From a virus, in IMG/VR virus record IMGVR_UViG_3300017527_000886, positions 1 through 44,407 of that record: 44,407 nucleotides of DNA; one strand, given 5' to 3'. Position 1 is the stretch's first letter, and every line of letters begins with the position of its first letter. Below are positions 1-44,407 of the stretch, one piece after another. A model generated the notes under the pieces. The model ran no database searches. It saw nothing but the letters and a program-made list of their open reading frames with translations, and was not told where the DNA came from. The position numbers were made by a program, and so were the translations under genes.

Positions 1-6993: not shown

Positions 6994-7773
6994 TCATGTA
7001 TCTATTTCAAATTGTAATTGGCTTGTATGGTTCTTTATTCTTTTGTTTGTTATATCGATATACTTTTTCTCTTTCTCAATACAGATATAATTCCTTTTTG
7101 TTTTCAAGCATGCAATTGCTGTAGTGCCTGATCCGCTCGTAAAATCAAGAACAGTTTCACCTTCATTTGTGTATGTTTTTATTAGGTATTCTATTAATTT
7201 AATTGGTTTCTGGGTGGGGTGTAATCTAGTTTTGTGATTTGGTGGTAAACAATTAAACTTTTTTATAGTTTTTGGATAAGACATAGTTATATCTTCTGGT
7301 ATAAATTTAATTCTTTTTATTCCGTTTTGTTGTTCGTTTTTTCCTTTTGTAGAATTAAAATCATAATTATATCTTTTTTGACTACTAGCGTTTAAATTTC
7401 TTTTTTCTTTAATTGGATAATAATGACATTGTTTTTGATAAAATAATGAAATAATTTCATGATTTCTCATAGGTTGTTTTTTTGCTAATGCAAATCCACA
7501 GACCATATTTTTACACCACACCCAATCATACTTGTAGTTTTTAATATTACTCATTCGTAAATAACTACTAAATGGTTCGCTTCCAAATAATGCAATAGCT
7601 CCGTTAGGTTTAATAATACGATGTAATTGATCCCACATTTGACTAAACGGTATTACAACATCCCATTTACACGCAGTCGTACCATAGGGCGGATCTGTTA
7701 TAATTGCATCGATTGAGCCGTCTGGAATGTTTTTCATTTCTTCTAAGCAATCACCGTGTATTATTTTATTCAT
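6994..7773 (-). CDS. DNA methyltransferase (N4-cytosine/N6-adenine type)
   Basis: About 259 aa from the ATG at 7773, which forms an ATGA overlap with the upstream gene; an ATG at 7785 is the alternative. The catalytic motif DPPYGT comes first (near residue 28) and the AdoMet motif DFTSGSGTT late (near residue 210). This is the beta-type order of site-specific amino-methyltransferases such as those of type II and III systems. HPTQKP just before the AdoMet motif is also typical. No restriction endonuclease is visible beside it, so it is probably an orphan phage enzyme for self-protection. Confidence 0.85.
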   Translation of the reverse strand: MNKIIHGDCLEEMKNIPDGSIDAIITDPPYGTTACKWDVVIPFSQMWDQLHRIIKPNGAIALFGSEPFSSYLRMSNIKNYKYDWVWCKNMVCGFALAKKQPMRNHEIISLFYQKQCHYYPIKEKRNLNASSQKRYNYDFNSTKGKNEQQNGIKRIKFIPEDITMSYPKTIKKFNCLPPNHKTRLHPTQKPIKLIEYLIKTYTNEGETVLDFTSGSGTTAIACLKTKRNYICIEKEKKYIDITNKRIKNHTSQLQFEIDT

Positions 7774-8009
7774 TGATATTTCCATTCTTCATATAAAGAT
7801 CTTATACAATCATAAATTATTTTAATTGTTTTCTCGTGATCTTTATTAGCTGGTTGCATAATTACAATAACATCTTTTAAACTCGGAAATTCTATTAATC
7901 TATCATGAATTCTATTTTTCCAATCATGGCAATTGTGTTTAGCCGATTCTTTATAATTAAAACATTTTGTATTTATACATTTTATATTTAATACTTCCCT
8001 TTTATTCAT
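7770..8009 (-). CDS. Small Cys-motif protein, paralogue
   Basis: A 79-aa protein whose N-terminal half repeats the KCINTKC...NCHD pattern of the gene at 6341-6523, here as IKCINTKCFNYKESAKHNCHD. The C-terminal half (residues ~35-79) is different and ends in an aromatic helix. The start has AAGGATAAATA upstream. Its stop overlaps the methyltransferase start by 4 nt, so the two are coupled. Likely zinc-binding; function unknown. Confidence 0.6.
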   Translation of the reverse strand: MNKREVLNIKCINTKCFNYKESAKHNCHDWKNRIHDRLIEFPSLKDVIVIMQPANKDHEKTIKIIYDCIRSLYEEWKYQ

Positions 8010-8032
8010 TATTTATCCTTGTTTAATTATTA

Positions 8033-8248
8033 TTATTTTATCAGTCCAAGTCCTAGACCTAGCCCTAGGAAGGTGCCTAGTCCTAGCACTAGACCAAAAA
8101 TCAGCTTGGGGCCAATACCTACGCCTAAAATCAACTCGGGGCCAAGAATTATAAAAAGAAAAATCAGCTGACAAATAACTAAGTATAACCCAATACTTAT
8201 TAGTTTTAATAAAACTTCTTTTTTTTCTTCTTCAATAAATTTTTTCAT
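8033..8248 (-). CDS. Membrane protein with Gly-Leu repeat tail
   Basis: A 71-aa protein with a charged N-terminus (MKKFIEEEKKEVLLK), one clear hydrophobic helix (residues ~15-37) and a second hydrophobic part built from Gly-Leu-rich units ending in LGLGLGLGLIK. The tail is encoded by a run of CTAG-containing hexamer-like units. It could be an inner-membrane protein or a holin-like pore, but its place in the early operon argues against a lysis role. Start: AAAAGGATAAAAA before ATG. Confidence 0.5.
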   Translation of the reverse strand: MKKFIEEEKKEVLLKLISIGLYLVICQLIFLFIILGPELILGVGIGPKLIFGLVLGLGTFLGLGLGLGLIK

Positions 8249-8265
8249 TTTTTATCCTTTTAAAA

Positions 8266-8296
8266 GTGCTGCCATAGCTTGAAATTATGGCAGCAC
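8266..8296 (-). terminator. Strong hairpin between membrane-protein genes
   Basis: GTGCTGCCATA (8266-8276) and TATGGCAGCAC (8286-8296) form a perfect 11-bp stem with a 9-nt loop. On the minus strand it is followed by CTTTT, a short T run, so it is a terminator or attenuator between the genes at 8353 and 8033. It could equally be an mRNA-stabilising or processing hairpin. Confidence 0.55.
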
Positions 8297-8352
8297 TATG
8301 AGGGTTTTTAAAGTAATCTTATATTTATATTTATATTTTATATTTTATTTGC

Positions 8353-8571
8353 TTATTGTAAGCCAGTTTCTTTTTTTAAAAAATATAATGGTATAAATGC
8401 TACGAAAGTCCATAATGTTATAGATAATACTATATAACCGCCTCTAGCATCTACACTCCATAATGCAGCATTTATACCTGGATTTATTAAACAAAATAAA
8501 AAATGTACAATAAACTGCAATAATATTCCTATAATTAAAAACATCTTTATATATTCTGTAAGTTTTTTCAT
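8353..8571 (-). CDS. Two-helix membrane protein
   Basis: A 72-aa protein with two hydrophobic segments (residues ~10-31 and ~44-65) separated by a short loop NPGINAALWSVDARGG, and a short charged C-terminus. No family is recognised. It overlaps the RadC-like gene by 4 nt and has AAAGGAAATTTATT upstream of ATG. The 2-TM form would fit a holin or a superinfection-exclusion protein; the early position favours the second, but this is inference. Confidence 0.5.
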   Translation of the reverse strand: MKKLTEYIKMFLIIGILLQFIVHFLFCLINPGINAALWSVDARGGYIVLSITLWTFVAFIPLYFLKKETGLQ

Positions 8572-9002
8572 AATAAATTTCCTTTTTTAAGAGAATAATA
8601 ATCTTCACTAGAAAATATTATATGGTCTAAAAGAACAATTCCGATTAAGTCACACGCTTCTTTTATTTTTTTTGTCATTTTAAGATCTTCTTCGGAAGGT
8701 TCACAATCACCACTAGGATGATTATGTGCTAATATTATTTTGTTAGAATTCGTTAAAATTACTGGTCTAATAATATCTAAAGGTAAAATATATAGTATAT
8801 TATTTGCACCTTTAGAAATTAATATTTTATCAATAATTTTATTTTTGATATCTAAAATTAATAGATAAAATTCTTCTTGAGTTGGATTAAAATTATCTTT
8901 TAAACAATTAAAAACATTTTCAGGGGAACTTATATCTGTTAAATTTTTATCAGCTGTTTGTAATTCATAGCTTTTAATTTCGTAATTTATTTTAATTTTC
9001 AT
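8568..9002 (-). CDS. radC: RadC-like JAB/MPN-domain protein
   Basis: A 144-aa protein with the RadC signature: AHNHPSGDCEPSEEDL, giving the JAMM-type metal site (His93, His95, Ser103 region, Asp106) and the downstream GIVLLDHIIFS strand. The N-terminal helix-hairpin-helix of full RadC is missing, as in many plasmid and phage versions. RadC proteins are metal-dependent hydrolase-like proteins linked to DNA repair or anti-restriction loci; their reaction is not settled. It is the second gene of the leftward operon, 2 nt after the 236-aa gene. Confidence 0.85.
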   Translation of the reverse strand: MKIKINYEIKSYELQTADKNLTDISSPENVFNCLKDNFNPTQEEFYLLILDIKNKIIDKILISKGANNILYILPLDIIRPVILTNSNKIILAHNHPSGDCEPSEEDLKMTKKIKEACDLIGIVLLDHIIFSSEDYYSLKKGNLL

Positions 9003-9004
9003 AT

Positions 9005-9715
9005 TTAATCTTCATCACTATAATATAAATCACATTGATCTTCATCAATAATAACAGCTGTTTCATTAGCAAATAATTTATATAAAAATGTTTCAATTCT
9101 CCATGATAAAGAAAAAACATCAGATTTTTTTATATCATTTGAATTATATAAAACATGCCATACTTTAAAATTATTATCTTCTTCCCTCTTTCTAAGTCTT
9201 ATATGAACATCATAACTATATTTAGAATAGGGTTGATCATAATTTCTATGAATATAAATTTCACAAGTTTCACTGTAATTATCTTTTTTATTTTCGACTA
9301 ATAATAACATTTCAGTTTCTTTTAAATTTTCGTCGTCAGATAACCATCTATCTTTTAATTTTTCTATTATCTCAGATAATTTAATTTCTTTAGTATCATA
9401 ATTTAATTCTTTTTCAATTTTTTCTTTTATTTCTTTTGTTTCATTAGCCATATAATTATCTAAAGATTTTTTAATAATATCAGTAATTCTCATATTATAT
9501 TCTTTTAAAGAAAAATCTTTTAAATTAATATTAATATCTTTTTTAAATTTTTCTTCAAGAGCTTTGTTAATTTTTCCTGAATATCTAAATTGATCATTAA
9601 TAATTTCTTTAATAGATTTATCAATATTTTCTTCAAATAATGTTTCAATTTTATCTGAATTACAATATTCATCAAATTTTTTTTGCATAATCTCATTAAG
9701 ATTTTTTGTGTTCAT
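9005..9715 (-). CDS. Hypothetical first early protein
   Basis: A 236-aa, highly charged protein. The first ~130 residues are Lys/Glu/Ile-rich and probably helical. Residues ~130-236 contain aromatic, mixed alpha/beta sequence (YIHRNYDQPYSKYSYDVHIRLR, KVWHVLYNSND). The acidic tail ends DEDQCDLYYSDED. No family is recognised. It is the first gene downstream of the strong leftward promoter at 9742-9770 with AAGGAAAAATTC before ATG, so it should be among the earliest and most abundant proteins. Confidence 0.6.
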   Translation of the reverse strand: MNTKNLNEIMQKKFDEYCNSDKIETLFEENIDKSIKEIINDQFRYSGKINKALEEKFKKDININLKDFSLKEYNMRITDIIKKSLDNYMANETKEIKEKIEKELNYDTKEIKLSEIIEKLKDRWLSDDENLKETEMLLLVENKKDNYSETCEIYIHRNYDQPYSKYSYDVHIRLRKREEDNNFKVWHVLYNSNDIKKSDVFSLSWRIETFLYKLFANETAVIIDEDQCDLYYSDED

Positions 9716-9741
9716 GAATTTTTCCTTGTGTTTGATAAGTA

Positions 9742-9770
9742 ATTATAAACTATTTTTAAAAAAAAGTAAA
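9742..9770 (-). promoter_or_regulatory. Main leftward early promoter
   Basis: On the minus strand: -35 TTTACT (9770-9765), 17-nt spacer, -10 TATAAT (9747-9742). Transcription would start near 9735, about 20 nt before the 236-aa gene. This is a near-consensus sigma70-type promoter and probably drives the whole leftward operon. Confidence 0.75.
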
Positions 9771-9875
9771 CCCCTAAATTAGTTTTTTTCTAAAAAATAC
9801 AAAAAAATGTAACTTTTTTTTTAAAAAAACTAATAAATTTCTTAAAAAAACTTAAAAAAAAATATTAAAAAATTA

Positions 9876-9896
9876 GGTACAAAAGTACAAAAAAAC
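9876..9896 (+). repeat. Control-region 21-bp repeat, copy 1
   Basis: GG-T-ACAAAAGTACAAAAAAAC. It differs by one base from copy 2 at 9958. It lies between the leftward promoter and the terminator-like hairpin at 9922, in a very A/T-rich stretch otherwise without features. Confidence 0.6.
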
Positions 9897-9921
9897 TCAT
9901 TTCCTGTAGTCCTTTTTCATA

Positions 9922-9948
9922 GAAAAACCGTTTTTAGCGGCTTTTTTT
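9922..9948. terminator. Terminator-like hairpin in the divergent region
   Basis: AAAAACCG, loop TTTTTAG, then CGG and C before seven T. The A run on one side and T run on the other let it end transcription in either direction. It would insulate the leftward promoter from upstream transcription. Confidence 0.5.
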
Positions 9949-9957
9949 GAATTTAGA

Positions 9958-9978
9958 GGAACAAAAGTACAAAAAAAC
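9958..9978 (+). repeat. Control-region 21-bp repeat, copy 2
   Basis: GG-A-ACAAAAGTACAAAAAAAC, in direct orientation to copy 1 (start points 82 bp apart) and inverted with respect to copy 3. The area 9979-10070 between copies 2 and 3 holds no gene and no feature I can name. Confidence 0.6.
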
Positions 9979-10070
9979 AAAAATTCTATAACCTTCGTAT
10001 AAGGGTAACTTTTAAAACGTTTTCATTAATCTCTAGAATTTTATCTCTATGTAGAACTTTGGGAAATCTC

Positions 10071-10091
10071 TTTTTTTTGTACTTTTGTTCC
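10071..10091 (-). repeat. Control-region 21-bp repeat, copy 3 (inverted)
   Basis: The reverse complement of copy 2 except at one end base. With copy 2 it forms a long inverted repeat around about 92 bp. It lies about 35 bp upstream of the rightward promoter's -35 box. Possible roles: repressor or activator sites, or origin repeats. Confidence 0.6.
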
Positions 10092-10125
10092 TTTTGACGT
10101 TTTTTCGGGTTTTTGTGTATAACAC

Positions 10126-10154
10126 TTGACTTTTTTCTTTTTATTGTGTATAAT
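10126..10154 (+). promoter_or_regulatory. Main rightward promoter
   Basis: -35 TTGACT (10126-10131), 17-nt spacer, -10 TATAAT (10149-10154). The expected start of transcription is near 10160-10162, on or next to the ATG of the first gene at 10161. The 10-mer TTGTGTATAA occurs twice, at 10113-10122 and 10144-10153 (31 bp apart, about three helical turns); the second overlaps the -10 box, so both may be operator half-sites. Confidence 0.8.
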
Positions 10155-10160
10155 ATATAT

Positions 10161-10415
10161 ATGAAAAATAAAATTATTAAAAAATGTAAAAATTGTAAAA
10201 AAGAATTTATCAGTTATATAAATATTGATAAAAAATATTGCTCTAAAAAATGTTATACTGAAAATCAAAATTCAAATAAAATTAAATCTTTTTGTTCTCA
10301 TTGCAGAAAAGAAATTCATTTAACTCTTAGAAGATATGAAAGTTATAATGAACATTTTTGTAATAAAGATTGTCATGCTAAATTTAAAACTATAAAAAAT
10401 AAAGTTGTAATTTAA
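10161..10415 (+). CDS. Tandem zinc-finger protein, probably leaderless mRNA
   Basis: An 84-aa protein from ATG 10161. A longer frame beginning at 10113 would start upstream of the -10 box and cannot be on this transcript. It carries two similar Cys4 units, CKNCKK...YCSKKC and CSHCRK...FCNKDC, each resembling a short zinc finger of the kind seen in phage and HNH-associated proteins. No SD sequence is possible between the promoter and this ATG. As first gene of the rightward operon and probably DNA-binding, it could be a regulator. Function is inference. Confidence 0.65.
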   Translation: MKNKIIKKCKNCKKEFISYINIDKKYCSKKCYTENQNSNKIKSFCSHCRKEIHLTLRRYESYNEHFCNKDCHAKFKTIKNKVVI

Positions 10416-10417
10416 TT

Positions 10418-10615
10418 ATGAAAGTTCAAAACGGAAAACGTATTAATATTTACTTGCCTAATTTACTTCATGAATCTATGAAACAAGATGCTAAAAAAAA
10501 TAAACATTCACTTTCAAGTATGATTAGAGAATTATATTTAGAAAAATTTAAAAAGGAAAATCGTAACACGAATGATCAAATTCGTAATACGAACATCACT
10601 AAAACATCACTATGA
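10418..10615 (+). CDS. Ribbon-helix-helix DNA-binding protein
   Basis: A 65-aa basic protein. The segment KRINIYLPNLLHESMKQDAKK is a beta strand followed by the first helix, and HSLSSMIRELYLEKFKKE is the second helix, matching the Arc/MetJ/CopG class. These proteins bind DNA as dimers, using the strand in the major groove, and usually repress. It could act on the palindromes near 3121 or 10113. It lies 2 nt downstream of the zinc-finger gene and overlaps the ParB-like gene by 4 nt. Confidence 0.75.
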   Translation: MKVQNGKRINIYLPNLLHESMKQDAKKNKHSLSSMIRELYLEKFKKENRNTNDQIRNTNITKTSL

Positions 10616-11391
10616 AAATAACTGACAAAATAAAAACTATTCCAATTGCTGATATTAAACCGTATAGCAAAAATGCAAAGCTGCATAACAACGACCAAAT
10701 AGAATTATTAAAACAATCGATAAAAAAATATTCTTACTACGCTCCAATTGGAGTTGGTAAAAAGAATGAAATAATTTTTGGTCATGGTCGCTATGAAGCC
10801 ATTAAGCAACTCGGTGAAAGTGAAACAATCGAGGTTATAGATTTATCTAATTTATCAGCAAAAGAAATAAAGAAATTACGTATACTCGATAATAAAATAG
10901 TTTCAAATGAATACGACGATGAATTATTGAAAGCCGAAATTGAAAGTATTTATGGTGACATGGAAAAAAACATAGATAAAATATCTGCTGATTTAGGATA
11001 TACTGAAGAGGAATTTAATGAAAGTTTTAATTTTGAAGATGAAAAAAAAGTATATACGAATAAAATAAAATCACCAATTTATGAAATAACAGGAGAAAAA
11101 CCAACTCATAAAGATTTATATAATACAGAAAAATCTGAAAAATTAATATCTGAAATACAAAATTCTGAAATAAGTGATAATGATAAACTTTTTTTAATTG
11201 AAGCTGCAAAACGTCATACTGTTTTTAGTTATCAAAATATAGCAGAATTTTATGCTCATTCAAATAAAGAAGTACAAAATTTGATGGAAAAATCTGCATT
11301 GATTATTATAGATTATGAAAAAGCAATTGAAAATGGTTTTGTAAGAATATCAGAAAAAGCAATTAATTTATTAAAAGAAAATGAAAAATAA
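10612..11391 (+). CDS. ParB/Srx-domain protein
   Basis: A 259-aa protein. Residues ~10-110 match the ParB N-terminal nuclease-like domain: IPIADIKPYSKNAKLHNNDQIELLKQSI, then FGHGRYEAIKQLG (the GHGR motif) and IEVIDLSNLSAKEIKKLRILDNK. The C-terminal half is Lys/Glu-rich and unassigned. In phages, such stand-alone ParB proteins often lie near DNA methyltransferases, terminases and base-modification enzymes; the domain can bind CTP or act as a nuclease in other contexts. It is joined to the TAGT gene by an 11-nt overlap, suggesting a linked function. Confidence 0.85.
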   Translation: MKITDKIKTIPIADIKPYSKNAKLHNNDQIELLKQSIKKYSYYAPIGVGKKNEIIFGHGRYEAIKQLGESETIEVIDLSNLSAKEIKKLRILDNKIVSNEYDDELLKAEIESIYGDMEKNIDKISADLGYTEEEFNESFNFEDEKKVYTNKIKSPIYEITGEKPTHKDLYNTEKSEKLISEIQNSEISDNDKLFLIEAAKRHTVFSYQNIAEFYAHSNKEVQNLMEKSALIIIDYEKAIENGFVRISEKAINLLKENEK

Positions 11392-12241
11392 TAATTTTGC
11401 AGTATTTATAATTACACATGGTCGACCAAATAATATTTATACGGATATTATATTAAAAAAATGTGGTTATACTGGTAAAATATATTATATTATAGACAAT
11501 GAAGATAAGACATCAGATGAATACTATAAAAAATATGGTGACTCTGTTATTATGTTTGATAAAAAAAAAATAGCAGCTAAAACAGATTGTGGTGATAATA
11601 CTGGTGATTTAAGAACAACAACACATGTTAGAAATGCAACATTTGAAATAGCAAAAAAATTAAATCTTGATTATTTTCTTCAACTTGATGATGATTATAC
11701 TGTATTTAGATATAATATGAATGAAGAAGGATATTATAACACAAAGCAAAATTTAATGAATAATATTAACAATGTTTTTGACTCAATGATTGATTTTTTA
11801 AAAGCTACAAATATAAAAAGTATTGCAATGTCACAAGGTGGTGATTTTATAGGTGCTGATACATCAACTGTTTGGACAAGAGGATTATCAAGAAAATGTA
11901 TGAATAGTTTTTTTTTTAAAACAGATAATCCAATAAAATTTATTGGTAGATTAAATGAAGATGTAAATACTTATTGTATGGCAGCTCAAACTGGTGATGT
12001 ATTATTTACTTTTCCGTATTATAGAATTGAGCAAAAACAAACTCAATTAACAGATGGGGGTATGTCAGAAACTTATCGTGATAATGGCACATATCAAAAA
12101 AGTTTTTTTTCTGTAATGTATTGTCCTTCTTTTGTAAAAATATCAATGATTGGAGTTTCTGATTATAGAATTCATCATAATGTTTTATGGGAAAATGCAG
12201 CACCAAAAATTATTAAAAGAAAATATAAAAAGGATAAATAA
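11381..12241 (+). CDS. TET-associated glycosyltransferase-like (TAGT) protein
   Basis: A 286-aa protein resembling the phage TAGT family. It begins FAVFIITHGRPNN (residues ~6-18), has IIDNEDKTSDEY (~37-48) and FLQLDDDYTVF (~99-109), where the Asp triad would bind the metal-nucleotide sugar as in GT-A enzymes. TAGT proteins are thought to add sugars to oxidised 5-methylcytosine in phage DNA and usually accompany TET/JBP dioxygenases. No such dioxygenase is visible here. It lies between the ParB-like gene and the putative small terminase, consistent with acting on DNA before packaging. A different acceptor base is possible. Confidence 0.8.
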   Translation: MKNNNFAVFIITHGRPNNIYTDIILKKCGYTGKIYYIIDNEDKTSDEYYKKYGDSVIMFDKKKIAAKTDCGDNTGDLRTTTHVRNATFEIAKKLNLDYFLQLDDDYTVFRYNMNEEGYYNTKQNLMNNINNVFDSMIDFLKATNIKSIAMSQGGDFIGADTSTVWTRGLSRKCMNSFFFKTDNPIKFIGRLNEDVNTYCMAAQTGDVLFTFPYYRIEQKQTQLTDGGMSETYRDNGTYQKSFFSVMYCPSFVKISMIGVSDYRIHHNVLWENAAPKIIKRKYKKDK

Positions 12242-12612
12242 TGTCAAATCCAAATATAAAACCACGATTCACAAAAGAAAATGCCAAAGAAATGGGAAGA
12301 AAAGGTGGATCAGCTACAAAAGGAAAAGTCCATTTTAAAACTGCGTTACTCAATACATTAAAAACAGAATTACAAAAAGCAAAAAAAGGTGAAAAAGCAT
12401 TGACTGCTGAATTCATAACAAAGAATTGGTTAATGACTTCTTTAAAAAATCCTGCCATGGCAAAAATAGTTTTAGAGCTTGCCGGTGAATTAAAACAACA
12501 AGTAGAACTATCCGGACCAGACGGTGAATCGATAAAAGTTACAAATGAAAATGATTTTTCCAAATTATCAGAAGAACAATTATTAAAATTACTAGATGAG
12601 AAAAAGAAATGA
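12241..12612 (+). CDS. Putative small terminase subunit
   Basis: A 123-aa protein. The N-terminal ENAKEMGRKGGSATKGK stretch is common in phage proteins next to or acting as the small terminase. A helical core follows and an acidic-basic tail (LSEEQLLKLLDEKKK) typical of oligomerisation or TerL contact. TerS recognises the packaging site. The identification rests on position upstream of TerL and the N-terminal motif, so it is moderate. Its start overlaps the TAGT stop (TAATG). Confidence 0.5.
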   Translation: MSNPNIKPRFTKENAKEMGRKGGSATKGKVHFKTALLNTLKTELQKAKKGEKALTAEFITKNWLMTSLKNPAMAKIVLELAGELKQQVELSGPDGESIKVTNENDFSKLSEEQLLKLLDEKKK

Positions 12613-12926
12613 GCACGTATAAAGAGCAAAAAGAATTAAGATTAAAAAGAAAAAAAGAACGTGAAAAAATACAATATGAAAAATATGATAAAGACATAAA
12701 AAAAGGCTGTGATTATTGTAGTAATTTTTATATTGATAGACTAGAATATTTATACAAATCATTAATGAATCCTAATTGTGATACTAAAAGGATGAAATTA
12801 CTTTTAGAGGTAACTAAATTACAAGCAATAATTAATGGTGATATTAAACAAGAAATAAATACTAATAATTATTTTAATAATGAAAATAGAGCATTATGTC
12901 AAGATGAATCTGTTGAAGATTATTAA
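12609..12926 (+). CDS. Hypothetical 105-aa protein
   Basis: A very basic helical N-terminus (KEQKELRLKRKKEREKIQYEK) is followed by CDYCSNFY, a Cys pair, and a helical segment. Overlaps the preceding gene by 4 nt. It could be a second packaging component or a DNA-binding protein; no family is recognised. Confidence 0.5.
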   Translation: MSTYKEQKELRLKRKKEREKIQYEKYDKDIKKGCDYCSNFYIDRLEYLYKSLMNPNCDTKRMKLLLEVTKLQAIINGDIKQEINTNNYFNNENRALCQDESVEDY

Positions 12927-12932
12927 AAAAAA

Positions 12933-13091
12933 ATGATAACAATTCCAATCCCTATATTTATAATTATGTTATTAGTTTTTATTAAATCAATCACTGTTGG
13001 TTCTGATTTTAATTTTATAGCATATTTTAAAAAAGATAAAAAATTTAAAAATAGTCTTAGAATAGATCATGAAAAAAACAGTATCAAATAA
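12933..13091 (+). CDS. Small single-helix membrane protein
   Basis: A 52-aa frame starting at ATG 12933. Residues 3-17 (TIPIPIFIIMLLVFI) form one hydrophobic helix at the N-terminus, and the remainder is basic. It overlaps the next gene by 23 nt in another frame. No strong ribosome-binding site is visible. This could be an antiholin or spanin-like small protein, but the evidence is only its topology. Confidence 0.35.
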   Translation: MITIPIPIFIIMLLVFIKSITVGSDFNFIAYFKKDKKFKNSLRIDHEKNSIK

Positions 13092-13299
13092 TATTCAAAA
13101 AATAGTCGGGTTGACTATTCCAGAAATTCAAAAGAGATCACCAAAAGAAATAAGAAAATATCTTTCAAAAAAAAATAAAACTTTTATTAATATAGAATCA
13201 CGATTTCCTTTTATTGGTTGTGGAAATGTATTAAGAGATTATTTAATTTCTGAAAAAGAATTAAATCACGATATTGATTTAATTCTTAGAAAAATATAA
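13069..13299 (+). CDS. Hypothetical 76-aa protein
   Basis: A basic protein (MKKTVSNNIQKIVGLTIPEIQ...) that ends in NHDIDLILRKI. The segment FIGCGNVLRDYLISEKELNHDIDLIL vaguely recalls the start of a nucleotidyltransferase fold (G-x-x-x-R-D, DxD) but is far too short to call. It is followed by a strong hairpin. Function unknown. Confidence 0.45.
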   Translation: MKKTVSNNIQKIVGLTIPEIQKRSPKEIRKYLSKKNKTFINIESRFPFIGCGNVLRDYLISEKELNHDIDLILRKI

Positions 13300-13307
13300 T
13301 TTTTTTT

Positions 13308-13346
13308 ATTGGTATCATCCGACATAAGATGATACCAATCTTATTT
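13308..13346 (+). terminator. Perfect 12-bp hairpin before TerL
   Basis: ATTGGTATCATC (13308-13319) and GATGATACCAAT (13328-13339) pair over 12 bp around an 8-nt loop, followed by CTTATTTT. It is a likely terminator or attenuator separating the modification/small-terminase genes from TerL. TerL has no obvious promoter of its own, so readthrough is probable. Confidence 0.65.
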
Positions 13347-13352
13347 TAAAAT

Positions 13353-14807
13353 ATGACAAAACAAAAACAAATTGAACTAGCCAAAAAAGAACTTATTAGA
13401 CGAGAGCTTGCAAGAAAAAATTTAGAACATTTTGTAAGATATCTTTTTCCTAGTTATCAATTTACTGATTTTCATAAACGATATATAAAAATAATTAATA
13501 TGTTTGCTACTGGCAATATCAATAAATTAATTATTTCTATTCCACCTCAACACGGCAAATCAGAAATTTCAACAAGGTATTTAACCTCATATCTTTTTGG
13601 TAAAAATCCAGATTTTAATATTGCTCTTGGCTCTTATAATCAAACATTTGCTAGGAAGTTTTCAAGACAAATTAAAAGAATAATGAAGAATACTAATTAT
13701 AATAATATTTTTCCTAATACACAATTGCCAGGATCACATAGTGGTTATTCCGATACTAGTGACGAATGGGAACTTGTAAATAAAAAAGGTACGTTTAAAG
13801 CTGTTGGTCGTGGTGGTGGTATAACAGGTGAACCCGTAGATATAATGCTAATGGATGATCTTTACAAAGATTATGCAGAAGCTAGCAGCCCAATAATAAG
13901 AGAAAATGTTATTGATTGGTATAAAGGATCTATCAGAACTCGTTTGCATAATAATTCTAAACAACTAATTGTTTTTACCAGATGGCATGAAGAAGATTTA
14001 GTTGGATATCTTCAAGAAAATGAAAAAGTAATTGAAATAAAAAGTTTTGATGATATAAAAGAAAATCAAAATTGTTGGTATAAAATTAATTTTCAAGCTA
14101 TAAAAGAAAATGAAAAAACAAAAATAGATCCTAGAGAAAAAAAAGAACCTTTATGGCCAGAAAAACATAGTTATAAAAAGTTATTAGAAGACAAAGCACT
14201 TGACCCGGAAAAATTTGAAAGTTTACATCAAGGAAATCCCACACCATTAGAGGGCTTGCTCTATTCTCATTTTGCTGAATATGATATTCTACCTGCTGAT
14301 GCAACTTTAAAAAGATTTTATGTTGACACTGCTGATACTGGAAGTGATTTTTTATACTCAATAATTTATTCCAATTCAGGTGAATATATTTATATTCGTG
14401 ATGTTTATTGCTCAGATGAACAAGCGGAAATAACAGAACAAGCCGTGGCTGCTCAATTTCATTATAATAAAATTAATTATGGTCATGTCGAATCTAATAA
14501 TGGTGGTCGTGGTTGGGCCCGGGCAGTAGAACGGATACTCCGTCAAGAAATGAATTATAAATCATTTAATTTAGAATGGTTTCATCAAAGTGAAAATAAG
14601 GAAGCTCGAATAATTTCAAACGCTGGTAACATTCAAAAGTTTATTTTAATGCCGAAAGGTTGGAAAAATAAATATCCTTTATTTTACGAACACATAAGAA
14701 AGTTTAGAAAAAACTTTAAATCGAATGTTCATGACGATGCTCCTGATTGTCTTACTGGCGTTTACGAAAAATCACAAACTGGCTCTTTAAGAATAAGAAC
14801 GGCTTAA
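13353..14807 (+). CDS. terL: Terminase large subunit
   Basis: A 484-aa DNA-packaging motor. The ATPase has Walker A-like PPQHGKSE (residues 64-71) and Walker B DIMLMDDL (163-170). The RNase H-like nuclease begins at FYVDTADTGSDF (near 319-330), has HVESNNGGRGWARAVERI and ends near VHDDAPDCLTG, giving the three acidic residues. Length is normal for the family. It pumps DNA into the prohead through the portal and cuts the concatemer. It follows the putative TerS genes and precedes three structural genes and the portal. Confidence 0.93.
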   Translation: MTKQKQIELAKKELIRRELARKNLEHFVRYLFPSYQFTDFHKRYIKIINMFATGNINKLIISIPPQHGKSEISTRYLTSYLFGKNPDFNIALGSYNQTFARKFSRQIKRIMKNTNYNNIFPNTQLPGSHSGYSDTSDEWELVNKKGTFKAVGRGGGITGEPVDIMLMDDLYKDYAEASSPIIRENVIDWYKGSIRTRLHNNSKQLIVFTRWHEEDLVGYLQENEKVIEIKSFDDIKENQNCWYKINFQAIKENEKTKIDPREKKEPLWPEKHSYKKLLEDKALDPEKFESLHQGNPTPLEGLLYSHFAEYDILPADATLKRFYVDTADTGSDFLYSIIYSNSGEYIYIRDVYCSDEQAEITEQAVAAQFHYNKINYGHVESNNGGRGWARAVERILRQEMNYKSFNLEWFHQSENKEARIISNAGNIQKFILMPKGWKNKYPLFYEHIRKFRKNFKSNVHDDAPDCLTGVYEKSQTGSLRIRTA

Positions 14808-14816
14808 TTGCTTTTT

Positions 14817-14836
14817 TTAAAAAAACTAGTTATAAT
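14817..14836 (+). promoter_or_regulatory. Putative late promoter, copy 1
   Basis: TTAAAAAAACTAGTTATAAT, identical over all 20 nt to 18354-18373. It has a perfect -10 (TATAAT, 14831-14836) but no -35 TTGACA; the A-tract upstream may be a phage activator site. It lies between TerL and the first virion gene. Confidence 0.65.
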
Positions 14837-14872
14837 TAAAGATAATATTTTTTTAAAAAAAAGGCATGTCAA

Positions 14873-15412
14873 ATGATAATAAAAAATGCGGTTTCTACAG
14901 TTGATGAATTACAAGAACAAATTGAGCATGCTACATATGAAACAGAACATCATTTGCATAACTGGGAATCGTGGTTTGGTGCTGCAACTGCTCCATCAGG
15001 TGAAATTCATGTAGCAGATAGAATTGGTGATACAACAAATTATTTTGAAGTAGATGGTGGAAATGATACTTGGGGTGCTTGGGTACAAATTTCAGGTAGT
15101 AGTGATACACCAGCAAGAACAGGTATGACAGAATTCGATTCCCATAAATTAAAAATAGTTGATGCTGAAAGAGGGACTTCGATACATTTTATTCAAATCG
15201 GTATTGATGCTAGTGGTGCAGATGCATTATCAAATGGTAATTTTACTGAATTTGTATATGAACCACAATCAGGTAAGCTTGATGAAACGCCAATTAATAT
15301 TTTAGTAAAAAGAAAAGCGGTAGGAACAAAGGTTTGGGCTCGTGTTTGGGTTGTTGGTCAAAATACTGGTTATGTTAGATTTTTTAATGGTATTCATGAG
15401 TATGCAAGATAA
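14873..15412 (+). CDS. Probable virion structural protein
   Basis: A 179-aa protein with beta-rich sequence, e.g. IHVADRIGDTTNYFEVDGGNDTWGAWVQI and WARVWVVGQNTGYVRFFNGIHEY. The composition suggests a jelly-roll-like decoration or connector protein. It is the first gene after a late promoter and precedes two other small probable structural genes and the portal, so capsid decoration or a head fibre is likely. No family name can be given. Confidence 0.5.
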   Translation: MIIKNAVSTVDELQEQIEHATYETEHHLHNWESWFGAATAPSGEIHVADRIGDTTNYFEVDGGNDTWGAWVQISGSSDTPARTGMTEFDSHKLKIVDAERGTSIHFIQIGIDASGADALSNGNFTEFVYEPQSGKLDETPINILVKRKAVGTKVWARVWVVGQNTGYVRFFNGIHEYAR

Positions 15413-15432
15413 TATTTTAAATGTAAATGTAA

Positions 15433-15792
15433 ATGTTAATGTTAATTCGTAATACTAATTATTATAATTTATTAGGTGGAATTATAACTGATTTAGGAAT
15501 TATTGATTCACAAGGTGTTTATGAAATATATGATATTTTTGAAGATACTATTAATAAAAATATTTTTAATAGTCAATTATTATTTAATAATGTTTCGATT
15601 GGATATAGATTAATACTTATAAATGATGGACGTGGAAAAATTAAAATTAAATTTAATAGTATTGATCAGCAAGATCAAACAATTAATAATAAAGAAACTT
15701 TTATTTTTAATGGATTTAAATTTAAAAATGTTTATTTAAGTAATACAAGCAATAGAAATGCTAATTATAGAATAAGAATTGAAGGTGTTTAA
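15433..15792 (+). CDS. Probable small structural protein
   Basis: A 119-aa Asn/Ile-rich protein with beta-strand-like repeats (GYRLILINDGRGKIKIKF, NRNANYRIRIEGV). The start is in a short hexamer repeat (AAATGT/TTAATG units) that gives several in-frame ATGs broken by TAA codons; ATG 15433 is the first with an open frame. Function unknown; context suggests a virion part. Confidence 0.45.
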   Translation: MLMLIRNTNYYNLLGGIITDLGIIDSQGVYEIYDIFEDTINKNIFNSQLLFNNVSIGYRLILINDGRGKIKIKFNSIDQQDQTINNKETFIFNGFKFKNVYLSNTSNRNANYRIRIEGV

Positions 15793-15870
15793 TTAATAAT
15801 TAATATAAAATTATTACAGCACAACAAATAAATGAATTATTAAAATTTAATAAATAATTAGGAGTTTAAA

Positions 15871-16248
15871 ATGGCATTTACAGGAAATTTATACGATTAT
15901 GAACGATGGCAAGAATTTGATTATTATGTTTCATCAACAGGCGGTGTTGTGAATGAATCGCTTAGTTCACCAAATGGTAAACGATGGAAATTAAATGAAG
16001 TTAGAATAAAATTCAGTTCTGCATTCGCATCAGTAGAGGATTTTGTTGTTAAAATTAGTTCTATTCTAGGTAGTTATTATGATCAAAAATTAGTCTCAGT
16101 AGCACTAAACGGTGTTTTAAATTATTTAAATCAATTTGAAAATGGAATACATTTAAGTGCAAGTGATACATTAAATGTAACAATGAGTGCTGCTGCTGGT
16201 GTAAATGATCTTGGTATTCAATTAATTGGCTGGGCAGTGTCAGGATAA
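15871..16248 (+). CDS. Probable small structural protein
   Basis: A 125-aa protein with a strong TTAGGAGTTTAAA ribosome-binding site. Beta-rich: VRIKFSSAFASVEDFVVKISS, LSASDTLNVTMSAAAGVNDLGIQLIGWAVSG. The last part resembles generic surface-exposed virion proteins. Its stop overlaps the portal start (TAATG). No family is recognised. Confidence 0.45.
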   Translation: MAFTGNLYDYERWQEFDYYVSSTGGVVNESLSSPNGKRWKLNEVRIKFSSAFASVEDFVVKISSILGSYYDQKLVSVALNGVLNYLNQFENGIHLSASDTLNVTMSAAAGVNDLGIQLIGWAVSG

Positions 16249-17555
16249 TGTTTTTTTTTAAAAGAAAGGAAAAGAAAAAACAAGTAAGCGGTTTTATCCT
16301 TCCAAGAAATCAACAAAAAGTAAGTTCTCCAAAGGATTACGAAAAGTTTTCAAAAGAAACTTATATGCGAAATATTATTGCATTTAGATGTATCGATTAT
16401 AGAGCAAAAAGTTTTAGCGCAGTTCCTTGGAATGTTTATAATAATTCTACTAAAGAAAAAAACGAGAATCATAATTTTAATAACATTTTTACTTATGCAA
16501 ATATTAATGATGGTTGGGGTTTTTACGTTTATAAAGAATTATCTTATCGTTTAATTTCTGGTAATAGTTATACGCAAGGAATTTCTCTAGGTGGTAAAAT
16601 AGATGCCAATTCTATAAAAGAATTACATATATTGAGACCTGATAAAATGAAGATCATAAAAAATAATGACGATATTTTATTGGGTTATAGTTATCATAAA
16701 AATCCAAATAAAGAGCCTATTATTTTTGAAGTAGATCCTATTACTGGTGAAAGTGAAATAATGCAAGTAAAATTATTCCATCCATTAGATGATTTTTATG
16801 GTTTAGCACCAACAGAGCCTGCTAGTTATGATATTGACTCATCAAATGAAGCTACAAAATGGAATTTTAATATCATGCAAAATGAAGGTCGTCCCGGCAT
16901 GGTTATTACTGTTGACGGACAGCTTACAGAAGAACAATATGAACGACTTAAAGAGCAATTAAATAGCATGTATGAAGGATCTAAAAATGCTGGTAGATCA
17001 TTAATACTTGACGGTATGAGTGTTGACGCTAAGCCATATAATTGGAGCCCAAAAGAAATGGACTGGTTAGAATCTAATCGTGAAATGTCAAGACGAATTT
17101 GTATTGCTTATGGTGTACCACCTTTATTGATTAATATTCCTGGCGATTCGACATATAATAATTATAAAGAAGCAAGAACAGCGTTTTGGGAAGATACTGT
17201 TATTCCGGATTTAAATTTATATAAATCAGAATTAAATAATTGGTTATTTAGAAATGATGTTAATTTTGCAAATTATGATTTATCCAAGATTCCTGCTTTT
17301 TCTGAAAAACAAGAACAATTATGGGAACGTGCCGAAAAATCTACTTTCTTGACTATTAATGAGAAAAGAGAGATGGTTAATCTTGACCCGGTTTCTGATG
17401 GTGATATTGTTTTAGTTTCTGGCAATATGTTACCGCTTGGTTTTGAAAAAGATATTCCCAATAGTGTTGATGACCAGGCAAAAAAAGAAATTTCTAATTT
17501 AAAAAAACTTGGATATACTGAGGAACAATCTCAAATAATGCTTGGATTAAAATGA
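16248..17555 (+). CDS. Portal protein, HK97 family
   Basis: A 435-aa protein matching HK97-type portals: N-terminal SKETYMRNIIAFRCIDYRAKSFSAVPW, the middle VKLFHPLDDFYGLAPTEPASYDIDSSNEATKWN and the clip/stem region GVPPLLINIPGDSTYNNYKEARTAFWEDTVIP. It forms the dodecameric ring at one capsid vertex through which TerL drives DNA. The size is typical. It is followed directly by a Mu-F-like minor head protein. Confidence 0.93.
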   Translation: MFFFKRKEKKKQVSGFILPRNQQKVSSPKDYEKFSKETYMRNIIAFRCIDYRAKSFSAVPWNVYNNSTKEKNENHNFNNIFTYANINDGWGFYVYKELSYRLISGNSYTQGISLGGKIDANSIKELHILRPDKMKIIKNNDDILLGYSYHKNPNKEPIIFEVDPITGESEIMQVKLFHPLDDFYGLAPTEPASYDIDSSNEATKWNFNIMQNEGRPGMVITVDGQLTEEQYERLKEQLNSMYEGSKNAGRSLILDGMSVDAKPYNWSPKEMDWLESNREMSRRICIAYGVPPLLINIPGDSTYNNYKEARTAFWEDTVIPDLNLYKSELNNWLFRNDVNFANYDLSKIPAFSEKQEQLWERAEKSTFLTINEKREMVNLDPVSDGDIVLVSGNMLPLGFEKDIPNSVDDQAKKEISNLKKLGYTEEQSQIMLGLK

Positions 17556-18325
17556 TTAATATTACTAATCGTAAACAAAAAATACGATTACATAATTTTA
17601 TTATAAAAAAACAAGATAGAAATGAAATATCATTTAGAAATTTAACTAAACAAATCTTGCGAAAACAATGGCGCAATGCTATTGATGATATAGAATCCGG
17701 AAATACAAATATTAATTATAATATTAATAAATATACGATAGATTTATTAAATGTTTTTAGAAATCAATATAAATTAATTAGTAAAGAATATTTTGATTTT
17801 ACTTTTGATTTTATTGAAGAAAATAAAAGCTATGTTTTTTATGAAAAAAAAGATACTGAAAATATTTTTCAAACTACTATTGATCGTTGGATAGAAACAG
17901 AAGCATTAAAAGAGGTAGTTAGTATTATTAATCCTAATACTATTAAAGCTATAAAATTAATTATTAAAAAAGGTATTGACGACGGTAAATCGTATAGTGA
18001 AATAGCAAGTGATATGAAAAAAGCTGAGTCAAGTATAAATTCTGTAAGAGCTGCAATGATAGCACGTACAGAAGTACATAATGCTTTTGCTAAAACAGTG
18101 GATGAAACAATTAAAGCGAGTGGATTACGAATAAGTCTTAAAGAGTGGGCTTCATTTATCGATGATCGGACACGAATTAGTCATGTAAATGTAGGTGGTA
18201 CACGTGTTGAAATGAAAGAGTTTTTTTTAGTTGGTTCAGATAAGATGTTATATCCAGGTGATAGTGCAAATGGTGGTCCAGATAATTTAATAAGATGTCG
18301 GTGTATTCTTTTTTATTATACGTAA
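17552..18325 (+). CDS. Mu gpF/SPP1 gp7-like minor head protein
   Basis: A 257-aa protein. The C-terminal ~120 residues carry the head-morphogenesis signature: MIARTEVHNAFAKTVDE, then EWASFIDDRTRISHVNVGGTRV and GGPDNLIRCRCILFY, containing the conserved Cys-x-Cys. Such proteins associate with the portal inside the prohead. It overlaps the portal by 4 nt. Confidence 0.88.
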   Translation: MINITNRKQKIRLHNFIIKKQDRNEISFRNLTKQILRKQWRNAIDDIESGNTNINYNINKYTIDLLNVFRNQYKLISKEYFDFTFDFIEENKSYVFYEKKDTENIFQTTIDRWIETEALKEVVSIINPNTIKAIKLIIKKGIDDGKSYSEIASDMKKAESSINSVRAAMIARTEVHNAFAKTVDETIKASGLRISLKEWASFIDDRTRISHVNVGGTRVEMKEFFLVGSDKMLYPGDSANGGPDNLIRCRCILFYYT

Positions 18326-18353
18326 AAAAAATAAAAGGTGTGTATATTCTTTT

Positions 18354-18373
18354 TTAAAAAAACTAGTTATAAT
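18354..18373 (+). promoter_or_regulatory. Putative late promoter, copy 2
   Basis: TTAAAAAAACTAGTTATAAT, an exact 20-nt copy of 14817-14836. It has a perfect TATAAT and lies 17 nt before the ATG of the protease gene, so it would boost the protease-capsid pair. Confidence 0.65.
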
Positions 18374-18389
18374 TAAATAAGGTTAATTT

Positions 18390-19058
18390 ATGGAAACAAA
18401 AAATTTAAATGTTGATGATTTTGAATTAAAAACAGAGGGTTCTGATATTGGTATTTTTACTGGTTATGGATCAACTTTTGGCGGTCAACCCGATAGTTAT
18501 GGTGATATTGTTGAAAAAGGAGCTTTTCTAAACACTATTAAAAAAGGTGGTAGAAATGGCACAGGTGTTGCTATGTTATGGCAGCATTCATTTGATAGGC
18601 CTATCGGAACATGGTCTGAAATGGATGAAGATTCAAAAGGTTTAAAAGTACGCGGACAGCTAGCGATTAAATCAACAGATGGATCTGATATGTTTGAATT
18701 AATGAAAATTAAAGCAGTAAAAAGTTTATCGATTGGTTATGATACTGTTTCTTATGAAACTGATGAAAAAAAGCAAATTAGAAATTTAAAAGAAGTTAAT
18801 CTATGGGAGATTTCCCCTGTTGTATTTCCTGCTAATACAAGAGCAACTATAACAAATGTAAAATCAATGATTGAAGATGCTAACAATGAACGTGAATTAG
18901 AACATTCTCTGCGTGATGCTGGATTGTCTAATAGCGCAAGCAAGTTTATTGTTAGCCTCTGCAAAGATAAGCTTTTTGAGAGAAAAAGCAAAAAACAAGA
19001 TTATATGATACCACTTTTTAAGTGTATTCATGAAATCAATGAACAAATTAAAAATTAA
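18390..19058 (+). CDS. Prohead maturation protease, HK97 type
   Basis: A 222-aa serine protease of the HK97 prohead-protease family. Seen: GYGSTFGGQPDSYGDIVEKGAF at residues 25-46, catalytic His66 in MLWQHSFDRPIG and Ser114 in KSLSIGYDT, followed by WEISPVVFPANTRA. It cleaves the N-terminal scaffold domain of the capsid protein during maturation. Followed by the capsid gene after 15 nt. Confidence 0.92.
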   Translation: METKNLNVDDFELKTEGSDIGIFTGYGSTFGGQPDSYGDIVEKGAFLNTIKKGGRNGTGVAMLWQHSFDRPIGTWSEMDEDSKGLKVRGQLAIKSTDGSDMFELMKIKAVKSLSIGYDTVSYETDEKKQIRNLKEVNLWEISPVVFPANTRATITNVKSMIEDANNERELEHSLRDAGLSNSASKFIVSLCKDKLFERKSKKQDYMIPLFKCIHEINEQIKN

Positions 19059-19073
19059 ATAAAGGATTTAAAA

Positions 19074-20453
19074 ATGGCAAAAGAAGATTTTGAAAATTCA
19101 CAAGAGCAAAAAGAAGTACATGAAAAAGTACTCAATGAAGTAAAAAGCCTTGGTGAAAATATAAAAGAGCAAAAAGAAGAACAATTAAAAAATTATAGTA
19201 ATTTAAAAAGTACTTTTGATTCAGGTCGTTCTGAAACAGATGAAAAAGTATTAAAATTAAAAGAAGATATTTTAACACGTCAAGAAGAACTTGACAAAAA
19301 ATTTGCTGAAAATCAAAAGCAAATTGAAAATATTGAACTTGCTTTGAAACGACCTGGTGGAATAGGTAGTGGAAATAATGTTTCTGAAATTGAACAAAAA
19401 GAAGTTGTTCAATTTTTTAATTCAGTTGCATCCGGACGTGGTGAAAGTGTTTCTACTCAAAAATCAAGAGAAATCGATTATAATGTTGATTCTTATCGAG
19501 AATATAAAAACGCTTTTAATCAATTTTTAGTTGGTGTATGTGATCCTAAAAATGCAATATTAAACCCAGAAGCAGCAAAAGCATTATCTGTTGGTGTTGA
19601 TTCTGATGGTGGATATCGTGTACCTACTGATATGAGTAATAAAATTATTGAACGTGTTTACGAACTTGACCCTATTAGACAGCTTGCAAATGTTGAAACT
19701 ATTTCAAGTGATTCAATGGAGATAGATGTTGACTGGGATGAATTTTCTGCTGGTTGGGTAAATGAAACAGGAACACGTTCTGAAACAGATACAGCAAAAG
19801 TTGGTAAAGAAAAGATTTTTGTACATGAAATGTATGCACAACCTAAATCAACACAAAAATTTCTTGATGATGCTGCTGTAAATGTTGAATCTTGGATTTC
19901 AAGAAAAGTTGCACGACGTTTTGCAAGACTAGAAGGTGCTGCTTTTGTTTCTGGCGATGGTTCAGAAAAGCCAAGAGGTTTTTTAACTTATGCTAATGGT
20001 ACTAGTCGTGGTCAAATTGAACAAATAAACATGGGTGCTGCTGCTGCAATTACAGCAGATGGCTTTACAGAAATTAAATATTCTATGGTTGAAGATTATC
20101 TTGAAAGAGGTACTTGGCTAATGAATCGTACAACTTTAAAAGATACTATGCTATTAAAAAATGGTGTAGGTGATTATATCTGGAAGCCTAGTATGATTGC
20201 GTCTGATCCAATATCAACTATACTTGGTTCACCTGTTAGAATGTCAACTACTATGCCAACAATAGCAGCGAATTCATTGTCAGTAGTTTATGCAGATTGG
20301 CAAGAATCTTATACAATTGTTGATAGATTAGGTATTTCAATTCAACGTGATCCATATACTGATAAGCCATTTGTATTATTTTATACTACAAAAAGAACTG
20401 GTGGACAAGTAGTTAATTTTCAAGCAATTAAAATCGGTAAAATTTCTGCTTAA
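19074..20453 (+). CDS. Major capsid protein, HK97 family
   Basis: A 459-aa protein. Residues ~1-105 are a Lys/Glu-rich coiled coil, the delta (scaffold) domain removed by the protease. The HK97-fold part starts near 110 and contains VDSDGGYRVPTDMSNKIIERV, FVSGDGSEKPRGFLTY and a C-terminal LGSPVRMSTTMPTI...VVYADWQESYTIVDR. These are the usual family landmarks. It builds the icosahedral shell. Confidence 0.93.
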   Translation: MAKEDFENSQEQKEVHEKVLNEVKSLGENIKEQKEEQLKNYSNLKSTFDSGRSETDEKVLKLKEDILTRQEELDKKFAENQKQIENIELALKRPGGIGSGNNVSEIEQKEVVQFFNSVASGRGESVSTQKSREIDYNVDSYREYKNAFNQFLVGVCDPKNAILNPEAAKALSVGVDSDGGYRVPTDMSNKIIERVYELDPIRQLANVETISSDSMEIDVDWDEFSAGWVNETGTRSETDTAKVGKEKIFVHEMYAQPKSTQKFLDDAAVNVESWISRKVARRFARLEGAAFVSGDGSEKPRGFLTYANGTSRGQIEQINMGAAAAITADGFTEIKYSMVEDYLERGTWLMNRTTLKDTMLLKNGVGDYIWKPSMIASDPISTILGSPVRMSTTMPTIAANSLSVVYADWQESYTIVDRLGISIQRDPYTDKPFVLFYTTKRTGGQVVNFQAIKIGKISA

Positions 20454-20477
20454 TTAAGCAAATAATAGGAGAAAAAA

Positions 20478-20975
20478 ATGTCAAGAGAAAATTATAGTAG
20501 TTTTAAATATTTTGATGCATGGACTGCGGATCTGATTTCAGATGCACAGGGAGACCAGGCTGGTAATACAATTGATATGCGTGGTTATAATGCGGTTACT
20601 GTAGCATTTAATGTTGCAAGTTTAGCAAGTGCTGGTGCCATGGGTGCTAATGACTTAATACTTGTTATTTTACAACATGGTTTAGCAAGTGCTGCTGGTG
20701 TTTCTGCATGGTCAATTATTCCAAATAGTCAATTGATAAATTCCGTTTATGGCGGTTATGATTCAACTGGCGAAACAGGTATTTTCGCTTCTTTAGCATC
20801 AACAACAGATGTGACTGCACATTCAGAAATCTTTTTTACTGGTTATAAAAAAGATACTCTGCATAGATATTTACGTATTTTAGTGCGTAATTCTGATGCA
20901 GCAAGTGCTGGTTGGGCTGCTGGTGTTGCTATACTTGGTGAACCTGATACATGGGCTGTTAACGAGTCTATTTAA
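20478..20975 (+). CDS. Probable head decoration or structural protein
   Basis: A 165-aa Ala/Ser-rich protein directly after the capsid gene, with AGGAG upstream. Its sequence (NTIDMRGYNAVTVAFNVASL..., LHRYLRILVRNSDAASAGWAAGVAILG) suggests a beta-sandwich. Position after the capsid gene favours a shell-stabilising decoration protein. It ends before a terminator. Confidence 0.5.
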   Translation: MSRENYSSFKYFDAWTADLISDAQGDQAGNTIDMRGYNAVTVAFNVASLASAGAMGANDLILVILQHGLASAAGVSAWSIIPNSQLINSVYGGYDSTGETGIFASLASTTDVTAHSEIFFTGYKKDTLHRYLRILVRNSDAASAGWAAGVAILGEPDTWAVNESI

Positions 20976-20988
20976 GATTTGTTGTTTT

Positions 20989-21014
20989 AAGGGGCCTTCG
21001 TGTCCCTTTTTTTT
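20989..21014 (+). terminator. Rho-independent terminator after capsid genes
   Basis: AAGGGGCC, tetraloop TTCG, TGTCCCTT with 7 pairs including one G-U, followed by a run of T. A standard intrinsic terminator, which may lower transcription of connector and tail genes relative to capsid. Confidence 0.75.
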
Positions 21015-21035
21015 ATTTTATCAAAGGAGATTTAA

Positions 21036-21545
21036 ATGGCAGGACAAAATGGAGATTATCCAAATTCTAAAGTAGGTATTGAACAAGGAGCTGAAAAGTT
21101 ATTTGTTGATTCAGATGGATATTTTAATTTTGCTGGTAATGATGTTACCGGACAACAATTAAATGAACTTCTATATCTTCAAATGCAAAAAAGTATTATA
21201 GCTAATTCAGCTGGTGTTTTATCTGTAATTAATTTACCTTCAACATATGGACTTATACAATTTAGTTTAGCAACGGCAGCAAGTAATGCTTCTGCATGGT
21301 TGACTTCTGGTCCTAGAGTTGGACAGGAATTAATTTTACAAATGTTAACAGACAATTCTGTTGCATCGGTTTTTATTAGTACAAGTGGCTGTACTATTAT
21401 CGGTACTCGTTTTGGTGATATTTCAAGTATTACATTACACCAGTCAGCAGCGTCAAATGGTTTTATCAGATTAAAATGTTTTACCGCTGGTGCATGGTCA
21501 ATTATTGAAAGGAATGGAGCAACTGAGGAAAGAGTTTCATCATGA
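21036..21545 (+). CDS. Probable virion structural protein
   Basis: A 169-aa protein (AAAGGAG site). It starts MAGQNGDYPNSKVGIEQGAEKLFVDSDG, with a middle LSVINLPSTYGLIQFSL and beta-rich C-terminus. Similar proteins in head modules are decoration or head-fibre subunits. The next gene overlaps its stop. Confidence 0.5.
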   Translation: MAGQNGDYPNSKVGIEQGAEKLFVDSDGYFNFAGNDVTGQQLNELLYLQMQKSIIANSAGVLSVINLPSTYGLIQFSLATAASNASAWLTSGPRVGQELILQMLTDNSVASVFISTSGCTIIGTRFGDISSITLHQSAASNGFIRLKCFTAGAWSIIERNGATEERVSS

Positions 21546-21886
21546 TTAATGTTAAATTTCTTAATAAATTTAAATTTTCACCAAACGGTATTGACATTAT
21601 AATTTATAATAAAGATCAAATTTGTGAAATTGAAAATGAATGTTTTCGTATTGCCAATAGTTTAAAATTAATTAAAGAAATTAAAGAAGAAATTATTGAT
21701 CCAAAGAAAACATCAGAAGAAATAAAAAAAACGGAAAAAGAAGCTGCAAAAAAAGCAAAAGCAGAAGCAAAGGCTAAAGCAAAAGAAGAAGCAGAAGCAA
21801 AAGAAGAAGCAGAAGAAGAAGCAAAAAATAAAAAACAAAACCTTGCACAAGCAGAAGTACAGGGAAAAACTGAAGAAGGACATTAA
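21542..21886 (+). CDS. Hypothetical protein with Lys/Ala/Glu-rich tail
   Basis: A 114-aa protein. Residues 1-50 are an ordinary small domain; residues ~60-100 are almost only Lys, Ala and Glu, forming a long charged helix as in TolA-like linkers. The DNA there is a GAAGAAGCA/GCAAAAGCA-type repeat that may expand or shrink. It lies between the head and connector genes, so it may be a minor head or connector accessory protein. Confidence 0.5.
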   Translation: MINVKFLNKFKFSPNGIDIIIYNKDQICEIENECFRIANSLKLIKEIKEEIIDPKKTSEEIKKTEKEAAKKAKAEAKAKAKEEAEAKEEAEEEAKNKKQNLAQAEVQGKTEEGH

Positions 21887-21892
21887 AAAATA

Positions 21893-22486
21893 ATGTTAAT
21901 TAATCCACTTCCAAATACTGTAATCAATCGTAAAATCGTTTTAAATACTGATACGACAGTTGAACCAATAACAACTACAGAATTAAAATTCTGGGGTAGA
22001 ATAGACGGTGATTATGAAGATACTATTTTGGAAGGGATTATTAAAACAGCAAGAAAAAATGTTGAGGATTATATAAGACAAACTTTAATTCAAAAAACAT
22101 TAGAAATGCATCTTGATTCATGGGATTATAATAATTATGAATTACCGCTTGGTCCAGTTATTTCAATAAGTTCTATTGTAACATTGGATGAAGATGATTC
22201 AGAAACTACTTATAATGATGATTATTATTATCTTACAAAAGGGCAACCGCAAAAAGTTGTAATAAAACAAGATGCCTCTGATCCGATTAATACAGAGCGT
22301 GATTTTGGTGGATATAAAATAACATATTTAGCTGGTTATGGTACTACCGCAGATGATGTACCACAAGCTATAAAAGATGGTGTTTTACTTTGGGCCACAT
22401 GGATTTATGAAAATCGTGATCCTAATCCTGAACCACCAGAAGTAGTTAAAAATGCACTTAGAAATTTTATACAAATAAGATTATGA
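21893..22486 (+). CDS. Head-tail connector, gp6/phiE125 gp8-like
   Basis: A 197-aa protein. It shows the family pattern: ITTTELKFWGRIDGDYEDTILEGIIKTARKNVEDYIRQTLIQ near residues 25-66, LPLGPVISISSIV, and YKITYLAGYG...VPQAIKDGVLLWATWIYENR in the C-terminal half. It forms the ring under the portal. Neighbours are the expected head-closure and completion genes. Confidence 0.85.
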   Translation: MLINPLPNTVINRKIVLNTDTTVEPITTTELKFWGRIDGDYEDTILEGIIKTARKNVEDYIRQTLIQKTLEMHLDSWDYNNYELPLGPVISISSIVTLDEDDSETTYNDDYYYLTKGQPQKVVIKQDASDPINTERDFGGYKITYLAGYGTTADDVPQAIKDGVLLWATWIYENRDPNPEPPEVVKNALRNFIQIRL

Positions 22487-22935
22487 GATATTTAGCACCT
22501 AAATTAAAACATCGTATTCAAATTAAACAAGCTCAACAAGGTTTAGGGCAATCAAGATATAATAGAGAATATGAAACAGTAATTACATTATGGGCATTTA
22601 TTGAGATATTAAATAAAACAGGAACTAATTTTGGAACTGAATCTATAAAATATCAAAATATAGGTACTGAAGATACTCATAAAATTACATTAAGAACTTC
22701 TGGTTTACTTGGTTTAGGGAAATCTTTTACAAGTGGTTTTAGTATTGGTGTTAATACCATAAAAGATGAAAATGAATTAAAAGCAAATTATTTTATTTTC
22801 CATCAAAGATATAGCACAATAAGAGGACGATTATTAAAAATAAATAGAATTATGCGAGATGAACAGTTTAATGAGTTTGTAACTTTACGATGTGGTGAAG
22901 TTGAAGAACAAGGAACGGGAGCTTTTAACGAATGA
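22483..22935 (+). CDS. Head closure protein (head-tail joining family)
   Basis: A 150-aa protein. The start LAPKLKHRIQIKQAQQ...YETVITLWAFIEI is characteristic of SPP1 gp16/HK97 gp-like adaptors, and the end has LKINRIMRDEQFNEFVTLRC. It plugs the connector after packaging and binds the tail. Overlaps its neighbours on both sides by 4 nt. Confidence 0.8.
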   Translation: MRYLAPKLKHRIQIKQAQQGLGQSRYNREYETVITLWAFIEILNKTGTNFGTESIKYQNIGTEDTHKITLRTSGLLGLGKSFTSGFSIGVNTIKDENELKANYFIFHQRYSTIRGRLLKINRIMRDEQFNEFVTLRCGEVEEQGTGAFNE

Positions 22936-23372
22936 AAATAGAAGTAAAAGATCATGACAGTTTAAGATCATGGCTAAAAAAGTTTCCCGGTGCTGCGAAT
23001 AAAAGCACTGTTAAATTATTGCGAAAAAAAGGAAATCAATTAAGAAATGATGTAATCCAAGCAATGCAAAACACAAATAGACTTATTGGGACAGCTTATA
23101 AAAGAACAAAAAGTAATAATGTTCATCACCCATCAGCTCCGGGATTTCCACCGGCTGTTGATAGTGGAAATTATGTAAAAAGTATTATGATGTCAAGATT
23201 AAGAGGTGGTTCCCTTGTATGGGTTTCTGGTGTTCCTTATTTGAAAAATCTTGAGGAAGGTACTAAAAAAATGGCTGCTCGTCCAGTCTGGGAAAATAAA
23301 GTAAATGGTTTAAACTTAGAAAAGGGATTAGCCGTTACAATGGAAACATTATTTAGAAAGGATTTTGTATAA
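22932..23372 (+). CDS. Tail completion protein, HK97 gp10-like
   Basis: A 146-aa basic protein. It has the typical SAPGFPPAVDSGNYVKSI ('PGxPP...SGxLxxSI') motif and a C-terminal VPYLKNLEEGTKKMAARPVWENKV, matching the HK97 gp10 pattern 'Y...lE.GT.....aRPf'. It takes part in joining tail and head. Confidence 0.85.
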   Translation: MKIEVKDHDSLRSWLKKFPGAANKSTVKLLRKKGNQLRNDVIQAMQNTNRLIGTAYKRTKSNNVHHPSAPGFPPAVDSGNYVKSIMMSRLRGGSLVWVSGVPYLKNLEEGTKKMAARPVWENKVNGLNLEKGLAVTMETLFRKDFV

Positions 23373-24160
23373 TGAGAATTGGTGCTATCGTTTTAAAATT
23401 AAGATGGGAGCAAACATCTTTTAAAAATTTTGTTGGTGGAGCAACTGAATTTAATTTAGCATTACATCAAGGGAATGTTTTAAAAGATTCTCTTTTTGTT
23501 ATACCTGGAAAAGAAGATGCAGAAAAAAGTGAATATGATTCAGGTATAAATCAAAAAATAACTGAAAATTTTTCTGTTGTTGTTTGTCTAAAAAATGATA
23601 AAAATCAAACAGATAAACTTGGTATGATTCCATACGAAAGGTTACATGAAAAAAGAAATGAAATATTTAAAGCATTAATTGGATGGGAAATTCCAATTTC
23701 AGAAGGTATGATTTATTATGCAGGCGGTGATTTATTGCAAATAGATCCTTCATATCTTTGGTATAGATATGATTTTGCTTATGATGTAAGATTAGAAAAT
23801 GATTCTATTGTTACAAGAGAAACAGGCGATCATACTGAAACAATTTTTGATTTAGCAAAAGCAATTTCAAATGCAGAAGCCGGTGAATTAAACGAAGGTA
23901 AATATGCAGGAAAAACTTATCAGGAAATTATAGATTTAATTCCAGACCCAGAAGATCCGGCAACTTTCCAAACTATATATATGAATTTAATTCAGTCACC
24001 ATCAAGAGATTTACCACATACTGGCGATTTACCATTACCAGATGGATACCCAGATGTCAGTTTACCAAATATGGCAAACTGGATTGACATGACAAAACAT
24101 CCAGATGATGGAGCTTTTTTCAAGTCTTATGGTAATGGTTTTAAAACTTTTAAAGGATAA
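23372..24160 (+). CDS. Putative tail terminator (Mu gp37-like position)
   Basis: A 262-aa protein. The N-terminal half (LRWEQTSFKNFVGGATEFNLAL..., VVVCLKNDKNQTDKLGMIPYERLHEKRNEIFKALIGWEIP) resembles tail terminator or completion proteins. The C-terminal part has LIPDPEDPATFQTIYMNLIQSP. Position just before the DUF2635/gp38-like gene fits Mu gp37. Called on context and weak pattern. Confidence 0.6.
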   Translation: MRIGAIVLKLRWEQTSFKNFVGGATEFNLALHQGNVLKDSLFVIPGKEDAEKSEYDSGINQKITENFSVVVCLKNDKNQTDKLGMIPYERLHEKRNEIFKALIGWEIPISEGMIYYAGGDLLQIDPSYLWYRYDFAYDVRLENDSIVTRETGDHTETIFDLAKAISNAEAGELNEGKYAGKTYQEIIDLIPDPEDPATFQTIYMNLIQSPSRDLPHTGDLPLPDGYPDVSLPNMANWIDMTKHPDDGAFFKSYGNGFKTFKG

Positions 24161-24164
24161 AAAT

Positions 24165-24398
24165 ATGGCAAAAAAAGAATTTATTAAACCATCTTCAAAA
24201 GGTTTAATTGTACGTGATCCAATTAGTTGGAATGTTTTACCAGAGAATGGTGATAACGTACCTATGACTACATATTGGAAACGCAGGGTGCTGGATGGTT
24301 CAGTTGTTATTGTTAAAAAAGCAATAAAAATAGAATCGAAAATGGAAAGTAAAAAATATGAAAACAAAAGTGTGAAAAATACAGGAGAAAGAAAATGA
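24165..24398 (+). CDS. DUF2635 family, Mu gp38-like
   Basis: A 77-aa protein from ATG 24165, chosen for the AAAGGATAAAAAT site. It contains FIKPSSKGLIVRDPISWNVLPENGDNVPMTTYWKRRVLDGSVVIV, which follows the DUF2635 pattern (KP...VRDP...LP..G..VP...YW.RR..DGDV). This small protein always precedes the sheath gene in Mu-like tails; its role is unknown. The tail is basic. Confidence 0.85.
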   Translation: MAKKEFIKPSSKGLIVRDPISWNVLPENGDNVPMTTYWKRRVLDGSVVIVKKAIKIESKMESKKYENKSVKNTGERK

Positions 24399-25924
24399 TT
24401 AGTTTTAATAATATTCCAAATACGTTAAGAAATCCGGGAGTATATGCTGAGGTTGATAATAGCAGAGCATTGCAAAGCTTGGTTGCAAATCCTCATAAAG
24501 TTTTAATTATTGGTCAAAAAAATGTTGATACTAATAATCCAACAAAAGGAACTGCGGAAAATGCAACTATTTACTCAATTAGTAGAGCAGCAGTTGCAGA
24601 CGGATATTTTGGTACTGAATCTTTATTATCACGAATGTGTAATACTTTTAAAGATAATAATCCTAATACAGAATTATATGCAATGGCTTTATCAGGTGGA
24701 ACGGTACAAGCACAAGCACAAATTGATTTTAGTGTTTTACTAAGTTTCAATGGTGGTTCATGTTCTACTTTTAACGAGCCTGTCAACTTAATGATTAATG
24801 GACAAAATACACAATTAACACTTACACAAAGCATGCTTGCAACTTCTGTTGCTGCTGCATATAAGGTATTGATTTCAGAAGCTGGAACTTATCCAGTGAC
24901 AGCAAGTGCATCTGGTGCATTTTTAATTTTATCAGTTTTAAACTCTGGTACTTTTGGTAATTATCTTGATACACGATTTAATTATTTTGATGGTCAAAGT
25001 TTTCCTACCTGTTTTGATAGTAATGTCACAGCAAGTTTTTTAAGTAATTTTGGTATTCATGTTGTTGGTGTAGGAGCAGCTGATTTAGCGGATGCATGGT
25101 CAGTAATTGAGAATGAACAATATCATTATATCGCACAACCTTATATTGATGCAACTAATTTAGGTGAAATTGAAGACGAACTTGAAACTAGATTTAAACC
25201 GTTAATTGATAAACAAGGACATGGATTTACTGCTGTTCGTGGTACTCAAGCAAGTTGTACAACTCTTGGCAATAGTCGTAATTCACCACATAATACAATT
25301 ATGGGTGCTTATGATTCTCCAACCGCTCCTGAAGAATGGGCAGCAGCTCTTTGTGCTCAGGCAGCCTTTAATTTAAATAACGATGCAGCAAGACCATTAC
25401 ATTATTTAAAATTAAGTGGTATATTGTCACCTCCTGAGGTTAATAAGTTTACACAAACAGAAAGGAATACTTTGCTTTATGATGGGATTGCAACATGGTT
25501 AACAGATACTAGCAATAATATTTTAATTGAAAGATGTATTACAAGTTATCAAAGTAATGCAGCAGGTATTCCAGATCCTAGTTATCTAGATATTCAGACA
25601 CTTGCAACACTTGGCGAAATTAGATTCCAATTTAAATCCAGAATGGTTACAAGATTTGTTGTGCCTAGATTTAAATTAGCAAGTGATACTTTCCCAGCAC
25701 AACCGGGAATGAAAGTTGCGAGACCTAAAGATGTTAAAGCTGAAATTATTGCTCTCTTTACATCACTTAGGGATATTGGACTTGTTGAAAATTTAGATGA
25801 GTTTGTTGAAAATTTAGTAGTAGAACGAAATGCAACAGATGTTAATAGAGTTGATGTATTATTACCACCTGATTTAATTAATCAGTTTCGTATACTTGCC
25901 GGTCTTTTACAATTTGTTTTATAA
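24395..25924 (+). CDS. Tail sheath protein, Mu gpL-like
   Basis: A 509-aa protein. It starts with the typical sheath opening SFNNIPNTLRNPGVYAEVDNSRA and ends with VVERNATDVNRVDVLLPPDLINQFRILAGLLQFVL, as in Mu-like gpL. Contraction of the sheath drives the tube through the host envelope. Length is normal. Confidence 0.92.
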   Translation: MISFNNIPNTLRNPGVYAEVDNSRALQSLVANPHKVLIIGQKNVDTNNPTKGTAENATIYSISRAAVADGYFGTESLLSRMCNTFKDNNPNTELYAMALSGGTVQAQAQIDFSVLLSFNGGSCSTFNEPVNLMINGQNTQLTLTQSMLATSVAAAYKVLISEAGTYPVTASASGAFLILSVLNSGTFGNYLDTRFNYFDGQSFPTCFDSNVTASFLSNFGIHVVGVGAADLADAWSVIENEQYHYIAQPYIDATNLGEIEDELETRFKPLIDKQGHGFTAVRGTQASCTTLGNSRNSPHNTIMGAYDSPTAPEEWAAALCAQAAFNLNNDAARPLHYLKLSGILSPPEVNKFTQTERNTLLYDGIATWLTDTSNNILIERCITSYQSNAAGIPDPSYLDIQTLATLGEIRFQFKSRMVTRFVVPRFKLASDTFPAQPGMKVARPKDVKAEIIALFTSLRDIGLVENLDEFVENLVVERNATDVNRVDVLLPPDLINQFRILAGLLQFVL

Positions 25925-25936
25925 TAGGAGTTTATA

Positions 25937-26320
25937 ATGAAAATTACAGGTAGAGTTGAAGTATTAGTGAATGGAAATTTATTATTAAATAAAGCTGGTG
26001 CTGTTGCATCAGGAGTTGGTATTTCTGGTGAACCTAATTTTGAAAGAGAAGCAATTAATGGAGATACAGGTCTTCATGGATTTGTTGAAAAACCGGTTAA
26101 TGCAATGCTTGAGGTTACTGTCTCAGATAGAGACGATGTATCACTTTCAGAGATAGCAGCGATTAATGGTGATGGAACAGTTATTTTCAGATCCGCAGGT
26201 GGTGGTAAATCTTATACAATGCAAAATGCAACGTGTACAGAAAACTTTTCTATTACTGGCGGTGAAGGTGAAACAACTATTAAATTCATCGGCGCATTTT
26301 GGACTGAGGCTGTTCAATAA
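25937..26320 (+). CDS. Tail tube protein, Mu gpM-like
   Basis: A 127-aa protein: ITGRVEVLVNGNLLLNKAGA at the start and SITGGEGETTIKFIGAFWTEAV at the end are typical of the Mu-type tail tube family. It forms the hexameric rings of the inner tube. AGGAG upstream; stop overlaps the chaperone start. Confidence 0.88.
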   Translation: MKITGRVEVLVNGNLLLNKAGAVASGVGISGEPNFEREAINGDTGLHGFVEKPVNAMLEVTVSDRDDVSLSEIAAINGDGTVIFRSAGGGKSYTMQNATCTENFSITGGEGETTIKFIGAFWTEAVQ

Positions 26321-26628
26321 TGCCAGAATTTATTGAAGTAAAATTAAAATATCCAATAAATGTAAAAGCATCAAACGGTAGTATCCAATCTTTGGATACT
26401 ATCAGGCTGGGTAGATTAAAAGCAAAACATTTAGAACTTTTACCAACTGGATTAGATCCTGAAAATGCTAAAATTGAACCAAAACAAATGATTCCATTAA
26501 TCGCAGGATTAGCAGGATTGACAATTGAAGAGATTGGTGAACTCGATTTTACTGATATGATGGAACTTGCAAATAAACTTACGGAGCTCATGGGGGAGTT
26601 CGAGTCCCAGCCGATTGGCGACAATTGA
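26320..26628 (+). CDS. Tail assembly chaperone, Mu gp41-like
   Basis: A 102-aa protein. It has VKLKYPINVKASNGSIQSLDTIRLGRLKAKHLELLP and LIAGLAGLTIEEIGELDFTDMMELANKL, matching the phage tail assembly chaperone (E/41/14) family. It binds the tape measure protein during tail assembly. A longer form made by frameshifting is described at 26320-26756. Confidence 0.88.
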   Translation: MPEFIEVKLKYPINVKASNGSIQSLDTIRLGRLKAKHLELLPTGLDPENAKIEPKQMIPLIAGLAGLTIEEIGELDFTDMMELANKLTELMGEFESQPIGDN

Positions 26629-26756
26629 TCTGGGTCATTGCTTATACATTTCATTTTCCAGAACAAGAAATATGGGAAATGGATATGGAAAAACTTATAT
26701 TTTGGTCAGATGGTGTTGACCAAATTAATCGATGGAAAAATCCTAAGGAAAATTAA
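26320..26756 (+). CDS. Frameshifted long form of tail chaperone
   Basis: The zero frame stops at 26628, but the -1 frame stays open from before 26580 to the TAA at 26754. Its extension contains DWRQLIWVIAYTFHFPEQ and LIFWSDGVDQINRW, resembling the E'/gp42-type extension of P2- and Mu-like phages (aromatic FHF/FHW motif, then L..W). The five-G run at 26592-26596 (ATG GGG GAG) is the likely slip site: tRNA-Gly can re-pair with GGG one base back. Only the start of the slip, not its efficiency, can be inferred. The extension ends one base into the tape-measure start (TAATG). Confidence 0.7.
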
Positions 26757-28579
26757 TGGCTGCAAAAGTTTTTGACTTATCCGTAATACTTACTGCAATA
26801 GATAACATCTCAGCTCCTTTAAATAAAGCTAGTCAAAAATTAAATAAATTTTCAAGTAAGGCTGGTAAATTAAGTAAAAAAATGAAAGGTATGGGTGACA
26901 AGTTAACAAGAAATGTCACTTTGCCGATTGTTGCGATGGGTGCATTATCGTCAAGAACTTTTATGAAGTTTGATGATTCTATGAAAGCCGTTCAGGCGCG
27001 TACAGGAGCCACAGGAAAGGACTTAAAGAGATTAACGGACGCAGCCAAAGAAATGGGTCAAACAACTCGTTTCCGTGCAAGTGAAGCAGCCGAGGGGATG
27101 AATTTTTTAGCTATGGCTGGATTTGATACTAATAAAATTATCAAATCAATGCCTGCTATGCTTGATTTGGCAGCAGCATCGTCAATGGGACTTGCTCAAG
27201 CTGCTGATATGACTTCTGATATAATGAGTCAATTTAATTTAAAAGCGGAAGATTCGGCAAGAGTTTCAAATGTTTTAGCAAAAACAAGTAATAGAACAAA
27301 TACCGATGTTTCTCAAATGTTTGAAGCATTTAAATTTGCTGGTCCTGTATTTGCTGGGCTTGGAGTTTCAATTGAAGAAACAGCAACTATAATTGGTTTA
27401 CTTGCTGATAAAGGTCTTAAAGGTGGAATGGCTACAAGAGCATTAACAACCGCTTTTACGAAATTATCAAAGCCAAGTAAAGATGCTTTTTTATTAATGG
27501 AAGAACACGGAGTTAAAGCATTTGATTCTCAAGGCAAATTTAAGGGTGTGATTAATGTCCTTGGAGAAACCGAAGAAGCCATGAAAGGAATGACTGAAGA
27601 GCAAGCACTTGCATTTAAAAGTACAATCTTTGGCTCTGAATCTTTAAAATCATTAAATGCATTATTAGATACTAATAAGAAAATAATGGTTGATGGAAAA
27701 GAAGTTAATTTAAAAGGTACAGCAGCATTAAGAGGTTTTAATAATGAATTAATAAAATCAAAGGGTTTTGCAAAGAAAACTGCTGAAATTATGGAGTCTG
27801 GTTTTGGTGGATCAATGCGTAGAATGTTTTCAGCAGTTGAAGGATTTGCAATTACTATTGGCAAAATATTAGCACCGATGATAACAAAGGTTTCTGAAAA
27901 AATAATTAAGCTTACTAAATGGTTTAATAAACTTTCACCAAGTACAAAATCTATGATCGTAAAAATTGCATTACTTGCAGCTGCACTTGGGCCTGCTTTA
28001 ATTATTATGGCAAAATTAATAACAGTTCTTCAAACTATAGCAGCTGCGATGGCTTTTTTATTAGCCAATCCGATGGTATTGATTGTGGCAGGAATTGCAT
28101 TATTAATTTTTGGTATAACAAAATTAGTTTTGTTTTTAATCAAAATAGAAAGGAAATCGAAATCAGTATCAAGATTTTTTCAAAGACTTGGTGACTCAAT
28201 AATAAAATTAGCTGATTGGTTTAAAAAATTGCCACTTCCATTAAAAGCATTAATTGGAGCATTTGCTCCATTTTTAGCAATACCATTAACTTTAATAGCA
28301 AATTGGGAAAAAGTTGAAGAAACAATTTCAGAAACAATTGATAAAATTAAAGGTTTAGATTTAGGCAGTAAAATTAAAACTTTTGGTGGTGGTATTGCTG
28401 AAAAAGTCACTGGTTTCTTTGGCGGAAATAAAAGTCAAACTGATGTTAATATAACAGTTAGTGCAGAAAGTGGCTCTAGTGCTAAAGTTACAAAAGTAAA
28501 AAATAAAAATGGAAATCTTAATTTAAAAAATAAATCTGGTGGTGATTTCGGCAAAACTCTTGGCGGTGTTGCAAGATGA
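26756..28579 (+). CDS. Tail tape measure protein
   Basis: A 607-aa protein. It has an N-terminal coiled coil (LNKASQKLNKFSSKAGKLSKKMK), the conserved FDDSMKAVQARTGATGKDLKRLTDAAKEMGQTTRF region (residues ~70-115), and hydrophobic membrane-spanning segments near residues 400-470. It sets tail length and is ejected into the host membrane. It is short for a tape measure, suggesting a short tail by the usual length rule. Confidence 0.92.
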   Translation: MAAKVFDLSVILTAIDNISAPLNKASQKLNKFSSKAGKLSKKMKGMGDKLTRNVTLPIVAMGALSSRTFMKFDDSMKAVQARTGATGKDLKRLTDAAKEMGQTTRFRASEAAEGMNFLAMAGFDTNKIIKSMPAMLDLAAASSMGLAQAADMTSDIMSQFNLKAEDSARVSNVLAKTSNRTNTDVSQMFEAFKFAGPVFAGLGVSIEETATIIGLLADKGLKGGMATRALTTAFTKLSKPSKDAFLLMEEHGVKAFDSQGKFKGVINVLGETEEAMKGMTEEQALAFKSTIFGSESLKSLNALLDTNKKIMVDGKEVNLKGTAALRGFNNELIKSKGFAKKTAEIMESGFGGSMRRMFSAVEGFAITIGKILAPMITKVSEKIIKLTKWFNKLSPSTKSMIVKIALLAAALGPALIIMAKLITVLQTIAAAMAFLLANPMVLIVAGIALLIFGITKLVLFLIKIERKSKSVSRFFQRLGDSIIKLADWFKKLPLPLKALIGAFAPFLAIPLTLIANWEKVEETISETIDKIKGLDLGSKIKTFGGGIAEKVTGFFGGNKSQTDVNITVSAESGSSAKVTKVKNKNGNLNLKNKSGGDFGKTLGGVAR

Positions 28580-30042
28580 GTTGGCGAGATAATTTACAAG
28601 ACGCATCTTTTCGTGGTGCTGCTTTTAAAGTTAATACTTCAAGTCGTGGAGTAGGTAGACGAACTCAAGTCCATAATTACATAAATAGAGATGAACCGTT
28701 TTCGGAAGATTTAGGAAAAGCTGTTGATAGTTTTTCAATTGAAGCTTATATAGTACAAAATTCTGATAATGATTTTAATTATTTTGCTGAAAGAGATGCA
28801 TTAATTGATGCTTTAAAAAGTAAGGGATCAGGTATTTTAATACATCCTTTTTATGGTACTAAAAAAGTAAATATATCTGGACAGGCTAATATAACAGAAA
28901 CATTTAATCCAGGTGGTATTGCTAGAATTACAATGTCATTTACGGAAGCTGGTAAAAGGGCATTGCCGGGAAAAGTTGGTGATTTTTTAAATAAATTAGA
29001 TAGTAAAGTAAATGAAATTTATGATAAAGTTGGTGATTATTTAGCATTGGTATATGAAACACCTGGAATATTTACAGACAAAATTAGCAGTGCGGTTACA
29101 AAAACAATGTCACTTGCTCAACAAACTATTAACGGTGTAAAATCTATACCAACACAATTAATTGATGAAGCAGCAAAAAATATAAGTTTAGTAAAGGGAA
29201 CTGTTAATGATGTAATAAATTTACCAAATGATTTATATAACGGAATAAAAAGTTCTACAAATAATTTAGCTACTGTTTGTGGAATGGGAGAAAAGATAAA
29301 AGAAGAACAAACAGCAAGTCAAGGTACTCCCGGTCAAAATGATGTTGTTGTTTCTGATAGGGTAACTGATAATTATATAAATCTTTTATCGATAACAACT
29401 CCAATTATTGGCGGTGAAACAGGAAGTTATTCTGGAATAAGTAGAGGAGAAAATGTTGAATTGGATGGCAGTTCAGTTCCAAGAGAAACAGGAATTTCAG
29501 CAATTAATGAAACGATAACAACTATTAATGATTTTAATACCGATGAATTTACGGTTACTCCTTTCGCTCAACAAAATAATGTTGTTACAATTTTTGAAAT
29601 ATTTAAATTAAATTTATTAACAGTTGCTTCACGAATTGCATTAAGAACAGCTTATAATTCACAAGATGAAATAATTAGTTTTAAAGAAAAATTATTATTA
29701 ACATTTCAAAGTGTTTTAGAATCTTTAGGTGATGCAGCAGCAGAAGGATCTAATGCAGTTGGTATTGGAGATGGTGAAATTCAAATTGCTAATAAGGAAA
29801 TTTATGAATCTGTTGAAGAATTAAGAAACGTTTTTGCAGATGGTATGGATAATTTAGCAGAGAAAATTCCAAATCTTATTAATTATGATGTACCACCATC
29901 AGGTAAAAATACACTTGTTTTAGCTTATGAATTATATGGAGATCATAGTAGAAGTAATGATATATATTTAAATAATAAAAATGAAATTAGAAACCCAGCT
30001 TTTATTCAAGCTGGGAATACAATAAGGGTTTTAAGTGAGTGA
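28576..30042 (+). CDS. Mu gpN-like tail/DNA circularization protein
   Basis: A 488-aa protein. The N-terminus SWRDNLQDASFRGAAFKV, then LIDALKSKGSGILIHPFYGTKKV and ARITMSFTEAG match the 'DNA circularization N-terminal' family (Mu gpN), a tail-hub protein despite its historical name. The C-terminal LVLAYELYGDHSRSNDIYLNNKNEIRNPAFIQAGNTIRVL resembles a LysM/gpX-like peptide motif. Located as expected between tape measure and gpP. Confidence 0.88.
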   Translation: MSWRDNLQDASFRGAAFKVNTSSRGVGRRTQVHNYINRDEPFSEDLGKAVDSFSIEAYIVQNSDNDFNYFAERDALIDALKSKGSGILIHPFYGTKKVNISGQANITETFNPGGIARITMSFTEAGKRALPGKVGDFLNKLDSKVNEIYDKVGDYLALVYETPGIFTDKISSAVTKTMSLAQQTINGVKSIPTQLIDEAAKNISLVKGTVNDVINLPNDLYNGIKSSTNNLATVCGMGEKIKEEQTASQGTPGQNDVVVSDRVTDNYINLLSITTPIIGGETGSYSGISRGENVELDGSSVPRETGISAINETITTINDFNTDEFTVTPFAQQNNVVTIFEIFKLNLLTVASRIALRTAYNSQDEIISFKEKLLLTFQSVLESLGDAAAEGSNAVGIGDGEIQIANKEIYESVEELRNVFADGMDNLAEKIPNLINYDVPPSGKNTLVLAYELYGDHSRSNDIYLNNKNEIRNPAFIQAGNTIRVLSE

Positions 30043-31126
30043 TAATCCAACAATTTCTATTATAGTAGAAGGCACAGATCTAACAGATTCTTTTGAAGAA
30101 TTTTCTGTTTATATGAGCATGGAAACTATTTCTGGTGGGATAAGTATTACAACTACTGATTTTAATCCTGATATTGTTAGAAATTGGGATATTAAAATTG
30201 GCGATCAATATGAATTTAAAATAAATAATGAAACAGTTTCAAAAGGATATATTGACGAATTTGAAATTAATGAAGATGAAGAACAATATAATATAACTTT
30301 TTCTGGTAGAGATAAAACAGCAGATTTAATTGATTGTCATTATGTAAAAGAAGATCAGGAAGGAAGCTGGGAAGATTTAACAAATTTAGGAATTATTAAA
30401 AGATTATGTGAACCGTTTAATGTAACTGTTAAATATGATAAAAGTGTTAGTAAAGTTTTACTTGATAAACCGGAAAGGAAATTTACATCAGACCAAGCAA
30501 CTAATGTAATTGATTTAATAATGAAAGCATGCACTAAAATTGGAGTATTACCAATGTCAATTGGTGATGGCAATTTGACTTTAACAAAGTCAACTAGTAC
30601 AAAAATTTTTACTGATTTATTAGATAAAAATATGGTAAAGAGTAGGAATATTTTATATTCTGATAGGGATAGATTTTCTAATTATTTTACTAAAGGACAA
30701 AGTGAAGGAACTGATAGTTTGAGAAGATTAGGTTTACTTTCAGGTGTAGGCAATGAAAAACAAATAAAAGATGATTATTTTGGCAATAGATACCGTCCAT
30801 ATATGCTTTTATTAGATGATAGTGTTAAAGATAAAGATTGTGAACAGAAAGCAATATTTGAAAAAAATTCAAGGGCTGCAAATTCAAGACAAATAGAATT
30901 TGTTTTACAAGGTGTAACAAGTGCGGAAACTGGCAGAGTTTGGAGACCTAATTATTTAGTCAATATTAGTGATCCAATGTTACCAACTCAAGAACTACTT
31001 TTAATCTCAGAAGTTCAATTATCTGGGAATAGTGAGGGTGGTTTTGAAACTACTTTAAAATTAATTGATAAAAAAGCTTATTCCTTAGAAGAAAACGCAA
31101 AAGTAAAAACGGAAATTGACTCATGA
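30035..31126 (+). CDS. Baseplate hub protein, Mu gpP-like
   Basis: A 363-aa protein read from a GTG start at 30035 with AAGGG 8 nt upstream, overlapping gpN by 8 nt. Features: ITTTDFNPDIVRNWDIKIGDQYEFKINN, then FSGRDKTADLIDCHYV, typical of the Mu gpP/late-control D family. It forms the hub that joins tube and spike. Confidence 0.88.
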   Translation: MSDNPTISIIVEGTDLTDSFEEFSVYMSMETISGGISITTTDFNPDIVRNWDIKIGDQYEFKINNETVSKGYIDEFEINEDEEQYNITFSGRDKTADLIDCHYVKEDQEGSWEDLTNLGIIKRLCEPFNVTVKYDKSVSKVLLDKPERKFTSDQATNVIDLIMKACTKIGVLPMSIGDGNLTLTKSTSTKIFTDLLDKNMVKSRNILYSDRDRFSNYFTKGQSEGTDSLRRLGLLSGVGNEKQIKDDYFGNRYRPYMLLLDDSVKDKDCEQKAIFEKNSRAANSRQIEFVLQGVTSAETGRVWRPNYLVNISDPMLPTQELLLISEVQLSGNSEGGFETTLKLIDKKAYSLEENAKVKTEIDS

Positions 31127-31641
31127 TTTCAATTAGAGATTTAGAACGAACATTTAATAAATTAAGAGTTAAAATTATGCTCTTAATGTCACGTGGTATT
31201 TTAGATAGTATTGATAATGAACCGAAAACCCAAAATATGAAAATAACTTGTTTAAAAAATGAAACATTAAATAAAGTTGAGCGATTACAAGAATTTGGTT
31301 TTGAGTCGTATCCACCTGCTGATGGTGATACAGAAGTTTTAACTTTATTTATCAACGGTACTCGTGATATTGGTATAGTTATAAAAGCACATAATCGAGA
31401 ATTAAGACCAACAGATTTAGAAGAAGGTTCAAGCTGTCAATGGGGAATGGATTCAGATGACGGTAATAATAATAGAATAACTATTAAACCCACTGATAAT
31501 ACAATTGAAATAAAAACTCATGATGATAATAATATAACAATCGATTCTAATGGTATAATTATAACAGATTCAAATGGAAATGTAATTGATATGAAAAGTG
31601 ATGAAGTTGAAATTAATAGTAATTTTAAGGTGCTTCAATAA
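31123..31641 (+). CDS. Baseplate spike protein, Mu gp45-like
   Basis: A 172-aa protein. N-terminal half LQEFGFESYPPADGDTEVLTLFINGTRDIGIVIKAHNRELRPTDLEEG is an OB-fold domain of gp45/gpV proteins, and the C-terminal part has short repeated beta segments (DNTIEIKTHDDNNITIDSNGIIITDSNGNVIDMKS) that form the triangular beta-helix needle. It pierces the host outer membrane. Confidence 0.9.
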   Translation: MISIRDLERTFNKLRVKIMLLMSRGILDSIDNEPKTQNMKITCLKNETLNKVERLQEFGFESYPPADGDTEVLTLFINGTRDIGIVIKAHNRELRPTDLEEGSSCQWGMDSDDGNNNRITIKPTDNTIEIKTHDDNNITIDSNGIIITDSNGNVIDMKSDEVEINSNFKVLQ

Positions 31642-32015
31642 TGAGTTATAAAGAAATTGCAAATGAAGATCATACAGCAGAGGCAACTGGAGCAGCATGG
31701 ACTCCAAATGGAAGCTGGTCAACAGATTATTCCACTAAATGTAAAGCAACAGGAAAAAAGATATTAAAAAATAATTTAGGATGGACACCGTCAGGGTGTA
31801 CATTAGCATCATATACATGGATAAGTGGTAGTAGTTCTGGAATAGATGCGACTGCTTCAAAAGTAAAATGTGAAAATGAAAAACCACATAGAAAAGGTGA
31901 TACTGGATCTTGTACTGGTATTTTTAATTTAACAGCTAATCCGTTTACACCATTGACATGTTCTTGTTCTCTTGAAATAAAAGATGCTGGACAGACAAAA
32001 GTTTTAGGCAAATAA
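31641..32015 (+). CDS. Possible spike-tip protein
   Basis: A 124-aa protein with several Cys residues, including a C-x-C pair (LTCSCSLEIKDAGQTKVLGK) at the C-terminus. It lies exactly between the spike (gp45) and gp46 genes. That location, the size and the metal-binding-type residues suggest a PAAR-like tip for the spike, but I do not see the PAAR motif itself. Start overlaps gp45's stop. Confidence 0.5.
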   Translation: MSYKEIANEDHTAEATGAAWTPNGSWSTDYSTKCKATGKKILKNNLGWTPSGCTLASYTWISGSSSGIDATASKVKCENEKPHRKGDTGSCTGIFNLTANPFTPLTCSCSLEIKDAGQTKVLGK

Positions 32016-32018
32016 TAA

Positions 32019-32504
32019 ATGGCAACTGATATTAGATTAGAATTTAATGAAGACTTTTTTGAAGGTGATGTTGTATTAGGTAATGGAGATCTTGAAACTG
32101 ATAAAGGTCTAGGCACAGCCGTTTTAATGAGTTTGTTTTCAGATAGACGAGCAGATGAATCGGATAAATATGATAATGATGATCCAAAAGGTTGGTGGGC
32201 TGATGCTTTACTTCCTAATGCAGGTGACTCTTTTGGGTCTAGATTGTTTTTATTGAATCGTGCTAAAGCACTTCCAAATACTGAAATAAAAGCTCAGGAA
32301 TATATTTTTGAAGCTCTTGAATGGTTAATCGATGACGGCATTGCAGAAAGTATTGATGTTGATACTTTTACTTTTGGATATAATTATAATAAAAGACTTG
32401 GTGCTGTAGTTAAAATTTATAGAACACAAGAAAATGATTTACAATTAAAATTTAATGACTTATGGAGTAATACTCCAACAATAGGAGAGATCAGTGCCAT
32501 TTAA
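32019..32504 (+). CDS. Baseplate wedge protein, GP46 family
   Basis: A 161-aa protein. DIRLEFNEDFFEGDVVLGNGDLETDKGLGTAVLMSLFSDRRADESD with GWWADAL is the GP46 family signature (Mu gp46, functionally like gp25/gpW). It initiates sheath assembly at the baseplate. Confidence 0.9.
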   Translation: MATDIRLEFNEDFFEGDVVLGNGDLETDKGLGTAVLMSLFSDRRADESDKYDNDDPKGWWADALLPNAGDSFGSRLFLLNRAKALPNTEIKAQEYIFEALEWLIDDGIAESIDVDTFTFGYNYNKRLGAVVKIYRTQENDLQLKFNDLWSNTPTIGEISAI

Positions 32505-33591
32505 CAGACCATCTTTGACAGATATAATCGAGAGAATACAATCAGACTTTAGTAATAGAGTTGAAAACGCAAAAACATTTTTAAGACGTAGCTTTTATAT
32601 TGTTATGTCTTATGTTTTAGGCGGTGCAATATATTTATTGTACGAATATATTCAATACGTAAAAGATCAGTTATTTATTACTTATGCGGATGCTGAATAT
32701 TTAGAAAGGCATGCAGCAGAATATGGACTTTTTAGAGATTCAGGAACTAAAGCAAATGGAACTGTAACATTTACAGGAACGGTTGGAACTGTAATACCGG
32801 CTTTTGTTGAATTAATAACAGATGATGGGTTAATATATAAAACAACAGTTTCTTCTACTATTGGAGCTGGTGGAACTTCGACTGCAACAATACAAGCATC
32901 AGAGGTTGGTATTGAATATAATCAAGATGCTGGATTAATATTAAGTTTCCTTTCACCTATTGCAAATATTGATAGTAGTGCAACTGTAGATTCAAATGCA
33001 TTAACAGATGGTGAAGATTTGGAAACTGATGATTTATTTAGAGCAAGAGTTTTAAAAAGAAAAAAATTACCACCTCATGGAGGTAATGCAAATGATTATG
33101 AGACGTGGGCTCTTGAATTTTCAGGAGTTACAAGAGCGTGGTCAATACCAGAATATAATGGTATCGGTACAATCGGATTAGTCACTATTAAAGATAATGA
33201 AAGTGATATTTTCCCAAATGAAAGTGAACGTGAAGAGATAAGAGTTTATATTGTTTCACACACTGATTCATTTATTGGAAAAGAAGTAGGAATACCTGTC
33301 ACTGCTGAACCTGGATTTTTTATAATTAATGCACAAGCACTTACAATGAATTTTAATTTAAATATTTACCCAAATACTACTGCAATTCAAAGTTCAATTG
33401 ATAGTAAACTTTCTGATTTAATTATACAATCTGGTGGCCCAGAGCAAAATATAAGTATATCACAAATGTATGAATCGATAATGAGTGCAGAAGGTATTAT
33501 ACGGGCTACTATAACAAGTCCAACAGATGATACAACTGCAAATGTAAATGAAGTACATGTTCTTGGTACAACAACTTATAGTGATTATTAA
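32494..33591 (+). CDS. Baseplate J-like protein, Mu gp47-like
   Basis: A 365-aa protein read from GTG 32494 with GGAG 8 nt upstream; it overlaps gp46 by 11 nt. Landmarks: YADAEYLERHAAEYGLFRDSGTKANGTVTFTG, then ALTDGEDLETDDLFRARVLKR and GGNANDYETWALEFSGVTRAWSIPEYNG. It forms the wedge that anchors the fibres. Confidence 0.92.
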   Translation: MPFNRPSLTDIIERIQSDFSNRVENAKTFLRRSFYIVMSYVLGGAIYLLYEYIQYVKDQLFITYADAEYLERHAAEYGLFRDSGTKANGTVTFTGTVGTVIPAFVELITDDGLIYKTTVSSTIGAGGTSTATIQASEVGIEYNQDAGLILSFLSPIANIDSSATVDSNALTDGEDLETDDLFRARVLKRKKLPPHGGNANDYETWALEFSGVTRAWSIPEYNGIGTIGLVTIKDNESDIFPNESEREEIRVYIVSHTDSFIGKEVGIPVTAEPGFFIINAQALTMNFNLNIYPNTTAIQSSIDSKLSDLIIQSGGPEQNISISQMYESIMSAEGIIRATITSPTDDTTANVNEVHVLGTTTYSDY

Positions 33592-33593
33592 TA

Positions 33594-34382
33594 ATGGCAA
33601 GAACAGCAGCACAACATAGAGAGGTTTTAAAATCGCTTTTACCACCTGGTAAAATATGGACACGTAGTCCTAATTCTATTTTGCATAAAATTATGTATTC
33701 ATTAGCAGAAGAATTTGCAAGAGTAGAAGCCAGAGTTGATGATCTTTATAATGAAAAAGATGTAACAACAACAACAGAATTATTAGAAGAACATGAACTT
33801 GATTATGGTTTACCAGATGTTGGAGATTCAATAGCAAGTACAAATGAATTAAGACGTGAAGAACTTGAAAGTAGTTTATTAAAACTTGGCCAACAATTTC
33901 AGCAATATTATATAGATATAGCAACAGCACTTGGTTATACAATTACTATAGAAGAATTTTCACCTTTTTGGGCTGGTTTACAAACTGCAATTGATAGATG
34001 TGGAGATCAAAATAATATTTTTTGGTGGATGGTCTGGATTGATCTTGATAGTGTTACGTATCCATCAGAAGTTAATATTACAAAATTAATGAATAAAATT
34101 AGGTCAACGTCACCCGGACATACTCATCCTATTTTTGGATTTGAAGGAGCTGGATTTTCTCGTGGTTTTTCTCGTGGTTTTAATTCAATTCCTCATTATG
34201 ATAATAGCTGGGATCTTGGCGGTTTTAATCCCGGATTTTCAAATGGTTTTGCAAATAATGTTGATTATGATGGAAATAATTTTATTGGTGGTTTTAGTCA
34301 AGGTTTTAATATTGGTTTTAATCGTTATTCAGGTGGCGGTTTTACAGATGGTTTTAGTTTAGGTTTTAGTAGACAACATTAA
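33594..34382 (+). CDS. Baseplate protein, Mu gp48-like, with Gly-Phe repeat tail
   Basis: A 262-aa protein. Residues 1-~180 match the gp48/DUF2313 (YmfQ) family: LKSLLPPGKIWTRSPNSILHKIMYSLAEEFARVEARVDDLYNEKD and LLEEHELDYGLPD. From about residue 183 it carries a tail of GF-centred repeats (GFSRGFSRGF, GFNPGFSNGF, GFSQGFNIGF, GFTDGFSLGF), which I do not expect in the basic Mu protein. It may attach fibres. Confidence 0.82.
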   Translation: MARTAAQHREVLKSLLPPGKIWTRSPNSILHKIMYSLAEEFARVEARVDDLYNEKDVTTTTELLEEHELDYGLPDVGDSIASTNELRREELESSLLKLGQQFQQYYIDIATALGYTITIEEFSPFWAGLQTAIDRCGDQNNIFWWMVWIDLDSVTYPSEVNITKLMNKIRSTSPGHTHPIFGFEGAGFSRGFSRGFNSIPHYDNSWDLGGFNPGFSNGFANNVDYDGNNFIGGFSQGFNIGFNRYSGGGFTDGFSLGFSRQH

Positions 34383-34398
34383 AAAAACATATTATAAT
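34379..34398 (+). promoter_or_regulatory. Putative late promoter, copy 3
   Basis: TTAAAAAAACATATTATAAT, the same 20-nt layout as copies at 14817 and 18354, differing only in the three spacer bases. It lies about 20 nt before the AGGAG of the first fibre-region gene. Confidence 0.6.
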
Positions 34399-34417
34399 AT
34401 AAGAACAGGAGAAAAAA

Positions 34418-34999
34418 ATGTCAGATACTCAAAGAACAAGGGCGCAAATATTAGCTTTATTTGCTGATAATGTTACAGGACAAATTTCAGAGCAAGATTT
34501 AAGAGATTTTACAGTTACAATGATGGAAAGTGAATTTGCAAATCCAGGTGATTTTTTTGCAAAGCCACAAGCAAAATATATTACAACTGATAAAACAGCA
34601 AAAGGTTACAAAGAATATTCACAATATATAGGTTCTGATTGTTCATGGATGAATATTATGTATCAAGATCAATCTACTGGTTATTGGATGCGAGCAGATG
34701 TAGCTGATAGTACAAAAACTGGTAGGCTCGGTTTAGCAATGGATAGTTATTCTTCTGATGTAAGTACTGGTCAAATTTTAATTGAAGGTATTGTTTATGA
34801 TTCTTCTTTTAGTACAGTTTTTAGTCGTTTAATTGGACGGCCTATTTATTTAGATTCTGGTGTACCTGGAAGTATTAGCATTGGTCAAACTGCAAATTCT
34901 GAATTAATAGTCGGTTGGATTGCTCATTCAGATGATGCTGGTGGATCTGCAATTGGAAAATTTTATTTTAGACCAGACTGGGCAATAAAAGGTATTTAA
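34418..34999 (+). CDS. Tail fibre-associated or virion protein
   Basis: A 193-aa protein. The start SDTQRTRAQILALFADNVTGQISEQDLRDFTVTM is a helical motif seen in many phage fibre and baseplate-distal proteins. The rest is beta-rich (TKTGRLGLAMDSYSSDVSTGQILIEGIVYDS...). It likely links the baseplate to fibres or is a short fibre. AGGAG site; 3 nt before the fibre gene. Confidence 0.55.
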   Translation: MSDTQRTRAQILALFADNVTGQISEQDLRDFTVTMMESEFANPGDFFAKPQAKYITTDKTAKGYKEYSQYIGSDCSWMNIMYQDQSTGYWMRADVADSTKTGRLGLAMDSYSSDVSTGQILIEGIVYDSSFSTVFSRLIGRPIYLDSGVPGSISIGQTANSELIVGWIAHSDDAGGSAIGKFYFRPDWAIKGI

Positions 35000-35002
35000 T
35001 AA

Positions 35003-36385
35003 ATGCATCGAATTGAAGGTGCTAATAATATAAAAGATTCTGCTGGAAGGTTACAATTTACAGATGGACCTCCGGCAACTACAGTTCCGGCTGCATGGCT
35101 TAATTCTGTACAAGAAGAAATTGCAAATGTTATTGAATTGGCTGGACTTAATTTAAATGCAGCTGGTAATGATACAAGGACTCAATTATATGAAGCATTC
35201 ATTTCTATAATGAGTGATATTGTTACTGAGGCAAGTTTAGGTGAATTTTTAGAAATAACAACAAACACTGATGCTTCAAAAAATAAAAATTATATTACAA
35301 ATCATGCATCAAATAAATTAGTAATTACATTACCAAGTGATTTAACACAAGGTTCTTTTAATGGTATTTATGGAAAAGGTGCAGCTGGTTGGATAATTAA
35401 TGGTGATTATATTTTTTATGGTTATAAAAAATTATTATATTCTAATTTATATAATGATAGTATAAGATTAATAGCTATTAGTTCTACCGAATTAAAAATT
35501 GATTATAGATTTACACAAAAACCCGAACAAGAATTTTATGGCTTTTTTGGTGGTGGTCAAGATATTGGAGCAAATGATCTTGATTTTATAGATCATATAG
35601 ATATGACTGTTTTGTCAGGTAATGCAGGAGATAAAAGCGATCTTACTGTTGCAAGAAGAGCTTTAGGCGGTATCACAGGAATACAATATGGCTTTTTTGG
35701 TGGTGGTCTTCTTTTCGGAGCAACTCAAAATGTAATAGATTATATTGATGTAACAACACTTAGTGGTAATGCAATTGATCGTGGTGATCTTAGTGTCGCG
35801 AGATATTTATTAACAGGTGTTTCTGGTATTCAATATGGTTTTTATTGTGGTGGTACTGGTGGTGCTAATAATGTTATTGATTATATTGATGTTAGTGTTA
35901 CAAGTGTTATAAATGCAATTGACCGTGGAGACCTTAGTGTTGCAAGAAATAGTGTAGGTGGTACTTATGGATTTCAATATGGTTTTTTAGCTGGTGGTGG
36001 TGGTTTTGATACAATAGATTATATTGATATAACATTATTAACAGGAGATGCAACGGATCGTGGTGATATTACTGTTGCTAGAAATTATTTAGCTGGTGTT
36101 TCTGGTATACAATATGGCTTTTTTGGTGGTGGTAGTGGTCCTAGTAATGTAATTGAATATATTGATAACACTTTAACAACAGGTAATGCAACTGATCGTG
36201 GTGATCTTACTGTGGCTAGAGGTCAATTAGCTGGTGTTTCTGGTATACAATATGGCTTTTTTGGTGGTGGTAGTACAGGTGCAGTTAGTAATGTAATAGA
36301 TTATATTGATATGTCATTATTAACAGGTAATGCGACAGATCGTGGTGATTTACAAGGTACTAAACTTGAACTAGCTGGATTATAA
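35003..36385 (+). CDS. Tail fibre with six propeller-like repeats
   Basis: A 460-aa protein. Residues 1-~60 (MHRIEGANNI...PPATTVPAAWLNSVQEEIANVIE) form an attachment domain that recurs in the second fibre at 37472. The middle (~90-150) contains GKGAAGWIINGDYIFYGYKK. From residue 179 there are six ~46-residue repeats of form YGFFGGG...IDYID...GNATDRGDLTVAR...LAGVSGIQ, as in kelch-like beta-propellers. Six blades suggest a closed propeller, a common receptor- or glycan-binding scaffold. Function in adsorption is inferred. Confidence 0.8.
   Translation: MHRIEGANNIKDSAGRLQFTDGPPATTVPAAWLNSVQEEIANVIELAGLNLNAAGNDTRTQLYEAFISIMSDIVTEASLGEFLEITTNTDASKNKNYITNHASNKLVITLPSDLTQGSFNGIYGKGAAGWIINGDYIFYGYKKLLYSNLYNDSIRLIAISSTELKIDYRFTQKPEQEFYGFFGGGQDIGANDLDFIDHIDMTVLSGNAGDKSDLTVARRALGGITGIQYGFFGGGLLFGATQNVIDYIDVTTLSGNAIDRGDLSVARYLLTGVSGIQYGFYCGGTGGANNVIDYIDVSVTSVINAIDRGDLSVARNSVGGTYGFQYGFLAGGGGFDTIDYIDITLLTGDATDRGDITVARNYLAGVSGIQYGFFGGGSGPSNVIEYIDNTLTTGNATDRGDLTVARGQLAGVSGIQYGFFGGGSTGAVSNVIDYIDMSLLTGNATDRGDLQGTKLELAGL
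35537..36382 (+). repeat. Six tandem coding repeats (~140 bp)
   Basis: Six in-frame units in the first fibre, each beginning with TATGGCTTTT or a close variant and containing a GATCGTGGTGAT-like core. They vary mainly just after the GGTGGTGGT block, so variation is local. Recombination with the second fibre's units is possible. Confidence 0.75.
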
Positions 36386-36401
36386 AAAATATTAAAGTTT
36401 C

Positions 36402-36430
36402 TTACATATTTGTCGATAATATAGTATAAT
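36402..36430 (+). promoter_or_regulatory. Promoter of the small exported protein
   Basis: -35-like TTACAT (36402-36407), 17-nt spacer, -10 TATAAT (36425-36430). It differs from the late motif, so this gene may be expressed independently, as phage morons often are. Confidence 0.65.
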
Positions 36431-36460
36431 ATATACACACAAAAAAACAAGGAAAAAACA

Positions 36461-36763
36461 ATGAAAAAAAATATTATAATATTATTAATTTTTTCTATAT
36501 CAACATTATTTTGTTGTTATAAAAAAATAGAAACAATAACATTTTCACAATCTGATTTTGTTAATATGTTACATCCAAAAACATTAACAAAAGTTGAGAT
36601 TTTTTCAAATAGAATAAATAATAAAATTAAATGTAATTTATATTATCTTTTACCAAGAGGTTGGATGAAATATGATAGAATAAATAAAGAATATTTTAAT
36701 TTTATGATGAAAATTATTCCAACAAATATTATTCTTTATAGAGATAAAATTAAAAAAAAATAA
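36461..36763 (+). CDS. Small exported protein, possible lipoprotein
   Basis: A 100-aa protein with a signal-like start: MKKNIIILLIFSIST then LFCC at residues 16-19. The Cys pair could be a lipobox, although -1 is Phe or Cys rather than Gly/Ala/Ser, so lipidation is unsure. The mature part is basic and unassigned. It has an AAGGAAAAAACA site and its own sigma70-type promoter between two late fibre genes, so it may be a moron that alters the host surface. Superinfection exclusion and spanin roles are possible but unsupported. Confidence 0.55.
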   Translation: MKKNIIILLIFSISTLFCCYKKIETITFSQSDFVNMLHPKTLTKVEIFSNRINNKIKCNLYYLLPRGWMKYDRINKEYFNFMMKIIPTNIILYRDKIKKK

Positions 36764-36779
36764 AATTTAGGCATATCAA

Positions 36780-37484
36780 ATGAGTATTATAGATAAAATA
36801 AAACAACAATCTTATGAAGGTTCAAATAAAAAATTTAATGAATTAAAAAAATCATTTTTAGAAATGAGCCAAATTAAATCCGAATTTGATATGGAAAAAT
36901 TAACTGGAAAAAAAAATGGTAATTTTGTAGCACATAATTACCATTTTTTAATTCGTCAATATTCCTTAACACTTGGTGAAGTACGCAGAATGTATCTTGA
37001 CAAAGAAGAAAAAATTAGGCAAATTGAAGATTTAAAAAAAATGGAAACAGAAAGATTTAATGATGAAACTGGCAATGTGAAATATGTTGATATAGAAATC
37101 AACAGACTTGAAAATCAAATTGACCAACTTGAGTTAGATATTGCGAATAAAGCATATAGGTGTGATTATTATGAAAAATTAAGATTAAAATTAATTGAAA
37201 TTAATAATAATAAAGAGCCAACAAATGAAGAATATCAAAAAGAAGAGCCTGATTATATTAAATGGGCATTAGAAAAAGAAATGTATCATGATTTGGTTAG
37301 TCGTCAAACTGGTTTAAGGATTGGTGTACTTGATAATATTGAAATGTTAGAGGATAAACCATTGTTAAATAATAATTTTCAAAGGTTAATTGATAAAAAA
37401 ATGGATTTAGAAAAATTTCAAATAGATTTTAAAAAAAATCAAAAATTAGATAATTTTTATGATAATAAAAAATGCATAGAATAG
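36780..37484 (+). CDS. Coiled-coil protein between fibre genes
   Basis: A 234-aa protein. Residues ~75-135 are a Lys/Glu/Leu coiled coil (KEEKIRQIEDLKKMETERF, VDIEINRLENQIDQLELDI). No family is recognised. Its end overlaps the second fibre gene by 13 nt, which links its translation to that fibre. It may be an assembly chaperone or a fibre-connecting protein, by position only. No strong SD. Confidence 0.5.
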   Translation: MSIIDKIKQQSYEGSNKKFNELKKSFLEMSQIKSEFDMEKLTGKKNGNFVAHNYHFLIRQYSLTLGEVRRMYLDKEEKIRQIEDLKKMETERFNDETGNVKYVDIEINRLENQIDQLELDIANKAYRCDYYEKLRLKLIEINNNKEPTNEEYQKEEPDYIKWALEKEMYHDLVSRQTGLRIGVLDNIEMLEDKPLLNNNFQRLIDKKMDLEKFQIDFKKNQKLDNFYDNKKCIE

Positions 37485-38878
37485 AAGGTGAAAACCATAT
37501 TAATGTAGATGGTGATTTTCTTTTTAAAGAGCAACCACCATCTACAAAATTACAAGCTGCATGGCTTAATTCTATACAAGAAGAAATTGCATATATTATT
37601 GAGACAATAGGTGAACAATTATATTCTGCTTCAAATGATTTAAACAATCAATTATCAAGCAATTTGGAAGATTTTTTTAATTTTTTTTATACTTTTGAAT
37701 ATTTTATAAAACTATATAATCAAAGAACTGATACAATAACAGCTGATCAATTATCAAGTGCAAATAGAATATATATAACAAATTCAACAAATAGACTTGA
37801 AATTGAAATACCATCTACATTTTCATTAGGACAATTTGTAAAAGCTGAGGGAAAAGGAGCTGGCGGTTGGAAAATTAAAGGAAATTTTGTTTTTCTTGGT
37901 TATAAGAAATATTTATTATCAACTAATTTTAATGATAAAATTACTTTAATTTTTGCAAATGATAATTCAATTGTTATGCAAGATAATAATTTTGAATATA
38001 TTAAACAATTAGGTTTTTTTGGTGGGGGAGAAGATCCAGTAGATAAAAACGAAATAGAATATATTGATATGTCAATAATTTCAGTTGTAAATGCCGTGGA
38101 TCGTGGGGATCTTACTGTGGCTAGAGCATTTTTAGCTGGAGTTTCCGGAATTCAATATGGATTCTATGGTGGGGGTGATATAGTTGGTGTTGCTAATAAC
38201 ACAATAGATTCAATCGATACAACATTAACTACAGGTAATGCGATAGATCGTGGAAATCTTACTGTAACTAGAACAGGATTATCCGGGATATCTGGTATTC
38301 AATACGGATTTTTTGGTGGAGGAGATTCAGGAGGATTCAAAAATGAAATAGACTATATTGATATATCAATTGTTTCAGTTGTTAATGCTGTGGATAGGGG
38401 GGATCTTACTGTGGCTAGAAGTGTTTTAGCCGGAGTTTCCGGAATTCAATATGGATTCTATGGTGGGGGATGGACTGGTGCAAGTAGAAATGAAATAGAA
38501 TATATTGATATGATAGTAATATCAGTTGTTAATGCCGTGGATCGCGGGGATCTTACTGTAGGTAGAAGAGAAATAGCTGGAGTTTCCGGAATTCAATATG
38601 GATTCTATGGTGGAGGAGAATCAGCAGGATACAGAAATGAAATAGATTATATTGATACGACAATTGTTTCAGTTGTTAATGCTGTGGATAGGGGAGATCT
38701 TGTTGTTGTTAGAGGTGGTATGGCAGGAATATCAGGAAGCCAATATGGTTTCTTTGGTGGGGGATATAGTGGTGTTTATCGAGATGAAATCGATTCAATA
38801 GATATAATATTAACTACAGGTAATGCTATTGATCGCGGAAATCTCACTGTGGCAACATCGGTTTTGGCCGGAGTTTGA
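37472..38878 (+). CDS. Second tail fibre, paralogue with six repeats
   Basis: A 468-aa paralogue of the fibre at 35003. It shares the N-terminal domain (MHRIEGENHINVDG...PPSTKLQAAWLNSIQEEIAYIIE), the middle GKGAGGWKIKGNFVFLGYKKY and six ~48-residue repeats from residue 180 (YGFYGGG...IDYID...VNAVDRGDLTVAR...LAGVSGIQ). Repeat units are more like each other than like those of the first fibre, suggesting concerted evolution. Probably an alternative or partner receptor-binding fibre. Confidence 0.8.
   Translation: MHRIEGENHINVDGDFLFKEQPPSTKLQAAWLNSIQEEIAYIIETIGEQLYSASNDLNNQLSSNLEDFFNFFYTFEYFIKLYNQRTDTITADQLSSANRIYITNSTNRLEIEIPSTFSLGQFVKAEGKGAGGWKIKGNFVFLGYKKYLLSTNFNDKITLIFANDNSIVMQDNNFEYIKQLGFFGGGEDPVDKNEIEYIDMSIISVVNAVDRGDLTVARAFLAGVSGIQYGFYGGGDIVGVANNTIDSIDTTLTTGNAIDRGNLTVTRTGLSGISGIQYGFFGGGDSGGFKNEIDYIDISIVSVVNAVDRGDLTVARSVLAGVSGIQYGFYGGGWTGASRNEIEYIDMIVISVVNAVDRGDLTVGRREIAGVSGIQYGFYGGGESAGYRNEIDYIDTTIVSVVNAVDRGDLVVVRGGMAGISGSQYGFFGGGYSGVYRDEIDSIDIILTTGNAIDRGNLTVATSVLAGV
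38009..38875 (+). repeat. Six tandem coding repeats in second fibre
   Basis: Six in-frame units of about 145 bp. The DNA is highly similar among units (for example GGAATTCAATATGGATTCTA recurs), so slippage or unequal recombination could change blade number or swap blades. Confidence 0.75.
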
Positions 38879-38883
38879 TAAAA

Positions 38884-41469
38884 TTATTTTATATTATTTA
38901 ATTTTTCTTTAGCTTCTTTACTGCTTGGAAAAACTTTTAGATATTTTTCATAACATTTTATAGATTCCTCTTTCATACTTGCTTTTTCATATAATTCACC
39001 AAGTTTTAAATATATATGATCGAATTGTTCTGTTTTGCTTAAAACTTCTTTAATTTCTTTTATACCTTCCATAGAATCGATATTTAATAATACAATTCCT
39101 CTTTCATATTGTAATCTTAAATTTTCCGGATAATCTTTTACAAGGTCATTATAAAAGTCTAAACTTTCATCAAAATTTTTTATATGATGTAATGTTGTAG
39201 CAACACCCCATCTTGCAGAAAATTCTTTGGGTAAAATATTAATTGCTTTTTTTAAAGTTTTTATTATTTCATTAAAATCTATTTTATTAATATCTGTTTC
39301 GTTTTTTGTAGAGCGAATTAATTTAGTATATTTAATTAATTTTTCTCTTTTATCGTATGATTCTTTTGCTTCTTTTATTTTGTTTTCTCTTAAATCTATA
39401 CATTTATTTATAATTTTTTTATCTATTTCAAATGCTTCATCTATAGGATGTAAATTATATTGTAATAATGGAAAAGCAAAGTTTCCAGTTTCTAAATATT
39501 TATTACATTTATCAAAATCAATTTCAATTTTTTCTTCTTCTTTATTTAATAATAAACTTTCGTCTTTTGTTTTTATAAACTTTTGTAATAGTTCTAAACT
39601 TTCTTTATAAATTCCTAGTAATCTTATTGCCGATTCTTTTGCAGCTTCCAAAATTATAATATTCCTTTCTGTTCTTACTTTCCTATTTTTAGCATTCTTA
39701 AATAAATTTTTTGTTTTTACATTAAACTTTCTTGAGTAAATTTCTCTACTTGTTTTATATATATGCATTCCTACAAGTTGAATTTTTTTAGCTATCGTTT
39801 GAGCTGCATCAGAATATTTTTTATTTTCTTTAAATATTTTTTCTAATTTATTATTATCTGCTTGTACATTTTTTTGATTTAATTTATTAGCTGTATTAAT
39901 ACCTTTTATACAGTTTATTTTTAAATCTTCAAGCATTTTAATTTCTTTTTCTAGTAATGGTATTATATTTTCAATTTCTTTTTCAGATTCATTAATTAAA
40001 GATAAAAAAGGTTTTAATATATTTTTATCTTTTTTAAAGCCATTTTTTTCAATAAACATTCTTAAACTTAGAATTTCAGTATTTTTAATATTCGCGCCAC
40101 CTTCTGTACAATTATATATTTTAATATCTTTTAATTGTGAAATTATATTTTCAAACGCTATTATAAAAGAAGCAAGACCCATATTTGTTGGTAGAATTTT
40201 ATTATTTATTTTATCATTAAAATATGCTTCAACTTTTTGAGTATATCCCATTGAATTTTCAACATCTTTTAAATGTGAGTTTGGATCGTCGATTTTCCAT
40301 TTAATAGTTCCGTTTTCATTGTATTCAATTTTTCCCGAAGCATCTGCAAGTTCTATATGAGATCTATTTCCTTCATATGCTAAGTCTTGACCGATTATAC
40401 CTATATTATTGCAACCTAAATGAATGGCTAAACCAAGGCAGAAATGAGAAACGGAACCGCCTTGTAATAAAGAGCCTTTTTTTGACATATAATGTGCTAC
40501 AGTTTCAGGAAAAGCGATAGTATCAGACATTGCGATAAATTTATCACCTTTCCATTTTTTTAATATTGGTGCATATGTTCTATTTAGTGCTACTAAAGGA
40601 ACATCTTTAATATTGAACAATCCATTAAAATGCTCCATATTTGTTTTTCCATAGTCTACAGTACAAATAAAATCGGGTTTTATATCATAAGATAATAATG
40701 CTCTTAATGCCTGTGCTACAGCTATTATAATAACTTTTTCTTTATTTTCTTTAAGTATATGTATATTTTTATTTAATGATGGCCCAGTTGAAACAATAAC
40801 GGCTGTTTTATTTTTAAATAAATCTTTTAATTCGTTTATTCCGCGATGTCTAATAACATATGGTAAATTTTTAATATCATTTTCAGCTATTATTGTACCG
40901 GCTCCCATAACAGTACCGACATTACATTGAATTTGATTTACCATATCTCTAATATAAGAAATAGTTTCAGCGTATACTTCTGGTAATAAGTTAGTATACT
41001 GTTCACTTAACGTAAACCAATTTTGGATTACTAGATTTGATTCTATAACTGATAATGAATAGCTAATTATTTTATTTTCTGGTTTAATAAATACTAGAGT
41101 ATTATTCCTTAAATATTTTGATACATCATAATTACCTAAAAATAATTTTAAAAAAAATGGTTCATTTTCTACAACAAGAACAATATGATCTTTCTCTTTA
41201 TTTAATAATATTTTATATAAAAATTCTCCAAGTCCTATTCCTGAAAAAATAGTAATATTTTCTTTTAATATTTCATTCTTTTTTATATTATCTAATAATT
41301 GATTATAGGCATCTATATTATAAGCATTATTTATTTTATCACCTTTTTTAATTTGAAAATTATCTTTAGTTCTGATAAACCATTTCGGCTTATTAGAATT
41401 TTCTATAATTGGTAAATATTCTTTATTGATTTTTTTTAGTTCTATAATATTTTTTTCAAAGTGGTTCAT
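38884..41469 (-). CDS. Maf-like motility-accessory glycosyltransferase with TPR-like tail
   Basis: An 861-aa protein. Residues ~220-420 match the MAF/DUF115 family: KTAVIVSTGPSLNKNIHILKENKEKVIIIAVAQALRALLSYDIKPDFICTVD, then GSVSHFCLGLAIHLGCNNIGIIGQDLAYEGNRSH. Maf proteins attach nonulosonic sugars to flagellin. The last ~120 residues (RWGVATTLHHIKNFDESLDFYNDL..., HIYLKLGELYEKASMKEESIKCYEKYLKVFP) are TPR-like. Last gene of the leftward cassette, ending 5 bp from the second fibre. Substrate could be flagellin or a phage protein. Confidence 0.85.
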   Translation of the reverse strand: MNHFEKNIIELKKINKEYLPIIENSNKPKWFIRTKDNFQIKKGDKINNAYNIDAYNQLLDNIKKNEILKENITIFSGIGLGEFLYKILLNKEKDHIVLVVENEPFFLKLFLGNYDVSKYLRNNTLVFIKPENKIISYSLSVIESNLVIQNWFTLSEQYTNLLPEVYAETISYIRDMVNQIQCNVGTVMGAGTIIAENDIKNLPYVIRHRGINELKDLFKNKTAVIVSTGPSLNKNIHILKENKEKVIIIAVAQALRALLSYDIKPDFICTVDYGKTNMEHFNGLFNIKDVPLVALNRTYAPILKKWKGDKFIAMSDTIAFPETVAHYMSKKGSLLQGGSVSHFCLGLAIHLGCNNIGIIGQDLAYEGNRSHIELADASGKIEYNENGTIKWKIDDPNSHLKDVENSMGYTQKVEAYFNDKINNKILPTNMGLASFIIAFENIISQLKDIKIYNCTEGGANIKNTEILSLRMFIEKNGFKKDKNILKPFLSLINESEKEIENIIPLLEKEIKMLEDLKINCIKGINTANKLNQKNVQADNNKLEKIFKENKKYSDAAQTIAKKIQLVGMHIYKTSREIYSRKFNVKTKNLFKNAKNRKVRTERNIIILEAAKESAIRLLGIYKESLELLQKFIKTKDESLLLNKEEEKIEIDFDKCNKYLETGNFAFPLLQYNLHPIDEAFEIDKKIINKCIDLRENKIKEAKESYDKREKLIKYTKLIRSTKNETDINKIDFNEIIKTLKKAINILPKEFSARWGVATTLHHIKNFDESLDFYNDLVKDYPENLRLQYERGIVLLNIDSMEGIKEIKEVLSKTEQFDHIYLKLGELYEKASMKEESIKCYEKYLKVFPSSKEAKEKLNNIK

Positions 41470-42025
41470 TGCTTAATTCCTTGCTAAGGTCATTTATTTT
41501 TTTATCGTTATTTGTAATATTGGTAAATATTTTTTTAGCTTCGTTTGGAGCATATTTAAATGCTAGTCTAAGAATATTCATCCAACATTTATTATTTTCA
41601 GTTCTTACTTTTTGTATTTTATTAATTATTTTATCATAATTTTTTGATGGTTTACTTTCATCTTCTTTAATGTATTGAACATGTGTTGTTGGTTTATTAC
41701 TAAAGTCAGTAACACATAAATATGCAGAATGTAAACCTATAGTTTTTTCATAAGCATAATTTATTATTTTTTTTAATTGTTTTAAATCTTGATTAGATAA
41801 ATCATAAATATGTTCTAATTCTTCATAACTACATGGTGTTGTTTTTACAAGTTTAAGTAATTCTTTATTTTTTTTATTATTCATTCTTTTTATAGTTTTT
41901 TTCATAATATTTTTTTCATCTTTATTAAAACAAACATCACAACAATCATGTAACATTTTCATTTCATATAGATTTTTTTTCTTTTTACATATTTGACAAA
42001 TATATATTTCGTTTTTATTATTCAT
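41456..42025 (-). CDS. Hypothetical zinc-motif protein
   Basis: A 189-aa protein. The start ICQICKKKKNLYEMKMLHDCCDVCF is a four-Cys zinc knuckle; the rest is helical and basic. It overlaps the Maf-like gene by 14 nt, so the two are co-translated. No family name; its phage-style zinc finger amid sugar genes fits a phage-borne cassette. Confidence 0.5.
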   Translation of the reverse strand: MNNKNEIYICQICKKKKNLYEMKMLHDCCDVCFNKDEKNIMKKTIKRMNNKKNKELLKLVKTTPCSYEELEHIYDLSNQDLKQLKKIINYAYEKTIGLHSAYLCVTDFSNKPTTHVQYIKEDESKPSKNYDKIINKIQKVRTENNKCWMNILRLAFKYAPNEAKKIFTNITNNDKKINDLSKELSNEPL

Positions 42026-42028
42026 GTT

Positions 42029-42718
42029 TTACATATTCACGTCTGGAAAATATTTACTTGCTTCATTTAAATAATCTTTATCTTTAGGTTTTACACCTTC
42101 TTTGATATTTCTTAATTGTTCATCAGGATCAATTGGTTTCCATTCTTCTTTTTCTATATTATTTTCATATCTAATTTTAGTAATACCATATTCAAAAATG
42201 TTAACATATTTTCCATTTAAAAACATTGCATCAATAAATTCACCTTCTTTTAAAAACTTAAGTTTTTCAAATATTTTTTGCATACCGATATTAGTTGAAG
42301 AAGTCCCCGACCAAATACGATGTAAATTAAGGTTATTAAAACCATGTTCAATTATTGCCTTACAAGCAAGTGTTCCTATTCCTTCACCATAATAACTAGT
42401 TTCACCAATAATAATTGCTAATTCAGCAGAGCGATTAACCCAGTCAAAACGTTGTAACGTTACATTGCCAATATGTATATTTTCTTTGATGTCAATAATT
42501 GCAAAACATAATATCTTATTATGTTTTATATCATTAAAAAAAGATTCCATTTCATTATCATTTTTTGGAAATAACCCATGTGAATTGTTTTTAATAACTT
42601 CTTTATTTTCACACCATTTATAGTAATTACTTGATATATTATCAGAACTAACAGCAATACATTTATTAAATGGTATTAATGTAAATTTTTTATTAAGTTC
42701 TATTTTTATTTTATTCAT
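42029..42718 (-). CDS. GNAT N-acetyltransferase (PseH-like role possible)
   Basis: A 229-aa protein. GNAT landmarks: FAIIDIKENIHIGNVTLQRFDW, AELAIIIGETSYYGEGIGTLACKAIIEHGFNNLNLHRI (acetyl-CoA loop Y-G-x-G-I-G-T) and NIGMQKIFEKLKFLKEGEF. This is the RimJ/RimL-like sub-type. Between Pse-type genes it probably acetylates an amino-sugar intermediate, as PseH does. The C-terminal ~50 residues are an extra acidic/basic tail. Start before TAATAAATTATTC-type leader; AAT-rich. Confidence 0.8.
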   Translation of the reverse strand: MNKIKIELNKKFTLIPFNKCIAVSSDNISSNYYKWCENKEVIKNNSHGLFPKNDNEMESFFNDIKHNKILCFAIIDIKENIHIGNVTLQRFDWVNRSAELAIIIGETSYYGEGIGTLACKAIIEHGFNNLNLHRIWSGTSSTNIGMQKIFEKLKFLKEGEFIDAMFLNGKYVNIFEYGITKIRYENNIEKEEWKPIDPDEQLRNIKEGVKPKDKDYLNEASKYFPDVNM

Positions 42719-42737
42719 TATTTATTCTCCATAATAT

Positions 42738-42974
42738 TTATTTTTTATTTAAAGATTTTTTTGCTCTATAATAATAAGAATAAGTTAATATTCTATTGAA
42801 TTTATATTCATCAGTCATTTTTTTAATCTCAATTGGATTTCTTTTATTAGTTATATTATAAATTCTTAAACAATTATAACATTTTAATATTTTATCAGGT
42901 GTTTTACATTTTAAATTAGTATCGCAATCACATTTATATTTATATATATTACGTTCTTTACTAATCAAGATCAT
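42738..42974 (-). CDS. Small zinc-motif protein
   Basis: A 78-aa basic protein with KCDCDTNLKC and LKCYNCLRI, five Cys that could form a zinc ribbon. It overlaps the dehydratase gene end by 14 nt. Function unknown. Similar small Cys-rich proteins occur in the early block, so its style is phage-like. Confidence 0.5.
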   Translation of the reverse strand: MILISKERNIYKYKCDCDTNLKCKTPDKILKCYNCLRIYNITNKRNPIEIKKMTDEYKFNRILTYSYYYRAKKSLNKK

Positions 42975-43911
42975 AAATCTCAGTACTTTTTATAGTTTTA
43001 TAAATTTGAATTTCATTTAAAAAAACATTATCACCACTATGATAACAAAAAGCATCTTGATTAATTTTATTAACTCCTATTTTGAAATATGATTTTTCTC
43101 CATTTATTATTTTTTCAGTAAAATGGCTTTCTTCATTTGTTATTAAATGTTCATGGATTTTTTCACCATCTCTAATTCCTATCTCTTTTATTTTGCAGCT
43201 TGGCCCTATAACTTTGGCAATATCTGTAATTGCAGCCGACGGCATTTCTGGTATAAAAATTTCTTGACCTTTCATTATTTTAATTTTATGAATAATAAAT
43301 TCAGCAACATCATCAAGTTTAATCCAAAATCTAGTCATTTTTTTATCAGTTATATTTAATATTCCTGTTTCTTTTTGTTTTCTGAAAAGAGGAACGACAG
43401 AACCACGACTACCGATTACATTCCCATATCTGCAACATGAAAATGTTGTTGTATGTGGTGAATAAGTATTGCCATGAATAAAAAGTTTTTCTGTACATCC
43501 TTTTGTCATACCATAAAGATTAACTGGATAAACTGCTTTATCAGTTGATATATGCATAACTTTTTTTACTTTGTTTTCAATAGCAGCATGAATAATATTA
43601 ATAGATCCGTTTACATTCGTTTTAATTGCTTCAATTGGATTTTCTTCACAAGCTGGGACTTGTTTCATTGCTGCGGTATTTATAACAATATCAACACCTT
43701 GCATTGCTAATTGCATTCGCTTTTCGTCTCTTACATCACCAATTAAATATGATATTTTTTTTGTTCCAAATTCTTTTCTCATTAACCATTGTTTGTATTC
43801 ATCTCTACTATAAACACGAATACCTTTAGGATTTAATTTTAATAATTTTTTTATTATTATTTTTCCAAGAGAGCCAGTACCGCCAGTTACAAGTATTTCT
43901 TTATTTTTCAT
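42961..43911 (-). CDS. pseB: PseB-like UDP-GlcNAc 4,6-dehydratase
   Basis: A 316-aa short-chain dehydrogenase. NAD(P) site VTGGTGSLGK (residues 8-17), catalytic STDKAV (122-127) and YGMTK (133-137). AAMKQVPACEENPIEAIKTNV and YGNVIGSRGSVVPLF are typical of PseB/CapD-type inverting 5-epimerising dehydratases. It starts pseudaminic-acid synthesis from UDP-GlcNAc; related enzymes start other amino-sugar routes. Overlaps the NeuB-like gene by 11 nt, so they form one operon. Confidence 0.88.
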   Translation of the reverse strand: MKNKEILVTGGTGSLGKIIIKKLLKLNPKGIRVYSRDEYKQWLMRKEFGTKKISYLIGDVRDEKRMQLAMQGVDIVINTAAMKQVPACEENPIEAIKTNVNGSINIIHAAIENKVKKVMHISTDKAVYPVNLYGMTKGCTEKLFIHGNTYSPHTTTFSCCRYGNVIGSRGSVVPLFRKQKETGILNITDKKMTRFWIKLDDVAEFIIHKIKIMKGQEIFIPEMPSAAITDIAKVIGPSCKIKEIGIRDGEKIHEHLITNEESHFTEKIINGEKSYFKIGVNKINQDAFCYHSGDNVFLNEIQIYKTIKSTEIYDLD

Positions 43912-44407
43912 CTCTTACTCCAAATTCATTTGCTTTTAATCGTAGTCTTTCTTTATTAATATAAATCTCTTTTGAATTTGCTAATTTAATATTATTTGCC
44001 ATTTTATAAAAATATTTTAAATCAGAAGTATTCCAACAATGACCGTATACTGATTCTCTACCTTTATTATCATTAAGATCATAATGCAATTCTATATACT
44101 CAGCACCGTTAAAAATTGAACCTAAAATAACATCTTTATTTTTAGTATGATCTGAATACCCTATATGTCCATGATTTTTCATAATTGATTTAATTGTATT
44201 TATTCTTTTTAATGCAGCATTTTCAATTTTTGTAGGGTAATCAGAAACACAATGCATAAAAACATAGTCTCGTATGTTTGAATTAAAATAGACTTTTGCA
44301 CTAATAACTTCAATTGATTCGTCATTTGATAATCCAAAAGATATCATTAGTTGTTTATTTGATTTAATACAAAGATCTAATAATTCGTCGCGCTCAGAAT
44401 CGAATGA
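43901..44407 (-). CDS. NeuB/PseI-like nonulosonate synthase, cut by right edge
   Basis: The C-terminal 168 residues of a NeuB-family aldolase. The frame stays open to base 44407, continuing beyond the window. Seen: LMISFGLSNDESIE (family 'iSTGm'), FMHCVSDYPTK, HGHIGYSDHTKNKDVILGSIFNGAEYIELHY. This family condenses PEP with a hexosamine to make sialic, legionaminic or pseudaminic acid. The protein ends shortly after the barrel (INKERLRLKANEF), with no C-terminal SAF domain, unlike most NeuB/PseI. Confidence 0.75.
   Translation of the reverse strand, partial: SFDSERDELLDLCIKSNKQLMISFGLSNDESIEVISAKVYFNSNIRDYVFMHCVSDYPTKIENAALKRINTIKSIMKNHGHIGYSDHTKNKDVILGSIFNGAEYIELHYDLNDNKGRESVYGHCWNTSDLKYFYKMANNIKLANSKEIYINKERLRLKANEFGVRDEK

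Follow-up and report, generated by a model that had tools for sequence, protein, structure and literature searches.

A common phage gene pair of a ParB-like protein with a TAGT partner domain and a TAGT glycosyltransferase, probably for DNA glycosylation

To our knowledge, the known sugar modifications of DNA all rely on a hydroxymethyl or hydroxy pyrimidine that has been formed beforehand, and the phage glycosyltransferase systems called TAGT were reportedly defined in a paper of 2013. The TAGT of phages T2 and T6, a beta-glucosyl-HMC-alpha-glucosyltransferase, makes glucosylated DNA and follows a dCMP hydroxymethylase, not a TET enzyme (PMC13216743). A GT-A fold has been reported for the T6 enzyme, which is assigned to family PF20691 (PMC13216743). 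Other phage TAGT systems are associated with TET/JBP oxygenases and are likewise predicted to act on DNA. The alpha-glucosyltransferase of T4, a GT-B enzyme with an hmC acceptor, binds the gp45 clamp (PMC13216743). Finally, solitary TAGTs, flagged as possible novel transferases without explanation, were reported in 2026 for 288 of 753 phage genomes that bear glycosyltransferases (PMC13216743). An earlier note on the DNA described here, which held that known TAGTs go with TET/JBP oxygenases, was therefore too narrow.

The window, by which we mean the whole stretch of DNA analyzed, is an IMG/VR contig of 44,407 bases with 28% GC. No end repeats were found in it, so its early region is incomplete on the left side. 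As the earlier note had described, a ParB-like gene (10612-11391, + strand, 259 aa) overlaps a TAGT gene (11381-12241, + strand, 286 aa), the overlap being 11 bases (11381..11391, + strand), and the two frames are likely to be translationally coupled. The ParB-like gene is preceded by a gene for an RHH-like small protein (10418..10615, + strand; RHH_5, E 1.8e-5, just below the cut-off). The pair was also said to lie directly before a putative small terminase gene; the adjacency holds (12241..12612, + strand), and the product is a probable small terminase subunit by position only, with no family match in Pfam and PHROG profile searches. The large terminase subunit (13353..14807, + strand) is solidly identified from its matches to PF03237, PF22530 and phrog_38 (E 8.5e-94). 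Between the terminase genes lies a 76-aa ORF (13069-13299, + strand) whose weak similarity to the beginning of V. cholerae RfbT (E 0.007) falls short of the cut-off. Two amino-methyltransferases had been listed as well: one (6994-7785) is clearly an N6/N4 methyltransferase, and the other, at 124-777, matches phrog_799 and is a divergent DNA methyltransferase.

Further to the right, two proteins encoded at 35003-36385 and 37472-38878 (+ strand) have a common C-terminal family, phrog_19111; the first carries a tail-fibre N-terminus, so that the second could serve as another fibre tip or as an adhesin. The right 5.5 kb consist of pseudaminic-acid/flagellin glycosylation genes located directly behind a tail-fibre-like phage gene (38884-44347, - strand): a Maf/PseD-like flagellin glycosyltransferase, a PseH-like gene, PseB and PseI/NeuB, which is cut by the contig end. 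These genes were considered as a source of the TAGT sugar donor, an idea that was dropped. Maf is found in essentially no viral contig, and the block is therefore most likely the flagellin glycosylation locus of the host chromosome, i.e. a prophage border.

Profile search and structure prediction bore out the identification of the 286-aa protein as a TAGT. It matches PF20691, the family of the T6 enzyme, with a score of 109.7 bits where 27.5 would suffice (E 2.5e-31), and phrog_842 (E 4e-60). Its AF2 model (pLDDT 92.5) has a GT-A fold and aligns with ppGalNAc-T2 (GalNAc-T2) over 223 residues at 4.3 A (Z 14.2); protein and polysaccharide GT-A enzymes are the nearest solved folds, and the TAGT profile gave no match to PDB sequences. 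The DDD metal motif occupies residues 103-105 (11687-11695), and D104, D105, K172, D194 and H266 are invariant in an alignment of 72 sequences. The T6 TAGT is only 15% identical to the window protein, and the T4 alpha-glucosyltransferase is unrelated to it in sequence. TAGT loci in genome contigs were recovered by alignment search; a single-protein search gave none. Some loci have two or three tandem, non-identical TAGT genes (L042, L097, L110, L170, L186, L191 and L208) and one has two TPD-TAGT pairs (L127; TPD is described below), which suggests sequential sugar additions. One human-gut phage that carries the ParB-TPD-TAGT pair encodes a radical SAM protein between TAGT and terminase (L010:13941-14903).

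The new element of the locus is the C-terminus of the ParB-like protein, an unnamed domain of about 115 aa that we named TPD, for TAGT partner domain (residues 145-259; 11044..11388, + strand). It is all-helical in the model and carries the signature YT.K...P.YEPTG ... RH..FNY..IAEYYAHA..E.Q.LME.SALVIID...AI.NGY. Y148, Y157, F194, R201, A211, Y214, E226, D234 and G242 are invariant in alignments of 10 and 87 sequences, and H202 is nearly so. TPD belongs to no family in Pfam or NCBIfam, and the best hit of its profile among solved structures is at chance level (E 0.02). As part of the whole-protein model it gave no match to solved structures, though by itself it may have a known fold. The linkage of TPD to TAGT is strict. 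TAGT was present in all 28 records with TPD in a phage collection and in all 77 further IMG/VR loci found by a TPD query; conversely, TPD was present in 77 of the 79 further IMG/VR loci found by a TAGT query, the other two of which begin at contig edges, and 40 of 40 GTDB loci had both. Because each scan contributed its best-scoring loci, the counts describe the TPD-type branch rather than all TAGTs; the TAGTs of T6 and of one terminase relative (L227) have no TPD. The TPD and TAGT genes mostly overlap or sit within about 30 bases of each other in related loci (-10 to +29 bases). A TerL family was found 3' of TAGT in 116 of 178 related loci and a TerS-like family begins at the TAGT end in 81 of the 178, and apart from terminases no neighbour family recurs as often as TPD.

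The domain in front of TPD in the window is a ParB-N domain of the ParB/Srx fold (about residues 1-140; 10612..11031, + strand), with a GHGR motif at residues 57-60. The Pfam ParB_N profile gave 19.2 bits, below the cut-off of 26.3, and phrog_620 matched with E 7e-42. In the AF2 model the ParB-N block has pLDDT mostly above 90, and the modelled domain aligns with solved ParB/Noc N-domains (Myxococcus ParB: Z 13.7, 92 residues, 2.2 A). The central HTH and C-terminal dimerisation domains of canonical ParB were not recognised by Pfam, and TPD occupies the C-terminal part.

TPD is fused to ParB-N in 179 of 222 instances, while 33 have no recognised ParB-N; the remainder lie at contig edges or accompany a separate ParB-N. 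The short N-terminus of the standalone TPDs very often reads MKQ.NLFG. A QxxLF/MF/IF motif is present in 17 of 29 standalone TPDs, where shuffling predicts 0.57 and gave no more than 4 in 2000 rounds, a comparison that overstates independence since the rows are related, and a motif of the QxxLF type is present in one of 140 ParB-fused TPD proteins. Inspection of the window protein, which is ParB-fused, revealed no N-terminal clamp motif. The consensus for binding to the bacterial sliding clamp is QL(S/D)LF (PMC9690074), and the N-terminal motif of the standalone TPDs fits it. At least 3-6 changes between the clamp and ParB labels are seen on the TAGT tree, and the window TAGT, of the ParB type, clusters with two clamp-type TAGTs with 95% local support. 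Judged by sequence, ParB-N and the clamp peptide are interchangeable on this tree. Recruitment of the clamp-motif variants would resemble that of the T4 alpha-glucosyltransferase, a clamp-recruited DNA glucosyltransferase. In one locus (L003) TPD-TAGT lies directly 5' of a phage sliding clamp/processivity factor (phrog_947), and Vibrio phage phiKT1024 has a TPD-only gene among its replication genes.

ParB-N also has other partners. The window domain matches the ParB part of phrog_498 (E 2e-29), a family of ParB/N6-N4 methyltransferase fusions that occupy the same place directly 5' of the terminase and differ in having a methyltransferase, not TPD, fused to the homologous ParB-N. Among phages with the terminase family of the window, ParB-N is fused to a methyltransferase in three (L238, L248 and L266); in another (L239) a ParB-N gene is followed by Mom (PF25680, 1.4e-47) and then by terminase, the order seen in the window, though Mom, which performs adenine methylcarbamoylation, is not a glycosyltransferase and has no TPD. 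In L227 ParB-N precedes a second TAGT lineage. The ParB-N domains of these relatives share 68-89% identity with one another and 24-29% with that of the window, and the same ParB-N as in the methyltransferase, Mom and second-TAGT relatives carries TPD-TAGT in L002. Upstream of the terminase in 50 terminase relatives we found nothing recognised, ParB-methyltransferase, ParB-Mom, ParB-TAGT2 or others, and no TPD-TAGT pair within 3.5 kb, a distance that many of the contigs do not reach. These gene arrangements indicate that ParB-N serves phages as a general adaptor for enzymes that modify DNA. An ABC/AAA-type ATPase (L264:6222-7465) and an unnamed 144-aa protein (L261:5462-6390), each encoded after a ParB-N gene 5' of the terminase, are possible further partners. 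The TPD, the clamp-motif variants and the interchangeable ParB-N had been overlooked in the earlier reading and are what is informative about the locus.

It had been noted before that no TET/JBP, thymidylate-synthase-like or hydroxymethylase gene is visible in the window, and our family searches agreed: no member of the Tet_JBP, thymidylate-synthase/hydroxymethylase or C5-methylase families was found in its 44,407 bases. Tet_JBP was absent from all 58 records searched, namely the window, 56 others with related TAGTs and T6, 57 of which hold TAGTs of the window's branch; this sets the branch apart from the TET/JBP-associated systems with which it shares its glycosyltransferase family name. Many IMG/VR records are fragments, and the absence claim rests mainly on the sample size and on five complete phage genomes of 32-65 kb: Lactobacillus phages c5 and jlb1, Haloarcula virus HHTV-2, Nocardia phage NTR1 and Porphyromonas phage005b. 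All five have the same pair, and TET, hydroxymethylase (PF00303) and C5-methylase are absent from each. TET is also absent from the whole genome of an E. coli strain that carries the pair (G048). The TET search detected the divergent TET of mycobacteriophage Nigel (gp2, E 4e-8) and the PF00303 search detected T6, whose TAGT adjoins its own dCMP hydroxymethylase and has neither ParB nor TPD beside it. Non-control matches came from only two of 38 records: phage phiKT1024 encodes a full-length thymidylate synthase and contig G034 a C5-methylase. The earlier note had left two explanations, an enzyme outside the window or another acceptor. As complete genomes with the same pair also lack these enzymes, contig truncation does not account for the missing TET, and a different acceptor is the better reading. 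A literature search found no paper reporting DNA modification of a TPD-TAGT phage and nothing relevant on the bases that make up the DNA of HHTV-2 or of L. delbrueckii phages.

We consider it likely that ParB-TPD-TAGT is a phage DNA base-glycosylation module, and we infer its DNA substrate, protein-protein coupling, timing and function as follows. ParB-N would bring the complex to DNA, a task that the sliding-clamp-binding peptide would take over in the sister systems, and TPD would physically couple the targeting module to TAGT. The GT-A enzyme would then move a sugar from a nucleotide-sugar donor onto a base of already polymerised phage DNA, around the time of replication and packaging, and the sugar would shield the phage DNA against host nucleases. 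DNA is a likely substrate because of the strict TPD linkage, the exchange of ParB for the clamp motif and the fact that Mom and methyltransferases also go with ParB-N. Candidate acceptors are a plain base, a base prepared by TPD or one prepared by an unrecognised enzyme. Given the preformed acceptors of known systems, the acceptor gap is a real difficulty for the DNA-glycosylation reading. Mom, however, modifies ordinary adenine, so a ParB-linked enzyme need not have a preformed acceptor. With somewhat less than even chance, the complex may place the sugar directly on a plain base within polymerised DNA, or on a base that TPD activates as part of the reaction.

Alternatively, TPD or ParB-TPD itself might prepare the acceptor, for instance by hydroxylating or activating the base, after which TAGT would glycosylate it. 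No other protein accompanies TAGT in every locus as TPD does, and the invariant polar residues of TPD (Y148, Y157, R201, Y214, E226 and D234, with H202 near-invariant) could be read in this way; a domain of about 115 aa, all-helical in the model, with no recognised cofactor motif and no structural match, and the second TAGT lineage of L227, which pairs with ParB-N without TPD, make this unlikely. Ordinary glycosylation of a hydroxymethyl base, such as the hydroxymethylcytosine on which the T6 TAGT acts, would call for a hydroxylase or hydroxymethylase that is encoded elsewhere by the phage or the host and has escaped recognition. The window lacks its left end, many of its early proteins are unnamed, and such a hydroxylase may lie elsewhere in the genomes of TPD-TAGT phages, which encode many unnamed proteins; yet with TET, thymidylate-synthase-like and C5-methylase genes absent from the five complete genomes, TET absent from the entire G048 genome and the controls working, we regard this too as improbable.

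A protein target (e.g. terminase or a capsid protein) or an RNA target, instead of DNA, would suit the resemblance of the TAGT model to protein and polysaccharide GT-A enzymes and the position of the gene within the terminase operon, but it is very unlikely given the ParB-N shared with a DNA methyltransferase and Mom, the clamp-binding peptides and the action of the T2/T6 family member on DNA. Plasmid-style partitioning with a chance neighbour, to which the database label 'ParB-like partition protein' for the first gene would point, is refuted for the family, there being no ParA, no recognised HTH and dimer domains, with TPD in their place, and strict TAGT linkage in about 200 loci.

The pair reaches well into E. 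coli. A Rac-type copy is intact over at least 80% of the pair in 885 of 5,426 complete E. coli genomes (~16%), and TAGT alone is found in 865 of the 5,426; RefSeq names it 'hypothetical protein' and, in one case seen, 'GREB1-related protein'. In the Rac prophage of K-12, a deletion between ynaK and ydaY has removed TPD and TAGT (L268, E. coli MG1655 1425377-1425980). MG1655 keeps only a YnaK of 87 aa and no TAGT, which makes K-12 a natural null for expression tests.

Solitary TAGTs were already known; the TPD, the exchange of ParB for the clamp motif and the ParB-N common to other modifying enzymes are new. In all, this two-gene module is common yet uncharacterised and probably decorates phage DNA with sugar. 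The TPD linkage, the targeting exchange and the shared ParB-N reduce the acceptor question to a short experiment. Glycosylation of a plain base, if true, would mean sugar-decorated DNA without a hydroxymethyl-pyrimidine precursor in phages and prophages of many phyla, including those of the E. coli Rac type, and would add a new chemistry to DNA, probably one in widespread use against restriction.
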